From: Nitrospira sp. KM1
Lineage (GTDB): Bacteria; Nitrospirota; Nitrospiria; Nitrospirales; Nitrospiraceae
Direction of reading: 5' to 3'
NCBI RefSeq assembly: GCF_011405515.1
Contig: NZ_AP022671.1
Location: forward strand, 2,418,001-2,482,000
Length of the DNA: 64,000 nucleotides
Positions 1 through 64,000 of the stretch are shown here, piece by piece. The position numbers and the translations under genes were made by a program. The notes below the pieces were generated by a model, which ran no database searches, was not told where the DNA came from, and worked only from the letters and a program-made list of their open reading frames with translations. The first letter of the stretch is position 1, and the number at the start of each line of letters is the position of its first letter.

Positions 1-146
1 TCCAACAGAAAAGCGAGGACACGTTTCAGGCCTGGCTGGCGGATCTCAAGAACAAGGCCTATATTGAAATCAAGTTTGAGTCGGCGCTTTCAGTGCAGAC
101 CACAAACGGTCTCGGCCCTCGCCCGTTGCCGACGAATAAGGAATAA
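1..146 (+). CDS. C-terminal fragment of a SurA/PpiC-like peptidyl-prolyl isomerase (gene starts before the window)
   Basis: Frame 3 is open from the window edge and stops at TAA 144-146, giving about 47 residues. The fragment contains FQAWLADLKNKAYIEIKFE. A WL-x2-L-(x)3-AYIEI ending is typical of the C-terminus of SurA-type periplasmic folding chaperones of the parvulin family, which help outer-membrane proteins to fold. The tail after that motif runs 77 bases into the 3' end of the convergent engB gene. The product is inferred from the short C-terminal motif only, because the catalytic parvulin domains lie outside the window. Confidence 0.55.
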   Translation, partial: QQKSEDTFQAWLADLKNKAYIEIKFESALSVQTTNGLGPRPLPTNKE

Positions 147-672
147 GGCCTTCATCCACAGAAAGTCCGATTTCCTGCTGCACACGACGCAGCGTCGCCA
201 CGCGCTCGCTGGGTCTCACTTTGTCGACTTTGGTGGCCACCACGACCGGCCGATGCCCGACCGACATCAGCCAATCGCGCGTCTCCCGATCCTGCTTCCC
301 GACGACACGGCTTTCGATGAGCAGCACCACCGCATAGAGCGTTGTCTGCCGAACAAGATATTGTTCGATCAGCGGCGCCCATTGAAGTCGTTCGGTTTTC
401 GACACCTTGGCGTACCCGTATCCCGGCAAATCGACGAGCAGGAATCGCGGAAGGGCCGAATCGTCCGTGGCGACGGAGAATATGTTCACGGCCCGGGTCT
501 TGCCCGGCGTACGGCTAACCTTGGCCAATCCCCGGCGCTGAAGCAGCGAATTGATGAGGGACGACTTGCCGACGTTGGAACGCCCGACAAAGGCGATCTC
601 CGGCATTCCACCCACGGGAAATTCCTTCGGACTGACGCAACTTTTGATAAACTCGGCCTTCAGAATTTTCAC
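70..672 (-). CDS. engB: Ribosome biogenesis GTP-binding protein EngB (YihA/YsxC)
   Basis: This 200-residue protein has the normal EngB length. It shows the G1 P-loop GRSNVGKS (residues 30-37), the T of G2 in RTPGKTR, the family-typical G3 DLPGYGYA (81-88) and the G4 TKVD (147-150). EngB is an essential cytoplasmic GTPase that acts late in assembly of the large ribosomal subunit. The start is GTG at 672, preceded by AAGGTGG. The gene is divergent from mtgA (57 bp apart) and its 3' end overlaps the convergent SurA-like gene. Nothing appears missing. Confidence 0.95.
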   Translation of the reverse strand: MKILKAEFIKSCVSPKEFPVGGMPEIAFVGRSNVGKSSLINSLLQRRGLAKVSRTPGKTRAVNIFSVATDDSALPRFLLVDLPGYGYAKVSKTERLQWAPLIEQYLVRQTTLYAVVLLIESRVVGKQDRETRDWLMSVGHRPVVVATKVDKVRPSERVATLRRVQQEIGLSVDEGLIPYSSATGEGRDRLWSALKAPTQT

Positions 673-729
673 GATGCCACCTTCATGATGTCCTGGCCAT
701 AGTGCTGCTTCTCTGATACGCAGTCTTTG

Positions 730-1464
730 ATGCGGAAGTCAATTTCAACCCGGCGTTCAAGCATACCGCTCGTGGTCGCACTCTGTCTTGGAGGACCACT
801 TGTCGCCCTGGGCATCGTCTGGCTGTTGGCGATGCCTGATATTTCAACCCTGGAGCGTTCCAATCCGAAAACGACGGCGCTGATCGAAGCCAGAGAATCC
901 CGGTCGCGCGAAGAAGGCAAACGGATCAATCGAAACTGGATCTGGGTGCCGATTTCCCGCGTGTCTCCCCATCTCCGACGAGCCGTGGTGGCGGCGGAAG
1001 ATGCTTCGTTTTTCACCCATGAGGGATTCGATTGGGAAGGAATCAAGGATGCGGCGTTGTACGACCTCGAACGGGGAGAATTGAAACGCGGCGGCAGCAC
1101 CATCACTCAGCAATTGGCCAAGAATCTGTTTTTATCCTCCGAACGGAGTCTGTTTCGCAAAGCCCACGAAGCACTGATCACGACCATGCTCGAACGCAGA
1201 CTCACGAAACAACGCATTCTCGAACTGTATTTGAATGTGGCCGAATGGGGCCGTGGCGTCTATGGAGCGGAAGCGGCTGCCCGACATCACTTCAAGAAGC
1301 CGGCTCACGACCTGACAGCCGATGAGGCCGCCTGGCTGGCCGCGATGCTGCCGTCGCCGAGGAGATATGACCCGATACGTAAGACCGCCGCTCTGATGCG
1401 CCGTCAAGTGCGCATCCTCCATCGCATGGAACAGCCCGAAAAGAGACAGGTCAGAGCTGAATGA
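730..1464 (+). CDS. mtgA: Monofunctional biosynthetic peptidoglycan transglycosylase
   Basis: This 244-residue protein has one N-terminal membrane anchor (about residues 13-35) and a GT51 glycosyltransferase domain. The catalytic Glu sits in AAEDASFF (E90), and the second signature GGSTITQQLAKNLFL lies at about 121-135. It polymerises lipid II into glycan strands at the outer face of the inner membrane and has no transpeptidase domain. A TTG lies directly before the ATG at 730; the ATG was preferred. No strong ribosome-binding site is visible. It is the only plus-strand gene in this part and converges on the VOC gene. Confidence 0.92.
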   Translation: MRKSISTRRSSIPLVVALCLGGPLVALGIVWLLAMPDISTLERSNPKTTALIEARESRSREEGKRINRNWIWVPISRVSPHLRRAVVAAEDASFFTHEGFDWEGIKDAALYDLERGELKRGGSTITQQLAKNLFLSSERSLFRKAHEALITTMLERRLTKQRILELYLNVAEWGRGVYGAEAAARHHFKKPAHDLTADEAAWLAAMLPSPRRYDPIRKTAALMRRQVRILHRMEQPEKRQVRAE

Positions 1465-1545
1465 CCCCCTCGCTATCCATGCCGTGACTGATTGGTGAAT
1501 CTCCGCCCATGGACTTCACGTGTTCCATATCCCAACGGACCGGAT

Positions 1546-1986
1546 TTAGTCGTCGAAGGATGTATCACCGATTTCCCTGATCTCGCGCTCCCCGAGAATG
1601 GCGGACTCAAACGTGTAGTGCTTGAATTCAAGAAGGTTGTCGGAAGGGTCCTGAAGAAAAAACGTGTGGTGTTCGATCCGGCTCCCCGGGAATCTGACCC
1701 GTGGCCGCTGAAAGAAGCGAAGTCCGTGCTTCTCGGCACGGTCAGCCAAATCCTGCCATTCTTTTTGCGTGAGCAAGATCAGCCCGAAATGTCTCGGGTA
1801 GATGCCCTGTTGTCCGGGTGATTTCTCAGATGACACATGAGCGACAAGTTGATGCCCGGACAACCCGAATGTGACGGCATGTTTTGATTCTCGTCCCAAT
1901 GTGCAGCCTAGGCCAGTCACATAAAATGACTTTGCCTGCTCCAAATTATGTGTGGGGAATGCCAGATGAAATATGGGCGGTTTCAT
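1546..1986 (-). CDS. VOC (glyoxalase/bleomycin-resistance fold) family protein
   Basis: This 146-residue, single-domain protein has the VOC pattern: an N-terminal beta strand FHLAFPTHNLEQAKSFY and a C-terminal metal-site strand FFLQDPSDNLLEFKHY, which supplies a Glu ligand. Such proteins bind a divalent metal and act as dioxygenases, isomerases or fosfomycin-type transferases. The substrate cannot be read from the sequence. The ATG at 1986 overlaps the iaaA stop (ATGA), so it is translationally coupled as the third gene of a hypothetical-iaaA-VOC operon. A longer reading to 2031 has no support. Confidence 0.8.
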   Translation of the reverse strand: MKPPIFHLAFPTHNLEQAKSFYVTGLGCTLGRESKHAVTFGLSGHQLVAHVSSEKSPGQQGIYPRHFGLILLTQKEWQDLADRAEKHGLRFFQRPRVRFPGSRIEHHTFFLQDPSDNLLEFKHYTFESAILGEREIREIGDTSFDD

Positions 1987-2867
1987 GGCCACACCGCCTT
2001 GACCGTCGGTCGATTCGTGCCGTTCCACCATCCCGCAGCCATGTAGGGCGTCACGTGGACCAACGCAAACTGGCCGGATGGCGACACGACCAGCATGCCT
2101 GCCCGCCCCCCCACCCTCGTTACCAGCTCATGCAGCAGAGCCTTCGCAGCTTTTTCAGGACCGGTTCCCATACGTAAACGATCGCAGACGGATTTCGCAA
2201 TTGCAAGCCGGATGATCCCTTCGCCCAACCCCGTCATCGACACCGCTGCGCTACGATTGTCGGCATAGACGCCGCATCCGATGAGCGGCGTATCGCCGAC
2301 GCGGCCCGGCAACATCGTGTCGATCCCACCGGTCGATGCCCCGGCGGAAATCGTCCCAGAGCGATCCAGCGCCACCGCGCCGACCGTTCCGTGTCCCGAG
2401 CGAGTTCGCCGCCTATTCAACAAAGCTGTATAGTCCATTCGCACACGCTTCTGTGAAGAGCGATACCTGAGAACGTTGAAGTGCCGTGCAAATCGTCCGG
2501 CGGAAGGTCCCACGAGCAGGACGTGATCCGTCTTTTCCAGGACCAACTTGGCCGCGGCAATCGGATGGAGAATGCCCTCGACGGAGGCGACCGCCCCCGC
2601 CCGCAGGTCTGCTCCGTCCATGATGGAAGCATCCATCCGCTGCACACCGTCGAGTTGCCGATTGGCACCTCGACCTGCATTGAACAGACCGGAGGCTTCC
2701 AATAGTTGAATCGAACTTTCAACGGCCATGAGGGCTGCTCCGTCACGCCGCAACACCTCGTGGCCCGCGGCAAGCGCCTCGGCAAGACAATCCGCCTGCA
2801 TACGTGTCATGCGCCGTTTGCCTGCACCGCCATGGACAAGGATGAGAGGGGAGAAGGGGCGTTTCAA
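1983..2867 (-). CDS. iaaA: Isoaspartyl peptidase / plant-type L-asparaginase (Ntn hydrolase)
   Basis: This 294-residue protein belongs to the type 2 asparaginase family. These enzymes cleave themselves before a Thr, which becomes the nucleophile. Visible signatures are the N-terminal VHGGAG, NAGRGA with MDASIMDG (about 63-85), and the autocleavage site GHG/TVGAVALD with T161. It hydrolyses isoaspartyl dipeptides and asparagine in the cytoplasm. The start is TTG at 2867, overlapping the upstream stop (TTGA). The downstream VOC gene starts inside its stop. The family is clear; the preferred substrate is inferred. Confidence 0.9.
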   Translation of the reverse strand: MKRPFSPLILVHGGAGKRRMTRMQADCLAEALAAGHEVLRRDGAALMAVESSIQLLEASGLFNAGRGANRQLDGVQRMDASIMDGADLRAGAVASVEGILHPIAAAKLVLEKTDHVLLVGPSAGRFARHFNVLRYRSSQKRVRMDYTALLNRRRTRSGHGTVGAVALDRSGTISAGASTGGIDTMLPGRVGDTPLIGCGVYADNRSAAVSMTGLGEGIIRLAIAKSVCDRLRMGTGPEKAAKALLHELVTRVGGRAGMLVVSPSGQFALVHVTPYMAAGWWNGTNRPTVKAVWP

Positions 2868-3430
2868 TTCAGCAGAAGGTTCCGCGCCTGCCGGTAACCG
2901 GGATTCTTCATTCGATCCAGATCAGACCGCACGAATCCCAAGCCGGTGACGCACAATTCGAAGTTATCGGACAGGGTTTTGAACAAATGGGGTTCATCTT
3001 GCGCCAGACTGTCGGATAACTCGGCCAGTATCCCGTATGAACGCTTGCCGGTCTTCATGTAATCGACGAGAAAGTCCTTATGGTAGATCAGCCCCGCGGT
3101 CTTCAAACGACGCAGGTATTCGGGAAATAATCCCGCCATAAACAGCGTGAAATCTCCGATGTGCCGATGGACCGTGCGCTCGCGGTCCGGTGACTGCGCC
3201 TCGAACAGAATTTCAGATTCGTAAAGAAGCTCGACCACCGAGTCCACCCGATGTTCCTGTTGATTGCGAATTTTATAGAGCTGGTCGGTATGCGTAAACT
3301 CGACGAGCAGGTTGGACAGATACGTCGTGACCTTGAGATCCGGCCATCCGAGATGTTCGGTGAAGCTCTTTTCGGTCAATGCACCGAAAAGTTCCCGAAG
3401 TGGATGTCGAGGAGGGACTTCCGTGCCCAT
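2864..3430 (-). CDS. Conserved hypothetical protein, first gene of the iaaA operon
   Basis: This 188-residue soluble protein has no signal peptide or membrane segment and I do not recognise the family. It is rich in Leu, Glu and Tyr and looks all-helical, with stretches such as YLSNLLVEFTHTDQLYKIR and HIGDFTLFMAGLFPEYLRRL. The ATG at 3430 follows a good AGGGGA five bases upstream; an in-frame upstream ATG at 3460 lacks one. It is coupled to iaaA by a TTGA overlap, which suggests co-expression but does not reveal a role. Confidence 0.75.
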   Translation of the reverse strand: MGTEVPPRHPLRELFGALTEKSFTEHLGWPDLKVTTYLSNLLVEFTHTDQLYKIRNQQEHRVDSVVELLYESEILFEAQSPDRERTVHRHIGDFTLFMAGLFPEYLRRLKTAGLIYHKDFLVDYMKTGKRSYGILAELSDSLAQDEPHLFKTLSDNFELCVTGLGFVRSDLDRMKNPGYRQARNLLLN

Positions 3431-3536
3431 GATTCCCCTCGTGAACTCCAGACGTCGCACTCAGAGTATAGCAGACAAGTCTTTCAGCCCCTAGACTCCT
3501 TATCGGAACCTTCATCACACACTTGACAGATCCATC

Positions 3537-3977
3537 TCATCGGGTGTCGAAGACGAATGTCACCGGGCCATCGTTCACCAATTCGACCCTCATGTGCGCC
3601 GCGAAGACGCCGGTCTCGACCATCGTTCCTTGCGATCTCAGACCTGCCGCAACTTGCTCATACAGGTATCGCGCCTTGTCCGGCTCAGCAGCACCATCGA
3701 AACTCGGCCTCCGTCCGTTCCGGCTGTCCGCAAGAAGCGTGAACTGGGAGACGAGCAGGACGGCGCCTTCGACATCCACTAACGATCGGTTCATCTTTCC
3801 TCTGTCGTCTGGGAAAATCCTGAACGTCCTTAATTTATCGACCATCGAGCGGCAGTCTGACTCCTCGTCTCCCTTGGCCACACCCAGTAAGACCAATAAT
3901 CCGAGCGAGATGCGGCCGATCGTCTGGTCGTCCACGTCCACCGATGCCCTGGTCACGCGTTGGATCACGGCTTTCAT
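3537..3977 (-). CDS. dtd: D-aminoacyl-tRNA deacylase
   Basis: This 146-residue protein has the usual DTD length. It carries both family motifs, SQFTL (77-81) and the cross-subunit Gly-cisPro motif within NDGPVT (135-140). It removes D-amino acids and mischarged glycine from tRNA in the cytoplasm as a homodimer. Its ATG overlaps the ogt stop (ATGA at 3974-3977), so the two are co-translated. The residue before GPVT is Asp; many homologues have Ser there, a minor variation. Confidence 0.95.
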   Translation of the reverse strand: MKAVIQRVTRASVDVDDQTIGRISLGLLVLLGVAKGDEESDCRSMVDKLRTFRIFPDDRGKMNRSLVDVEGAVLLVSQFTLLADSRNGRRPSFDGAAEPDKARYLYEQVAAGLRSQGTMVETGVFAAHMRVELVNDGPVTFVFDTR

Positions 3978-4501
3978 GATTGATGAGATCCGTGAATGCG
4001 GGCCAACGTTCCTTCCAGCGACAGAAGGCGACGTTTCATCGACAGTCCGGATGAAAAGCCGCCAAGAGTATCATTCGCTGCAATGATTCGATGACAGGGG
4101 ACGACAATCGGAAGAGGATTGGCACCCACGGCATTACCGACCGCTCTCGCATAGGGTCGACCGCCCACCCGCAGGGCAAGCCATTGGTACGACCGAAGAC
4201 TGCCGTACGGGACTCGCCGCAGAGCGCGCCATACCCGCTGTTGGAAAGGGGTTCCGTTTGCCAGGTCCAGAGGCAGCGAAAAGGAGAAGCCTCCACCTTG
4301 CAAGTACCTCAGGATCTGAGCGCGGGCGGCACGCAGCTGCATAGTGGACGACTCAACGAACAGGGGGCCGCTGCATCCGCGCAGATCGGCCAGAACCTCC
4401 TTCCTCGTGGGACGAGGGAGGATCACGGCGCGCAGCCCTTTTCGAGACTCCGCGATCCCCATCCAGCCCCACGGAGATCGAAACACCATGCCCTTCATCA
4501 T
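3974..4501 (-). CDS. ogt: Methylated-DNA--protein-cysteine methyltransferase
   Basis: This 175-residue protein has an N-terminal RNase H-like part and the DNA-binding/active-site domain. The acceptor Cys is C136 in VPCHRII, preceded by the helix GTPFQQRVWRALRRVPYG and the NP(L)PIVVPCHR strand. It irreversibly transfers alkyl groups from O6-alkylguanine to itself. Several Met codons lie close together at the N-terminus, so the exact start is uncertain by up to four residues. It sits 17 bp after murJ and is coupled to dtd. Confidence 0.92.
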   Translation of the reverse strand: MMKGMVFRSPWGWMGIAESRKGLRAVILPRPTRKEVLADLRGCSGPLFVESSTMQLRAARAQILRYLQGGGFSFSLPLDLANGTPFQQRVWRALRRVPYGSLRSYQWLALRVGGRPYARAVGNAVGANPLPIVVPCHRIIAANDTLGGFSSGLSMKRRLLSLEGTLARIHGSHQS

Positions 4502-4517
4502 GGGTGGACCCCGATCG

Positions 4518-6128
4518 TCATACGATGCGCGGGAGTTTCTTCCTCACGATTCCCCAGAGCAGCGACAACTCATCCGATTTCAGAAGAGCCTGCATACCCA
4601 CGTATCCTGCCACGCTCGATCCGATGGCTACACTGAGCAAACCCGATTTGAGCGTCCATTCGCCCGGAGACGTCCAGATCGGAAAATCGGCGATCCAGGT
4701 GCACACAATCGTCAACGGGATGCAGGCACACGCCGAACGCAGCATCGAGCGCCCGACCAAGCCCCATTCGACCCCTCCCAGCCTCTGATTGAGGACTGAA
4801 ATCAAAATAATCCCATTCACCATTCCGGCAAGAGCCGTCGACAGAGCCAATCCGGAGAATCCCAACGGTGTCATGAGTGCCAGCGAGAGGCCGATATTCG
4901 CCACGACTGCGACCACCGCCGAGATGGCCGGCGTACGGGTATCCTGCAACGAATAAAACGCCGAGACGATGATTCTGACTCCGGCAAAAGCCCAGAGGCC
5001 GACGGCGTAGCAGAGTACCGCACCGGCTGTGGCCACCGTGTCCTCATGCGTAAACGAGCCATGTTCGAAAAACAGATGGACCAGAGGCTGCCTGAGCAGG
5101 ATGAGCCCCAACATGGCAGGAAGAATGATGAAGAGGATCATGCGCAGCCCAAAACCCACAGTTCCGCGTAATTCGTCCAATGCTCCTCGAGCGGCTTGAG
5201 CCGACAGCGTGGGAAGAATAGCGGTCGCTAATGCGACGCCGAAGATGCCCAACGGAAACTGGATCAGACGCATGCCGTAAAAGAGGTAGGTCGGCCCACC
5301 GGAGAAATACGACGCCAAAATGGTGCTGACGGTGATATTGACCTGCGTCACGGACAGTCCGAGCAACGAAGGAATCATGAGCGTGCCAACCCGGCGAACA
5401 CCTGGATGGGTCGGTTGGAACCGCCAACCGAAGAGCATGCCGCGCTTTTTGAGGCCGGGAAGTTGCATGGCAAACTGGGCCGCGCCGCCTGCCACCACTC
5501 CCACCGCTACGGCGAGGATCGGCTCGGTAAATGCCGGGGCGAGAAAGAACGCGCAGCCAATAATGACGATGTTGAAAAAGACTGGCGAGAATGCCGGTGC
5601 CGCAAATGCGCGCATGGAATTCAAGATTCCCATGGCCACGGCGGCAAGGCTGATGAACAACAGATAGGGAAACATGATGCGTGCGAGGAACGCCGTCATG
5701 TGCAACTTGGCGGGGTCGCCATGAAAACCCGGTGCGAGCAGCCAGACCAGCGCAGGCGCGGCGATGATGCCGAGCACCGTGATCCCGGTGACCACGGTCA
5801 GCAGCGTCGTGAACACCGCGCTTGCCAGTTCCCATGTATCGTGCTTCGATCTCAGAGTCTGGTATTCGGTGAAGACCGGGATGAAGGCAGAGGACATCGA
5901 TCCTTCCGCGAACAACTCGCGAAGCAAATTCGGAATACGATAGGCCACGAAAAACGCATCGGCTGCGGGAGTCGCGCCGAAGAGCCGGGCGAGCACCATG
6001 TCGCGGATAAATCCGAGGATCCGGCTGGAAAAGGTGGCCGCTCCAATCAGGCCGGCCGCTTTCATGACCGAATGGCTGTCGTCCCGGGGTTGAGCCGGAA
6101 TTGAAGATTCCGCTGTGGATTCAGGCAT
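4518..6128 (-). CDS. murJ: Lipid II flippase MurJ (MviN)
   Basis: This 536-residue MOP-superfamily membrane protein has about 14 hydrophobic segments. The conserved N-terminal motif LIGAATFSSRILGFIRDMVLARLFG includes the Arg residues needed for lipid II binding, followed by ADAFFVAYRIPNLLRELFAEG, which is nearly invariant in MurJ. It moves lipid-linked peptidoglycan precursor across the inner membrane. It starts at ATG 6128 with no obvious ribosome-binding site and about 20 polar residues before the first helix. It lies upstream of ogt-dtd on the same strand. Confidence 0.95.
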   Translation of the reverse strand: MPESTAESSIPAQPRDDSHSVMKAAGLIGAATFSSRILGFIRDMVLARLFGATPAADAFFVAYRIPNLLRELFAEGSMSSAFIPVFTEYQTLRSKHDTWELASAVFTTLLTVVTGITVLGIIAAPALVWLLAPGFHGDPAKLHMTAFLARIMFPYLLFISLAAVAMGILNSMRAFAAPAFSPVFFNIVIIGCAFFLAPAFTEPILAVAVGVVAGGAAQFAMQLPGLKKRGMLFGWRFQPTHPGVRRVGTLMIPSLLGLSVTQVNITVSTILASYFSGGPTYLFYGMRLIQFPLGIFGVALATAILPTLSAQAARGALDELRGTVGFGLRMILFIILPAMLGLILLRQPLVHLFFEHGSFTHEDTVATAGAVLCYAVGLWAFAGVRIIVSAFYSLQDTRTPAISAVVAVVANIGLSLALMTPLGFSGLALSTALAGMVNGIILISVLNQRLGGVEWGLVGRSMLRSACACIPLTIVCTWIADFPIWTSPGEWTLKSGLLSVAIGSSVAGYVGMQALLKSDELSLLWGIVRKKLPRIV

Positions 6129-6176
6129 GAACGGGGATTTTAACGGATCGATGCAGGTCAGTCCATGAAACTATGG

Positions 6177-6836
6177 TTAGGGCTCCTCGATCAACCGATC
6201 GGGAAGTTCATTTGGATTCTCACCGGATCGTAGCGGACAGGCAGTGGACAAAATCACTCCGCATTGTTCAATGCCATCGCACAATCCGCCGCACAGGTCG
6301 CCTTGCTTGAGCCGGCGCACCACGGCCTCCGCCACCGACTGCCATTGATCCGAAGGTACCGATGATCCGATTCCCTGATCGGGCATCACGTACACTTGAT
6401 GCTCCAGCAGAGAGACCAGGATCAATACGCCGTTTCGGTCGCTCGTCCGTCCGATACCATGCCGGACGAACGCGCGCTCGGCTCTGAGTTGAACCTTCTG
6501 GCGCATCCGCTCGGCCGACGTCAGCAACCGAACGAACGCGTCACGCCGGCCGACCCAGCTTCCTGCGATATAGCCCGTCATGGTCGCCAGGAGAAGCCAT
6601 GCCGCATTGCCTTGATGCCACCCCCAAGGTAACCACGACGTTTCAAGGGCCAACAAGAGTGAAAGAACCAGCATGGCCACACTGAATCCAGCCCAATGCC
6701 AAGACTCTCGATATAAGCCGGACCGAGACACCACCATCGGGACGATCTCAGCTCGCGTTCGCCGCTCTGCCTTCTGCACGGCTTCACTGATAGCGAGACG
6801 ATCTTCCTGGGTCAAATGTGAGGTCTTACCAATCAC
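6177..6836 (-). CDS. TPM-domain membrane protein (second of a pair)
   Basis: This is a 219-residue protein. The GTG start at 6836 is chosen because GGAGG lies eight bases upstream. A longer reading to 6941 would only translate the Gly-rich tail of the preceding gene in another frame. The protein begins with a helix (LTQEDRLAISEAVQKAERRTRAEIV, as in TPM phosphatase-like domains), then has two membrane helices (about 50-95). The rest of the domain follows, with RNGVLILVSLLEHQVYVMPD. The order split-domain-with-membrane-hairpin resembles the YgcG/DUF2207-adjacent TPM proteins that accompany LemA. Its biochemical role is unknown. It overlaps the previous gene by 11 bases. Confidence 0.75.
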   Translation of the reverse strand: MIGKTSHLTQEDRLAISEAVQKAERRTRAEIVPMVVSRSGLYRESWHWAGFSVAMLVLSLLLALETSWLPWGWHQGNAAWLLLATMTGYIAGSWVGRRDAFVRLLTSAERMRQKVQLRAERAFVRHGIGRTSDRNGVLILVSLLEHQVYVMPDQGIGSSVPSDQWQSVAEAVVRRLKQGDLCGGLCDGIEQCGVILSTACPLRSGENPNELPDRLIEEP

Positions 6837-7725
6837 CGCTGGCACCTCCACCGCCAAAATCCCCACCACCGCCGCTAAAGCCCCCGCCGAGGGATCCCCC
6901 ACTCCACCCACCGTCACGACTACTGTACGAGGTCCAGTCATGGCTGATCCACTGTCCGCCGGTGCGTCGATTTCCCTGAAGGATCAGCCACAGGAGAACA
7001 GCCGTCACTCCTCCGGAGAGGAGCGCCAGCGGGATTCCGGCGGATTGCGCCACGATAATGGAGAGCAGGCTGCCGAAGAGCGCCCTCACACGATGCTTTC
7101 CTTGGCTCAGAATCATTCCAGCCAAGAAGCCGACGACTATACCGATCACGACGAATTCTATACCGGCCGTCCGGTCACCCGACGAGGCCTTCGGGGGAGG
7201 CTGATCGTGTCCAGCCTCGGCCTGTCCTATGGTCCATAGAATTGCCTGGACGCCGGCTTCGATACCGCCTGCCATGTCCCGTGCGCGGAACCGCGGGACG
7301 ATTTCATCTCGTATGATGTGAGCCGACCGAAGATCGGTGAGTGACCCTTCGAGTCCGTAACCGACTTCGATCCGAACCTTCCGCTCCTTGATGGCAACCA
7401 GCAGCAAGACGCCGTTGTCAGCGCCTATTCGGCCAAGCTTCCATGTCGTGGCCACGCGATGTGAAAATGATTCGACTGGATCTCCCTCGAGCGAGGGCAG
7501 GATTAAGACGGCGACTTGATTGGTGGTAGCATCCTCGTGCGCCTTCAAAGCGCCGGTCAGCGATTCTTTCTGGGCGGAGGAGAGGACACCGGCCAGATCG
7601 ACGACGCGACCCGTCAACGCGGGGACTTCCAGGCCCCAGGCCGTTATGGACCCGAGTATCCATAAAACGGCAAAGAGCCGTGCCGGCAGAGGCCAGACAC
7701 GGCTCGTGAGTTTCGAAAGCGTCAT
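6826..7725 (-). CDS. TPM-domain protein with Gly-rich C-terminus (YgcG family)
   Basis: This 299-residue protein has a signal-peptide-like N-terminus and a TPM domain (about 35-165, with VVDLAGVLSS, NQVAVLILPSLEGDPVE and GADNGVLLLVAIKERKVRIE). Membrane helices follow (about 190-245), then a C-terminal GGGFSGGGGDFGGGGASG repeat. That tail is the hallmark of the YgcG family, in which Gly-rich ends with WSGGS are common. TPM domains are proposed to act in membrane-protein or photosystem repair and phosphatase-like roles; function in bacteria is not settled. It lies 14 bp after lemA, a conserved pairing. Confidence 0.85.
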   Translation of the reverse strand: MTLSKLTSRVWPLPARLFAVLWILGSITAWGLEVPALTGRVVDLAGVLSSAQKESLTGALKAHEDATTNQVAVLILPSLEGDPVESFSHRVATTWKLGRIGADNGVLLLVAIKERKVRIEVGYGLEGSLTDLRSAHIIRDEIVPRFRARDMAGGIEAGVQAILWTIGQAEAGHDQPPPKASSGDRTAGIEFVVIGIVVGFLAGMILSQGKHRVRALFGSLLSIIVAQSAGIPLALLSGGVTAVLLWLILQGNRRTGGQWISHDWTSYSSRDGGWSGGSLGGGFSGGGGDFGGGGASGDW

Positions 7726-7739
7726 CGCACAGCGACTTG

Positions 7740-8330
7740 CTAGAACTTGACCTCCGGCGGCTTGGCGACGGCACGTTCATCCGCGACCGTGAAATTCGGC
7801 TTCTCCTCGAGATGCAGCAGCATCTTGGCCGTCAAATTCGTCGGAAAATAGCGCACCATCTTGTTGAATTCCGCGACCCGGTCGATATAGCGCTTTCGCG
7901 CGACCGTGATCCGGTTCTCCGTCCCCTCAAGCTGGCTTTGAAGATCCCTGAAATTCTGGTCCGCTTTCAGATTCGGATAATTCTCAGCGATGGCAATCAG
8001 GCGTCCCAAGGCCGACGTCAGCCCGGCCTGAGCTTTTTGGAACTGTTCGAATGCCGCCGGATCTTTCAGCATCTCCGGAGTGATTTGCACACCCGTGGCT
8101 TGAGCGCGAGCCTGGACGACTCCCTCGAGCGTGTCCTTCTCATGAGCGGCATAGCCCTTGACGGTCGCCACGAGATTTGGAATGAGATCCGCTCGACGCT
8201 GGTACTGGTTGACCACCTCACTCCAAGCGGCTTTCGTGTCTTCATCCAGTCCCTGCAGATCGTTATAGCCGCATGCCGAGCAACTTATGGCTGCGATGAG
8301 AATCATCAGCGCTCTGCTCACCCGACCCAT
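7740..8330 (-). CDS. lemA: LemA family protein
   Basis: This is a 196-residue LemA protein. It has an N-terminal hydrophobic segment ending in a Cys-containing stretch (ISCSACGY, possibly a lipobox). The LemA signature VVNQYQRRADLIPNLVATVKGYAAHEKDTLEGV follows, then RFNKMVRYFPTN-like text near the C-terminus (EFNKMVRYFPTN). LemA proteins are membrane-attached helical-bundle proteins of unknown biochemical function that pair with TPM proteins. The ATG at 8330 has AGAGGA nine bases upstream; a GTG at 8339 is the alternative. Confidence 0.9.
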   Translation of the reverse strand: MGRVSRALMILIAAISCSACGYNDLQGLDEDTKAAWSEVVNQYQRRADLIPNLVATVKGYAAHEKDTLEGVVQARAQATGVQITPEMLKDPAAFEQFQKAQAGLTSALGRLIAIAENYPNLKADQNFRDLQSQLEGTENRITVARKRYIDRVAEFNKMVRYFPTNLTAKMLLHLEEKPNFTVADERAVAKPPEVKF

Positions 8331-8403
8331 GGTCGACACTCCTCTCGCTGGGATGGAATCGCTTCATGCTATCATGGTCAATCTACCGAAGATATAGTGT
8401 GCC

Positions 8404-8709
8404 ATGTCTCTAGAGCCGACCTCACAGACGCCCGGCGGGTTTCAGATACGGCATCGTTCGCTCGGCGTGTTTCAGGGGACCGCGATCGAGTTGGCGTTCT
8501 GGTATCCCTCTTCCGGTATGCCGGAATACGGCCTCTGCAGATTCTCTTCGCGTGAAAAAGCGCAAGCGATGGTCGACTGGTTGATCTCCCCGGCTTGTCC
8601 GGAGCCGCTCAGTTCCAGTGACCTGACCGTGGAACCGTACGACTTTGCCGAACACGAGCGGTTGACAACGGAGTTTCCCCTGCCGTCTGCGTGGGAACAA
8701 CCCTTCTAA
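8404..8709 (+). CDS. Small conserved-looking hypothetical protein
   Basis: This 101-residue soluble protein is not one I recognise. It has a mixed composition with aromatic-rich stretches (AIELAFWYPSSGMPEYGLCRF) and the acidic C-terminal segment SDLTVEPYDFAEHERL. It is divergent from lemA and converges on the PilZ gene 22 bp away. The codon pattern and composition look protein-coding, but no ribosome-binding site stands out before ATG 8404. Confidence 0.6.
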   Translation: MSLEPTSQTPGGFQIRHRSLGVFQGTAIELAFWYPSSGMPEYGLCRFSSREKAQAMVDWLISPACPEPLSSSDLTVEPYDFAEHERLTTEFPLPSAWEQPF

Positions 8710-8730
8710 ACAGAAACTTAGCGTTGGGGA

Positions 8731-9249
8731 TCAGCCTGCGGCTCTGAGCGGGGGAGTCGTGCGTTCGAGATGATCGGCCGTTCTCGCCTGTACGAAGGCC
8801 AACAGTCGCTTGTTCTCCTGCGCGGCTCGCAGGAACTTGAAGGCGATCCCGCGCTGGGTGATGGAACGAACCATGGCCGCCACCTCAAGGGGAGGTTCGT
8901 CCTGATCCGTCGTGATTTCCAAATAGAAAATATCGTCGATATGCACCTGCGTGTCGCTCTTGATAATACAGCCTCCGACAGAAAGATCCATCACGATTCC
9001 CTCTCCACGGACTTTCCCTCCGGAAAAGGAGAGATACAGGCGAACGGGAATACGAAGATGTTCACGTCGTTCAACGGCATGCTGCGGGACGTTGGCGCCG
9101 ATGCGCGAGGCCAGGAACCGGCAGCTGCATTGTTGACAGGAGAACGGCACCATCATGAAAAGCGCAGCCACGCGCTCGGTCGTCGAGAGCGGGCGAGCGC
9201 GGACGACCTTGTCGTGACGACATTGCGGGCAATAGAGAGAGCGGCGCAT
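8731..9249 (-). CDS. Zinc-ribbon plus PilZ domain protein (probable c-di-GMP receptor)
   Basis: This is a 172-residue protein. An N-terminal zinc ribbon has CPQC and, about 35 residues later, CQQC, separated by a hydrophobic segment. It is followed by a PilZ domain that begins ERREHLRIPVRLYLSF; the R-x3-R part and the D-x-S-x-GG motif (MDLSVGGCII) are the cyclic di-GMP binding residues. It probably links c-di-GMP to motility or envelope functions. An in-frame TTG at 9372 would add 41 residues, but that stretch reads more like a promoter (TTGACA at 9372-9367) than protein, so ATG 9249 was chosen. Confidence 0.8.
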   Translation of the reverse strand: MRRSLYCPQCRHDKVVRARPLSTTERVAALFMMVPFSCQQCSCRFLASRIGANVPQHAVERREHLRIPVRLYLSFSGGKVRGEGIVMDLSVGGCIIKSDTQVHIDDIFYLEITTDQDEPPLEVAAMVRSITQRGIAFKFLRAAQENKRLLAFVQARTADHLERTTPPLRAAG

Positions 9250-9405
9250 CGTGCGATTGTCGAACCTTGATTCCAGGACGGCCGGGACAAACTTTGGCCA
9301 GAGAGGTTGGCAAAGTCCCAGCGCGCGAGTCTCCTCGTAGCTAGCGATAATTGAAGCGCCCGGATCTGTCAAGAAAACAGCGCGTTTGCTCTGGCGAGCG
9401 TGCGT

Positions 9406-10197
9406 TCAGTGGAACTCTGAGTGGGGATCTTGAGCGGATTCGACAAGAGGGCGAGGCTCATCGATCACGGCGCGAATCAGTTCCCGGTTCAACATGGCGA
9501 TAAAGCGCACGCTGATCGATTTTGGACAGACCGCTTCACATTCGTATTGATTGCCACAGGAGCCGAACCCTTCGCGGTCCATGGCGCGGACCATGGCTTT
9601 CGCGCGGCCCGTCCGTTCCGGCTCCCCTTGCGGGAGGGAGGCGAGATGAGAGACCTTTGCGGCAACGAACAGCATCGCGGATGCATTCTTGCAGGCCGCG
9701 ACGCATGCGCCGCATCCGATGCAGGACGCGGCGTCCATGGCCGTCTCCGCTCGATCCTTTCCAATCAACAACACGTTACCGTCGACTGCTCCTCCGGTGT
9801 TTGACGAAATATACCCGCCTGCCTGCATGATCCGATCAAGCGCGCTTCGATCCACGACGAGATCTTTGATAATGGGAAACGCTTTTGCGCGCCAGGGTTC
9901 GATCGTGATGGTCGAACCATCGGGAAAGCGGCGCATGTACAGCTGACACGTGGTCATCCCCCGATCGGGTCCGTGCGGAACTCCATTGATCACCAGCGAG
10001 CAACTTCCGCAGATGCCCTCTCGACAATCGAATTCGAACGCAATCGGCTCTTCCCCTTTGAGAATCAATCGCTGGTTGATGGTATCCAGCATCTCCAGAA
10101 ATGACATATCCGGACTGATGTCCATGGCCTCATAACTCACCAGGCGGCCGTGAATGGATGGTCCTGCCTGCCGCCAAACTCTCAAGGTGAACGTCAT
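9406..10197 (-). CDS. sdhB: Succinate dehydrogenase / fumarate reductase iron-sulfur subunit
   Basis: This 263-residue protein has all the expected ligands. The [2Fe-2S] ligands are C58, C63, C66 and C84, and C159, C162, C165 and C169 belong to the ferredoxin-like domain. C214, C220 and C224 complete the [3Fe-4S]/[4Fe-4S] sites. It passes electrons from the flavin of SdhA to the cytochrome b subunit. The start ATG 10197 follows GGGAG. It is the last gene of sdhC-sdhA-sdhB. The spacing of motifs fits the type B (epsilonproteobacterial/Gram-positive-like) enzymes more than the E. coli SdhB. Confidence 0.93.
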
Positions 10198-10207
10198 CGG
10201 TCTCCCG

Positions 10208-12121
10208 TCACTTATAGCTTCGCGCCGCTGGCTTGACGAACTCGAACGCTAACGGTTCCTTGGAGAGCGCCGGTGGGCTGTTCGGAACGTATTCCCATGC
10301 GGCGACATGTGCGTATCGCTGGTCGTCGCGGATCGGCTCGCCATCTGGCGTCTGATACTCCTCGCGAAAATGCGCTCCGCAGGACTCTTCACGCTCGAGC
10401 GCGTCATAACAAAGGAGCTCCGCAAACTCCAGGAAGTCCCCGACACGGCCTGCATATTCCAGCTCCTGGTTGAAGGCCTGCCCCGATCCCGGCACCGCGA
10501 CGTCACGCCAAAATGCCTCTCGCAAAGGAGGAATGTCCTGAAGCGCTTGACGGAGTCCGGCTTGGTGACGCGCCATGCCACAGGCATTCCACATCAGCCG
10601 CCCGATTTCACGATGGAACGACGCTGCCGTCCGACGGCCCTTCCCTTGAAGCACGCGCTCGATCTTCCCCGTCGCCCGCTCCAAGGCGACGCGCACATCC
10701 GAATGCGTCTGCCCCAAGGGGATATGTTTGGTGGTGGCAAGGTAATGCCCGATCGTATAGGGCAGAATAAAATACCCGTCCGCTAAACCCTGCATGAGTG
10801 AACTGGCGCCTAACCGATTGGCCCCATGATCGGCGAAATTCGCCTCACCGATGACAAATAGGCCAGGCACCGTGCTCATCAGATTATAGTCCACCCATAA
10901 TCCCCCCATCGTATAGTGAGGGGCCGGATAGATCCGCATCGGGAGCGTATAGGCATCCTCTCCTGTAATCCGGTTGTACATGTCGAACAGATTTCCGTAA
11001 CGCTCACGAATCTTTTCCAAGCCCTGCTGCGCGATGGCATCAGAGAGGTCCAGGAAGACGCCCTGCCCACCGGGCCCGACCCCTTGTCCTTCGTCACAGA
11101 CAACCTTGACGGCGCGTGAGGCGACATCTCGAGGAACGAGATTGCCGTAACGCGGATACCGGCGTTCAAGAAAATAGTCGCGGTCAGCATCGGGTATGTC
11201 AGACGGTACTCGCCGGTCAGAGGGTTGCTTCGGCACCCAGATTCTGCCGTCGTTTCGGAGTGACTCGGACATCAGCGTCAGCTTTGCCTGGTATTCTTCG
11301 CTTGGAGGAATCGCCGTGGGATGAATCTGCGTGAAGCAAGGATTGGCAAAGGCTGCCCCTTGTTTCCAGGCCCGATAGGTTGCCGTCACATTGCTGCTGC
11401 TGGCATTGGTCGAGAGAAAATAGACGTTGCTGTACCCGCCGGTGGCCAGCACAACGGCTTCCGCCGTATGCACGCCGATCTTTCCGGAGACGAGGTCGCG
11501 CACAACGATGCCGCGCGCATGGCCGTCGACAACGATCAAGTCCAGCATCTCCGTGCGCGGGTGCATCCTGACCTGCTTCCGCTCGATCTGCCAGCACAAC
11601 GCTGAGTACGCGCCCAACAAGAGCTGTTGCCCGGTCTGCCCGCGGCAATAAAATGTTCGGGAGACTTGCACCCCGCCAAACGAGCGATTCGCCAGCTGTC
11701 CTCCATATTCACGGGCGAAGGGAACGCCCAGCGCCACGCACTGATCGACGATTTCGGCGCTGATCTGCGCCAGACGATACACGTTCGCTTCTCGCGAGCG
11801 AAAATCCCCGCCTTTGATGGTGTCATAGAACAGCCGTTGGATGCTGTCGCCGTCATCTTGATAGTTTTTTGCGGCGTTGATCCCTCCTTGTGCAGCAATG
11901 CTGTGCGCCCGGCGAGGGCTATCCTGAACACAAAAGCACTCGACGTGATAGCCGAGCTGCCCGAGCGTGGAAGCCGCACTGGCCCCCGCCAATCCGGTGC
12001 CCACGACAATGATTCGAATGTGTTGTTTATTGTGCGGACTGACCAGCTTCTCGCTGAACCGATGACGATCCCATTTTGATTCAAGGGGCCCTTCCGGCAC
12101 TCTGGCATCCAGACGGATCAT
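10208..12121 (-). CDS. sdhA: Succinate dehydrogenase / fumarate reductase flavoprotein subunit
   Basis: This 637-residue protein has a dinucleotide fold [20 protein letters not shown] near residue 40, then the flavin-attachment region around [16 protein letters not shown]. The substrate-site motif HPTAIPPS and the C-terminal FAD motif [21 protein letters not shown] follow. It interconverts succinate and fumarate at the cytoplasmic side of the membrane. The start at 12121 is set by the ATGA overlap with sdhC. The reading frame is open back to 12619 but that extension is sdhC in the wrong frame. The direction used (oxidative or reductive TCA) cannot be told from sequence; Nitrospira are known to fix CO2 by the reductive cycle. 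Confidence 0.93.
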
Positions 12122-12798
12122 GCCCGCACCACCCCTGACGCAATGGCAAGGATGATGACGATGTTTCCGACCACGACGAACCCGGCGACCACCGGCCCCG
12201 TACCACGAAACAGGCGATCGAGCAGCGGATGCTCCAAACCCAGTGTTTGAAAACTGCTGGACAACGCATGACTGAGATGAAGTCCCAAGACGGCCTGGGC
12301 TGCCAAATAAATCGTCACGTACAAAGGGTTCTGGAAGGCATGGACAACCTTCCCGAACACATCGCGCTGTCCCCGTCCATCCACTCCTTCGACAAAGGTA
12401 TGATCGACCACCCCGACCGTGAGGTGGAGGATATGGAAGATGATGAAGAGTATTAACAGCATACCGCTGGCCGCCATGGTCCTCGATGCGAACGAAGCTC
12501 GACGATACGTCCGTGCGGCGTAGCCCTCGGGGCGGGCGCGACGGTTGCGCTGTGCCAACCGGACTCCGATCACCAGATGCATGCCGACCAACCCCAACAA
12601 GCCCAATCTGGCGGTCCAAAGCAACAGCGGCATATCCCGGAGCACTGCGGCATACCCATTCAAAGCGGCCGCCCCCTGAAAGACCTGCAGATTCCCAAGC
12701 ATGTGGAAGACCACGAAGGCGGCAAGGAGAAGACCCGACAGCGCCACGATGACCTTGTGGCCGATCGACGTCTGCACATACCCGAACGGGCGGTTCAT
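12118..12798 (-). CDS. sdhC: Succinate dehydrogenase / fumarate reductase cytochrome b subunit (single-polypeptide type)
   Basis: This 226-residue protein has five predicted membrane helices. His residues sit in helices where haem ligands are expected ([51 protein letters not shown]). That pattern matches the one-polypeptide, dihaem cytochrome b558 anchor of type B complexes. No separate SdhD gene is present. It anchors SdhAB in the inner membrane and exchanges electrons with the quinone pool. It heads the operon and is coupled to sdhA by ATGA. Confidence 0.9.
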
Positions 12799-12853
12799 GG
12801 TTCGACTTTCATCATGATCGATTCATCAGTTGTACGCCGGTCTGCTTCCACCC

Positions 12854-14152
12854 TCAAGACAAACTCTCCAATGAAGATGCCGAACGATCGGTTGGATCAC
12901 CGATCAGCTTGGCGGAAATCGCACGGCCGGCCAGATATCCCGTCGCCCAGGCCCACTGAAAATTGAAGCCCCCGATACGCCCGTCGCAATCCAACATCTC
13001 TCCGACCATATACAGATTGGATATTCGTGTCGATTCCATCGTGCGAGAGTTGATCTCTTCGAGCGGCACCCCTCCGGCCGTGACCTCGGCATGGTTCCAG
13101 CCCCGATCGCCTGTCACCGGGAACGCAAATCTGGTGAGCGTCTGACACAGCCGGTCTCGATCGCCTCGGGACAATTGGCGGATGGGGGTATCCCGAGAAC
13201 ACTTTGCCTGTCCGCACATCGCCTCGGCGACTCGTTCGGGCAGTCGTTGAGATAAAACCCTCCTCGTCGATCGCTGCGGGAACCGAACAGCCTCGTCCTT
13301 CAGCCAAGCCGCGGCCTGGTCCGGTTGTTGATCCGGTAGAAAGTTCCCGAACAATTCGACTCTGGCTTGGACCGTTCGAGCGAGCGTCCAAAACCTGCTG
13401 GTATCCATCACGGCCGGACCGCTGATACCTTGGTGAGTCCAGAGAAGACTCCCTGTACGCCGATCAACGGGAATCCCATCAACCATGGTCGTCAATTGGA
13501 CCTGATGGCTCACACCTGCCAATGATCGATGAAAAGAGGTGTCTTCTAACGTAAGAGCCACGAGGGCCGGGACGGTATCTGTCACCCGGTGCCCAAACGA
13601 CCGGGCGAGCTCATAACCCAGCCCATCACTCCCCGACTTGGGAAGGGATCTCCCCCCCGTCGCGAGGACGACCTGACCGGCCTTCATCTCCCCTTGACGG
13701 TGAGAAATCATGAATGGTCGATCCGCATCGGATATCTGTGCAATGGCTGTCACTCGATGGTCGAGATATATCTGTACTCCCAATATTCTACATCGTTCCA
13801 TGAGGGCGGCGAGCACGGTTCGAGCCCGGTCGGTTACGGGGAACAGCTTTCCGGTTTCCTCTCGTTTCAACTCCACTCCCAATGAACCAAACCATTTCAC
13901 CGTGTCGTCGGCTGAAAAGGCAGCGAGAATGTTCCTGATCACTCTTCGATTACCGAAGAAATCTCTCGCCGTCACGTGTTGATGGGTGACATTGCAGCGA
14001 CCACCGCCTGACACCAGAATTTTGGCTCCCAACGTTTTTGCGCCGTCGAGGAGCGCGACCCGACGAAATTTCATCCGTTCCGCAGCAAAGATCGCGGTGG
14101 CCAGACCTGCTGCCCCTGCTCCGACAATGGCGAGGTCCACCTCATATTTCAT
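12854..14152 (-). CDS. FAD-dependent oxidoreductase of the HI0933/BaiN family
   Basis: This 432-residue protein starts with a dinucleotide-binding motif DLAIVGAGAAGLATAIFA. It then has the family-specific KILVSGGGRCNVTH and the C-terminal GEMLDCDGRIGGFNFQWAWATGYLAG, both near-diagnostic for HI0933-like flavoproteins. Characterised members reduce C=C bonds (BaiN), and others are of unknown substrate. ATG 14152 was chosen because the fold begins five residues later; the in-frame extension to 14239 looks non-coding. It lies between the RND genes and sdhC on the same strand. Confidence 0.88.
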   Translation of the reverse strand: MKYEVDLAIVGAGAAGLATAIFAAERMKFRRVALLDGAKTLGAKILVSGGGRCNVTHQHVTARDFFGNRRVIRNILAAFSADDTVKWFGSLGVELKREETGKLFPVTDRARTVLAALMERCRILGVQIYLDHRVTAIAQISDADRPFMISHRQGEMKAGQVVLATGGRSLPKSGSDGLGYELARSFGHRVTDTVPALVALTLEDTSFHRSLAGVSHQVQLTTMVDGIPVDRRTGSLLWTHQGISGPAVMDTSRFWTLARTVQARVELFGNFLPDQQPDQAAAWLKDEAVRFPQRSTRRVLSQRLPERVAEAMCGQAKCSRDTPIRQLSRGDRDRLCQTLTRFAFPVTGDRGWNHAEVTAGGVPLEEINSRTMESTRISNLYMVGEMLDCDGRIGGFNFQWAWATGYLAGRAISAKLIGDPTDRSASSLESLS

Positions 14153-14248
14153 GATGGAAGGTCGATGTGGAGATCCACACGGGCAGTCTGAATGGAGGGA
14201 ACGGAATGCATGTGTCACCGAAAGAATGCCCACAATCACCCAGCTCGA

Positions 14249-17200
14249 TCACTGGGGAAGCGGCCTCGTCGTTGCCGGTCCGGTGCGCATCCGCAAGACG
14301 CGAAGACGCAGCCGGTCAAGGTACAGATACACCACCGGCGTGGTGTACAGAGTCAACAGTTGGCTGACGAGAAGTCCTCCTACAATGGCAATGCCCAGCG
14401 GCCGACGCAGTTCCGATCCCACGCCCGTTCCCAACGCCAACGGCAAGGCGCCAAAGAGTGCGGCCATCGTCGTCATCATAATCGGCCTGAACCGCAGAAG
14501 GCAGGCCTCATAAATCGCTTCCTCGGGGCGTTTGCCATCCCTCCGCTCTGTCTCAAGAGCAAAATCGATCATCATGATGGCGTTCTTCTTCACGATGCCG
14601 ATCAGCAATATAATGCCAATCATGGCGATCATGCTCAACTCGCTCTTGAAGAGCAATAGCGCGAGCAGGGCGCCCACGCCGGCCGAGGGAATCGTGGAAA
14701 GAATCGTAAGTGGATGTATGTAACTTTCGTAGAGAATGCCCAGCACGATATAAACGGTAATCAGCGCGCCCAGGATCAGCAGGGGCTGGTTCTGGACTGA
14801 GGCTTGAAAGGCTTTCGCGGCTCCCTGAAAACTTCCTTTCACTCCTGCAGGAAGTCCGATGTCCTGCATAGATCGTTCAATCGCCTGTACCGCCTCACCC
14901 AATGAGACCGCTGGCGCCATGTTGAACGACAGGGTGACACCTGGGAACTGTCCCTGATGATTCACCATGAGCAGCGTATTGGACGGTTCAAAGCGCGCGA
15001 CCGCGCTGAGGGGGACCTGTGTGCCCGCGGCGGATCTCACATAAATGTCATGAAGCGTTGAAGGGTTCTGCCAATATTGTGGAGCCACCTCCATCACGAC
15101 GTGATACTGATTCAGTGGAGTATATAAAATTGATACCTGCCGCTGCCCAAAGGCGTCATAGAGCGTATCGTCAATTAGTTGAGGACTCAGTCCCAGGCGT
15201 GATGCCGTGCTGCGATCGAATACGACCAGCGACTGGACGCCTTTGTCCTGCTGATCGCTGTTGACATCCGTGATTTCCTGAAGTGTCCGCAATTGGCGCT
15301 CGACCCGTGGAGCCCAGGCATTGAGTTCGGCCAGATCCACGCTTTGAAGGGTATATTGATACTGTGCGCTGCTGGACCGGCCTCCTATGCGCAGATCTTG
15401 AATAGCCTGAAGCACCGTCGGCGCTCCTGAAATCTTGGCCAGCTTCGGACGCAACCGCCCGATCACTTGATCCACGCTCAGTTGACGCTCATGCAACGGT
15501 TTCAAGCCGATAAACATCCGTCCCGCATTCGTGTTGCCGCTGACACCCCCGCCGCTGAAACCCGTCACTGATTCGACGGCTGGATCGCTCTTGATCAGCT
15601 CCACGACTTCCGTCAGTTTCTGACGCATCGCCTGGAACGAAATATCCTGCGCGGCTTGAATGTTTCCGAACATGCGCCCGGTGTCTTGCTGGGGGAAAAA
15701 CCCCTTGGGCACAATTGTGTACAGATACACGCTAACCGCCATGGTGACGAGCGTCACGGCGAGCATGCTGCGCGGATGGCGGAGCACCCAGGTCAGACTT
15801 CCGGCATATCCATTGCGCATCGCCTCGAACGTCCGTTCGCTCAGACGATACCATCGTCCATGATTCTTCTCCTGACGAACGCTCAAGATCCTCGCACACA
15901 TCATGGGTGTGGTCGTCAGCGAGACCGCGAGCGAGACGATGATCGCGACGGACAGCGTGACGGCAAATTCTTTGAACAGCCGCCCCATCATTCCTCCCAT
16001 GAGCAGGATCGGAATGAACACAGCCACCAGCGATACGGTCATGGACAACACGGTAAATGTGATTTCTTTTGCTCCACGGAGCGCGGCGTGAAAGGGCGCC
16101 ATGCCCTGCTCCCGGTACCGGCTGATATTTTCAAGGACGACAATGGCGTCATCCACGACAAAACCGGTGGCGATCGTCAACGCCATGAGCGACAGATTGT
16201 CCAGGCTGTAATCCAGCACATACATGACACCGAAGGTACTGATGAGAGACACGGGGACCGCAACACAGGGGATCAGCGTTGCTCGAATATCCCTGAGAAA
16301 CAGGAACACGACAAGAATCACAAGCAGCACGGAAATCACCAAGGTCCGCTCCACATCGTGCAGAGAGGCGCGGATAACGGGCGTACGGTCAACGACGAGG
16401 GAGAGGGTCATACTGCCCGGTATCGAGGCCTGGAGTTGAGGCATGAGCGCACGGACGCGATCGACCGTCTCGATGATGTTGGCTCCGGGCTGGCGGTTGA
16501 CGATAATGAGGACGGCCGGCGTCCCGTTCGACAATCCGGTCGTGCGCAGATCCTCGACGGAATGTTCCACGGAGGCCACATCCGAAAGCCGGACGGCTCG
16601 TCCTTCCCGATAACTCACGATCAACGGCAAATAATCTTCGACGCTGTGGAGCTGGTCGTTCGTCCTGATTTCCCACGTCCGGATCCCGTCCGAGAGCTGG
16701 CCCTTCGGCCGATTGACGTTCGTCATGCTGAGCACCCGGCGGACATCGCCGAGCCCGATGCCGTACTTATTGAGCGCGGTCGGATTCACGTCCACACGGA
16801 CGGCGGGCAGAGAACCGCCTCCCACTGTCACCTGACCCACACCATCGACCTGCGATAGTTTCTGTTGAAGAACGCTGGATGCCACATCGTACATCCGGCC
16901 TCGGCTGACGATGTCCGACGTCAGCGCGAAGATCAGAATGGGGGCATCCGCCGGATTGATTTTTCGATACGTTGGATTGCTCGGAAGATTCGCTGGCAAA
17001 TCTCCTCGGGCCGCTGCGATCGCAGCCTGAACGTCGCGCGCCGCACCGTCAATATCGCGGTTCAACTCGAACTGCAGCGTAATGCTGGATGAGCCGAGCA
17101 TGCTGGTGGACGTCATTTCCGTTACGCCGGCGATACGGGTGAACTGGTGTTCGAGCGGAGCCGCGACGGAGATGGCCATGGTTTCCGGGCTTCCTCCCGG

Positions 17201-17353
17201 AAGGGTCGCTGAGACGCTGATGGTGGGAAACTCCACTTGAGGCAATGCGGCAACGGGGAGAAATCGGAAGGCGATGAGGCCGACGAGCGTGGCGCCGATG
17301 GTGAGCAGCGTTGTCGCGACGGGACGATGAATGAACGGAGCGGAGACGTTCAT
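14249..17353 (-). CDS. mdtC: RND multidrug efflux permease, MdtC-like
   Basis: This 1034-residue protein is a full-length hydrophobe/amphiphile efflux (HAE1) permease. It has the N-terminal helix with [23 protein letters not shown], two large periplasmic loops, twelve membrane helices and the proton-relay region [15 protein letters not shown] (adjacent Asp in TM4). The C-terminal [13 protein letters not shown] follows. It works as a proton-driven inner-membrane pump in a trimer with its partner below and the adaptor. Its ATG overlaps the stop of the neighbouring permease (ATGA 17350-17353). Assignment to MdtC rather than MdtB follows gene order. Confidence 0.9.
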
Positions 17354-20300
17354 GGAGAACCGGTACTCCAGGCATCGGCCGGTGCGATCCTCTGACGCCG
17401 GGACGTGGCGCGGCGCGCCAGACGATCAAAGGCCAGGTACACGACAGGAGTGGTGTACAAGGTCAGGACCTGGCTTAGGACCAGCCCCCCGATAATGGTG
17501 ATCCCGAGGGGATGACGAAGTTCGGAGCCGACGCCGGACCCGATCGCCAAGGGCAGAGCTCCGAGGAGGGCGGCCATGGTGGTCATCATGATCGGTCTGA
17601 ACCGCAAGAGGCAGGCCTCGTAAATAGCTTCCTGGGGCGTTTTCCCCTCCTTGCGCTCCGCGTCGAGAGCGAAATCGATCATCATGATCGCATTCTTTTT
17701 TACGATCCCGATCAACAGAATCATCCCGATCAGCGCGATCACGCTGAATTCGGTCCGAACGAACATGAGCGCAAGCAACGCCCCTACGCCGGCGGAAGGT
17801 AACGTCGAGAGGATCGTCAGCGGATGGATGTAGCTTTCGTAGAGGATCCCCAAGACGATATAGACCGTGACGAGTGCGGCGAGGATCAACCACGTTTCAT
17901 TCGCGAGAGAAGCTTGAAAGGCCTGGGCGGTGCCTTGAAAGCTGCCTCTAATACTGGCAGGCAGGCCGATCATCCTGGTCGCCTGCTCGATCGCTGTCAC
18001 CGCATCCCCCAAGGATTTGTCCGGTGCGAGATTGAACGAGAAGGTGACGGCCGGGAACTGCCCCTGCCGGACAATCGCAAGCGGCGTGGTCGTCTCGGAG
18101 AATTGAGTGAACACGTTCAAGGGAACCTGCCCACCAGTCAACGATCTGATGTCGAGAAACTGGAGAGCCTGCGGTCCGCTTTGAAACTCCGGCATGACCT
18201 CGAGCACCACACGATACTGGTTCAGTTGCGTAAACATCGTCGAGACCTGACGCTGTCCAAACGCGTCGTACAGCGTGTCGACGATCAATTGAGGCGTAAT
18301 ACCCAGACGTGAGGCCGTACTCCGGTCGATATGCAGCAGAGAAGCCAGGCCGTGGTCTTGCTGGTCGCTACCGACATCGCGCAGCTCCGGCAATGAATGG
18401 AGGGCGTCGAGCATGGTCGGAGCCCAACGACTCAGCTCCTCCGGATCCGCATCCTCGAGCGTGTATTGATACTGAGTACGGCTGAGACGGTCTTCAACCG
18501 TCAAATCCTGCATCGGCTGCATATATAGGGTAATACCGTCGACCGAATCGATCTGCGATTGCAGTCGGTGAATCAGATCCTGCGCGCTGATTCGACGTTC
18601 TCGAATGGGCTTCAGATTGATCTGAATCCGACCGCTGTTCAACGTCGTGTTCGTACCGTCTACACCGATAAACGAGGACAGGCTTTCCACGGCCGAATCG
18701 GCCAGGATGACCTCGGCCAGGGCTTGCTGCCGCTCGGCCATTGCGGCAAATGAAATCGATTGGGCCGCCTCAGAGATCCCGAGAATGACTCCAGTATCCT
18801 GGACGGGAAAGAACCCTTTGGGGACCAGGACATAGAGAAGGATGGTGAAGAGCAGCGTCGCGATCGCAACCGCCATCGTCGCGGGCTGATGTGCCAAGAC
18901 CCAGCGCAGTGTTCTTCCATATGCAGCGATGGCATCATCAAAGACTCGTTGAGAAGTTTGATATAGACCTCCCCGTTCCGTCTCCAGCCTTTGCCGCAGC
19001 AGCCGTGCACACATCATCGGCGTCAGGGTAAGCGACACGATGGCCGAGATGACGATCGTGATGCTCAATGTGACTGCGAATTCACGAAAAAGGCGACCGA
19101 CCACATCGCCCATGAATAGGAGCGGGATCAGTACGGCAATAAGCGAAATCGACAGCGAGAGGATCGTAAACGCGATTTGCTCTGATCCTTTCAGGGCCGC
19201 CTGCAGGGGCGACTCTCCCCGCTCGATGTAGCGGGAGATGTTTTCGATCATGACGATCGCGTCGTCGACCACGAATCCGGTGGAAATCGTCAGGGCCATC
19301 AGGGTCAAATTATTGAGGCTGAATCCCATGAAATACATGGCGCCGAAGGTGCCGACGATCGAGAGAGGGACTGCGGCGGCCGGGATGACCGTCGCCGAAG
19401 CAGTCCGGAGAAAGAGGAAAATGACCATGATCACCAGGGCTATGGCAAACAGCAGCTCGAATTGCACATCTCGCACCGATGCGCGGATGGATGTGGTGCG
19501 GTCCGCTAAAATGGTCACCTGCACTGATGAGGGGAGAGCGCTCTCGAGCTGAGGCATGAGTTTCTTGATCCGATCGACGACCTCGATCACATTGGCGCCG
19601 GGTTGCCTCTGGATATTGACCAATACCGCGGGGGTCCTATTCATCCACGCCGCCTGTCGGACGTTTTCGACGTCATCGACGACCTCTGCCACATCTGACA
19701 AATACACCGGCGCAGCGTTCCGGTAGGCGACGATCAATGGTTGATAGTCCCGGCTCGAGAGCAACTGGTCGGTCGCATTGATGATGGAGGATCGTCTTGG
19801 ACCATCGAAGGCCCCTTTGGCTTGGTTCACATTCGCAGCCGCCACAGCCGCACGCACATCTTCCAAGGTCAGTCCATAGGCAGACAGCGCGCGAGGATTA
19901 GCCTGTATCCGGACGGCCGGCCGTTGTCCCCCGCTGATGCTGACGAGTCCGACCCCTGACAATTGCGAAATCTTTTGTGCGAAACGGGTTTCGGCGAGAT
20001 CTTCGACCTGAGGCAGCGGCAACGTATTCGAGTTCAGGGCCAGCGTCAGGATCGGCGCATCGGCAGGATTCACCTTGTTATAAACCGGCGGATTCGGCAG
20101 GTCCCGGGGAAGAAACGTCGACGCGGCATTAATGGCGGCCTGAACTTGCTGTTCGGCGATATCCAAGCTGAGGTCCAAACTGAACTGCAGCGTGACGACC
20201 GAGCAACCGCTGGAACTCGTTGTGGTCATTTGGTTCAGGCCGGGCATCTGCCCGAACTGTCGTTCAAGCGGTGCCGTGACTGACGAAGCCATGACGTCCG

Positions 20301-20466
20301 GACTGGCTCCGGGATAGAAGGTCATGACCTGTATAGTGGGATAGTCGATCTGAGGAAGGGCCGACACCGGAAGCTGTCGATAGGCTGTAAACCCTGCGAG
20401 CAGAATGGCGACCATGAGTAATGCGGTCGCCACCGGCCGCATGATAAACAGCCGGGACGGATTCAC
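17350..20466 (-). CDS. mdtB: RND multidrug efflux permease, MdtB-like
   Basis: This 1038-residue HAE1-type permease closely resembles the next gene along its length (for example [16 protein letters not shown] and [21 protein letters not shown] in both), so the pair looks like a tandem duplication. TM4 carries [15 protein letters not shown]. In E. coli two such permeases form an MdtB2C heterotrimer; the same arrangement is inferred here. It is coupled by ATGA overlaps on both sides, to the adaptor upstream and to the MdtC-like gene downstream, giving matched expression. Confidence 0.9.
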
Positions 20467-21692
20467 AGCCGCTTCCCGCGTGTGTGGCGCTCCACGTCCG
20501 GAGACGGGCCATCTGCTCCTTTTCCTGCAGATTCCGTCTGATTTCGGACATCCACTTTGCTTCCCTCCCGGAGTTTTTCCGTGCCGTCGACGACGACCAG
20601 TTCCTCGGCGACGAGGCCGTTATCGATGGATGTCTCTTCTCCTTGCGAAGTTCCGAGAGTGACGTTCCTCACGGCCACAGTACGTTCGTCGTTCACTACG
20701 TACACGAACGTGCCCTTGGCGCCCCGTTGAATCGCAGCGGAGGGGACGATAGGCACGCCACGTTTGACATCCAAGAGAAGCCGGGCATTGACGAACTGGT
20801 TGGGGAAGAGGGCGCCGTCTTCATTTGGAAATACCGCTTTGAGCCGGACCGTGCCGGTATTGGGATCGATTTGATTGTCCACGGTCAACAGTTTTCCGCT
20901 CGCCAGCTTTTTCTTCTGCTCCCGGTCGAACGCATCGACCGTCAGGTCCTGTCCGGCCTTGAGACGCTCAAGGACCGGAGGAAGGCTGTCCTCAGGAATC
21001 GTGAAGATTACGGTGATCGGTGTGAGCTGCGTAATCACGAGCAACCCGTTGGCATCGCCGGCCCGCACCATGTTGCCAGGATCCACGAGCCTCAATCCCA
21101 CTCGCCCGCCGATGGGAGCCGTAATCCGGCTGTATGCCAGTTGAAGTTTGGCATTGTCGATCTGTCCTTGATCCGCTTTGACGATTCCTTCCAGCTGACG
21201 CACCATCGCATCCTGCGTGTCCAACTGCTGTCTGGCCACGAAGCCTTGTTCAAGCAACCGTTTATAGCGCTGCAGATCCAACCTCGCATTCTTCAATTGC
21301 GCCTGGTCACGCGCCATCTGGCCCTCTACTTGGGTCAGTTGGACCTCGAATGGTCTCGGATCAATCTCAGCCAGCAATTGACCGCTTGAGACGAGTTGGC
21401 CTTCTTGGAACAGGACCTTCATCAGCTGCCCGTCTACCCGACTTTTGACGTTGACGGTATGCATCGGAACCACGGAGCCAAGCCCGTTCAGATAGATGCC
21501 CATATCACCCGTTTTGACGGGTGCCACCAGAACCGGCATCACTCGTGAGACTCCGGGAACTTGGCCGGCACGCGACGGTTCCTCTCCGGACTTTGCAAGG
21601 AGCGCATACCCAGCCAGGGCGAGCAAGCAGGCTGCAAACAATCCCAACAGCCATCGTTTCACCGTTGTTGCAAAGCGTACGGATTCCGTCAT
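20463..21692 (-). CDS. mdtA: RND efflux periplasmic adaptor (membrane fusion protein), MdtA-like
   Basis: This is a 409-residue protein. One N-terminal membrane anchor ([23 protein letters not shown]) is followed by a barrel-sandwich domain ([39 protein letters not shown]). An alpha-hairpin and beta-barrel ([14 protein letters not shown]) complete it. It joins the inner-membrane permeases to an outer-membrane channel. ATG 21692 has AAGGA eight bases upstream; a longer reading to 21779 would run into the Spy-like gene. No TolC-type channel gene lies in the cluster, so a distant one must be used. Confidence 0.9.
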
Positions 21693-21721
21693 GATGTCCT
21701 TCTCGACAAACGCGGTCGACG

Positions 21722-22141
21722 CTATTGAGCCGAGGCCTCGTGTCTCTTGGAGTGAAGATACTCGCGCGAAACCTGCCAACGCTGCTGCAGGCCGCCATAC
21801 ATTTTGTCCAATCCGGATTGCTGTTCAGGCGAGAGTGTTTGCTTCAACTCCGCCATGCCTTTCATTAGTATCTGCTCAATTTCCGGTTGATGAGCGAACC
21901 GCAGCGATAGAATGCTCACATGAGCACGTGTGACGATCGGATCAATCTCGATACGTTGCTGTTCGGTCAGTGACAACTCATATGTGAGACGATCCATAAT
22001 ACGCTTGTGCTGGGCGACGGGACCGCGGTCTGGACGATGCGCCCGTTCGGACTCGGCATACAGTGATGTCCCTACGGTGCCAGTCAACACCCCGGCGCCA
22101 AACAGAAGAATCAAACCAGCCCATAATTTTAATCTCGACAT
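21722..22141 (-). CDS. Spy/CpxP/CnrX-like periplasmic sensor protein
   Basis: This 139-residue protein has an N-terminal membrane anchor (about 6-27) and a helical periplasmic part. The part contains [15 protein letters not shown] and [21 protein letters not shown], the LTxxQ-type repeats of the Spy/CpxP/ZraP heavy-metal-resistance fold. It starts after a strong GAGGAGG. In the cnr/ncc metal systems a membrane-anchored relative (CnrX) is the signal sensor next to the anti-sigma and ECF genes. Position and topology suggest the same job here, but the ligand is unknown. Confidence 0.72.
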
Positions 22142-22222
22142 TGGTAGATTCCTCCTCTGTCACCAGTCCGCCAGGCAGGACCCGTTCACCGGACCTCTGA
22201 GGGACCATAAACAGGTGACATG

Positions 22223-22540
22223 TCAGTCACCAAATAGCGGGGCCGACTCAAACTCTTCGGCTAACAGCGTGGGGCTCTCCCACAGCGTCGGTCGAACCCA
22301 CTCGACCGCCAAAACCGTCACGACGAGAGCGATGCCAGCTGCGATCGTTGCAGTGCGCCAGACCAACTGCTCGAGCACGACGGAGGACGTCCATCCGCCC
22401 TGTTTCCATGATGCTTGGCGAATGTCCCTCATGACGGTCTGCGTTACGTCGAGTCGACCATATTCATTCGCATCAGGCGACCGATAGGCTTCGGTCAACG
22501 CACGTTCGAACGCATCAATCCTGTCATTCTGTCGTTTCAT
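22223..22540 (-). CDS. Small single-pass membrane protein, probable anti-sigma factor
   Basis: This is a 105-residue protein. About 58 cytoplasmic-looking N-terminal residues are followed by one membrane helix (TATIAAGIALVVTVLAVEWV, about 63-82) and a short acidic periplasmic tail (LLAEEFESAPLF). The ATG at 22540 follows GGGGAG and lies inside the last codons of the ECF sigma gene (17-base overlap), the usual arrangement of a sigma/anti-sigma pair. I see no zinc anti-sigma H-x3-C-x2-C motif, so the call rests on topology and coupling only. CnrY-like proteins also lack that motif. Confidence 0.55.
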   Translation of the reverse strand: MKRQNDRIDAFERALTEAYRSPDANEYGRLDVTQTVMRDIRQASWKQGGWTSSVVLEQLVWRTATIAAGIALVVTVLAVEWVRPTLWESPTLLAEEFESAPLFGD

Positions 22541-23147
22541 GATGTTCTCCCCGCAGGCTGCCGCTCAAAATCTTACGAAGGGCCTGGCGCGCGCGATGTG
22601 AGCGCACCTTGACGTTGACCACGCTCCACCCTAGCAAAGCGGCAGCTTCGCGCACAGAGTAACCGTCAAGGTGAACCAGGGTCACGACGGCACGATTTTC
22701 CGGCGAGAGCTGATCCAGAGCCCAGGCCAGCACCTCTTGCGCCTCACGGTGTTTGACCTCGTCCCGGAATGTTTCTTCAGACTGCGGGGACAATACGCGT
22801 TCGATCCATCGGTGATGATCTTCAGCCAAATTGCTGACCGGAATTTCACGACGTCTCTGCATCCTCCAAAAGTCGTAACACGTTCTGACGGCAATGCCCG
22901 CTAGCCAATGGTCGAGAGACACCTTTTCGGAAAATTGCGTGAGCCCTGAATAGGCTCTCACGAAGACGTCATGGACCAACTCTTCCACATGATCCGCCGG
23001 CACCCGCCGACGCACAATCCGGCCCACGTGTTGTTGATATCGATCAATGACTTCCCTGAACCGCTCGGTGTCTCCTTGTTTGATCTGGCGGAGGAGTTCA
23101 TGGTCCTCCGCCATGCATCTCTGAACCGTCAACGACTCATCGGTCAT
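22524..23147 (-). CDS. RNA polymerase sigma factor, ECF subfamily
   Basis: This 207-residue protein has region 2 (LLRQIKQGDTERFREVIDRYQ with VEELVHDVFVRAYSGL) and region 4 (LSPENRAVVTLVHLDGYSVREAAALLG with a helix-turn-helix ending VKVRSHRARQALRK). Region 3 is absent, as in ECF factors. It would direct polymerase to envelope-stress promoters, probably including its own. The start is uncertain: ATG 23147 is listed, ATG 23177 has a better GGGGA upstream, and ATG 23114 is also possible. It is coupled to the probable anti-sigma gene. Confidence 0.88.
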   Translation of the reverse strand: MTDESLTVQRCMAEDHELLRQIKQGDTERFREVIDRYQQHVGRIVRRRVPADHVEELVHDVFVRAYSGLTQFSEKVSLDHWLAGIAVRTCYDFWRMQRRREIPVSNLAEDHHRWIERVLSPQSEETFRDEVKHREAQEVLAWALDQLSPENRAVVTLVHLDGYSVREAAALLGWSVVNVKVRSHRARQALRKILSGSLRGEHHETTE

Positions 23148-23247
23148 CGGCAGGTGAAATCCCCACTCGACAGGCATGCTCGCTGTCCCCGCACCGCTGT
23201 GCATCATAGCACCGCGGACAATTCTGTGGAGCGTGGAATGCCTGGCA

Positions 23248-23835
23248 TCAGCTTGCCGAGAACTCACCCGTTTCGGATCCGGAGTCGGAGAGAGCGGCCT
23301 GACCTTCCGAATCTCGCGCTCCAGCGTCCGGTTCGCCGTATTCAGCGCGCATCGCATGACGTCGTTCTGATCCGTGTTCGCGCCATAACGCTTTGAGCTT
23401 GCTCTGCTGTTCCGGCGTCAACGCGGCGATCAACTCCCGCTTGGCCCTCACATCGAGAATCCGCACATTGGCCTTCAGGGATGCCTTTTCCTTGATCTTG
23501 GCTTCGATGGCCGGCAATTCCGACTTATCGTCCCACATCAGCGAACGAAGTTCCCGTGCGCTCACTTTCATATCAGCTTCTGCGCGTATCCGCGCCTTAT
23601 CGGAATCAAGCGCCATGGCACGAAGCTTCGCAATCTGTTCGTCTGTAAGCCCGATCTCCTGTTTATTCTTCATAAGATGGCGCAGCAGGTGAGTGGCCAC
23701 GCTGCCCTGCCCGTGACTGCTATGACCAAACATCGCCCGGCTGCTTGAACAGCGGGAGCCTGGGTCAGCCCAGACAATTGGTGACGCGATCAATACACTC
23801 CCCAAGATGACGCCTAACATCAACCGGGTTTTCAT
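23248..23835 (-). CDS. Spy/CpxP-like LTxxQ periplasmic protein
   Basis: This is a 195-residue protein. A cleavable signal peptide (residues 1-23, ending VWADPG) is followed by a helical domain with GLTDEQIAKLRAMALDSDK and ALTPEQQSKLKALWREHG, the paired LTxxQ motifs of Spy/CpxP chaperone-sensors. A long Ser/Glu-rich tail follows. ATG 23835 has AGGAGGG just upstream. It is the promoter-proximal gene of the sigma-pump unit. In E. coli, spy and mdtABC belong to one envelope-stress regulon (BaeSR); here similar genes are physically linked. Confidence 0.78.
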   Translation of the reverse strand: MKTRLMLGVILGSVLIASPIVWADPGSRCSSSRAMFGHSSHGQGSVATHLLRHLMKNKQEIGLTDEQIAKLRAMALDSDKARIRAEADMKVSARELRSLMWDDKSELPAIEAKIKEKASLKANVRILDVRAKRELIAALTPEQQSKLKALWREHGSERRHAMRAEYGEPDAGARDSEGQAALSDSGSETGEFSAS

Positions 23836-23898
23836 ACGTCCCTCCTATTTCTTGAAACAGTGAGTGGTTGAAGTCCGGGATTTGCCTTCTACTTCATA

Positions 23899-23924
23899 GT
23901 CGGAACGATTTTCAGAAGGTTACA
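23899..23924 (-). promoter_or_regulatory. Candidate ECF-type promoter for the Spy/sigma/RND unit
   Basis: On the minus strand TGTAACC (23924-23918) is followed, 15 bases later, by CGAC (23902-23899). An AAC-containing -35 with a CG-rich -10 is the general ECF form, and this lies about 65-90 bases before the Spy-like start codon. Autoregulation by the sigma factor two genes downstream is inferred, not shown. Confidence 0.35.
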
Positions 23925-23930
23925 CCTGAG

Positions 23931-23952
23931 AGGTTATACTCGCTGATAACCT
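23931..23952. promoter_or_regulatory. Inverted repeat AGGTTAT-N8-ATAACCT upstream of the Spy/sigma/RND unit
   Basis: This is a perfect 7-base inverted repeat with an 8-base spacer, lying directly upstream of the candidate promoter. A further AGGTTA copy overlaps the -35 element (23917-23922). A GC-rich stem (GCCGC-N7-GCGGC, 23957-23973) follows it. No T-run is seen, so an operator is more likely than a terminator. Confidence 0.4.
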
Positions 23953-24025
23953 ATAAGCCGCTGTAAGTGCGGCGGTTATTAGGAGTGATGCTTGAGAAGA
24001 AAGGCGATCGATGTGGGGATACGGG

Positions 24026-24379
24026 CTACCAATCGAGGCCATAGCGGTCTTGGAAAACCGTCCACGCAGCCAGCCCAAGGAGGATGAACCCGGCGACGTG
24101 CTTCGGTTTCAACCCCTCCCCCATATAGACGTGTGCAAACAGGATGAAGACCGTCAGGGTAATGACCTCTTGGAGCGTCTTTAATTGATAGGCAGTGAGA
24201 GCGCTGTATCCGATGCGATTAGCTGGGACCTGCAAACAATACTCGAAAAAGGCGATCCCCCAGCTCGCCAGAATGACCAGCCAGAGCGGACGGTTCATGA
24301 ATCTTAGATGTCCATACCAGGCGATCGTCATGAAGAGATTTGAAAGAACCAGCAGCCCGACAGCCGAGAGAACGGTCAT
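24026..24379 (-). CDS. DMT-superfamily small membrane protein (DUF486)
   Basis: This 117-residue protein has four membrane helices and no extra-membrane domain. The stretches NLFMTIAWYGHLRF and KTLQEVITLTVFILFAHVYMGEGLKPKH followed by GFILLGLAAW match the DUF486 family, small relatives of drug/metabolite transporters. The transported compound is unknown. ATG 24379 has AGGAG eight bases upstream. It appears to be monocistronic. Confidence 0.85.
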   Translation of the reverse strand: MTVLSAVGLLVLSNLFMTIAWYGHLRFMNRPLWLVILASWGIAFFEYCLQVPANRIGYSALTAYQLKTLQEVITLTVFILFAHVYMGEGLKPKHVAGFILLGLAAWTVFQDRYGLDW

Positions 24380-24433
24380 GGCGATATCTCCTGGTAAGTG
24401 TTGATGGCCACTCGACTACACCGCAGTATTCTC

Positions 24434-24458
24434 TGACACCTCGGACGCCGAGGGGTCA
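24434..24458. promoter_or_regulatory. 11-base inverted repeat with 3-base spacer
   Basis: TGACACCTCGG (24434-24444) faces CCGAGGGGTCA (24448-24458), matching at 10 of 11 positions. It lies in the divergent gap between the DUF486 gene and the small zinc-ribbon gene. No T-tract follows on either strand, so it looks more like a protein-binding operator than a terminator. The binding factor is unknown. Confidence 0.4.
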
Positions 24459-24628
24459 TCCCATTCCCGTAATCCAAGCATCTCCCGCATGGATAGCAGT
24501 CCCAATTTGTTTAGAAGGCAACCCGCTACTGGCCGACATTAGAGAGTTTTAACTGCCCGTTAACACTGCATTAATGTTTCCTTGCTACATTTCCTGCCCG
24601 TATATAGGCAGAACTAAGGAGGTGGGCA

Positions 24629-24799
24629 ATGACGTGTCAAAAGTGCAAGGGGTTGATGATCGAAGAATGGCGACCGGACTATTCGTCTGAGACAGCCGTC
24701 ATGCGTTGCATCAATTGTGGTCTCGTGCTCGATCCGTTGATTCAACAGAATCGTCTGTCGAAGTCACATCAAAAGCATTCGGCATTGGATGCCGCATAA
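24629..24799 (+). CDS. Small zinc-ribbon protein, 56 residues
   Basis: The gene opens with a near-ideal AAGGAGGT (24616-24623) five bases before ATG and ends at TAA 24797-24799. The protein begins MTCQKCKGLMIEEW and contains MRCINCGLVLDP about 20 residues later, so two CxxC knuckles form a zinc ribbon. The tail is polar (QQNRLSKSHQKHSALDAA). The function is not recognised. Similar tiny ribbons can be RNA- or DNA-binding or regulatory. It precedes the nxr regulator with a 580-bp gap. Confidence 0.75.
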   Translation: MTCQKCKGLMIEEWRPDYSSETAVMRCINCGLVLDPLIQQNRLSKSHQKHSALDAA

Positions 24800-25380
24800 G
24801 ACAAGGAACCAGGCTCAGCCGGTCCGGTGACTTTCGGGTCGGCTGCGCAGGGCAGGTGTGGATATCGCGCTGATGAATGACCGGGCATTGAGGATTTAAA
24901 GTTATGCAGATGTACGCTCATGTCCGCTCGGAACAGCTTGATATCCACGTCCACCCTGAATCTGGCATAGATGAGTACCGTCTCTCAAGAGACGAGTTGT
25001 TTGCCTGCTGATCGCTTTTTTCGTTCAAGCTCCCCACCAGTTCATCGTACTCGATGCACGCCAATACCTGACACGGGGGCGGAGAAGGTCTACGTTTTCG
25101 GTCGTCTCCGGACTGTATTGCTGTATTGCAGACTCCGAGTCAGTTCGATACTCTATCAGAATCTTCCGCCGCAATGATCAAGCAAAGGCGTGCGTTCATT
25201 CTACGATTGGTTCATGAGCACAGGCTGCTTAAGATCGAAAGGCGAGCACTGCTCTCCCGCGGCCACTCACTCCCGAAAAATACCGCCGTCTCTCAATACC
25301 ATTTCCTCAGTCTTCGGCCCATGAAAGGCTAGAATGGCCCGACGATCCGTCATAGTGGGTGCGACAACCAAGAGCGTTGT
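24800..25380. other. Intergenic stretch without a convincing gene
   Basis: These 581 bases separate the zinc-ribbon gene from the nxr regulator. A 35-residue reading at 24904-25011 (plus, starting MQMYAHVRSEQLDIHVHPES) looks protein-like but is too short to call. Within it lies a perfect 16-base palindrome, CGTCTCT-CA-AGAGACG (24979-24994). The longer readings in this stretch have poor composition. No tRNA or clear small RNA was recognised. Confidence 0.5.
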
Positions 25381-26796
25381 ATGAACGCGCCAATGGACAA
25401 AGTTTTTACGATCCTGTTCGTGGAAGATAACGGGGGAGACGTCGAAATGTTTCTCCGGACGATCGAAGATGAACTTCCCCGCGAGGAGGATGAAGAGGTC
25501 GAACTCGTGCTGGCCGCTCGTGCAGAGGGAGGCCTCAAAATTCTCGATGAACGGCGGATCGATTTGGTTATTACCGAAATCCGGTTGCCCGGGATGAACG
25601 GGATCGAATTCCTGCAGCGAATTCAGGCAAGGGATCGCCGTATTCCTGTCATTATCATGAGCTGGGTTGATACCGTGGACACGGCCGTGGAGGCCATGCG
25701 GTGTGGCGCATTTGATTACGTGACCAAACCGTTCGAAAAAATGGATCTTGCAGCCAGAATTCATCGGGCCATGCGCATCTCAGAAATCTTGTTCCGCTAT
25801 GAGCCGGCGCAGCAAACAGAAACGCTTTCGTCCAAAGAGTTGATCGGGGTGAGCCCGCCGATTCGTCATGTGATGGCCATGATCGAAGCAGCCGCCCGCG
25901 TGCAATCCACAACCCTGATCATCGGAGAAACTGGTACGGGAAAAGAGTTGATCGCGAGAGCTATCCATGAACGAAGTGCCGAGCGAGATGGTCCGTTTCA
26001 GGTGGTCGATTGCACCACGTTCTCAGAAGGCACCGTCGACAGCGAGCTTTTCGGTCATGTTCGAGGAGCCTTCACAGGAGCCGTAGGCGACAAATTGGGC
26101 CTGATCGAACGAGGAATAGGCGGTACCCTGTTTCTGGATGAAATCGGCGATCTCCCTCTGCCTTTGCAGGCCAAGCTATTGAGAGTGTTGGAAGAAGGAG
26201 AAATGCGGGCCGTCGGCAGTGTGCAGATGAAGAAGGTCAGCGCAAGATTCATTGCGGCGACCAATCAGGAGTTGGCCGAAAAAGTCAAACGAAACGAGTT
26301 CCGGAAGGACCTTTTTTTTCGACTAAACGTCATGGCCATCAAGGTTCCTCCCTTGCGCGACAGATCACAGGATATTCCGCTGTTGGCCAGGCATTTCATG
26401 GCGCGATATGCAAAAGAGTTCGGTAAACCCGTCACCGATTTGCTTCCGTCTGCTGTAACAGAACTTGTCGCCTATCCATGGCCTGGCAACGTCCGTGAGT
26501 TGCGGAATGTCATGGAACGCGCGGTCATGTTGGCAAAAGGCAACCGCATCAGCAGTTCCGATGTCCTCGGTATGCTCCAATTTACCGACCAGGCGCGCAG
26601 AGGCTCGGACGACGACTATCTTGTATTGCCCTATGCCAAAGCCAAGGAAAAGGTACTTGAAGATTTTAGCCGGCGATATATTCAGAGCAAACTCGATCAC
26701 CACAATGGCAACGTCACACACGCGGCCGAGGAATCCGGGCTTCCCCGCCCCTATTTTTATGAAATCATGCGTCGATTCTTGAAGACTGACAAATGA
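25381..26796 (+). CDS. Sigma-54-dependent NtrC-family activator with a Glu-for-Asp receiver, next to nxrA
   Basis: This 471-residue protein has a receiver domain (8-130), an AAA+ domain (about 155-390) and a Fis-type helix-turn-helix at the C-terminus (HNGNVTHAAEESGLPRPYFYEIM). Walker A is GETGTGKE (183-190), the sigma-54 contact loop is GAFTGA (230-235) and Walker B is LFLDEIGD (251-258). The receiver keeps E15, D16, S95 and K117. However, the phospho-accepting Asp is replaced by Glu at E66 (LVITEIRLPG), which often mimics the active state. It would activate sigma-54 polymerase from upstream sites. No histidine kinase is adjacent. Its place 450 bp upstream of nxrA makes nxrAB the obvious target. 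Confidence 0.9.
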   Translation: MNAPMDKVFTILFVEDNGGDVEMFLRTIEDELPREEDEEVELVLAARAEGGLKILDERRIDLVITEIRLPGMNGIEFLQRIQARDRRIPVIIMSWVDTVDTAVEAMRCGAFDYVTKPFEKMDLAARIHRAMRISEILFRYEPAQQTETLSSKELIGVSPPIRHVMAMIEAAARVQSTTLIIGETGTGKELIARAIHERSAERDGPFQVVDCTTFSEGTVDSELFGHVRGAFTGAVGDKLGLIERGIGGTLFLDEIGDLPLPLQAKLLRVLEEGEMRAVGSVQMKKVSARFIAATNQELAEKVKRNEFRKDLFFRLNVMAIKVPPLRDRSQDIPLLARHFMARYAKEFGKPVTDLLPSAVTELVAYPWPGNVRELRNVMERAVMLAKGNRISSSDVLGMLQFTDQARRGSDDDYLVLPYAKAKEKVLEDFSRRYIQSKLDHHNGNVTHAAEESGLPRPYFYEIMRRFLKTDK

Positions 26797-26802
26797 CCTG
26801 CA

Positions 26803-26822
26803 GTGTCATTATTTACTGACAC
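26803..26822. promoter_or_regulatory. Upstream activator-like site 1 (TGTCA-N8-TGACA)
   Basis: This perfect palindrome GTGTCA-N8-TGACAC begins seven bases after the regulator's stop codon. It shares arm sequence and spacing with site 2 at 26885 and lies about 290 bases upstream of the candidate -24/-12 element. NtrC-type activators bind such dyads as enhancers. Binding by the adjacent regulator is inferred. Confidence 0.55.
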
Positions 26823-26884
26823 GAGGATCTTCAGAACGCTCTTCTCGCCGCTCCCACCAACTGATTCGTTGAACTAGCTATACA

Positions 26885-26902
26885 TGTCAGTACTTACTGA
26901 CA
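26885..26902. promoter_or_regulatory. Upstream activator-like site 2 (TGTCA-N8-TGACA)
   Basis: TGTCAGTA-CT-TACTGACA is a perfect 8-base inverted repeat, centred 81 bases after site 1. It has the same TGTCA-N8-TGACA frame. The right arm TACTTACTGACAC recurs almost exactly in the degenerate site 3. Confidence 0.55.
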
Positions 26903-26949
26903 CATAAAAAATCATAAATATCAGCTATTTATGTAGAGTTTTGTGTTCG

Positions 26950-26971
26950 GCAGTCAGGTATTACTTACTGC
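26950..26971. promoter_or_regulatory. Degenerate third activator-like site
   Basis: GCAGTCAG-N6-CTTACTGC is an imperfect dyad (7 of 8 arm positions pair). Its right part TACTTACTGCGAC matches 11 of 13 bases of site 2's right arm. It lies about 110 bases before the candidate -24 element, a usual enhancer distance. It may be a half-site. Confidence 0.35.
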
Positions 26972-27080
26972 GACTCCAAACGTCCGACCTACCGGTTGAA
27001 TTCGGCTGGCGATCAGTTTCATAAGACATTGATTTATAAGCAATAAATTGCTCACTGTTTCGTCCAAAGAGTTTGGAAAA

Positions 27081-27096
27081 TGGCATAGGGCTTGTA
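27081..27096 (+). promoter_or_regulatory. Candidate sigma-54 (-24/-12) promoter of nxrA
   Basis: TGGCAT-N5-TTGTA keeps the invariant GG at -24 and the exact spacing to the -12 element. It matches 9 of 12 defined positions of TGGCACG-N4-TTGCW; the -12 C is T. It is the best such match found by eye in the 450-bp gap. It would give a leader of about 140 bases before the nxrA ATG. Together with the upstream dyads and the adjacent activator this supports sigma-54 control. Confidence 0.5.
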
Positions 27097-27247
27097 AAGC
27101 ACACCTGGTGGCAAGGTTCCAATTTACGTATTTTTTTGGTTCAAGCGCTGGGCTAAGAGAAAGGGGGTGAGCGGAAAAGTGTTGGAAGCTTTTCATACCG
27201 AGAGTAGGTCAGAGCAGTAGGATTTTTTGAATTAGGAGGTGTTCGCG

Positions 27248-30200
27248 ATGCAGCTAACACAAGTATCACGTCGGCAATTCCTCAAAGCGACGGTCGGGAC
27301 TGTGGCCGCGATAGCGGTGGCGGACAAGGTCCTGGCATTAACCGCTTTGCAGCCGGTCATCGAGGTGGGCAACCCACTCGGTGATTATCCGGATCGCTCA
27401 TGGGAGCGGGTGTATCACGATCAATACCGCTATGATTCATCATTCACCTGGTGTTGTTCTCCGAATGACACCCACGGCTGTCGCATCCGCGCATTCGTCC
27501 GGAACGGTGTCGTCATGCGGGTGGAACAGAACTACGATCACCAAACGTATGAAGACCTGTACGGCAATCGCGGAACGTTCGCCCATAACCCGCGGATGTG
27601 TCTGAAGGGCTTCACCTTCCATCGCCGCGTCTACGGCCCGTATCGTTTGAAGGGCCCGCTGATGCGGAAAGGGTGGAAGGAATGGATGGATGCCGGCTCA
27701 CCTGAGCTGACGCCGGATGTGAAGCGCAAATACAAATTCGACAGCCGCTTTCTCGATGACATGATGCGCGTGTCCTGGGACACCGCGGCGACGTATGCGG
27801 CCAAAGGTTGCGTGGTCATTGCAACCCGCTACAGCGGAGAGGCCGGTGCGCGGCGGTTGCGCGAACAGGGTTATGCGCCGGAAATGATCGAGATGATGAA
27901 GGGCGCCGGAGTGCGGTGCTTTAAGCATCGGGCCGGTATGCCTGTCCTGGGGATCATCGGCAAAATGATGAACACCCGCTTCAACGGCGGAGTGTTGCCG
28001 CTCCTGGATTCGTGGATCCGCAAGGTCGATGCGGATCGGGCCCAGGGTGGAAAATATTATTCGAACTATACGTGGCACGGGGACCAGGATCCTTCTCACC
28101 CCTGGTGGAACGGCACGCAGAACTGCGACGTGGATCTTTCCGACATGCGCTTCTCCAAGCTGAACACCAGCTGGGGGAAGAATTTCGTCGAGAACAAGAT
28201 GCCGGAAGCGCACTGGAAGCTCGAGTCGATCGAGCGGGGCGCTCGCATCGTGGTCATCACTCCGGAATACAATCCAACGGCGTATCGGGCCGATTACTGG
28301 ATTCCAGTCCGTCCGGAGACCGATGCTTGTCTCTTCCTGGGTGCATGCAAAATCATCCTCGACGAGAACTTGCAGGACATCGATTACATCAAGCAGTTCA
28401 CGGACATGCCGTTGTTGGTCCGTACCGACACGCTGCAGTACTTGGATCCGCGGGACGTGATTGCGGATTACAAGTTCCCGGATTTCACCAAGTCCTACTC
28501 AGGCCGCATCCAGGCGCTCAAAGGTGAACAAATCGAGCGGTTGGGCGGATTCATGGTGTGGGATTCGAACAAGAAGCAACCGGTGGCTATCCATCGGGAG
28601 CAGGTCGGTCACCATTTCGTACAGACCGGTATTGATCCGGCATTGACGGGAACCTACCGCGTCAAATTACTGAACGGCCGAGAAGTGGACGTCGCGTCCA
28701 TCTATCAGCTGTACCTGGTGCACTTGCAGGACTACGATCTGGATACAACACATCAGATCACGAGGTCGCCGAAGGATCTCATTGTCCGTTGGGGCAGAGA
28801 TTCGGGCACGATCAAGCCTGCTGCGATGCACAACGGTGAAGGTGTATGTCACTACTTCCATATGACCGAAATGGGACGGGCCGCTGCATTCGTCCTGACC
28901 CTGACCGGTAACATCGGGAAGTTCGGCACCGGTTGTCATACGTGGTCCGGAAACTACAAGGCCGGTATCTGGAATGCCACGCCTTGGTCCGGAGCTGGCT
29001 TGGCGGTACACACGGGCGAGGATCCGTTCAATCAGACCCTTGATGCCAATGCGCACGGCAAAGAAATCAAGACCAAGTCCTACTATTACGGCGAGGAAGT
29101 CGGCTACTGGAACCACGGCGACACCGCGCTGATCGTGAACACCCCGAAGTACGGACGCAAGGTCTTTACCGGCAAGACACACATGCCGAGCCCCAGCAAA
29201 GTCCGCTGGGTCACCAACGTCAACATCCTCAACAACGCGAAGCACCATTACGACATGGTGAAAAACGTGGATCCGAACATCGAGATGATCGTGACCCAGG
29301 ACATCGAGATGACCTCGGACGTCAACCACGCCGATATCGCCTTTGCGTGTAACTCCTGGATGGAGTTCACCTATCCGGAAATGACCGCCACGGTGTCCAA
29401 TCCGTGGATCCAGATCTGGAAGGGCGGCATCCGGCCGTTGTACGACACGCGAAACGATGCCGACACCTTTGCAGGTGTGGCAGCCAAGTTGACGGAAATG
29501 ACGGGTGACGTGCGAATCCGTCAGGTGTTCCATTTCGTCTACCAGAACCGCGTCGACGTCTATGTGCAACGCGCACTCGACGCCAGTGCGACCTGCTACG
29601 GCTACAGCGCAGACGTCATGCTGAAGTCGGAGAAGGGCTGGATGGTCATGGGAAGAACCTATCCCCGCCACCCGCTCTGGGAAGAGACGAATGAAAGCAA
29701 GCCGCAGTGGACGCGTTGCGGACGGATCGAGACCTATCGAATCGAGCCGGAAGCCATTGAATACGGCGAGAACTTCATTGTCCACCGGGAAGGCCCGGAG
29801 GCGACGCCGTATCTGCCAAACGCGATCTTCACCACGAATCCGTACATCCGACCGGATGACTACGGGATTCCGATCACGGCGCAGCACCACGATGACAAGC
29901 ACATCCGCAACATCAAGCTGCCGTGGCAGGAAATCAAGCGGCACGGCAACCCGTTGTGGGAGAAGGGGTACCAGTTCTACTGCGTGACGCCCAAGACCCG
30001 GCACCGGGTGCACAGCCAGTGGTCGGTGAACGATTGGGTGCAGATTTACGAGTCGAACTTCGGCGATCCGTACCGCATGGACAAACGGACGCCGGGCGTC
30101 GGCGAGCACCAGATCCACATCAACCCGCAGGCGGCGAAAGACCGCGGCATCAACGACGGCGACTATGTCTATGTGGACGGCAACCCGGTGGACCGGCCCT

Positions 30201-30694
30201 ATCGGGGCTGGAAGCCCTCGGATCCGTTCTACAAGGTCGCGCGCTTGATGATTCGCGCGAAGTACAACCCGGCCTATCCGTATCACGTGACGATGGCGAA
30301 ACACGCTCCGTACGTGTCGACGGCGAAGTCGGTGAAGGGCCACGAGACGCGGCCGGACGGCCGGGCGATCGCGGTGGACACCGGCTATCAATCCAACTTC
30401 CGGTATGGGGCCCAACAGTCCTTTACCCGGTCGTGGCTGATGCCGATGCACCAGACCGACTCACTCCCGGGCAAGCACGCGATTGCCTGGAAGTTCAAGT
30501 GGGGCTATGCGATTGACCACCATGCGATCAACACGACCCCGAAGGAATGCTTGATCCGCATCACGAAGGCGGAAGACGGCGGCATCGGGGCCCGCGGGCC
30601 GTGGGAACCAGTCCGGACCGGGTTTACGCCGGGTCAGGAGAACGAATTCATGATCAAGTGGCTCAAAGGGGAGCACATCAAGATCAAGGTGTAA
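27248..30694 (+). CDS. nxrA: Nitrite oxidoreductase alpha (molybdenum) subunit NxrA
   Basis: This 1148-residue protein has the usual Nitrospira NxrA length. It begins with a twin-arginine leader, SRRQFLK (7-13), followed by a hydrophobic stretch, which fits periplasmic location. C69, C70, C78 and C118 lie where the FS0 [4Fe-4S] cluster of type II DMSO-reductase-family enzymes binds. The remainder is the bis-MGD molybdopterin fold. It oxidises nitrite to nitrate using water and passes two electrons to NxrB, the organism's main energy source. ATG 27248 has AGGAGGT seven bases upstream; an in-frame GTG at 27239 overlaps that site and was rejected. nxrB follows 71 bp later. Confidence 0.97.
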   Translation: MQLTQVSRRQFLKATVGTVAAIAVADKVLALTALQPVIEVGNPLGDYPDRSWERVYHDQYRYDSSFTWCCSPNDTHGCRIRAFVRNGVVMRVEQNYDHQTYEDLYGNRGTFAHNPRMCLKGFTFHRRVYGPYRLKGPLMRKGWKEWMDAGSPELTPDVKRKYKFDSRFLDDMMRVSWDTAATYAAKGCVVIATRYSGEAGARRLREQGYAPEMIEMMKGAGVRCFKHRAGMPVLGIIGKMMNTRFNGGVLPLLDSWIRKVDADRAQGGKYYSNYTWHGDQDPSHPWWNGTQNCDVDLSDMRFSKLNTSWGKNFVENKMPEAHWKLESIERGARIVVITPEYNPTAYRADYWIPVRPETDACLFLGACKIILDENLQDIDYIKQFTDMPLLVRTDTLQYLDPRDVIADYKFPDFTKSYSGRIQALKGEQIERLGGFMVWDSNKKQPVAIHREQVGHHFVQTGIDPALTGTYRVKLLNGREVDVASIYQLYLVHLQDYDLDTTHQITRSPKDLIVRWGRDSGTIKPAAMHNGEGVCHYFHMTEMGRAAAFVLTLTGNIGKFGTGCHTWSGNYKAGIWNATPWSGAGLAVHTGEDPFNQTLDANAHGKEIKTKSYYYGEEVGYWNHGDTALIVNTPKYGRKVFTGKTHMPSPSKVRWVTNVNILNNAKHHYDMVKNVDPNIEMIVTQDIEMTSDVNHADIAFACNSWMEFTYPEMTATVSNPWIQIWKGGIRPLYDTRNDADTFAGVAAKLTEMTGDVRIRQVFHFVYQNRVDVYVQRALDASATCYGYSADVMLKSEKGWMVMGRTYPRHPLWEETNESKPQWTRCGRIETYRIEPEAIEYGENFIVHREGPEATPYLPNAIFTTNPYIRPDDYGIPITAQHHDDKHIRNIKLPWQEIKRHGNPLWEKGYQFYCVTPKTRHRVHSQWSVNDWVQIYESNFGDPYRMDKRTPGVGEHQIHINPQAAKDRGINDGDYVYVDGNPVDRPYRGWKPSDPFYKVARLMIRAKYNPAYPYHVTMAKHAPYVSTAKSVKGHETRPDGRAIAVDTGYQSNFRYGAQQSFTRSWLMPMHQTDSLPGKHAIAWKFKWGYAIDHHAINTTPKECLIRITKAEDGGIGARGPWEPVRTGFTPGQENEFMIKWLKGEHIKIKV

Positions 30695-30765
30695 CAACTT
30701 GACCCGCATGACGCACCCATTGAGCAGCAAGACTCACATGATCATGATCAGAAGGAGGATTCACA

Positions 30766-32055
30766 ATGCCTGAAGTCTATAACTGGCAACTGGGACGGAA
30801 GATGCTGTACCCGTACGAGGAGCGGCATCCGAAGTGGCAGTTTGCCTTTGTGTTCAACATCAATCGGTGTTTGGCCTGTCAGACCTGTTCGATGGCGGAC
30901 AAGTCGACGTGGCTGTTTTCGAAGGGGCAGGAGTACATGTGGTGGAACAACGTGGAGACGAAGCCCTACGGGGGGTATCCGCAGTTCTACGACGTGAAGA
31001 TCACGCAGTTGATCGAGCAGGTGAACCCGGGGGGGCAGGTGTGGAACGTGCGGGTGGGCCGCAAGCACCATGCGCCCTATGGGGTGTTCGAAGGGATGAC
31101 GATCTTCGACGCGGGGGCCAAGGTGGGCCAGGCGGCGATCGGCTACATCCCGACGGACCAGGAATGGCGCTTCGTGAACATCTACGAGGACACCGCCACC
31201 TCGATGCGCTCCTTGGTGGAAGGCATCGATAAGTCGGGGTTCTCGCGCGATGAACCGTGGCGGCTCACGGGCAGCAGCCTGCCGGAGCATGAGACGTTCT
31301 TCTTCTACCTGCAGCGGATCTGCAACCACTGCACATACCCGGGGTGTCTGGCGGCCTGTCCGCGCAAGGCGATCTACAAGCGGCCGGAAGACGGCATTGT
31401 GTTGATCGACCAGAACCGCTGCCGGGGGTACAAGAAGTGCGTGGAGCAGTGTCCGTTTAAGAAGCCGATGTACCGGGGGACGACCCGGGTGTCGGAGAAG
31501 TGCATTGCGTGCTATCCGCGGATCGAGGGCAAGGATCCGCTGACGGGCGGGGAGCCGATGGAGACGCGCTGTATGGCGGCGTGCGTGGGCAAGATCCGCA
31601 TGCAGAGCCTGGTGCGCATCGGCGAAGACGGCCTGTGGGCGGAGGACCGGTGGCATCCCCTGTACTACACCATTCGGGTGGAGCAGGTGGCGCTGCCCTT
31701 GTATCCGCAGTGGGGCACCGAGCCCAACGGCTTCTACATTCCGCCGCGGCATTCCCCCCGGGGCTATGCGCGGCAGATGTTCGGCCCGGGCGTCGACAAT
31801 GCCATTGAGAAGTACCTGGTGCCGAGCCGGGAGCTGTTGGCCGTCCTCCAACTCTGGCGGGCCAGCCAGCAGATCATCTTCCGCTACGACGTCATTCCGG
31901 GCCCGAAGGTGTTTGAAACCCAGATCCACGGGAAGCGCTTTGAGATGTACAACGATACCGTGCTGGGCTTCAACAAGTCGGGCAAGGAAGTGGCCCGCAT
32001 CCAGGTCGAAGAGCCCATCTACATTCGCCCCGCCGAACGGGTGAACTGGCTCTAG
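30766..32055 (+). CDS. nxrB: Nitrite oxidoreductase beta (iron-sulfur) subunit NxrB
   Basis: This 429-residue protein has four ferredoxin-like cysteine groups: C35/C38/C41, C186/C189/C194/C198, C219/C225/C229 with C246/C249, and C269/C273. They are expected to hold three [4Fe-4S] and one [3Fe-4S] cluster, as in NarH-like beta subunits. It wires electrons from NxrA toward a cytochrome-type gamma subunit or carrier. It has no signal peptide, so export with the folded NxrA through the Tat pathway is inferred. AAGGAGG precedes the ATG. Codon use is strikingly G-rich at third positions compared with neighbours. No nxrC or chaperone gene is adjacent. Confidence 0.97.
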   Translation: MPEVYNWQLGRKMLYPYEERHPKWQFAFVFNINRCLACQTCSMADKSTWLFSKGQEYMWWNNVETKPYGGYPQFYDVKITQLIEQVNPGGQVWNVRVGRKHHAPYGVFEGMTIFDAGAKVGQAAIGYIPTDQEWRFVNIYEDTATSMRSLVEGIDKSGFSRDEPWRLTGSSLPEHETFFFYLQRICNHCTYPGCLAACPRKAIYKRPEDGIVLIDQNRCRGYKKCVEQCPFKKPMYRGTTRVSEKCIACYPRIEGKDPLTGGEPMETRCMAACVGKIRMQSLVRIGEDGLWAEDRWHPLYYTIRVEQVALPLYPQWGTEPNGFYIPPRHSPRGYARQMFGPGVDNAIEKYLVPSRELLAVLQLWRASQQIIFRYDVIPGPKVFETQIHGKRFEMYNDTVLGFNKSGKEVARIQVEEPIYIRPAERVNWL

Positions 32056-32118
32056 GCTCAACGGGACCCTACGATCGGCTGGGCGGCAACGTCCAGCTGG
32101 ATCGTACCGAGGTTCGGC

Positions 32119-32160
32119 GAAGGGCAGAGTATTGAACAAATACTCTGCCCTTCTTCTTTT
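32119..32160 (+). terminator. Intrinsic terminator of nxrAB
   Basis: A perfect 15-base stem (32119-32133 with 32139-32153) closes a GAACA loop and is followed by TTCTTTT. It lies 64 bases after the nxrB stop. It is the strongest intrinsic terminator seen in the window and marks nxrAB as a two-gene transcript. Confidence 0.9.
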
Positions 32161-32256
32161 AGACTGCTTCGTTCTTGCCACGCACCTGAAACACACACGA
32201 CAAACTTGGCGGATATTGGTAGTATCCGGCTCGGATACAAAACCACCAGAGGAATC

Positions 32257-32901
32257 GTGGGACAACGCAACAAGATGTGGGTCTATTTCTGTACGGGGGT
32301 CGTTCTGGTCCTGCTTTTCCTGGCGGAACAGGCCTACATCGTAAAGCAATGGCACGAAGCCCTGGACGCACAACATCGTCGCAATGCCATCAAGGTACAG
32401 CTGCTGACGCTGCAACGCCTGGCAGCTGATATCGACAACGGATTTCGAGGCTATGCCCTCATGCGGCAGAGCATGTTTCTGGCCCCGATGGTAGCCGCGG
32501 AAGCCGAAATCCCTCAGGTTCTCAGGAAATTGAACGAGCTGATGGAATCGACTCCATCCCTCCAGGGCACCGTTCAGGTCCTACGGAGACGGATGGAGGA
32601 ACTCGTGGATACCAAGCGTCGTCTCACCTTAAAAATCGACTCCGGACATCAAGAGGAAGTGCTGATGTACGTCCGAACCGGGGACGGGTTGGCTCTTGCC
32701 AAAACGATCGCTAATGCATTTGTTGATCTGGAAACGAAGATCGAGCGGGAATTTCACGACGCCGACATCCTCTACGCTGACAAGCAGAAACAAACGATGT
32801 GGCAACTCGTCGCCGCCCAAGGCGGTGCGGTCTTCGTCGGGGTGCTCGTCATCGAACTCTTGCTTTCCACCTTTTCATCATCTCATCGTCAGGAAGTATA
32901 G
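32257..32901 (+). CDS. CHASE3-like membrane sensor protein without an output domain
   Basis: This protein of about 214 residues has one membrane helix near the N-terminus (WVYFCTGVVLVLLFLAEQAYIV) and an extracytoplasmic helical domain. That domain carries LAADIDNGFRGYALMRQ, which resembles the CHASE3 motif (DxETGxRGYxLT). A second helix lies near the C-terminus (AVFVGVLVIELLL). No kinase, cyclase or methyl-accepting domain follows; it ends ten residues after the second helix. The start is uncertain (GTG 32257, ATG 32275, TTG 32206). It is read after the nxrB terminator, so it probably has its own promoter. Confidence 0.65.
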   Translation: MGQRNKMWVYFCTGVVLVLLFLAEQAYIVKQWHEALDAQHRRNAIKVQLLTLQRLAADIDNGFRGYALMRQSMFLAPMVAAEAEIPQVLRKLNELMESTPSLQGTVQVLRRRMEELVDTKRRLTLKIDSGHQEEVLMYVRTGDGLALAKTIANAFVDLETKIEREFHDADILYADKQKQTMWQLVAAQGGAVFVGVLVIELLLSTFSSSHRQEV

Positions 32902-32996
32902 TGCTCACCGGCGCACGTTCGGAGATGCGCGTGCCAAATCCTTTGTCGGGACTATGACCGCGTGTGCCGAAGCGGGGTGGAGGCTGGAGATACCTG

Positions 32997-33770
32997 TCAG
33001 ATCAGAAATTCCGCCCACAGAAACGTATGGTCTGATGGATCTTTTCCTCGACGGGGATCCACATCGACTTCCGCCTTGACGCATTGCTTGGCCAGCGAGG
33101 CGGTAGCCAAAATATGATCAATACGCCATCCCTTGTTGGAGTCCAGAGAACTCGGCGCTCGATAATCCCAAAATGTGAACTGCTGCCGGTCTGGAAACAG
33201 CGTCACGAAAACATCTTCAAACCCCCACCCTCGCGTCATCTCGTAAGCCTTCCGGGCATCTTCGTGATAACAGACGTGGGTGAGATGTTTCTCGGGACTA
33301 TGCACATCCATCGGCCTTGGTGCCACGTTCATGTCTCCGCACCAAACCGCCGGTTTCTCAGGCGATAAGTGCCTCTCAAAATAAGTACGCAACCGCCTGA
33401 ACCATTCAAGCTTGTAGGCATACTTGGGTGAATTGATCTCAAACCCCTGAGGAATATAGGTATTGATGATCGGTATGCCCTTGATCACGGCGTGGAGAAG
33501 CCTTGGCTCATCCGGCTCCCTTCCATCATCGAGCCCGGCCCGTACGGCTTCAGGCTTTTCGCGACTCAAGATCGCCACGCCATTATACGACTTCATGCCA
33601 CGAAATGTGATGTCATATCCTGAAACCGCCAGGGCTTGCAGCGGGAACTCGCCATCTTGCACTTTCGTTTCCTGCAAGCAGAGGACATCCGGATTCTCTT
33701 TTTGTAGCCAAGCGAGCACGGTCGGAAGCCTCTTACGAAGCGAATTGGCATTAAATGTAGCGATTTTCAC
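32997..33770 (-). CDS. xthA: Exodeoxyribonuclease III
   Basis: This 257-residue, full-length protein of the EEP nuclease family has MKIATFNANSLRKRL at the N-terminus, LCLQETKVQD (metal-binding Glu), NTYIPQG, GDMNVAP and the C-terminal RIDHILAT and SDHTFLWAE with the catalytic Asp-His. It is a cytoplasmic AP endonuclease/3'-5' exonuclease of base-excision repair. It is transcribed toward the nxr side and appears monocistronic. Confidence 0.95.
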   Translation of the reverse strand: MKIATFNANSLRKRLPTVLAWLQKENPDVLCLQETKVQDGEFPLQALAVSGYDITFRGMKSYNGVAILSREKPEAVRAGLDDGREPDEPRLLHAVIKGIPIINTYIPQGFEINSPKYAYKLEWFRRLRTYFERHLSPEKPAVWCGDMNVAPRPMDVHSPEKHLTHVCYHEDARKAYEMTRGWGFEDVFVTLFPDRQQFTFWDYRAPSSLDSNKGWRIDHILATASLAKQCVKAEVDVDPRRGKDPSDHTFLWAEFLI

Positions 33771-34009
33771 AGCAACGCCTGTAGGTGTGGTCGGATGCTA
33801 CCAGATGCTCATAAGGGCAGACAAGCCGTGAGCGGACCTCACGTGTTTTCAGCGCCTCCGAAATCCAATGCTCGTAGAGGGCGTTTATTTATCGGGGGAG
33901 CGGCGCTCCGTCGTCCGAAGAAGAAGGGCGGCCTTCCCAGCGACGATGTGAACGGAGAACTGGGCAATCGGTGAGCCCGCCGACAAAGGGCGTGACGATG
34001 GTTTTGAGA

Positions 34010-34888
34010 TTACTCGGTGTGACGCGGTCGTGTCAGAAATCGTCTCAGAATAGCTTGTTCAACTCGCGACCGACCACGATCCAGGGCTGGGAACCGAAGG
34101 ACTAAACTGATCCGTCCAGGCTCAGGAAGTTGGATCGTCACCCGGGGCTCCGGTGACGGTGCTTCAAGAAGATCCGTCTCCTCCAACAGTTTCATGTGTC
34201 GACTAGCCTCTTGCATGAATGGTTCGCATTCAGCTTTAGCCGCAGCCAGTAGCCGTTGTTCCGCTTCCTGCCAATCCTCTTCTCCCCGAAGCGGTACCGT
34301 AATCGTGTAGAGACCATATTCCTGTGCCGGATTCTCCTTTATCAGAGGGGTCGTAAACAACAGGCTGTTCGGAAAGATGGTTACACGTCCGGTGTACAGA
34401 TGGGTTGTCTGGCCTGGACCGATCTCCAGCAGTTTGGTTGCGAACGCATCATGGTCGAGCACCACTCCCCGATAGCCTGCGATTTGAATGCGGTCTCCGA
34501 CGGAATACACTTTCCCCGCCACCCGCAGCGCTGCACCGCTCCAGCAAAGGAGCAGTTCTTTCGTGGCCAACACGAGAGCAGCCGCCAGCGCCACCATTGA
34601 GACCGCAAAGACCTGAAGCTCATGTGCCCAGATCACGGCCAGTCCGAGCAGGAACGAAAAGACGATCCAATTGCGCGTGGTCACGACCCAGCGTCGCTTT
34701 GTTTCCATTGAGAGGGCATGGTTACGTGAAATCCACCGGACGATCAGCACCCTGCTGATCAATAGAAGAACCAACCACAGCAGAGACTTCAGGCCGTCGA
34801 GAAGGACTGAGCTATCAACGGGTGCCAAATGGAACTCCATCATCATGACATGGCCTACGCGAAGACATCGGTCAAGAATCGTTCCCAT
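34010..34888 (-). CDS. MscS-family mechanosensitive-channel-like protein
   Basis: This protein of up to 292 residues has three N-terminal hydrophobic segments (LLWLVLLLISRVLIV, NWIVFSFLLGLAVIW and VSMVALAAALVLATKEL). It then has the MscS beta domain with YSVGDRIQIAGYRGVVLDHDAFATKLLEIG and VTIFPNSLLF, diagnostic of the family. The C-terminal part is soluble. It would release solutes or gate ions on membrane tension. Met codons at 34846, 34843 and 34840 are alternative starts. It is divergent from the HDOD gene. Confidence 0.85.
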   Translation of the reverse strand: MGTILDRCLRVGHVMMMEFHLAPVDSSVLLDGLKSLLWLVLLLISRVLIVRWISRNHALSMETKRRWVVTTRNWIVFSFLLGLAVIWAHELQVFAVSMVALAAALVLATKELLLCWSGAALRVAGKVYSVGDRIQIAGYRGVVLDHDAFATKLLEIGPGQTTHLYTGRVTIFPNSLLFTTPLIKENPAQEYGLYTITVPLRGEEDWQEAEQRLLAAAKAECEPFMQEASRHMKLLEETDLLEAPSPEPRVTIQLPEPGRISLVLRFPALDRGRSRVEQAILRRFLTRPRHTE

Positions 34889-34926
34889 TCATCCGATAGA
34901 GAGACAAGCCGACCTAAGGAGACGCG

Positions 34927-36474
34927 ATGTCTGTGTTTTCCCTGAGCGAAGAGCCGGGGCTTGTGACCGCCGTTCGGACACACGTGCACGAAAATCTCAA
35001 ATCACTCTTCGATAGCGCAAATCCATGCTTACCAGCACTGGAGAAAACGTGCCAGAAAATTCTCAGTCTCGCGGGAGGCCTCACGGGAGCCGATGAGCTG
35101 GCTCAATTAGTCAGCCGGGACCCGGCATTGACCTGTAAAGTGCTTCAGGTTGCCAACAGCATTGCTTACAGCCCTCACCATGTCATCAACTCAGTCCCTC
35201 ACGCCGTCACATGGCTCGGACTCGATACCGTGCGTTCCATCGTAACGGCCGCGCAACTCGTCGAGCAACTACATGACATGCCGGAACGGCAACAATTGGT
35301 CGGAGACATCATCGGTCGCGCGCTGGTCGTCGCGGTGCACGCCAATGAATTGGGAGCGGCGGTCAATCACTCCGCAACGCATCAGTTGTTTGGATCGGCC
35401 ATGCTCTACACGGTCGGTGACCTTGCGATCGCCTACCAGGCGCCGACACTGTACCGATCGATCCTGAGTGTTTCCAGTTCTCCTTTGGGCGTTTCTCGTG
35501 AGTCGGAAGAAATCAAGGTGATCGGCGTGTCGAGACGCAGGTTTACTCAGGCATTGGCACACATCTGGGGACTGCCCGGGCACATAAACCAGTTGTTTGC
35601 AGCGGATGTCGACGGTCTGCACGGCCACTGGCATGGGGACCGTGAAACGTTTCAGGGCCTCATCATTGGGTGTGCGGCCTTGGTAGAAGCAAAGATGGGT
35701 GCCGCTTCCCGTCCGGCTCTGGAGGAGGCACGGGGGTTTCTGCAGAAGGGAACAGGGTTACCGAGCCAGGTTCTGGGAGACATCCTCGTCCGAGCCATGG
35801 ATAGGGGTCATCAACTCATTCGTTCCGCAGGGATGTTTTGGAACCACAAAGAGCAATGTCTGGAACCTCCCAAACCCAAGGTAGTCATGTCCGTTGGCCA
35901 TTCCAGTCCTTCCGCTCAAACCGTGTCCGCACAGCCGGCGTTCCAGAAGAAACCTTCTCCGGTCGAAACCAGACCGCTTGAAACCCTGCAGGCATTGCAA
36001 TCGTGTCTCCACGAAGCCAAAGATTTAAACGCGCTCCTTGGAGCGCTGGTTCGGGCGCTGCATCGGGATGCAGGCTTCGATCGAGTGGCTCTCGCGCTGC
36101 TCAATCCTCATGATACCGATCAATTGGTGGGCAGGCTTCTCTTGGGTATCGACCCTCCGGGGCCGCACCTCACGAGTTTGAATGGATCACTCGGCCATGA
36201 CCATCCCTATTTTTTGAGTCTGCTAAAGCAGCCAGGACCGACACTGATCGAGGATTGGGGAAAAGAAACGCAGAACTCCTCCAGTTTTCTCCACCTTTGG
36301 AATGCCGGCTCCGGGATCGTCGCGCCTTTACGGATCGGGACCAGACCCATCGGCCTCATTTACAGCGATTGCGGACCGCGGCCTCGGACCGTCGTTGCGA
36401 AAGACTACCAGGCGTTTCAACTCTTTTTCAGCCAGGCAACGCTCAGCATGAATCGCCTGGCCGGAGTTCTGTAA
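34927..36474 (+). CDS. HDOD-domain signalling protein with C-terminal GAF-like region
   Basis: This is a 515-residue protein. Residues 30-240 form an HDOD domain (LVSRDPALTCKVLQVANSIAY, HAVTWLGLDTVRSIV, HQLFGSAMLYTVGDLA), a non-enzymatic relative of HD phosphohydrolases found in regulatory proteins. A Pro/Ser linker leads to a region (about 350-510) that looks GAF-like (DRVALALLNPHD, GIVAPLRIGTRPIGLIYSDCG). It is probably a cytoplasmic signal-integration protein; the signal is unknown. ATG 34927 follows AAGGAGA. Confidence 0.82.
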   Translation: MSVFSLSEEPGLVTAVRTHVHENLKSLFDSANPCLPALEKTCQKILSLAGGLTGADELAQLVSRDPALTCKVLQVANSIAYSPHHVINSVPHAVTWLGLDTVRSIVTAAQLVEQLHDMPERQQLVGDIIGRALVVAVHANELGAAVNHSATHQLFGSAMLYTVGDLAIAYQAPTLYRSILSVSSSPLGVSRESEEIKVIGVSRRRFTQALAHIWGLPGHINQLFAADVDGLHGHWHGDRETFQGLIIGCAALVEAKMGAASRPALEEARGFLQKGTGLPSQVLGDILVRAMDRGHQLIRSAGMFWNHKEQCLEPPKPKVVMSVGHSSPSAQTVSAQPAFQKKPSPVETRPLETLQALQSCLHEAKDLNALLGALVRALHRDAGFDRVALALLNPHDTDQLVGRLLLGIDPPGPHLTSLNGSLGHDHPYFLSLLKQPGPTLIEDWGKETQNSSSFLHLWNAGSGIVAPLRIGTRPIGLIYSDCGPRPRTVVAKDYQAFQLFFSQATLSMNRLAGVL

Positions 36475-36482
36475 AATCAACG

Positions 36483-36905
36483 TCACTCCGCATTCAGCTG
36501 ATCGCGAGTGCCGGGCACGCATTCTTCGCGTTTCCATTGTTTGAGGATTTTTTCCTCATTAAAGGTCAGCGTGTATCGATAGCAGTAGAGTCTTTCCTTC
36601 GGCCCTTCTCCCGGTTTTCCCAATAAAGAAGCTGCCTGTTTGGTCGCATCCGCCAGGCCCGAAATATGAAAAGCGCTCAACTCCTTTTCAGTGAGCGGAA
36701 CCCGGTATGTCCAAATCGTATCGCCTCCGAGCGCGGGTGTTTTGGCCGTATGGGGAGGACCCATCTTTTCGATCACGTTGTCCTGAGACAAATGATTGAT
36801 CCCTTTCTTGAAATATCCGTCGCGCCACGGACCACCACACCCGGCACAGAGAACGGTCGCCAAAAGCCATGACGGCATTGTACGGATAATCGACGGGGTG
36901 TTCAT
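36483..36905 (-). CDS. Small lipoprotein, SmpA/OmlA-like
   Basis: This 140-residue protein has a lipoprotein signal peptide with lipobox LCAGC, so it should be lipidated at that Cys. The mature part contains NVIEKMGPPHTAKTPALGGDTIWTYR, which resembles the BamE/SmpA pattern in which a short helix precedes G-x-P and an aromatic-rich strand. The fold assignment is tentative. The ATG at 36905 directly follows the stop of the 81-residue membrane protein (one base apart), so the two form an operon. Confidence 0.65.
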   Translation of the reverse strand: MNTPSIIRTMPSWLLATVLCAGCGGPWRDGYFKKGINHLSQDNVIEKMGPPHTAKTPALGGDTIWTYRVPLTEKELSAFHISGLADATKQAASLLGKPGEGPKERLYCYRYTLTFNEEKILKQWKREECVPGTRDQLNAE

Positions 36906-36906
36906 C

Positions 36907-37152
36907 TCACGATTTGGGTGGGTCTTGAAGTTCCTGCATGCGCTTGATGGAGCAATAGAGGGCATACCCTTGCGCGAGCATTCCGGTGACGAGCAGGCCG
37001 AGGGCCGTCCGAAGCCAGTGAGACCCCTGGTCTTCAAGGCCGTACATTCCAGCCACAAATCCTAAGGCAATAGCGACGATTCCGACAAACCGCGCCACCA
37101 TGGCATTGGCTCGCCAATTCGATTTGGCCGGGTCTTTGGCCGAGGAAAACAT
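36907..37152 (-). CDS. Small two-helix membrane protein
   Basis: This 81-residue protein has two predicted membrane helices (VARFVGIVAIALGFVAGMYG and ALGLLVTGMLAQGYALYCSI) and polar ends (NWRANAMVAR, KRMQELQDPPKS). The family is not recognised. It is co-transcribed with the following small lipoprotein, one base apart, and follows the TPR lipoprotein gene by 32 bp, suggesting a three-gene envelope cluster. Confidence 0.6.
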   Translation of the reverse strand: MFSSAKDPAKSNWRANAMVARFVGIVAIALGFVAGMYGLEDQGSHWLRTALGLLVTGMLAQGYALYCSIKRMQELQDPPKS

Positions 37153-37184
37153 ACTTGTACGCTACAACGGAACGCGCGAGCGGT

Positions 37185-37859
37185 TCAACTCTGCGCAAGG
37201 CGAATCGTGCGTGCTCGGGATTCGAAAGTCACGGCTTCATCTTTCCGGCCCATCTTCCTCAACGCATTGGCAAGGTCCTCAAGTGTTTTGGCCACTTCAG
37301 GATGAGAAGCACCCAGCGCGCGCTCTCTGATCATCAAGGCACGGCGATAGAGAGGCTCGGCTTGGTCGGGATGACCCTGGGAGACACGCAACTGCGCCAG
37401 ATTCACCACACTGAGCGCGACATCGGGATGATCCGGCCCGAGCAATTGCTCCTTGATGGCCAACGCCCGTTTCAAGAGTGGATCGGCCTCAGCATATTGC
37501 CCGTACATGCGATGCAGGACGCCCAGATTGTTCAGCACTGCCGCCACATCCGCATGCTGCTCTCCGTGGACCGCTTGGTAAATTTTGAGGGCCTGCAAAT
37601 ACACCGGCTCGGCCTCCGTGTGCTTCCCCTGTCCGGCATAGACCTGCGCGAGCTGTGAGAGACTGACGGCGACTCGTCGATCCTGGAGACCGAACTCCTC
37701 GGCTTTCCCAACCGCCACCCGAAAGATCCGTTCAGCCTCCGCATAGTTGCCTTGCTGGACGGCTCGTTGCCCGGCGGCCATCGTCGATTCCCACGATTGC
37801 TGCTCGCAGCCCTGCAAACAGAGGGCGAGGACTGCGGTCACAAGGCAGGTTCGGATCAT
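37185..37859 (-). CDS. TPR-repeat lipoprotein
   Basis: This 224-residue protein has a lipobox LQGC at residue 18. It is followed by four to five 42-residue kinesin-light-chain-like tetratricopeptide repeats (for example ALKIYQAVHGEQHADVAAVLNNLG, RALAIKEQLLGPDHPDVALSVVNLA, RALMIRERALGASHPEVAKTLEDLA). Such repeats mediate protein-protein contacts, here probably at the periplasmic face of a membrane. It is coupled to the upstream flavoenzyme gene by an ATGA overlap (37856-37859). Confidence 0.85.
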   Translation of the reverse strand: MIRTCLVTAVLALCLQGCEQQSWESTMAAGQRAVQQGNYAEAERIFRVAVGKAEEFGLQDRRVAVSLSQLAQVYAGQGKHTEAEPVYLQALKIYQAVHGEQHADVAAVLNNLGVLHRMYGQYAEADPLLKRALAIKEQLLGPDHPDVALSVVNLAQLRVSQGHPDQAEPLYRRALMIRERALGASHPEVAKTLEDLANALRKMGRKDEAVTFESRARTIRLAQS

Positions 37860-39244
37860 CGTTTGTCTATGCGCTCGACAAGGGCTTCGGCCGGATATGT
37901 GACGATCTCGGCAAGCGTCGGGTGGTAATGCGGCATGCGCATCAGATCATACACGGTCCCACGATAGTACATGACGGCGATCAGCTCATGAATCAGCTCA
38001 CCTGCCTCTGGTCCCACGATTTGCGCTCCCAGCAATTGCCCATTCTCCGGAACCGCCAGGAGTTTCACAAATCCGTACCGATCCCCTCTGCACATGGCCT
38101 TGCCGTGATCACTGAAGGGATAGGACGCCACGAGATAAGGAATCTCTCTCACACGGCAGGTCTTCTCGCTCAAGCCCACGAGAGCGACTTGAGGATCGGT
38201 GAAGATGACCTCCGTCACGAGCCGATCGTCGAACTGTCTGGGCACCTCAGCCAAATGAGTCGCGTTGAAACCGGCCAGCTCACCCTGCTGAATGGCAATA
38301 TGGACGATGTCATACAGATTGGTTACGTCGCCGACGGCAAAAATATGCCGCTGTGACGTTCGCATCGCTCCATCAACGACCACGCGCCCGTCAACCACCC
38401 TGACATCAGCCGCCTCCAGGTTCAGATCGTCGACACAGGGACGCCGTCCCATTGCCTGCAGTACCTGTTCGCCCCGGACAGTCATTGGTTCTCCACGATG
38501 TATGAACGAGACGGACCTGCTCGCTTCAACTCCTTTGCGGATTCCAGTTAGAGCCGTATCCGTGAATACCGTTACGCCTTCATCTTCAAGAGCCTGCTTC
38601 AGTACCGTCCCGATATCATCGTCGAGGTGCGACAGCAGGTGAGGGCTCCGTTGAATGACCGTGACAGACGTTCCAATACGTGAAAAAAATTGCCCCAGTT
38701 CCAGGGCAACCGGGCCGGCGCCCAATACAATCAGAGAGGAGGGTTGATCTCGAAGATCGAGGAGGTCATCGCTGGTGAGATAACCGCACTCCCTCAATCC
38801 GGGAATGGCGACTTCCCGGGGCACCGAGCCGGTGGCAATAATGAATGCCTTGCCCGTCAGACGAAATGGCCCTGCTTGCAGCTCGTGAGGACTGAGAAAT
38901 GAGGCGTGATGCTCGTAGAGCGCAAAGCGAGGATCTCGAAGTTGGCCGATGCGATAGTCTGCAAATTCGCTGACTAAGCGGTCCTTGCGGTCAATAATGG
39001 TCTTGAGGTCGGCCTTCGCCGCGGCGGGTGCCAGCCCGAATTCCTGCGCCCGTTGTATTAAAGCGGCGATCTCTGCCGTTCTGAGAATCGCCTTCGTGGG
39101 CATGCAGCCACGGAGAATACAGAGGCCTCCCAACGGCCCCTGATCCACAATGGCCACATCGGCGCCTGCATCCTTTGCGGTTCGAGCGGCGGCATACCCA
39201 GCCGACCCCCCTCCGATAATGATCACATCATGTGTCCGGTCCAT
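37856..39244 (-). CDS. FAD-dependent pyridine nucleotide-disulfide oxidoreductase (Lpd/MerA-like)
   Basis: This is a 462-residue protein. It has FAD motif IIIGGGSAGYAAARTA, redox-active disulfide GGLCILRGCMPTK (C42-x4-C47) and NAD motif IVLGAGPVALELGQFF. A second FAD motif, HIFAVGDV, and the dimerisation-domain catalytic His in HYHPTLAEIVTYPAE follow. All catalytic residues of dihydrolipoamide dehydrogenase/mercuric reductase-type enzymes are present, but no lipoyl or heavy-metal domain and no dehydrogenase-complex genes are nearby. The substrate is therefore open. It is co-translated with the TPR lipoprotein, an unusual partner. Confidence 0.88.
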   Translation of the reverse strand: MDRTHDVIIIGGGSAGYAAARTAKDAGADVAIVDQGPLGGLCILRGCMPTKAILRTAEIAALIQRAQEFGLAPAAAKADLKTIIDRKDRLVSEFADYRIGQLRDPRFALYEHHASFLSPHELQAGPFRLTGKAFIIATGSVPREVAIPGLRECGYLTSDDLLDLRDQPSSLIVLGAGPVALELGQFFSRIGTSVTVIQRSPHLLSHLDDDIGTVLKQALEDEGVTVFTDTALTGIRKGVEASRSVSFIHRGEPMTVRGEQVLQAMGRRPCVDDLNLEAADVRVVDGRVVVDGAMRTSQRHIFAVGDVTNLYDIVHIAIQQGELAGFNATHLAEVPRQFDDRLVTEVIFTDPQVALVGLSEKTCRVREIPYLVASYPFSDHGKAMCRGDRYGFVKLLAVPENGQLLGAQIVGPEAGELIHELIAVMYYRGTVYDLMRMPHYHPTLAEIVTYPAEALVERIDKR

Positions 39245-39288
39245 GTTCCGTCAGACCTGTCGTTCAGTTTACACTGTACTCAGAGCGT

Positions 39289-39528
39289 ATGAATGGTGAA
39301 GAATACATGATGATCCGTCCAGGCCGCTATCGTCATTATAAGGGACGGGAGTACGAGGTTATCGGTGTCGCCAGGCATTCCGAAACCGAAGAGGAGTTTG
39401 TCGTGTATCGCGCTTTGTACGGCGACTTCGGTCTTTGGATCAGGCCGACATTGATGTTCAGTGAGACCATCCTGATCGAAGGTCGCTCCATTCCCCGATT
39501 CCAGCTCATCGCAGATCCCCCCTCTTAG
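39289..39528 (+). CDS. DUF1653-family protein
   Basis: This 79-residue protein contains RPGRYRHYKGREYEVIGVARHSETEEEFVVYRALY and ends with an arginine-rich strand, as in DUF1653 proteins, which are small single-domain proteins of unknown function. The start is uncertain: the conserved domain begins at the second/third Met (39307/39310), so the first six residues may not be translated. It is divergent from the Lpd-like gene. Confidence 0.8.
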   Translation: MNGEEYMMIRPGRYRHYKGREYEVIGVARHSETEEEFVVYRALYGDFGLWIRPTLMFSETILIEGRSIPRFQLIADPPS

Positions 39529-39649
39529 ATACTTTAATCGGCGCTTCCGGAACCCGGTGGACTTCCCGCCCAGCCCGGTCACGCAAAACAGCGACGTCCT
39601 GCTCCTTAAGTATGGACCCTCCCTGCCGATAGAGAGATGAGAGGGGAGC

Positions 39650-40261
39650 ATGCCGATCATACTCAGTGTCAACGGCAATGTGGAATCGTATCCGGCCTCC
39701 CCGCTGCCATCGAAGACAGCTCGTGTCGAATCCGTGGGAGCTTCGGCGGATGCGCCTTCGGAGGAGCGTGGCCGACGGTCCACTCAACTTGCACGCGAAG
39801 CGTACGAACAGCAAACCAGGCAGACGGGGTTCACCAGGATCACCGTCCTCGCGCAAGATTTGATGACCTCGCCGGTCGTGACGCTCGGTTCAGACGGTAC
39901 CCTCACCGAAGCGTGGGAATTGATGAAGCTGAAAGGATTTCGTCACCTTCCCGTCACATCGCTCCACGGTACGTTAGTGGGAATGGTATCCGATCGAGAT
40001 CTTCTTCGACAGGTTCCAGACTTTCTGGTTTCCAAGATGGCCGTCATTGCCTCCACTCGCCGTTTGGCAGAAATTATCTCTCCCCGTCTGATCTCAGCGA
40101 CTCCGACAACCGACATCCGGGAGATTGCGCGGGTCATGGCAGAAGAGGATATCCGCGCCGTTCCGATACTGGATTGGAACCGTTGCCCCATCGGCATCAT
40201 TACGACTGCGGATCTTCTTCACGGACTCGCTCGCCATATTCCTCTCGAATTGTGGACGTGA
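39650..40261 (+). CDS. CBS-domain-pair protein
   Basis: This is a 203-residue protein. A polar, Ser/Glu-rich N-terminal 60 residues is followed by two CBS motifs: VLAQDLMTSPVVTLGSDGTL with FRHLPVTSLHGTLVGMVSDRDLL, and ISPRLISATPTTDIREIA with IRAVPILDWNRCPIGIITTADLL. CBS pairs bind adenine nucleotides and regulate partners. No catalytic domain is attached. ATG 39650 follows AGGGGA. Confidence 0.88.
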   Translation: MPIILSVNGNVESYPASPLPSKTARVESVGASADAPSEERGRRSTQLAREAYEQQTRQTGFTRITVLAQDLMTSPVVTLGSDGTLTEAWELMKLKGFRHLPVTSLHGTLVGMVSDRDLLRQVPDFLVSKMAVIASTRRLAEIISPRLISATPTTDIREIARVMAEEDIRAVPILDWNRCPIGIITTADLLHGLARHIPLELWT

Positions 40262-40307
40262 GGCAGTTGCCTTCGTCGCCTGCCTTCAAGCCTGATTGCC
40301 TAATTTG

Positions 40308-40327
40308 CATCTCTCCGTCGAGAGATG
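40308..40327. terminator. Hairpin between convergent genes
   Basis: CATCTCTC-CGTC-GAGAGATG is a perfect 8-base stem with a 4-base loop. It sits between the CBS gene and the convergent MEKHLA gene. Neither side has a clear T-run, so termination is only suggested by position. Confidence 0.4.
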
Positions 40328-40337
40328 TGACGAGGCG

Positions 40338-40808
40338 TCAGGACATCCACTTCCACTTTTCAAACGTGGCGGCTTGACCCACCGTCTGCCCGTTGCAATC
40401 CCGTATCGTCCAGATGCACGCATCATCGACAATAAAACGCCGTCCCGAAGACGTGATCCGGACACCCCGGTAGCGATCGAAATATCCACGCTCCCTCGCC
40501 AGAGACAACATGCGATCGCGCTCGGCCTGTTCAACAGGTTCGGCAGTAAATCTTGAGGGCATGGTTTTCATGCGTTCCCAGGAAAAATCCCACAGCGAGA
40601 GCGCCGCCTGGTTGGCATAATTCAGAATGGGATCCTCTTCTTTGCCATGTGATACGACAATGCGCGGAAATTCAAATAACCTACGGGCCTGAGTTTCCGG
40701 CCCTCCGCTCCGATCGATCAATTCACGGCCGGTCCAATGACAATGGCTGTCCAACATCCATTGGGTCCATTCCACCACCTGACCATCCTTCCAAGGCAAT
40801 CGGGACAC
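40338..40808 (-). CDS. MEKHLA-domain protein
   Basis: This 156-residue protein is one MEKHLA domain, a PAS-related fold. Diagnostic stretches are LNYANQAALSLWDFSWERMKTMPSR and GVRITSSGRRFIVDDACIWTI with the end GQTVGQAATFEKW. In plants the domain closes HD-ZIP III transcription factors; in bacteria it stands alone and probably senses a small ligand. It is monocistronic, convergent with the CBS gene and divergent from leuC. Confidence 0.85.
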   Translation of the reverse strand: MSRLPWKDGQVVEWTQWMLDSHCHWTGRELIDRSGGPETQARRLFEFPRIVVSHGKEEDPILNYANQAALSLWDFSWERMKTMPSRFTAEPVEQAERDRMLSLARERGYFDRYRGVRITSSGRRFIVDDACIWTIRDCNGQTVGQAATFEKWKWMS

Positions 40809-40876
40809 AGTCGTCCACTCCTTCGTTGAAATGATTCGTGCGTGCCCGGCTACGGTGAGGCAGGGCGCTTCACACG

Positions 40877-40906
40877 TGTACAGGGCCTAGGACGACTCTG
40901 TATAAT
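40877..40906 (+). promoter_or_regulatory. Candidate sigma-70 promoter of leuCD
   Basis: A perfect TATAAT (40901-40906) is preceded, 18 bases upstream, by TGTACA (40877-40882), a partial -35. It lies 32 bases before the leuC start codon. No leader peptide or attenuator was recognised in the short leader. Confidence 0.5.
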
Positions 40907-40938
40907 AGCTCTCCCTGAAACACTCAGAGGAGATAGTC

Positions 40939-42342
40939 ATGTCGGGTCAGACTCTATTCGAAAAAATCTGGGATTCACACATCGTTCGCTCGGAACCTGA
41001 TGGAACGACTCTACTATATATCGACAGGCAACTGGTCCATGAAGTGACGTCCCCCCAAGCCTTCGAAGGCCTGAAACTCGCGGGCCGACGTCCCAGGCGT
41101 CCGGGAGCGACGCTGGCGGTCCCCGACCACAATGTTCCAACGACCGATCGCAGTCTGGGTATTACGGACCGCGTCAGTGCGTTGCAGATTCAGACGCTGA
41201 GCGACAACTGCCGGGATTTCGGGATCACGTTGTTCGGGATGGATGATCCCCGCCAGGGCATTGTGCACGTCATCGGTCCGGAGCAGGGATTCACGCTTCC
41301 GGGTACCACCATCGTCTGCGGTGATTCGCATACGTCCACTCATGGTGCCTTTGGCGCCTTGGCGTTCGGCATTGGAACCAGCGAAGTCGAGCATGTCTTG
41401 GCCACGCAATGTTTGGTCCAGAAACGACCGAAGACGATGGCCATCAAAGTGGACGGGGCCCTATCACCCCACTGCTCGGCCAAGGATGTCATTCTCGCCA
41501 TTATTGGAAAACTCGGAACGGCAGGAGGCACCGGCTACGTGATCGAGTATACCGGATCCGTCATTCGTGCTCTCAGCATGGAAGGACGGATGACGCTGTG
41601 CAACATGTCGATCGAAGCGGGAGCGAGAGCGGGGATGGTGGCGCCGGATGAAAAGACTGTCGCCTATATTCAAGACCGTCCATTGGCGCCTCGAGGCGCC
41701 CTCTTCAATCAGGCGGTGAACGCCTGGGCGTTGCTGAAAACCGATGAAGATGCAAAATACGACGCGACTGTTGTATTACATGCGGAGGAGATCGCCCCGC
41801 AGGTAAGCTGGGGGACGAGCCCCGGTATGGTGACCGGTGTCGACGGCACCGTTCCTGATCCTGCGGCCATCGGAGACGAGAAGACGAGGATGGCAACCGA
41901 GCGGGCGCTGGAATATATGGGACTGAGACCCAACATGTCTATTACCGACATCACCATCGACAAGGTCTTCATCGGGTCTTGTACGAACTCACGCATCGAA
42001 GACCTTCGTCTGGCGGCGAGACTCGCGAAAGGCAGAACGGTCGCGAAATCCGTACACGCGATGGTAGTGCCTGGATCGGGGCTGATCAAGCGACAGGCTG
42101 AGGAAGAGGGTCTCCACCGAGTGTTTACTGATGCGGGATTCGAATGGCGGGAGGCAGGGTGCAGCATGTGCTTGGCGATGAACGCCGACGTGCTTCAGCC
42201 CGGCGAACGGTGTGCGTCGACCAGCAATCGAAACTTCGAAGGACGGCAGGGGGCCGGCGGCCGAACGCATCTGGTGTCCCCCGCTATGGCCGTCGCCGCG
42301 GCGATTGAGGGGCATTTCGTCGACATTCGAAACTGGAGATAG
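40939..42342 (+). CDS. leuC: 3-isopropylmalate dehydratase large subunit
   Basis: This 467-residue protein has the expected length. It carries [14 protein letters not shown] near the N-terminus and the three [4Fe-4S] cysteines in [11 protein letters not shown] and [10 protein letters not shown], plus the substrate-site [10 protein letters not shown]. With LeuD it isomerises 2- and 3-isopropylmalate in leucine biosynthesis. ATG 40939 follows GAGGAG. leuD begins five bases after its stop. Confidence 0.96.
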
Positions 42343-42346
42343 GGAG

Positions 42347-42970
42347 ATGCAGGCCTTTACCACATTGACAGGGCGAGTAGCCGTTCTCGATCGCATGAAT
42401 GTCGATACGGACCAGATCATCCCGAAGCAGTTCCTGAAGACCATCAAGCGGACGGGATTGCGCGAAGGGCTGTTTTACGACTGGCGGAAGTTGAAAGATG
42501 GATCGGCTGATCCGGCGTTCTTTTTAAACCAACCTCGTTACGCGGGGGCGGCGATTCTGCTGACCAGGGATAACTTCGGCTGCGGGTCGTCCAGAGAGCA
42601 CGCGCCGTGGGCCTTGCTCGATCAGGGCTTTCGCTGCATCATTGCGCCGAGCTTTGCCGACATTTTTTACAACAACTGCCTTCAAAACGGCATCCTTCCA
42701 GTGACGTTACAGGCCGAAGAAGTGCAAGATCTCATGCGTGACGTCATCGCAACTCCCGGCGCGCAAGCGACCGTCGATCTGGACACTCAGCTCGTGACTG
42801 GGCCGGCAGGTGGGACCTATCGGTTCGCGATCGATCCGTTCAGGAAGGATTGTCTATTCCGTGGCCTGGACTCAATCGGGCTGACATTGCAGCACGAGGG
42901 AGCCATTGCCGCCTATGAGGCCCGACGACGTGCCGAGGCGCCCTGGCTGTTTGCCGATATTGGGCGGTAA
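42347..42970 (+). CDS. leuD: 3-isopropylmalate dehydratase small subunit
   Basis: This 207-residue protein has the usual length, with [35 protein letters not shown] and [16 protein letters not shown], all diagnostic of LeuD. It forms the swivelling domain of the LeuCD dehydratase. ATG 42347 has GGAG eight bases upstream. An in-frame extension back to 42212 lies inside leuC and was rejected. Confidence 0.96.
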
Positions 42971-42984
42971 GGGATGAATCTCCG

Positions 42985-43371
42985 TTGAACCGGTCTGCGT
43001 TGCTCATTCCCGTTATGTGGCTTTGGCGCCCAAAACTCTTTTTCCTCCTCATCCTGTTCGTTGGATCGGCGTATTTGCTCGTCGCGTTCAACTATAGTTA
43101 TTCCGACGGCAGCCGGGCCGGGTATATTCAGAAGTTTTCCAAAAAGGGATGGTTCTGCAAGACTCACGAAGGTGAGCTGGCGATGACGACCGTCCCGGGG
43201 TTGGCGCCCGTCTTGTGGGATTTTACAATTTGGGACGAGAACGTGGCGACCGACCTCTCGAAGATCTTGGGAAAACGTGTGATCCTTCATTACAAGGAAT
43301 ATCGGTATCTTCCCACGACCTGCTTCGGTGACACGCCCTATTTTGTGGATCGCGTCGAGCTGCAAGAATAG
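42985..43371 (+). CDS. Hypothetical protein with one N-terminal membrane helix
   Basis: This is a protein of up to 128 residues. A hydrophobic helix (LFFLLILFVGSAYLLVAF) is followed by a soluble domain with SDGSRAGYIQKFSKKGWFCKTHEGELAM and KRVILHYKEYRYLPTTCFGDTPYFV. The text SDGxRxGxIxKFSxKGxxxKTxEG recurs in small uncharacterised bacterial proteins I have seen in many phyla. It has no assigned function. The start is TTG 42985 or ATG 43015. It converges on corA. Confidence 0.7.
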   Translation: MNRSALLIPVMWLWRPKLFFLLILFVGSAYLLVAFNYSYSDGSRAGYIQKFSKKGWFCKTHEGELAMTTVPGLAPVLWDFTIWDENVATDLSKILGKRVILHYKEYRYLPTTCFGDTPYFVDRVELQE

Positions 43372-43376
43372 CAGGG

Positions 43377-44435
43377 TTATAACCACTGCTTCTTACGAAA
43401 TGCGATGAGCATTCCGATGCCGACAGCGGCCATGACCCCCAGGATGATGGGATACCCCCATTCAAATTTCAATTCGGGCATATTTTCAAAATTCATCCCG
43501 TAGATGCTGGCGATAAAGCTCAGCGGCATGAAGATAGTGGTAATGACGGTCAGCACGCGCATGACCGCGTTCAGACGATAACTCACGCTTGAAAGATAGA
43601 TATCCAGGCTCGCCGATACCATTTCCCGCAGCGTTTCGATCGTGTCCACGATCTGAACGACATGGTCATAGACATCCCGGAAGAAAATCTTCGTGGTCTG
43701 CTGGAGCAACGGACAATCCGACCGTGACAAATTGTTCATGACATCGCGCAATGGCCAGACCGCCCGTCGGATGAAGAGCAACTGCCGCTTGAGCGCGTGA
43801 ATGTCCTTGAGCGTGTCCGGTTTGGGATCGGCCACCACCACTTGTTGGACCGATTCGATCTTTTCACCGACTCCCTCAAGCACGGCAAAGTATTGATCCA
43901 CGATGGCGTCCACGAGCGAGTACAGCAGGTAATCTGGTCCAGCCTGCCGAAGACGTCCTTTTCCTCCCCGCAGTCGATCCCGCACCGGCTCGAACACATC
44001 GGTCCCATTTTCCTGGAACGACAGTACGAAGTTTCGTCCCAATACCAGGCTGACCTGTTCGACCATCACCTCCTGACGTCCTGTGGGTGTCAGCATCTTC
44101 ATAACGAGGAACACATGGGTGTCGTAATCGTCCAATTTGGGGCGCTGGTCCGTGTTCGCGATGTCCTCGAGCAACAGGGGATGCAGAGTGAATTGTCTTC
44201 CGAACGCCTCGAGCACTTCCATCTTATGGACCCCGCTGACATTGAGCCATACGGTCGAGTCGTCCGCAGGAGGCGCCACAAGGTCCCATGAGCCGTCGAC
44301 CTGTCGCTCGTTGCAGGTGGCTGAGGAATAACGGAATTCCGTCACCGTCACCTGTTCGGATTTCTTCTCACCGATATGGACGAGTGTTCCGGGAGGGAGC
44401 CCAGTCTTCCTGGAACGCTTTTGCACGAGTTTCAT
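43377..44435 (-). CDS. corA: CorA-type magnesium/cobalt transporter
   Basis: This 352-residue protein has a large N-terminal cytoplasmic domain and two C-terminal membrane helices. The YGMNF signature, the GMN selectivity filter of CorA, comes after LSFIASI. The last helix ends IAFRKKQWL. It forms pentameric channels for Mg2+ entry. ATG 44435 is preferred because GAGGG lies about five bases upstream; in-frame GTG 44471 and TTG 44474 lack one. Confidence 0.93.
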   Translation of the reverse strand: MKLVQKRSRKTGLPPGTLVHIGEKKSEQVTVTEFRYSSATCNERQVDGSWDLVAPPADDSTVWLNVSGVHKMEVLEAFGRQFTLHPLLLEDIANTDQRPKLDDYDTHVFLVMKMLTPTGRQEVMVEQVSLVLGRNFVLSFQENGTDVFEPVRDRLRGGKGRLRQAGPDYLLYSLVDAIVDQYFAVLEGVGEKIESVQQVVVADPKPDTLKDIHALKRQLLFIRRAVWPLRDVMNNLSRSDCPLLQQTTKIFFRDVYDHVVQIVDTIETLREMVSASLDIYLSSVSYRLNAVMRVLTVITTIFMPLSFIASIYGMNFENMPELKFEWGYPIILGVMAAVGIGMLIAFRKKQWL

Positions 44436-44568
44436 AAGACCCTCAACGCTCAGCTTGTACGCAGGTTTCACCAATCGGTCAAGAGCCGGCCCGGCCGTCG
44501 GATGACTTTCCCTTTCCCGACAACGACGGACCTGCTAGTCTCTCATTGGAAACCCTGGGGAATGAACC

Positions 44569-45372
44569 ATGGAACCTGAGTTGATACGGTTGACGGAAGC
44601 CATAAGACAAGCGGGCACTCGGTCGCTCGAGCTGGCGAAATTGGGCTTTGAAGTCCACACGAAAAAAGATCATTCACCGGTCACCACGGCTGACCTCGAA
44701 GTCAACGCGATCCTCCACCGGATGCAGCAGGAGCACTTTCCGTCGGACGGGTGGCTTTCTGAGGAATCGCCGGATGATCTCACCCGATTGAACAAATCCC
44801 GCGTCTGGATCGTCGATCCGATCGACGGCACGAAGGCCTATGTGAACCGATTGCCGGAGTTTTGCATTTCCGTGGCCTTGGTCGAAAATCGCACCCCGGT
44901 CTTGGCAGCCATTCTCAATCCTTCCACCCGGGAGCTCTTCACGGCGATTCGCGGGAAAGGCCTTTCGCTCAACGGCAAGCCGCTCTCACCGCCGCCTCAG
45001 CCGGATGATCGGCCCGTCGTCCTAGTCAGCCCCTGGGAATTGAGAACGGGCCGCTGGAGTGCTATGGAACAATCCGTCCATTGCCGGCCGATCCTCTCTA
45101 TCGCCAGCGCGCTGGCTCTTGTCGCAGCCGGACGCGCACAGGCCAGTCTCACGATCGAGTCAGAAAATGAATGGGATTTGGCTGCCGGAGTGCTACTGAT
45201 CGTCGAAGCAGGCGGATCCATTACGGATGGATCGGGTCGAGCATTCGTCTTCAATCAGCCGACTCCACGTTTTCATGGGGTCGTCGCGGTAGCAGGTACG
45301 GCTGAGCCGGGTCTACGCCGTGCGCTGGAAGCCCATGCCGCAACCGCACGAGAGAAGAAGGCTCCGTCATGA
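44569..45372 (+). CDS. cysQ: CysQ-like 3'(2'),5'-bisphosphate nucleotidase / inositol monophosphatase family
   Basis: This 267-residue protein carries the metal-binding motifs of the FIG superfamily: SEESPDD, VDPIDGTKAYVNRLPEFCISVAL and the C-terminal ENEWDLAAGVLLIVEAGG (WDxAAG). The insertion and the T-K-x-Y-V-N-R stretch fit CysQ, which removes PAP made during sulfate activation, better than inositol phosphatases; this is family inference. It is coupled to the next dehydrogenase gene by ATGA (45369-45372). Confidence 0.85.
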   Translation: MEPELIRLTEAIRQAGTRSLELAKLGFEVHTKKDHSPVTTADLEVNAILHRMQQEHFPSDGWLSEESPDDLTRLNKSRVWIVDPIDGTKAYVNRLPEFCISVALVENRTPVLAAILNPSTRELFTAIRGKGLSLNGKPLSPPPQPDDRPVVLVSPWELRTGRWSAMEQSVHCRPILSIASALALVAAGRAQASLTIESENEWDLAAGVLLIVEAGGSITDGSGRAFVFNQPTPRFHGVVAVAGTAEPGLRRALEAHAATAREKKAPS

Positions 45373-46259
45373 AGGTCGACAGTTCGGTTTCGTTGCTGGG
45401 GACAGGCCTATTGGGCCTGGCAATTGCGGAACGGTTACAGGCCTGCGGTCATGTTCTGTCAGTATTCAATCGCACCCCTGAGAAGGCGCGTCCACTTCAA
45501 TCGCGCGGGGTGACAGTCTTCGAAAGGCCTGAGCAGGCCATTGAGCAATCCGAGTGCGTCATTCTCGTCCTGGCTGATGCGAGGGCAATCCGCTCAGTCC
45601 TGCTCGCGCCTTCATCCAAACAGTCCTTGCGGGGTCGATCGATTGTTCAGATGGGAACGATCGGACCTGATGAGAGCCTCGCGATCCAACGGGAAGTCGA
45701 AGAAGCCGGTGGTTCCTATTGCGAGGCGCCGGTGCTTGGAAGCGTGGCAGAGGCCAACTCGGGAACGCTTCTCGTCATGTTCGGAGGGACTCGTGAGCAT
45801 TTTGATCAGGTCAACCCCGTTTTGCGGTCATTGAGCCACGAACCGCGTTTCACCGGACCGGTCGGCACGGCGGCCGCACTTAAATTGGCGCTCAATCACC
45901 TGATTGCAGCTGAAGTATCGGCCTTCGGGCTCAGCCTTGGACTGATTCAACGGGCAGACGTTTCGGTGGAGCTTTTCATGAGTGTTCTGAAAGAGAGTGC
46001 CTTGTTTGCGCCAACGTTCGAGAAGAAACTCCCCCGCCTCCTGGCTAGGCAGTACGACCACCCGAATTTCTCCACCGAGCATATGATGAAAGATCTCACC
46101 TTGGTGCGTCAGGAGTGTCAACGGGCTCAGCTTGCCCTTGATGGCCTGGAAGGAGTTCTTGCGCTGTTCCGACAAACTCTCGGGCGAGGCATTCAACAGG
46201 TAGACTACTCTTCTGTATTTGAAGTCATCACCTCTCCTGATAGGCACCGCTCGCGCTAA
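45369..46259 (+). CDS. NAD(P)-dependent beta-hydroxyacid dehydrogenase family protein
   Basis: This 296-residue protein has an N-terminal Rossmann motif LLGTGLLGLAIAERL and the family signature YCEAPVLGSVAEANSGTLLVMFGG (as in D-A-P-V-x-G). The catalytic Lys sits in GTAAALKLALNHLIAA (K-x2-x-N). It belongs to the 3-hydroxyisobutyrate/GLYR1-type dehydrogenases that reduce small semialdehydes such as glyoxylate or succinic semialdehyde; the substrate is not certain. Confidence 0.87.
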   Translation: MKVDSSVSLLGTGLLGLAIAERLQACGHVLSVFNRTPEKARPLQSRGVTVFERPEQAIEQSECVILVLADARAIRSVLLAPSSKQSLRGRSIVQMGTIGPDESLAIQREVEEAGGSYCEAPVLGSVAEANSGTLLVMFGGTREHFDQVNPVLRSLSHEPRFTGPVGTAAALKLALNHLIAAEVSAFGLSLGLIQRADVSVELFMSVLKESALFAPTFEKKLPRLLARQYDHPNFSTEHMMKDLTLVRQECQRAQLALDGLEGVLALFRQTLGRGIQQVDYSSVFEVITSPDRHRSR

Positions 46260-46313
46260 TCGCCGCCCGTCCTTCCAGCACATGGCCGATCGAAGCGAAC
46301 CTTCGCAAAATTC

Positions 46314-46341
46314 TTGTAAGTCGAAGGTAATGCTTTATACT
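46314..46341 (+). promoter_or_regulatory. Candidate sigma-70 promoter of the PilB/GspE-like gene
   Basis: TTGTAA (46314-46319) and TATACT (46336-46341) are separated by 16 bases. They lie 60 bases before the ATPase start codon, within a gap that has no gene. Confidence 0.4.
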
Positions 46342-46400
46342 GACGACATATTCGTTCTCGACGCGTCAATGGCGCCGGCCGGGACTTCTTCGAACGATCC

Positions 46401-48152
46401 ATGCAAAAGATCGCCAGACCCACTATCGACCCCGAGGCCTTTGATTCGCTCATCGCGGAAGGTTTTATCCGGCAATCGGATTTGATTAAGGCGATTCAAG
46501 AGTCCTTGACCGGCACCTCCGATCTCGAAACGTTGCTGATCGACAAGTACCGGATTCCCAAGAGCGAGCTGGGGAAGGCGCTCGGCGGCTTCTTCGCATG
46601 CGCCTACGTTCCCTTCGATGACCGCTCTGTCGCCGATCCAGAACTGCTGAAAGACCTCAGTTACGATTACCTGAAAAAATACAACTGGATTCCGTTCAAG
46701 CGTCAGGGGCAAATCATCGACGTGTTGATCGATAATCCCCATGACCTCGAAAAGGGGCACGACATCAGGCGCGCCTTTCCCGGGCTGACGATCCGGTTCT
46801 CTGTCAGCCTCAGGCGCGACATTGAACGCTATTTGATGGTCGCGGCCGGGGAAACGGACATGGGATCCATTACGGATACACTCGGCGAACTTCGCCTTGA
46901 AGCCCGGTCCGAGCGCGACGCGGATAACGAGGGAACCGGGGTTAACGAGAATGACTCGGCGATCGTGCGCCTCGCCAACCAGATCATCGTGGAGGCGTAT
47001 CGAAAGGAAGCTTCGGACATCCATATTGAACCCTATTCGGACCGGAAGGAAACGTCCGTCCGTTTCCGCATCGACGGGACGTGTTCCACCTATATGCGGG
47101 TGCCGGCAACCTATCGCCGGGCCCTGGTTTCCCGTATCAAGATCATGGCCAGCCTGGACATCTCCGAACGTCGTAAACCCCAGGACGGCAAGATCCGCTT
47201 CAAACTCGGTGACGACCGCCCGCTCGAGCTGCGAGTCGCGACCCTTCCGACCGCAGGCGGGAATGAAGACGTGGCGCTCAGGTTGCTGAGCGCGAAGGAG
47301 TCGTTGCCCTTGGAGGCCATGGAATTCTCGCCGGACATGCTCCGGTCGTTGCTGAAACTGGCCGAAAAGCCTCACGGCCTGATCTTGTGCGTCGGACCGA
47401 CCGGCTCGGGCAAAACGACGACCCTCCATGCCATTCTACGATCGCTCAATACCGATGAACGGAAGATCTGGACGGCTGAAGATCCCATCGAGATTACACA
47501 GGACGGTCTTCGTCAGGTCCAAATCCACCCGAAGATCGGATTTACCTTCGCCTCGGCCATGCGTTCATTTCTCCGCGCGGATCCCGACGTCATCATGATC
47601 GGGGAGATGCGGGACAAGGAGACCGCCGACGTCGCGATCGAGGCGTCGCTGACCGGCCACCTCGTCCTGAGCACCCTCCACACCAACAGCGCTGTGGAGA
47701 CCGTCACGCGCCTCCTTGACATGGGATGTGATTCGTTCAACTTTGCCGATTCAATGCTGTGCATCATCGCCAAGCGACTGTGCAAGCGGCTGTGCTCGAT
47801 GTGTAAACAGTCCTATCATCCGCCCCAGTCGGAATACGACGAATTGGCCGCCACGTACGGCCAACAGGAATGGGAGACTCTTGGGATTTCCTACGACGAG
47901 ACCTTCTTGTTGAGCCGCCAGCAAGGCTGCGCCGCCTGTAATCATTCCGGCTTCAAGGGCCGGGTACCACTTCACGAATTGTTCTGTAATACCGAGGAAC
48001 TCAAGAACATGATTCAGGGGCGAGCGAAGACCACGGAGATCCAGCGGGCGGCTATCAAGGCCGGGATGGTGACGCTGTTACAGGATGGAGTCCGGAAAGT
48101 CTTGAGTGGCACGACAACTTTGAAACAGGTCCGCGCCGTCGCCATGAAATGA
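46401..48152 (+). CDS. Type II secretion / type IV pilus assembly ATPase (GspE/PilB family)
   Basis: This 583-residue protein has an N-terminal MshEN-type region (1-150: LIAEGFIRQSDLIKAIQESL and VPFDDRSVADPELLKDLSYDYLKKY). MshEN domains bind c-di-GMP. The AAA+ core follows, with Walker A GPTGSGKTTT (about 333), an Asp box RADPDVIMIGEMRD and a His box TGHLVLSTLHTN. A C-terminal zinc tetracysteine (CSMC ... CAAC, about 467-516) completes it. It powers pilus extension or secretion. No other pilus/secretion gene is adjacent, and it converges on a PilZ gene. Confidence 0.92.
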   Translation: MQKIARPTIDPEAFDSLIAEGFIRQSDLIKAIQESLTGTSDLETLLIDKYRIPKSELGKALGGFFACAYVPFDDRSVADPELLKDLSYDYLKKYNWIPFKRQGQIIDVLIDNPHDLEKGHDIRRAFPGLTIRFSVSLRRDIERYLMVAAGETDMGSITDTLGELRLEARSERDADNEGTGVNENDSAIVRLANQIIVEAYRKEASDIHIEPYSDRKETSVRFRIDGTCSTYMRVPATYRRALVSRIKIMASLDISERRKPQDGKIRFKLGDDRPLELRVATLPTAGGNEDVALRLLSAKESLPLEAMEFSPDMLRSLLKLAEKPHGLILCVGPTGSGKTTTLHAILRSLNTDERKIWTAEDPIEITQDGLRQVQIHPKIGFTFASAMRSFLRADPDVIMIGEMRDKETADVAIEASLTGHLVLSTLHTNSAVETVTRLLDMGCDSFNFADSMLCIIAKRLCKRLCSMCKQSYHPPQSEYDELAATYGQQEWETLGISYDETFLLSRQQGCAACNHSGFKGRVPLHELFCNTEELKNMIQGRAKTTEIQRAAIKAGMVTLLQDGVRKVLSGTTTLKQVRAVAMK

Positions 48153-48174
48153 GAACCCCCTGCGAAGGGGTAGC

Positions 48175-48501
48175 CTACCTGATTGGATTTTCCCCGAGTG
48201 TGACCATAAAGAGTTTCAGCCTCTCCTGTTCTTCGGATCCCACCTTGATATATTCCAGCCCGAATCGGGTCGCGGACGACCATCGCACCGCCGCCAAGCT
48301 GACACGGACCGGCGCATGTCCGTCAACCAAATACATATCCAACTGCAGATACTGCGCCGGTTCCGCGGGCTGATCGGTCATGATCATGCACCCATCCTGG
48401 GAGAGATTCAGAATGGTGCCACTCGTCTCGGTATGTTCTTTTCCGAAGCGGACTTCAAGCTGAACCGCAAAACGGGGACATTTGCGTGAGACCACAATCA
48501 C
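48175..48501 (-). CDS. PilZ-domain protein
   Basis: This 108-residue, single PilZ domain starts SRKCPRFAVQLEVRFG and has TILNLSQDGCMIMTD. The first motif is degenerate: the canonical RxxxR is only partly present (R-K-x2-R-F), and the second lacks the GG (NLSQDGC). Binding of c-di-GMP is therefore possible but less sure than for the 8731 gene. The GTG start at 48501 is used. It converges on the PilB/GspE-like ATPase gene, 22 bp apart; PilZ proteins and such ATPases are known to interact in type IV pilus systems. Confidence 0.75.
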   Translation of the reverse strand: MIVVSRKCPRFAVQLEVRFGKEHTETSGTILNLSQDGCMIMTDQPAEPAQYLQLDMYLVDGHAPVRVSLAAVRWSSATRFGLEYIKVGSEEQERLKLFMVTLGENPIR

Positions 48502-48530
48502 CCACTTTCCAGTTACCAGACTGTATAAGG

Positions 48531-49001
48531 TCAGGGAGGTGTCGGCGTACTGTTGTCGGCAATCCCTTCGGTTTTTCTCGTGAGGCGAAACGTACCACCC
48601 TTTTCTGCCGGCGCGCGGTCGTCACCGATTCGGGTGTACCACCAAGAGCCCTCTCCTTCTGAGAAATCATCCGACAATTCGACACGGAATTCACCTTCAC
48701 GGTCATTGCCCTTTTGCATCCATCTTCCCAGCCAAATTCTCCCCGCCAAATCCGTCGTCTCGAAGCGACCGTCCTTCCACGCATAGTTTCCGTTGCCCTC
48801 TCGGTCCAGGCGGAGCGCGATGACGGCCCCATCCTCATAATCCCAGTCGCCCGCGAGGATACTGCGTTCGATGGAAACATCCGGGATAGCGGCTGGAACC
48901 GCTTCCGGTCGGACCACAGGCCGTGAACAACCTACGGCGAGCAGCAGCGTCATGGGGATCAGGACGGCTTTTATTGCGGTGCAAGACATAGGGATTCTCA
49001 T
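48531..49001 (-). CDS. Lipoprotein of unknown function
   Basis: This is a 156-residue protein. The signal peptide ends in lipobox LAVGC, and the mature part contains ERSILAGDWDYEDGAVIALRLDREGNGNYAWKDGRF and GEGSWWYTRIGD, an all-beta, lipocalin-like pattern of alternating aromatic and charged residues. The family is not recognised. ATG 49001 (MRIPMSC) is preferred to 49025, which has no clear ribosome-binding site. Confidence 0.65.
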   Translation of the reverse strand: MRIPMSCTAIKAVLIPMTLLLAVGCSRPVVRPEAVPAAIPDVSIERSILAGDWDYEDGAVIALRLDREGNGNYAWKDGRFETTDLAGRIWLGRWMQKGNDREGEFRVELSDDFSEGEGSWWYTRIGDDRAPAEKGGTFRLTRKTEGIADNSTPTPP

Positions 49002-49040
49002 ACCATGAGCCCGGTACCTGAACAAGCGTTCACAGGAATA

Positions 49041-50201
49041 TCAGGCAAGCGTCGAAAGTCTCCGGCAAGCTTCATCCAGATCCGCATCCGTTTTGGCGTA
49101 ACTGAACCGTAGGTATCGTGAACCTTCCTGCCCAGCAAAAAATGCTTCTCCTGGCACCCCGGCCACGCCGGTACGTTCGAGCAGATGCATGGCACGCTCC
49201 TTCCCGGTTGTGCCCGGCAACCTTGCGGCATCCGCGAGCACATAGTAGGCCCCATCAGGAATGGATGGACGGAGACCTGCCTGCGCCAGCGTTGCACAGA
49301 AGCGGTCCCGTTTGGCTTCATAGTCCTTCGCCAGTTGGTGATAGAACGAGGGCGGGAGGGCCTGGATTCCGGAGGCGACGCCCGCCTGGAGCGGAGTCGG
49401 TGCGCACACGTACAACAGATCATTCATAGCACCGATGGCTCGCGCCCACTGAGCGGTGGCGACGCTATAGCCAATGCGCCAACCGGTAATGCTGAATGTC
49501 TTGGAATATCCACCTATGGTAATCGTCCGCTCGGCCATGTCCGGCAACGAGGCCATGCTGACGTGCCTGCGACCGTCGTACAGGAAGTATTCATAGATTT
49601 CATCCGTAAACACAAAGAGGTCATGGCGCCTCGCGATTTCGCCTACACCAGCCATCTCCTGGACGCTGAAAACTTTTCCAGATGGATTCCCCGGCGAATT
49701 CACGATCAAGGCTTTGGTGTTCTTGGTGACCGCTTGCTCGACGGCGTCCAACGAGAGGCTCCACTCCGGGGACGCCATCTTCACTATCACCGGCACGGCT
49801 TCGACCGCCAGCAACGTGCTGATGTGGTATTGATAGTAGGGCTCGAATAAGATGACCTCGTCTCCCGGATTCAACAGTGCCAGACATGCGGCGTGAAACG
49901 CTCCAGTGGCGCCTGCGCTGACGGTAATGTCGGTTTCAGGATCTGCGTGAATCCCATTGTCGCGCAGCAACTTGACTGCAAGCGCCTGCCGTAATTGCGG
50001 CAACCCATCGAAGCGCGAATAGACGTTATCTCCGCGATCGATAGCGCTGGCCGCAGCCTGCAGAACGATGGCGGGAACTGCGGTGTCGCAGACTCCTTGA
50101 GCCATGTTCAAACCCTTGAGTTGTGCGCAGGCCTGAGTCATCGCACGTATTTCCGAATGGCCGAGTTGTGTGATACGTCGATTGACGGTTCTTTTGGTCA
50201 C
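49041..50201 (-). CDS. Class I/II pyridoxal-phosphate aminotransferase
   Basis: This 386-residue protein has the fold-type I aminotransferase motifs NSPGNPSGKVFS, FTDEIYEYFLYDG and the PLP-binding Lys in GGYSKTFSITGWRIGY, then RLRFSYAKT-like text near the end (YLRFSYAKTDADL, substrate Arg). It transfers amino groups between amino and keto acids; the substrate cannot be read off. GTG 50201 is chosen because AAGGGGAG lies six bases upstream. The frame is open to 50249 without such a site. Confidence 0.9.
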   Translation of the reverse strand: MTKRTVNRRITQLGHSEIRAMTQACAQLKGLNMAQGVCDTAVPAIVLQAAASAIDRGDNVYSRFDGLPQLRQALAVKLLRDNGIHADPETDITVSAGATGAFHAACLALLNPGDEVILFEPYYQYHISTLLAVEAVPVIVKMASPEWSLSLDAVEQAVTKNTKALIVNSPGNPSGKVFSVQEMAGVGEIARRHDLFVFTDEIYEYFLYDGRRHVSMASLPDMAERTITIGGYSKTFSITGWRIGYSVATAQWARAIGAMNDLLYVCAPTPLQAGVASGIQALPPSFYHQLAKDYEAKRDRFCATLAQAGLRPSIPDGAYYVLADAARLPGTTGKERAMHLLERTGVAGVPGEAFFAGQEGSRYLRFSYAKTDADLDEACRRLSTLA

Positions 50202-50409
50202 ATCAGTCTCCCCTTTACAAAGCCTCTTTTTTGGCAGAGCATCGTTCAAAAGGTCAAGCCTCTTTAGCCTTCAACTGGCCAGGCCACACCCCTCCAGCCG
50301 CCTAGTTTAGTCAATCATGTGGTTGTGATAGAGTTGCGCCGCCTTGCGGAATTCCACCGCAGGGCCGACACTGCACCTCCGTTTTTCTTCGAAAGGTCCG
50401 GTCCCGCCA

Positions 50410-50769
50410 ATGGATGAACCTTCGGCCCCTTCCAATCGAACCAAGAAAGAGGATGAGGGTATTGACCGGCGTGGGAGAAGGCTCAAGATCGACAGACGCC
50501 TATTCTTTTTCGGCGAGGAGGATCTGGAGGGTGAAGCCGCGATTCTCGACATATCGACCGGTGGATGCAGAGCCACCTCGGTGACCGAAGTCAAACCTGC
50601 CATGACGTTGAAGCTATCCATTTTCTTGCAGGACCAACCCTGGCCGCTGCGTATCGATGAAGCGATCGTACGGTGGGTCAGCGGACAGGCGTTCGGTCTC
50701 GAATTCGTGGGAATCAGACCGGCGCAGCGTGAACGGTTACGGGCTATCGTGATGAAAAGCAAACTATGA
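50410..50769 (+). CDS. PilZ-domain protein
   Basis: This 119-residue protein has a polar N-terminus (RTKKEDEGIDRRGRRLKIDRR) followed by a PilZ domain with AILDISTGGCRATS (D-x-S-x-GG present) and VRWVSGQAFGLEFVGI. RRGRRLKIDRR supplies the arginine-rich motif. It is a likely c-di-GMP receptor. ATG 50410 was chosen; an upstream in-frame ATG (50344) adds a non-conserved stretch. It is divergent from the aminotransferase. Confidence 0.78.
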   Translation: MDEPSAPSNRTKKEDEGIDRRGRRLKIDRRLFFFGEEDLEGEAAILDISTGGCRATSVTEVKPAMTLKLSIFLQDQPWPLRIDEAIVRWVSGQAFGLEFVGIRPAQRERLRAIVMKSKL

Positions 50770-50793
50770 CCGAGAACGTGAAACAGGAGTGTC

Positions 50794-51327
50794 TCAGGCT
50801 TGATGGCGTGCTGTTGACGCGGGTGCGGCGTAGCGATGGTAGTATTTCATGACTTTTTTGACATAGGCTCGCGTCTCTGCGATTTGCGGAACGGACGAGC
50901 CCTTCACACGGTGCACGCCTGCGTTGTAGGCTGCCAATGCGAGAGCCAGATTCCCTTCATACCGATCGAGCAAATACCGAAGATGCTTCGAACCTCCTCG
51001 AATATTCTGTATGGGATCATAGCGGTCCGTGACCTGCAGGGAGACGGCGGCGGCAGGCGTCAGCTGCATGAGACCGACGGCGCCCTTTCGTGAAACTGCA
51101 TCATGACGAAAATCGGACTCGGCCTTGATCACCGCGCGGAGCAACGCCGGATCCAACCGGTTTCGTTTTGCATAGAATCCCAATGCGCGCCCGATTTCTT
51201 CTTTGGAATAACTATGCCTCGTGTCTGCGTCCAGGCTCGTCCAGGCTGGGTAGAAGACAAATGTTGCAGAGGCTCCCACTGCCAATGACAGTCCGATAGC
51301 TCGACTCCAAAGAGTATGCCCTCTCAT
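50794..51327 (-). CDS. Lytic transglycosylase (SLT-type)
   Basis: This 177-residue protein has an N-terminal signal/anchor (residues 5-25) and a compact SLT domain. The catalytic Glu sits in LLRAVIKAESDFRHDAVSRKGAVGLMQLTP, followed by NIRGGSKHLRYLLDRY and LALAAYNAG. It cleaves peptidoglycan non-hydrolytically in the periplasm. ATG 51327 fits the signal peptide; ATG 51360 is an alternative. It is convergent with the PilZ gene. Confidence 0.9.
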   Translation of the reverse strand: MRGHTLWSRAIGLSLAVGASATFVFYPAWTSLDADTRHSYSKEEIGRALGFYAKRNRLDPALLRAVIKAESDFRHDAVSRKGAVGLMQLTPAAAVSLQVTDRYDPIQNIRGGSKHLRYLLDRYEGNLALALAAYNAGVHRVKGSSVPQIAETRAYVKKVMKYYHRYAAPASTARHQA

Positions 51328-51484
51328 GATACCTGCCGTATATGGCAGCTTCCGTGCCACAACGGTTTATCCATAACCATTTGTTCCGACTCATATTTAG
51401 TGTAAGCGTGACTATATCGTCACACCCCAGCCTGTCGGTCCAATGCCTCGTCTGCGTCATTTTTGTGCCAGTTACAGCCTAAAT

Positions 51485-52141
51485 TTACCCGGTAGGGACG
51501 GAATGTCCCCAGAGTTCCTCTAAGCGCTGAGCACGTCCACAGGTGTATTTGTAAAATTTGTACCGGACGGGATTCTTTTTGTAATAGTCCTGATGATAAT
51601 CCTCGGCAGAAAAAAATTCAGATGCCGGTCCTATTTGTGTCACGATGGGCTGTTTGAATCTCTTCGATTGTTCGAGCATCTGCTTAGACTGTTCCGCCAG
51701 CCGTTTCTCCTCTTCGCTTTGATAGAAAATCGCGGAGCGATATTGCGATCCGTGATCGCAGAATTGCGCGTTCGCGGTAATCGGATCGACATTCTTCCAA
51801 AACGATTCCAGAAGTCGGGAGTAAGAAACTTTGGACGGATCGTATAGCACTTCAACCGACTCCGCGTGACCGGTTCGACCCGAGGAGACGTCCTCATAGC
51901 TTGGATTCTTCACCGTCCCATCCATGTAGCCTGACGTGACGGCAGATACGCCGTCGATTTTCTCGAAGGCCTCTTCCATGCACCAGAAACACCCTCCTGC
52001 AAAATACGCTTTTGCCGAGCGACCAACCTCGCCAGCCTGAGACATGGTTCGTTGTGATATCCCAATTCCGACTGCTGCCATCATCGTGATCAGCAGCACG
52101 GCCAATCCTGTGCGCGTCATCGGTTCACGCTTCATCTCCAT
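51485..52141 (-). CDS. msrA: Peptide-methionine (S)-S-oxide reductase with signal anchor
   Basis: This 218-residue protein has the active site FAGGCFWCMEEAFE (C51, C54) and the conserved VTSGYMDG, GHAESVEVLYDP and ENHQ-like region (here SAEDYHQDYY). An N-terminal hydrophobic stretch (LAVLLITMMAAVGIGI) suggests export to the periplasm, unlike cytoplasmic MsrA. It repairs oxidised methionine, which fits an organism with periplasmic redox enzymes. Resolving Cys candidates lie near the C-terminus (YTCGRAQ). Confidence 0.93.
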   Translation of the reverse strand: MEMKREPMTRTGLAVLLITMMAAVGIGISQRTMSQAGEVGRSAKAYFAGGCFWCMEEAFEKIDGVSAVTSGYMDGTVKNPSYEDVSSGRTGHAESVEVLYDPSKVSYSRLLESFWKNVDPITANAQFCDHGSQYRSAIFYQSEEEKRLAEQSKQMLEQSKRFKQPIVTQIGPASEFFSAEDYHQDYYKKNPVRYKFYKYTCGRAQRLEELWGHSVPTG

Positions 52142-52291
52142 ACCCCTGGTACGTAGGTCGCGGGAGGAAGGCCTTCCTTACAACATCTACGTGTTGTTCA
52201 CGGCACCGGATGTGTCGGCACTCTCCACTGCTTGCCTGCTATGTCACAAGCAAGGCAAACCGCTGGGACCCCTGGACGATGGCAACGGGGA

Positions 52292-52825
52292 TTAGAACCG
52301 AGCCCAGGTTTGCGGCCCTTGCATCGCCGGACGCTCGTCTTGCTCCAACATTTTCAAGATCACGTTGATCGCATCCTCCGGCGTTTGGACGCTGAACACC
52401 GATTTGCCACCGAGATTCTTGAAGAACCTGTCCTCAGCGGGTGTTGCGCCGAGGAGGATGACGTATTTTCCGGCCTTCAGGGCCAAGGCCACTTCTGAAA
52501 CCGTGCCGGCGCCTCCCAATCCGCACGCAACGATGACATGACTCGACAAGACACAAATGTTGTTTCTGGCGTTTCCCATTTCGGTCACGATGGCCACATC
52601 GACGTACTTGGACACTCGATCACGTGTGGACGGCAGGACGCCGACGGTCAAACTGCGAGGGACGCGCTTGGCTCCTTGGTTTGCGGCATGCATGACGCCC
52701 ACGTCTCGGCCGCCTGTGAGAAGCACCCATTCGCGCCGCGCAATGAGTTCTCCAAGAGCGCGCGCGTTCTCAATGTCTTTTCTCCTTGCTTTGGCGGGCC
52801 CCATGACCCCGACCACATAACGCAT
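52292..52825 (-). CDS. LOG-family-like protein (TIGR00725 type)
   Basis: This 177-residue protein has a Rossmann-like fold with VLLTGGRDVGVMHAANQGAK and the phosphate-binding CGLGGAGTVSEVALALK (GGxGT-x2-E as in LOG/lysine decarboxylase-like proteins). Related LOG enzymes release cytokinin bases from nucleotides; TIGR00725 members lack an assigned reaction. ATG 52825 follows GAGGAG. It is monocistronic. Confidence 0.82.
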   Translation of the reverse strand: MRYVVGVMGPAKARRKDIENARALGELIARREWVLLTGGRDVGVMHAANQGAKRVPRSLTVGVLPSTRDRVSKYVDVAIVTEMGNARNNICVLSSHVIVACGLGGAGTVSEVALALKAGKYVILLGATPAEDRFFKNLGGKSVFSVQTPEDAINVILKMLEQDERPAMQGPQTWARF

Positions 52826-52909
52826 CTACGTCTCCTCTGCGTGGTCTGCGGATTGTAGCCTTTTGTGCATCAGCGTTGTCAAAGTCATGTGCGCTCGGGC
52901 GCAGCGGTT

Positions 52910-54556
52910 TCAAAACCGGGAAGCCGCGAGATTCACGTCTGCATGTTCCCATGCCTTCACGAAACGGCGAGCGACTTCTGACGCTTCATCCTCTTTTTGC
53001 TGAGCTTTCAGGCTTTGCGCGAGACCGAAGAGAGCCCACCCATTTTCTGGATATCGCTTGAGATCTGCCCGGTAGACCGCTTCGGCCTCGGCCTGGCGCT
53101 GAGCGAGGAGCAAGGCCGCACCGAGATAGTGCCTGACCGAGAGCGGCCAGAGGGGGGGTTCGGAATACGGAAGCGCCTCCTCCAATCGTACGGCCTCTTG
53201 CAGAGCCTTGATCGCTTCCCCATAGTGTCCTCGGCGGACGGCAATCTCCCCGGCCAACATGCGTTCGGCAATCCTGATCTGTTCCCGTTCAATTTTTTCT
53301 TCAGGCGATCTGGTACGCCGAATCTGTTTGGTGAGCCCGGCAAGCGCATGCTGTTCGCCCGCCGCCCCTGGGAATCGTCCCGTCGCCGACAAAGCAAGCC
53401 CTCGGCCTAACCGCCAGACACTTTCCACCAGCCGAAAATCTTTAGGCGGCGGTGGCTCCTTCAACAATTCCTCCCAGCGTCCGAATCGGATCCAGGTGAA
53501 CAATTTGGCTGTCACATATTGTTCTTTGAGCCGATTGTGACGCACTTCGTCGTCCGTTATCGTACCGAGCAGCGTACGCGCTGCTCTCAGCGATTCCACG
53601 CTTCGGCCTTCCATTGTCACTGACGACCAGAGGAAATGAAGATTATGACTGTAGTAGCCGTCCGCATAATCGCCGGAGAGATGCCGACTTGCCAAATAGG
53701 CTTCGTCGACTCGGGCCGCCTGCGCGTTGTGTTCAGCGGAATCGTGATACTTTCCGAGTCTGGCGTAGATGTGTGCCGGCATGTGCACCAAATGGCCGGC
53801 ACCGGGCATGAGACTCGCCAGCCTGTCTGCACAAGGCAGAGCACGCTCCGGGTGCATCGACGCTTCCACCGCATGGATGTACAAATGGCACGCACCGGGG
53901 TGCTCGGGGTGAGTTTCCAATACCGTTTCCAGAGCGGAGACGATTTCATCGGTGCCCGCCTTCGGGCTTCCATCCGCAGTCCACAGATCCCACGGGTGCA
54001 GATCCATCAAGGCCTCTGCGAACAAGACGCCAGCATCGGGATCATGGCGGTACTGCCGCCATACGGATCGCATGGCATCCGCGTACGCCTTGTTGAGCAC
54101 GGCGCGCCGGCCGCCTTTTGCGGCGATGTACCGTTTGGTGAGCGCATCGACATAGGCTTTGTCCAATTCGCCACCTCCTGCGGCACGGGCCTTGGCCTGC
54201 TTAATCGCCTCAAGGGCTCGCCGCTCATCGTCCTTGGACATCGCCGCATTGATGTTCGGGCCGAGCGCGAGCGCAATTCCCCAATGCGGCATCGGCGCCT
54301 GCGGGTCCAACAAGGCCGCCTGCTCAAACGAGCGGATGGCTTCCTCATGGTTGAAGGCATAGACCAGCCGCAACCCCTGGTCAAAATAACGCTGTGCCGT
54401 CTCGGAGGTGGTCGTGATGGGATGATGAAGTGCGCCCAGATTTTCAAACAATGGCGGAACTCCCCCCCAGGCGCTTCCGCAGGCCACCCAGGCCAGCATA
54501 ACGGTCACGGCTGTCATGCCGACGAGCCTAGAATGTTGACGAGGAACCGTTCGCAT
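52910..54556 (-). CDS. Large secreted TPR-repeat protein
   Basis: This is a 548-residue protein. A signal peptide (residues 1-31) is followed by degenerate tetratricopeptide repeats. The N-terminal part has QRYFDQGLRLVYAFNHEEAIRSFEQAALLDPQAPMPHWGIALALG, and later HPEHPGACHLYIHAVE and LVHMPAHIYARLGKYHDSAEHN recur in a known family of tetratricopeptide proteins with His-rich motifs (H-x-Y-I-H-A-x-E, H-M-P-x-H-I-x). The conserved His and Glu residues suggest metal binding, but function is unknown. It lies downstream of tldE on the same strand, 16 bp away. Confidence 0.78.
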   Translation of the reverse strand: MRTVPRQHSRLVGMTAVTVMLAWVACGSAWGGVPPLFENLGALHHPITTTSETAQRYFDQGLRLVYAFNHEEAIRSFEQAALLDPQAPMPHWGIALALGPNINAAMSKDDERRALEAIKQAKARAAGGGELDKAYVDALTKRYIAAKGGRRAVLNKAYADAMRSVWRQYRHDPDAGVLFAEALMDLHPWDLWTADGSPKAGTDEIVSALETVLETHPEHPGACHLYIHAVEASMHPERALPCADRLASLMPGAGHLVHMPAHIYARLGKYHDSAEHNAQAARVDEAYLASRHLSGDYADGYYSHNLHFLWSSVTMEGRSVESLRAARTLLGTITDDEVRHNRLKEQYVTAKLFTWIRFGRWEELLKEPPPPKDFRLVESVWRLGRGLALSATGRFPGAAGEQHALAGLTKQIRRTRSPEEKIEREQIRIAERMLAGEIAVRRGHYGEAIKALQEAVRLEEALPYSEPPLWPLSVRHYLGAALLLAQRQAEAEAVYRADLKRYPENGWALFGLAQSLKAQQKEDEASEVARRFVKAWEHADVNLAASRF

Positions 54557-54572
54557 GGGTGTGGGCTGAGAT

Positions 54573-55910
54573 TCAGAAGGTCGTCACGCTGGAGAAGTTA
54601 AATTCTCGAATGAGCATGGACGGGACGAGCATCTTCCCCGTCTCCGACGTTACGGCCTCGGCGGGATGCGTAAAGCCTTCTATGCGGTTGAACGCCCGCA
54701 ACGGGCTTTCGTGAAATCGAAAGTTTTTCACCGCCGACACAATTTGGCCGTTCTCGACCAGGAACGTTCCATCGCGCGTCATACCCGTCAGCGTGAGATC
54801 TGCGGGGTTGACCGTCCTGATGTACCAGAAATTGGTGACAAGAATCGCTCGGTCGATCTGCTTCAGGAGATCGGCGGTTCGCCCTTCGGCCACTCCGGTC
54901 ATCGAGAGACAGGGGGCTTCAAGGGTCGGAATATCAGAAAGGCCATGCATCTTGGCCGTGAACCGATCATACATCAGATGATTCAGAGTGCCGTGTTCGA
55001 TCCAGGTCGCTCTGTCGCTCGGCAATCCTTCCGACGTGAATCCGACGCCGAAGAGATCCGGATGATCGGGTAGATTCTGAAGGGTCAGGCGCGTATCTAG
55101 GATTTGCCGGCCGAGCTGCCCAGCTACCGGGCTCGTTCCCTTATCATATGATTTGGCGTCGAGCAGCCACAGCAGCCAGGTTACCAGCCCGGCCACCGCC
55201 GCCGGTTCGAGAATGACCGTATACTTCCCGGGCGGCAATTCACGGGTCTCCACACTACGCTTCGCTTTTCCGATTGCCGTCAGAGTCCGCTCCTGGACCT
55301 TGAGATGGTCGATGGAGCGGTGGGCCGCCGCGCTCCATCCCGTGGCGTCTCCCGCCTGGACAGTCAGGCTGAACCGCGCGTCCGTCCGAACCTCATGTGC
55401 AAACAACCCGTTGCTCGCGGCAATGCCGGCCGCGGCGGAAGACGACGACACAATGCCTGCAGCCTGAAGATTCTCGATGCGGCATTGACCGACAGCTTCG
55501 TTGGTGTATTCCAAGCGCCGTGCGGGTCCTGCCGCGGCTGTTTCCACTCTGGCAGTTTCTCGTTGCGCAAAGGACCGGCCCTCCGGCGGAGGGAGATATT
55601 CCGGATCTTCGGGTGACGCCTTGGCGATCCGTTCGGCCCGAAGCAAGGTGTCTTGCATTGAACCGGCAGTGAAATTCGTCGTACTGGCCGTTCCTCTTCG
55701 ACCATCGAAGGCGACGGTCACGGTCAGAGTCCCACGGCGGGTATCGACGTTCTGAATGACCTGGCTGTTCGCAAACCTCGTTGTTCCGCTGTGTTGATCC
55801 GACAGCGTCACCGTGGTGGCGTCGCCTGACGATCGTTCAAACAGGAGATCGCAGAGAAAACCGAATTCTTCGCGGCCGGTCAATTTGGGCCAGCCTTTCA
55901 TCGTCGTCAC
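54573..55910 (-). CDS. pmbA: TldE/PmbA-family metalloprotease-like subunit
   Basis: This 445-residue protein has the U62 peptidase fold without the HExxxH motif, as expected for TldE. Typical stretches are SQVIQNVDTRRGTLTVTVAFDGRRGTAST, GKYTVILEPAAVAGLVTWLLW and the C-terminal GMTRDGTFLVENGQIVSAVKNFRF. TldE pairs with TldD to cleave unfolded or modified peptides. GTG 55910 has AGGGGG 11 bases upstream; ATG 55901 is the alternative. It starts eight bases after the tldD stop. Confidence 0.88.
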   Translation of the reverse strand: MTTMKGWPKLTGREEFGFLCDLLFERSSGDATTVTLSDQHSGTTRFANSQVIQNVDTRRGTLTVTVAFDGRRGTASTTNFTAGSMQDTLLRAERIAKASPEDPEYLPPPEGRSFAQRETARVETAAAGPARRLEYTNEAVGQCRIENLQAAGIVSSSSAAAGIAASNGLFAHEVRTDARFSLTVQAGDATGWSAAAHRSIDHLKVQERTLTAIGKAKRSVETRELPPGKYTVILEPAAVAGLVTWLLWLLDAKSYDKGTSPVAGQLGRQILDTRLTLQNLPDHPDLFGVGFTSEGLPSDRATWIEHGTLNHLMYDRFTAKMHGLSDIPTLEAPCLSMTGVAEGRTADLLKQIDRAILVTNFWYIRTVNPADLTLTGMTRDGTFLVENGQIVSAVKNFRFHESPLRAFNRIEGFTHPAEAVTSETGKMLVPSMLIREFNFSSVTTF

Positions 55911-55918
55911 GATGTTCG

Positions 55919-57364
55919 CTACCCCCTGATGACGTCGACTTGCCGGAAGCGTGCCGGCGAGGCGGCATGGGTCATCCATCCCGACTGTCCAGGCTGCCCC
56001 TTCCCGCATGTGATGAACCCATAGCGCTTCCTATAGCTGCGGCCGGCCACGCCGTCACAGCGATTCCAGAACTCCGGCGTGATGCCATGGTAAATGACGT
56101 CGCGGAGCATATGGGAGCGCCTCCCGTTTTCGATCAGCCAAAATGCATCTCCTCCGAACTGGAAATTGTATCGCCGTTGATCGATGCTGTAGGAACCGTG
56201 ACCCTCGATGTAAATTCCCCGCTTGACGTCTGCGATCAGCTCTTCCGGTGATGAGGTCCCGGGCTCCAGACCGATGTTGGCGATCCGCACGATGGGGACA
56301 GAGGCCCAACTGTCCGCGCGATTAGATCCGCGGGAACGGCCCTCTCCTATTTTCCCCGCCACTTCACGGTTCGTACAGTATCCCACGAAGATGCCTTCGC
56401 GAACGATGTCCCATTTCTGGCATTCGACTCCGTCGTCGTCATACCCCGTGGCTGCAAGGGTTTCGGGCTCGGTATTGTCGGCGACCAGATTGACGCAGGA
56501 GGTGCCATAGCGGAAGCTTCCGCGCTTATCGGTGGTGAGAAAACTCGTCCCGGCATAATTGGCCTCGTAGCCCAGGGCCCGATCCAACTCGCTGGGATGA
56601 CCACAGGACTCGTGCATGGTCAAAGACAAATGCTCCGCATCGAGGACCAGGTCGTATCGCCCGGGCGGGACCGCCGGCGCTTTGACCTTCTCGGCCGCTT
56701 GGGCGGCAATCCGTGGAGCCTCGGCAAGGAAATTCGCGTCTTGAATCAGTTCATAGCCGGCTCGAAGGTGCGGAGTGCTGCAACTGCGGGAAGCGAAGCG
56801 GCCGTCATACTTGGCCGTTGCCGTGAACTCTCCTTGCCCGGCCAGCAGGTCGAATTCGATGTGAGATCCCTCAGTCGACGCGAATAGTTTCCGGTCGCGC
56901 CTCGCCCACAGGCTCGCGCTGCTACGGACGACCTCTGATTGCCGATGCACATATTCCATGGTTTCGCGGAGCAATTCGGCCTTTTGTTGCAACGGGACTG
57001 AAAAGGGATCCAGCAGGTACTTGGTGACCACCCGATCACGATGCGGAGGTTCAAGCACGAGCGTGGTGCGCTCTCTGGCCAGCGAGGCCGAGCTTTTCGC
57101 AATTTCAACAGCCAAATCCGCGACGCGTGGAATCTCTTCGAGGGACAGGACAGAACTGGCGGCAAACCCCCATCCTCCATGGTACAGCACCCGTATTCCA
57201 AACCCTTGATCGTCCGCATCTCTGATCGATGCGATCCGGCGATCTTCCCCGGTGATAGATTGACTGGTGCTATGAACGATCCGGATGTCGCCGTAGTCAA
57301 CTCCGGCGGTGGCAAGACGCTTCAACGCAAGGTCGGCACATTCGTCCCAACTCGTATTCATCAT
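55919..57364 (-). CDS. tldD: TldD-family metalloprotease
   Basis: This 481-residue protein has the metal-binding H-E-x3-H motif in LTMHESCGHPSELDRALG (about 248-253). The C-terminal metal Cys region is ENGRRSHMLRDVIYHG ... GRSYRKRYGFITCGKGQPGQ. It is the catalytic half of the TldD/TldE heterodimer. GTG-ATG-ATG codons begin the frame; ATG 57364 has AGAGG upstream. A zinc-ribbon regulator gene diverges 73 bp upstream. Confidence 0.92.
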   Translation of the reverse strand: MMNTSWDECADLALKRLATAGVDYGDIRIVHSTSQSITGEDRRIASIRDADDQGFGIRVLYHGGWGFAASSVLSLEEIPRVADLAVEIAKSSASLARERTTLVLEPPHRDRVVTKYLLDPFSVPLQQKAELLRETMEYVHRQSEVVRSSASLWARRDRKLFASTEGSHIEFDLLAGQGEFTATAKYDGRFASRSCSTPHLRAGYELIQDANFLAEAPRIAAQAAEKVKAPAVPPGRYDLVLDAEHLSLTMHESCGHPSELDRALGYEANYAGTSFLTTDKRGSFRYGTSCVNLVADNTEPETLAATGYDDDGVECQKWDIVREGIFVGYCTNREVAGKIGEGRSRGSNRADSWASVPIVRIANIGLEPGTSSPEELIADVKRGIYIEGHGSYSIDQRRYNFQFGGDAFWLIENGRRSHMLRDVIYHGITPEFWNRCDGVAGRSYRKRYGFITCGKGQPGQSGWMTHAASPARFRQVDVIRG

Positions 57365-57437
57365 CACCTCTCATCCTGCCAAACTCAGCGGTTCCATTCA
57401 ACTTGGATTTCGCAGCAAGACGATCTAGGATTACAAC

Positions 57438-57758
57438 ATGCCAGCCCCTGAACGAACACCCCGCCAACACTTGGCCGAGCTGCTCACCGGCACCAGGTTG
57501 TCTTCCTATCAGCTGGCCCATATGCTGGGGATTCCGGAGCGCCAGGTTGAAGATCATCTGACGCACGTCGAGAAGACGATCGCTCATGACCCGACACGTC
57601 GTTTCATCCTTGAGCCTTCACGCTGTCCGGACTGCGGATATGTGTTTCGAGATCGAACCAGGCTGACGAGACCGAGCCGTTGCCCCGACTGCAAAAGTGA
57701 AGGAATCTCCGCTCCGCGTTATGGTATAGACGCACAACATGATCGTCAGGGCCGATGA
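57438..57758 (+). CDS. Predicted HTH plus zinc-ribbon transcriptional regulator
   Basis: This is a 106-residue protein. An N-terminal winged-helix-like segment (LAELLTGTRLSSYQLAHMLGIPERQVEDHLTHVEKT) is followed by a zinc ribbon with CPDCGYVF and, 17 residues on, CPDCKSEGI. The combination matches a COG3357-type family of small predicted regulators. Targets are unknown. Being divergent from tldD it might control that pair. Confidence 0.75.
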   Translation: MPAPERTPRQHLAELLTGTRLSSYQLAHMLGIPERQVEDHLTHVEKTIAHDPTRRFILEPSRCPDCGYVFRDRTRLTRPSRCPDCKSEGISAPRYGIDAQHDRQGR

Positions 57759-57809
57759 TCCACCTTCCCGGATAGATGCGTTCGCAACGACGATAGAAGG
57801 AATATGCAC

Positions 57810-58028
57810 ATGCACATTCGACTTATTCTCCTTTTGATCGCCTGCCTGTGGATGACAGGTTGTCCCGGCGATAACGCCAAGGAGATGCTCGAAACGGCCG
57901 AATTCGAGGAACGGCAGATGAACATCCCACACGCCAGACAGCTCTATGAGGAAGTCATCCGCCTCTACCCGGGGAGTCCGGAAGCGGTCAAAGCGCGCAC
58001 CCGGCTGTCAGCACTGGGCAGCAGCTAG
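57810..58028 (+). CDS. Small TPR-like lipoprotein
   Basis: This is a 72-residue protein. Lipobox MTGC follows a short signal peptide, and the mature part is a single tetratricopeptide-like unit (NIPHARQLYEEVIRLYPGSPEAVKARTRLSAL). ATG 57810 has AAGGA eight bases upstream; ATG 57804 is too close to it. Its end overlaps the convergent DUF1295 gene by four bases. Confidence 0.7.
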   Translation: MHIRLILLLIACLWMTGCPGDNAKEMLETAEFEERQMNIPHARQLYEEVIRLYPGSPEAVKARTRLSALGSS

Positions 58029-58834
58029 GACTTTGGAAACCATGGGAAGAAGGCGTTGGTTGTTCGTTGATAATCGCGATAATGCCGGCCGCGGCTTTTC
58101 AATGCTTGCGCCTCCGCCCAGGGAATGCCAGTCCATTTTATCAGTGCCAAGCCCATCACAACCGGGCCGATCCATGTCAAGGGCCATCCGGGGGATCCGG
58201 CGGCCATTACGACGTACGACCACCAATAGAGCCATTCGAAGAAATAGTTGGGATGCCGGGAATACATCCAGAAACCATCGCGGCAGACATGGCCCTTCGC
58301 GTCCGGCCTGGAACGAAACCTCGTCAGCTGATAATCAGCCAGCGCTTCGCCTCCGACCGCGATGATTCCCACTAGGAATCCCCCGAGCTCCCACAGGCCG
58401 AACGGGGGTCTGGGATTTTGCATCGCTACCAAACACGGCAAGGAAAACACGGCCACGGCGACCGCCTGCATCTGGAAATAGCCAAATACCAGAAGCCTCT
58501 CGTAAGGGCCCCACTGCCGGCGCAAAGCCGCATACCTGGCATCTTCTTGCTTGCCCATAATCCGGTGAACAAGGATGAAATAGCCAAGACGCCCTGCATA
58601 GAACGTAACCAGTGAGACAATCAGGACTTTGCGTTCGATATCTCCGGGCACCGATGCGGCGTGCCAGCACACCGACACAATTAATCCGAGACACCACCCT
58701 AGATCCGCGAGAGAAGCGTTGCGCTGCACCGTCCGTTGTATGAGCCATAGCGCGCTCATGATAACGACCATGGCCACGTACACAACCACCGACGACGCCA
58801 GCGGGTCAGTCGCAGTCATAATCTCTTCCGTCAC
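58025..58834 (-). CDS. DUF1295-family membrane protein (steroid-reductase/isoprenylcysteine methyltransferase fold)
   Basis: This 269-residue protein has six to seven membrane helices. The C-terminal signature GFWMYSRHPNYFFEWLYWWSYV and HYRDYQRTTNAFFPWFPK is diagnostic of DUF1295, a family related to NAD(P)H-dependent sterol C5/C14 reductases. The substrate is unknown; a lipid or quinoid substrate is likely from the fold. It lies 12 bp after an RmlD-like reductase gene and is probably co-transcribed. Confidence 0.87.
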   Translation of the reverse strand: MTEEIMTATDPLASSVVVYVAMVVIMSALWLIQRTVQRNASLADLGWCLGLIVSVCWHAASVPGDIERKVLIVSLVTFYAGRLGYFILVHRIMGKQEDARYAALRRQWGPYERLLVFGYFQMQAVAVAVFSLPCLVAMQNPRPPFGLWELGGFLVGIIAVGGEALADYQLTRFRSRPDAKGHVCRDGFWMYSRHPNYFFEWLYWWSYVVMAAGSPGWPLTWIGPVVMGLALIKWTGIPWAEAQALKSRGRHYRDYQRTTNAFFPWFPKS

Positions 58835-58846
58835 TGTGGATGAGCT

Positions 58847-59722
58847 CTACCCTCGCTCATAATCCCAGAGATCTCTCCCTCGGCCGGCACGTCCATCGAG
58901 CCACTCACGGAACCCCGGGATTCGAAATGACAACATCCTTTGCAGCTTTTCGCAGCGGAGGGAGAGATCGGCCGGCCTCGGAACGCCGAGATGGGTGCGT
59001 GCAGAGCCTGCAACGAGACGGCCCTGAAGTTCCGGATACCAGCGAGACAGGAGGTCACCGATTTCCCATCGTGACAGCCGTTCGCTACCGGCCACATGAT
59101 AGAGTCCCGGCCTGTCGCGGCCGACCACTTCCCAAACAATCCGGGCAATCACTCCGGCAGGCAAAGGGCATCGGAATTCATCGGTATAGAGGGTAATGGG
59201 CTTACCCGCCTGTGCCGTACGGGACATCTCTTCCACGAAACTCCTGTCGGCTCGCACGGATACGCCCGCGGTGAGGACGATCCTCAGGACCGTGTGTCGA
59301 GGGTTCTGTAGAACGATTCGCTCGGCGTCCAGCTTAGTACGGCCATATACGCTGAGCGGGACGGGGTTATCGGATTCCTCATACCGGCCCTTCTTGCCGT
59401 CGAATACATCGGCGCTCGAGAGGAAGATGAACGGCACAGCCTCGGCCAGCTTAGCAAGATGAGCCGTGGCTCTCACGTTGACACGCTGCGCATGGTCGGG
59501 ATCCCGTTCGCAGTCGGAAATCCTGCTCACAGCGGCACAATGGATAACGAGGTCCGGCTTGTCCCGCAACCAATAGGAATCGAGCCGCTTCGTATCGGTC
59601 AGGTCGAAATCAGAACGCGCAAGTCCGACGATATTCCAGCCCGGTGCCCATCGGTGCGCAGTCTTAACGAGATAGTTGCCGATCAATCCTCCCGCGCCGG
59701 TGACCAGGGCACGCAGAGTCAT
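58847..59722 (-). CDS. RmlD-like NAD(P)-dependent sugar/epimerase reductase
   Basis: This 291-residue extended short-chain dehydrogenase has the N-terminal ALVTGAGGLIGNYLV, the acidic LARSDFDLTDTKRLD and FIFLSSADVFDGKKGRYEESDNP. The catalytic YxxxK lies in YGRTKLDAERIV. It resembles dTDP-4-dehydrorhamnose reductase (RmlD), but no other rml gene is nearby, so the true substrate is open. It is coupled to the upstream NDUFA9-like gene by an ATGA overlap (59719-59722). Confidence 0.83.
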   Translation of the reverse strand: MTLRALVTGAGGLIGNYLVKTAHRWAPGWNIVGLARSDFDLTDTKRLDSYWLRDKPDLVIHCAAVSRISDCERDPDHAQRVNVRATAHLAKLAEAVPFIFLSSADVFDGKKGRYEESDNPVPLSVYGRTKLDAERIVLQNPRHTVLRIVLTAGVSVRADRSFVEEMSRTAQAGKPITLYTDEFRCPLPAGVIARIVWEVVGRDRPGLYHVAGSERLSRWEIGDLLSRWYPELQGRLVAGSARTHLGVPRPADLSLRCEKLQRMLSFRIPGFREWLDGRAGRGRDLWDYERG

Positions 59723-60399
59723 GTCTGCACGTGACCCAGTGTCCGGATGCCAGGCACTTCGAGAATACGCACGTTCTCAGCCGGATGGTCGACAGCCCAT
59801 CGCAACGCCGCCAGCATTTCCTGCAGCGTCAACAATCCCAGCCGCAAGGCCGCTTCCCGCCATCGCGAGTGGCGTTCACACAGCCAATAACCCGGCTTGA
59901 GGAGTAGCGGCCACCAATGTCCGGGCCCGAGGATGTACCAGGGGCGCAGTACGGTCGCCCGAAGGCCGCTGTCTCGCAATGCCATTTCACATTCGGTTCG
60001 GACCGCGATGTAGTCTTTCATGACAGGTGCGGGATGAGCCACACTGACGTAAATGAAATGTGGGACGCGGGCTTCGGCGGCCGCCTGGATCGATGCCAGA
60101 CCGGCCACACGATCGACCGCACGGAACTGCTCGCCTTTCCAAGGCGCAGGCTTCGGCGTCCCGATCAGTTGGATGATGGTGTGGATCTGATTGAGATTGG
60201 CCGCGAGAAAGGCAGGATCGAGGGCATCACCAATCAAGGGGGTACACGTTCGAGGCAGTAAGCCGGCCGAGACCGGCCTCGCCGCCGCGACCACGCGATG
60301 CTTGTGATTCTGCAGCAAAGGGATCACACGGGAACCGAGGTACCCAGTCCCGCCGAGTACGAGAACGCGCCTCCCGATTCCAGCTGTGCTCATGGTCAC
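59719..60399 (-). CDS. NAD(P)H-binding atypical SDR (NDUFA9/YcfP-like)
   Basis: This 226-residue protein has the Rossmann motif VLVLGGTGYLGSRVIPLL, QLIGTPKPAPWKGEQFRAVD and HFIYVSVAHPAPVMKDYIAVRTECE. This is the atypical SDR family close to complex I subunit NDUFA9 and quinone-linked reductases. It lacks the classical catalytic YxxxK, so it may be non-catalytic or use another mechanism. It starts 40 bp after ettA and heads the RmlD-like/DUF1295 run. Confidence 0.8.
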   Translation of the reverse strand: MTMSTAGIGRRVLVLGGTGYLGSRVIPLLQNHKHRVVAAARPVSAGLLPRTCTPLIGDALDPAFLAANLNQIHTIIQLIGTPKPAPWKGEQFRAVDRVAGLASIQAAAEARVPHFIYVSVAHPAPVMKDYIAVRTECEMALRDSGLRATVLRPWYILGPGHWWPLLLKPGYWLCERHSRWREAALRLGLLTLQEMLAALRWAVDHPAENVRILEVPGIRTLGHVQT

Positions 60400-60438
60400 C
60401 GGTAGCGAAAACGGACGCCTGGGTCTGCGGGGCCCTTC

Positions 60439-62121
60439 TCAATGCCTCGTCAGTTTGCGATACCTGATGCGGTGGGGCTGGTCAGCTTCTTTGCCCAAGC
60501 GTTTTTTCCGATCAGATTCGTAATCGCTATAATTCCCTTCGAACCAGAGAACCTTGCTGTCTCCTTCGAACGCCAGGATATGCGTGGCGATCCGATCGAG
60601 GAACCAACGATCGTGGCTGCTGATGACGGCGCAGCCAGCGAAGTTCTCCAGCCCCTCTTCCAGCGCCCGCAAGGTATTCACATCGAGGTCGTTGGTTGGC
60701 TCGTCCAGGATGATCAGGTTGGCTCCTTCTTTCAGCATGCGCGCAAGGTGGACTCGATTCCGTTCGCCTCCGGACAGCTCCTTGACCTTCTTCTGCTGAT
60801 CCGTCCCCGCAAAGTTGAACCGGGCGCAGTAGCCCCTGGCGTTGACTTCGACCTTCCCGAGCTTCACGGTGTCATGCCCCTCTGAGATGATCTCGTAGAC
60901 CGTCTTTGCGCCGTCGAGACTTCGATCCTGGTCGACGTAGCCCAATTTGACCGTCTCGCCAATCCTGATCGTGCCCGCATCCGGTTTATCCTTGCCGATG
61001 ATCATCTTGAACAGCGTCGTCTTGCCCGCTCCGTTGGGTCCGATGACACCCACGATCCCGCCCTTTGGCAAACTGAAGTTGACATTTTCATAGAGCAGGT
61101 TGTCCCCGAATCCCTTGGTCACCCCCGCGGCTTCGACGACCACATCGCCCAAGCGAGGACCGGGTGGAATATAGATTTCCAGATCGTCTGTACGCTGCTC
61201 CTGCTTCTGATTGACCAGCTCCTCATACCGGTTTAACCGCGCCTTTCCCTTGGATTGACGGGCCTTGGGCGACATGCGGATCCACTCGAGCTCGTGTTCG
61301 AGGGTCTTCTTGCGTTTCGACTCGGCCTTCTCTTCCTGCGCGAGGCGCTCCTGTTTCTGCTCCAACCAGGACGAATAGTTCCCCTGAAAGGGAATCCCGT
61401 GGCCGCGGTCGAGCTCGAGAATCCATCCGGCCACATTGTCGAGGAAGTAGCGGTCGTGTGTGACGGCGATGACAGTGCCCTTGTACTGCTGGAGATGCTG
61501 CTCGAGCCACTGGACCGACTCGGCATCGAGATGATTGGTCGGTTCGTCGAGAAGAAGAATGTCCGGCTCCTGGATCATGAGCCGGCAGAGCGCCACACGA
61601 CGCTTTTCCCCGCCCGAGAGCTGGCCGACCTTCTGATCCGCCGGAGGGCAGCGCAGCGCATCCATCGCGATGTCCAGTTGGTTCTCCAACTCCCAGCCAT
61701 TGGCCGCCTCGATTTTCTCTTGAAGATCAGCCTGTTTGTCGAGGAGTTTCTCCATCTCGTCCGGAGACGATTCGCCGATCTTATTGCTGACCGTCTCATA
61801 CTCCTTCATCAGCGCCACCAGTTCCTTCTTCCCTTCCTCGACGATCTCTTTGACCGTTTTGGAAGGATCGAGTTGCGGCTCTTGTTCCAGGAGTCCGACG
61901 CTGTACCCCTTTGACCGTGTGATCTCTCCCGTATAGTTCTGATCGACTCCGGCAATGATCTTCAGAAGTGAGCTTTTTCCCGAACCGTTGAGCCCCAAGA
62001 CGCCGATCTTGGCGCCGTAATAGAAACCGAGATAGATTTCCCTCAAGACCTGTCGCTTGGGCGGATAAACTTTGCCGACGTTGACGAGCGAGAAGATGAC
62101 TTGTTTGTCGTTGGTGGCCAT
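60439..62121 (-). CDS. ettA: Energy-dependent translational throttle protein EttA (ABC-F ATPase)
   Basis: This 560-residue protein has two ABC domains: Walker [10 protein letters not shown] and GPNGAGKTT, signatures [14 protein letters not shown] and [14 protein letters not shown], and Walker [13 protein letters not shown] and [12 protein letters not shown]. The positively charged linker between them ([20 protein letters not shown]) fits the P-site tRNA-interaction motif of EttA. It gates translation initiation according to ATP level. ATG 62121 follows AAGGA. It has no membrane domain. Confidence 0.95.
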
Positions 62122-62256
62122 AGTGTCCTTCGGATTGATTGGGAAAGGGTGACACCTTAACAGAGCCGGCGCACAGACCTCAAGAATTGCTCAACTCCTG
62201 GGTGGCGGACCAGATTGGCATAGGTCGTGCCGGAGATGACCGCAAGACGACATCCC

Positions 62257-62427
62257 TCAGATGCCGAGATCCTCTCCGAGGCGTAGTTCCGTTTCGTCGA
62301 GGATTTCCTCAAGACAGGTAAAACAGGCAAATGGGAACCGGTCGACGGGAAGAGCGCACACCTCTCCAATCGATGTGTTGGTCTCGACCGCAGGGCCTCC
62401 GCATTCTTTATGAATAATGGCCAGCAT
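62257..62427 (-). CDS. Small Cys-rich protein, 56 residues
   Basis: ATG 62427 has GGAG eight bases upstream and the frame ends at TGA 62257. The protein starts MLAIIHKECGGPAVETN and has later Cys at residues 24, 35 and 38 (FACFTCLEEIL). With H6, C9 and C24 this could form a zinc ribbon. The end is acidic (DETELRLGEDLGI). It lies five bases after the alpha/beta-hydrolase gene, which supports a real, co-transcribed gene. Function is unknown. Confidence 0.65.
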   Translation of the reverse strand: MLAIIHKECGGPAVETNTSIGEVCALPVDRFPFACFTCLEEILDETELRLGEDLGI

Positions 62428-62432
62428 GACGG

Positions 62433-63203
62433 TCACTCCACCTCGATGACCAAACGGCGCAGACGTTCCATGTGTTCCGGAGCGCTTAAACGGTGATCTC
62501 CTGGAACGAGCAGCAGTTCGACCGGAAATCCTGGATGGATGACCGACAAGCGTTCCGCAAATTCGACGCTTCCGCGAAAGTGAATCACCTTGTCCTGAAG
62601 GCCGTGAACAATAGTGGTTTTGACGGGCCGAAGACGGTGGAAGCTATCATTCCAGGATGATTCACTCTCTTCAACCCATTTCCAGGCGAGCGGCCAGTCT
62701 TTATGCAATGGATCGTCATCCCACGGCATCCACCCCGTCTTGCGCCACGCCTGGCGTCTGTCTTCGGAAATGGAGCCCGCCCGCACCCCCATCATATTGA
62801 ACGCCGGGGCGACCATGATGAGGCGTTCGATCAACTCATGCTCGCGGGCTATCAACCATGCAATCCAACTGCCCAACGAATTGCCGACGACCGTGATCGG
62901 TGGTCCGGTCTGTAGCGAAGCCAGTACGACGCGGGCATCCGCAATCCAATCTGAAAGCGTATAGTCGCGAAACCGGCCGTCGGAATCCCCGAATCCACGT
63001 ACGTCGTAACAGCTGAAACCCCATCCACGCTCCTGACACCATTGTGCCAAAGCCTTGCTCTTGTTTCCCCACCGTTTGGAAAGGAATCCTGTGATAAAGA
63101 GCACCTGGCGATCCACGCCATCAAGGCGATCCCCTCGAATCATGCAACCGTCCGCTCCTTTGACCTCAAAGGCCCGTACATTCATGTCTTGGTCAGTCGT
63201 CAT
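62433..63203 (-). CDS. Alpha/beta hydrolase
   Basis: This is a 256-residue protein. The nucleophile elbow GNSLGSW (Ser), HGLQDKVIHF (Asp region) and LVPGDHRLS (catalytic His) complete a hydrolase triad, and YDVRGFGDSDGRF precedes them as in many lipid/ester hydrolases. The substrate is unknown. ATG 63203 overlaps the TGA that ends the small interrupted reading frame at 63200-63403 (ATGA), so this start is preferred to ATG 63221 or 63185. Confidence 0.85.
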   Translation of the reverse strand: MTTDQDMNVRAFEVKGADGCMIRGDRLDGVDRQVLFITGFLSKRWGNKSKALAQWCQERGWGFSCYDVRGFGDSDGRFRDYTLSDWIADARVVLASLQTGPPITVVGNSLGSWIAWLIAREHELIERLIMVAPAFNMMGVRAGSISEDRRQAWRKTGWMPWDDDPLHKDWPLAWKWVEESESSWNDSFHRLRPVKTTIVHGLQDKVIHFRGSVEFAERLSVIHPGFPVELLLVPGDHRLSAPEHMERLRRLVIEVE

Positions 63204-63403
63204 GTCGGAACCTGAAAACACACTTCTTTGATAATCTCGGTTGGCCGCATCGTCGTGCAGTTCACCACATGATGGAGGTCATTTCCCCGAATGTTGAGGA
63301 ATACGGTTCATGAAGCGGGGGCCATTCGATACAGGCCGGAGTCGCACAGATGCTTCCCCACACCAGCATCGAGTTTGTCAAAAGTCTCCGTGTCATGTAG
63401 CAC
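63200..63403 (-). pseudogene. Small reading frame interrupted by one in-frame TGA, between two hydrolase genes
   Basis: From GTG 63403 the frame gives 31 residues (VLHDTETFDKLDAGVGKHLC onward), then TGA at 63310-63308. It continues for 35 residues with strongly protein-like text (TVFLNIRGNDLHHVVNC, then MRPTEIIKEVCFQVPT) to a TGA that overlaps the next ATG. The flanking overlaps (11 bases with the gene before, ATGA with the gene after) are what an intact operon member would show. A single GGA-to-TGA change would explain it; a sequencing error, recent decay or readthrough are all possible. The family is not recognised. Confidence 0.5.
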
Positions 63404-64000
63404 CCAGCACCCTGCTCAAGAAGGCACCGAGGCGAAGGAGCACGGGTTCAGGAATTTCATGTCCTCCGCGAAAGCTGTGCCAGTCTACCGTCAGTCCCGC
63501 CTTGACGAAGGCATCGCGCAGCCGCTCGGCCATGAGATAGGACAGAATTTGGTCCTGCATCCCATGACTCTGGAAGACCGGAACGCCGGACCGCCGTGAG
63601 ATCGCAGGTCGCCAATCCTGTTTGGCGATCAAGGTCCCGGAAAGCTGAATCAGACCGGCACAGGGAAGGCTCGTCCTCATGAATACATCGGCGGTCAGCA
63701 TCGCCCCCTGCGAGAAGCCTCCGATGCAGGTCGTTCGAGGGTTAAATGGCAGACTCCTGGGCAGCTGGGACAGGAATCGTTCGAACGTCTCGCGAGCCTG
63801 GGGGAGACCGCGCGGCACCTCGTCGGATAGATCACGCACACGGCCGGCGGCTCGATCCGCCTCGATCCTTGCCATGTCGATGAGCCACCAGGCGCGGGAC
63901 TCTCCGTAGCCCATGCTGAGCGAGAGCGGACCCTCCGGATAGAGAAACCTTGTACCCTTTGGGACGGTCAAGACTTCTCCGATGGCGACCAAATCGTCGC
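63393..64000 (-). CDS. Carboxylesterase/phospholipase-type alpha/beta hydrolase (N-terminus outside the window)
   Basis: The frame is open to the window edge and the N-terminus is missing. The visible part starts DDLVAIGEVLTVPKGTRFLYPEGPLS. It contains the nucleophile motif GGFSQGAM (Ser), the Asp region FQSHGMQDQILSYLMAERL and the His in FRGGHEIPEPV, together the triad of the bacterial carboxylesterase/lysophospholipase family. It is probably the first visible gene of an operon with the interrupted small frame, the second hydrolase and the Cys-rich protein. Confidence 0.88.
   Translation of the reverse strand, partial: DDLVAIGEVLTVPKGTRFLYPEGPLSLSMGYGESRAWWLIDMARIEADRAAGRVRDLSDEVPRGLPQARETFERFLSQLPRSLPFNPRTTCIGGFSQGAMLTADVFMRTSLPCAGLIQLSGTLIAKQDWRPAISRRSGVPVFQSHGMQDQILSYLMAERLRDAFVKAGLTVDWHSFRGGHEIPEPVLLRLGAFLSRVLGAT

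Follow-up and report, generated by a model that had tools for sequence, protein, structure and literature searches.

Enhancers of the NtrC/NifA type (glnA, nif) combine inverted-repeat upstream sites, a -24/-12 promoter and an AAA+ activator with the GAFTGA motif, and those of the nif type have an IHF site in between. A receiver Asp is usual in the response-regulator branch of the NtrC family, though not in all of its members, and an Asp-to-Glu phosphomimetic substitution activates NtrC. In the NtrC-like regulator NmpR, D54E is active and D54A inactive (PMC6211767). At orp1/orp2 of Desulfovibrio vulgaris, IHF is required, and its sites (WATCARxxxxTTR) lie in the stretch that separates the sigma-54 promoter from the activator site (PMC3897727). 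In Nitrospira, which are major nitrite oxidisers, the switching of the multiple nxr copies has so far been inferred only from nearby regulator genes. Sigma-54-dependent regulators were reported beside nxrAB in N. moscoviensis, N. defluvii and N. japonica (PMC6606698, citing Lucker 2010, Koch 2015 and Ushiki 2018); the available part of that paper is silent on operators, promoters and IHF sites, and on a kinase partner or a change at the phospho-site.

The locus described here lies in a 64-kb stretch of a Nitrospira genome (the window), in which positions 26804-27096, between the gene of an NtrC-type activator (P0001) and nxrA, very probably constitute the enhancer and promoter of nxrA(B), driven by the upstream-encoded activator, IHF and sigma-54 (Table 1). 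Activator dimers would bind three dyads, and the three bound dimers would form one AAA+ hexamer; an IHF-type protein would bend the DNA twice, once in the linker of dyads 2 and 3 and once in that from dyad 3 to the promoter, and the DNA loop would deliver the activator to the closed complex of RNA polymerase and sigma-54 at TGGCATAGGGCTTGTA, where its ATPase would open the nxrA promoter. nxrB is presumably co-transcribed with nxrA. After nxrB, a CHASE3-only gene (32206-32901) was found, relatives of which (56-57% identity) occur near nxr in two other loci (L183 and L185), with a related stretch in N. moscoviensis (L180).

Table 1. Coordinates of genes and predicted regulatory features in the window
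Feature	Position	Strand	Basis or remark
P0001, NtrC-type activator, 471 aa	25381-26796	+	PF00072, PF00158, PF02954; orthologs 62-87%
E66 codon, receiver phospho-acceptor position	25576-25578	+	ortholog alignments; aligned with NtrC1 Asp (4l4u, 1ny5)
Dyad 1 TGTCATTATTTACTGACA, predicted activator site	26804-26821	.	exact match, shuffles, triad fit
Dyad 2 TGTCAGTACTTACTGACA, predicted activator site	26885-26902	.	81 bp from dyad 1; exact match
IHF-like site A TATCAGCTATTTA (consensus WATCARNNNNTTR)	26919-26931	+	34 bp past dyad 2 start
Dyad 3 AGTCAGGTATTACTTACT, degenerate	26952-26969	.	67 bp from dyad 2; 7/10 arm bases
IHF-like site B AATCAATGTCTTA, perfect consensus	27022-27034	-	70 bp past dyad 3 start, 59 bp before -24
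Sigma-54-type -24/-12 element TGGCATAGGGCTTGTA	27081-27096	+	conserved in ortholog gaps
Shine-Dalgarno-like stretch AAAGGGGGTGAG in predicted nxrA leader	27160-27171	+	conserved in alignment
nxrA, nitrite oxidoreductase alpha subunit, predicted target	27248-30694	+	
nxrB, beta subunit	30766-32055	+	4Fe-4S domains; nxrA-nxrB order as in N. moscoviensis

Dyads in the gap and in related genomes

Exact matches to TGTCA-N8-TGACA number two in the window (0.08 expected) and four in the 4.51 Mb genome, and both of those in the window are in the gap, dyad 1 beginning 8 bp past the stop codon of the activator gene. When the gap was shuffled 20,000 times with its dinucleotides preserved, at least one dyad arose in 12 shuffles and two arose in none. 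The sequence-only reading of this DNA, which had proposed looping activation of nxrA by an NtrC-type protein, had listed two perfect dyads with the same arms and spacing, a degenerate third (26950-26971) and TGGCAT-N5-TTGTA at 27081, and all of these were found again; the third, weak in the window's species, is in register, exactly where relatives have a conserved third dyad. Conservation in close relatives had been set beforehand as a point on which that model could fall. The dyads are conserved, and the model survived, with support from the arms, spacing and order described below, from the adjacent GAFTGA activator and from RpoN; the IHF-like sites, the rigidity of the triad and the loss of a kinase had escaped it.

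P0001 has the architecture of an NtrC-family enhancer-binding protein (a receiver, a sigma-54 AAA+ domain with GAFTGA and a Fis-type HTH_8), with a TIGR01818 score of 365.7 bits, below the cut-off of 558.6 for orthologs of NtrC (NR_I) itself. Its orthologs (class A), in which the recognition helix GLPRxYFxEIMRRY is nearly invariant, are encoded directly upstream of nxrA, 360-510 bp ahead of it, across the family, and we compared 28 distinct gaps between such orthologs and nxrA, all from one bacterial family. The exact dyad occurs 28 times, spread over 25 of these gaps, and the same arms at spacers of 0-7 and 9-20 gave no match in any of the 28. In most gaps the centres of the three dyads are 81 and 67 bp apart, and nearly all measurable gaps stay within 2 bp of these values; a spacing of 77 and 71 bp, equal in total, fits four gaps as well or better, and a fit was impossible for L019, with a masked run in the gap, and for the degenerate L048, which is nxrA_4 of N. 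moscoviensis by position. The position of the third dyad mostly keeps 8-9 of the 10 arm bases in relatives, and the weakest dyad is dyad 2 in one large genus and dyad 3 in the window. The triad is, as judged from the sequences, almost rigid.

All loci belong to one family and many are closely related, so recent common ancestry without selection has to be considered as the source of this conservation. It is scarcely credible, however: mean column identity in the gap alignment is 47%, and dyad spacers and linkers have diverged, yet the arms, GGCA/TTG and the spacing persist, arms and spacing in the same order across at least seven genera. The contrast between arms and spacers largely refutes ancestry alone.

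Promoter and IHF-like sites

The promoter element has GG and G[CT] at the 10-bp spacing proper to a sigma-54 -24/-12 promoter, downstream of the predicted triad of activator sites, and its -12 element is TTGTA, not TTGC[AT], the textbook C being replaced by T. This T is nearly constant among class-A gaps, and GGCAY-N5-TTGTA is present in nearly every one of them, 108-197 bp ahead of the nxrA start (L024 carries CGGCACGTCACTTGAT in its place, and L178 carries TGGCACATCGCTTGTA, closer to the third dyad). The window's genome encodes RpoN (PF04552, E 3e-56), and transcription is predicted, from the usual distance between -12 and +1, to start near 27107. A Shine-Dalgarno-like stretch such as AAAGGGGGTGAG is kept, some 80 bp upstream of the nxrA start, in the leaders of class A and of a paralogous activator class, class B (e.g. 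L130, L136 and L148), and may serve in mRNA stabilisation or as the start of a short leader peptide. No known RNA family was found in the gap or in the nxrA leader.

Since a TGTCA palindrome is a shape common among operators and the -12 element is off consensus, the dyads might belong to a different dimeric protein (a repressor or a global regulator), with a sigma-70 promoter within the gap serving nxrA. We consider this unlikely, because no sigma-70-type promoter was found on the + strand of 26700-27300, because GGCAY-N5-TTGTA is kept alongside the dyads, and because the dyads accompany the adjacent activator and are almost absent elsewhere in three finished genomes. In addition, class B, about 50% identical to P0001, has another recognition helix and another operator: its nxrA upstream regions carry the textbook promoter CTGGCA-N6-TTGCT and a candidate operator GTYYC-N6-GTRAC, with 20 matches in 14 of 22 class-B gaps, concentrated at N6. 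In 79 upstream regions of other nxrA copies, mostly without either activator upstream but including a few class-A and class-B loci, the textbook sigma-54 element was found in 22, against 0.35 in shuffles.

Between the predicted enhancer and the promoter, both IHF-like sites match the consensus perfectly and are two of only five matches in the 64 kb. In 12 representatives, the best IHF scores of the dyad 2-3 and dyad 3-promoter linkers exceeded those of all 500 shuffles, as did that of the dyad 1-2 linker, and scores peak at fixed offsets, 34 bp past dyad 2 on the + strand and 70 bp past dyad 3 on the - strand. The raw distances from dyad 3 to the promoter have moderate helical periodicity (R 0.57 at 10.5 bp); when they are taken from IHF site B instead, two clear classes appear, 59-63 or 70-72 bp to the -24 element, one helical turn apart, with site B itself 69-72 bp from dyad 3. 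The exception, L133, is without a good B site at this offset, and its total falls 8-13 bp below the short class. The regulator tree requires the classes to have switched at least twice, and three times by parsimony; the helical-turn argument depends on these two to three independent changes. The genome encodes an IhfA that passes its NCBIfam cut-off and an IhfB-like protein that falls slightly short of its own (111.7 vs 115), and binding of such a protein to the two sites is predicted.

Dyad 1 lies almost on the activator's stop codon, as would be expected if the dyads chiefly autoregulated or terminated the activator gene and left nxrA unaffected. This is, however, very unlikely, because spacing is kept from dyad 1 to the nxrA promoter and the one-turn changes are on the promoter side, and a search of the gap for an intrinsic terminator or terminator-like site found none.

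Activator, kinase and other nxrA copies

P0001 has Glu (E66) in place of the phosphorylatable Asp of most orthologs. A histidine kinase, the CHASE3/HAMP/GAF-like domains of which were named by eye, is encoded directly upstream of the activator in G033, G072, G135, G028, G014, G012 and, twice, N. moscoviensis. Its ortholog is present in only seven of the 175 family genomes searched and always adjoins this activator (8/8), and all eight kinase-partnered activators have Asp at the phospho-site. The window's genome and three congeners, and separately G011, are without the kinase ortholog and have Glu; the genus of N. defluvii keeps Asp with the kinase absent, and the activator ahead of N. moscoviensis nxrA_4 (by position) has Gly. 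In several related lineages, the neighbouring kinase probably phosphorylates the activator; from the window's species the sensor kinase that formerly turned the activator on seems to have disappeared. Because the kinase is gone and the Asp is Glu, the activator of this species is suggested to be kinase-independent and may be locked on.

The window's genome has three long nxrA copies, including that of the window, and one fragment. A search for the dyad at every nxrA copy and throughout the genome, which the sequence-only reading had proposed, showed the exact dyad to be absent at the other copies of this genome. The two remaining exact dyads of the genome (C1:4322629 and C1:4400737) were rejected as operators and attributed to chance, one being inside a kinase-like coding region and the other in an unrelated intergenic region. 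The nxrA at C1:1128715-1131675 (L010) has a class-B activator with Asp, an adjacent kinase and, upstream, a textbook TGGCAATCTCCTTGCT promoter with none of the dyads. Ahead of the fragment (L011, C1:1870624-1871082), of about 150 codons, lie a small ORF and a CGGCACAACGTTTGCT that resembles a sigma-54 element.

Across N. moscoviensis, N. defluvii and UBC2, whose genomes are finished, there are five exact dyads: four are in activator-nxrA gaps, among them the single one of N. defluvii and both of N. moscoviensis (one of the latter before the most expressed nxrA), and the fifth precedes another UBC2 nxrA (L093). This dyad, TGTCATTACAAATTGACA, lies 172 bp before an nxrA without an adjacent class-A activator, possibly a target in trans. 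In N. moscoviensis (G147, C1:4270000-4289702, minus-strand genes), an 81%-identical class-A activator, by position NITMOv2_4539, is directly 5' of nxrA_5, the array of which has 80/67 spacing, IHF site B (8/9) at +70 and TGGCACAGGGCTTGTA at +129. According to PMC6606698, nxrA_5 is the most expressed nxrA (13,027 RPKM), nxrA_2 and nxrA_3 have 179 and 19 RPKM, and the NifA-like NITMOv2_4531 is placed upstream of the top nxrAB. We inferred the coordinates of N. moscoviensis locus tags from gene order; so positioned, nxrA_2 and nxrA_3 have incomplete arrays or class-B activators, and the two most diverged copies, nxrA_2 and nxrA_4, have incomplete arrays.

One may tentatively, and with less than even confidence, see P0001 as a natural phosphomimetic activator of nxrA: here and, independently, in one other lineage, the kinase would have been lost and Asp replaced by Glu, and a sigma-54 enhancer with three dyads, shaped by IHF, would keep nitrite oxidoreductase permanently on, with another nxrA copy of the same genome keeping a kinase-controlled paralogous system. 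The base-level map of operator, bend sites, promoter and candidate activator makes the switching of nxr directly testable in a heterologous sigma-54 reporter, and it yields a prediction of which nxr copies obey a sensor kinase and which are independent of one.

Comparison with known systems

In full-text literature searches, neither a promoter of nxrA nor an upstream activating sequence or a palindrome came up for Nitrospira, and no publication on the operator, the promoter or the loss of the kinase was found; Lucker 2010 or Koch 2015 may already mention the promoter. As far as this literature goes, the kind of system is known, and the operator, rigid geometry, IHF sites and kinase loss are undescribed. 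The regulators reported beside nxrAB (PMC6606698) belong to the same family and loci as P0001 and its orthologs.

Like NtrC/NifA enhancers, the nxrA gap has inverted repeats, a -24/-12 element, a GAFTGA activator and an IHF-like site in between. It differs from them in its three sites at fixed 81/67 spacing, in TTGTA at -12 and in nitrite oxidoreductase as the target. Its operator, TGTCA-N8-TGACA (TGT-N12-ACA), is also different from the TGCAC-type site of NtrC and from the TGT-N10-ACA of NifA, and the latter form (N6 between TGTCA and TGACA) occurs in none of the 28 gaps. Palindromic activator sites and IHF sites ahead of a sigma-54 promoter are shared with orp1/orp2 (PMC3897727), which, however, has two reported palindromic DVU2106 sites, another activator and other genes, and was tested experimentally. 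Finally, P0001 resembles NmpR D54E (PMC6211767) in its Asp-to-Glu change at an NtrC-like phospho-acceptor, which may likewise make it active; unlike the NmpR and NtrC mutants, however, it carries a natural substitution that accompanies the loss of a kinase gene.
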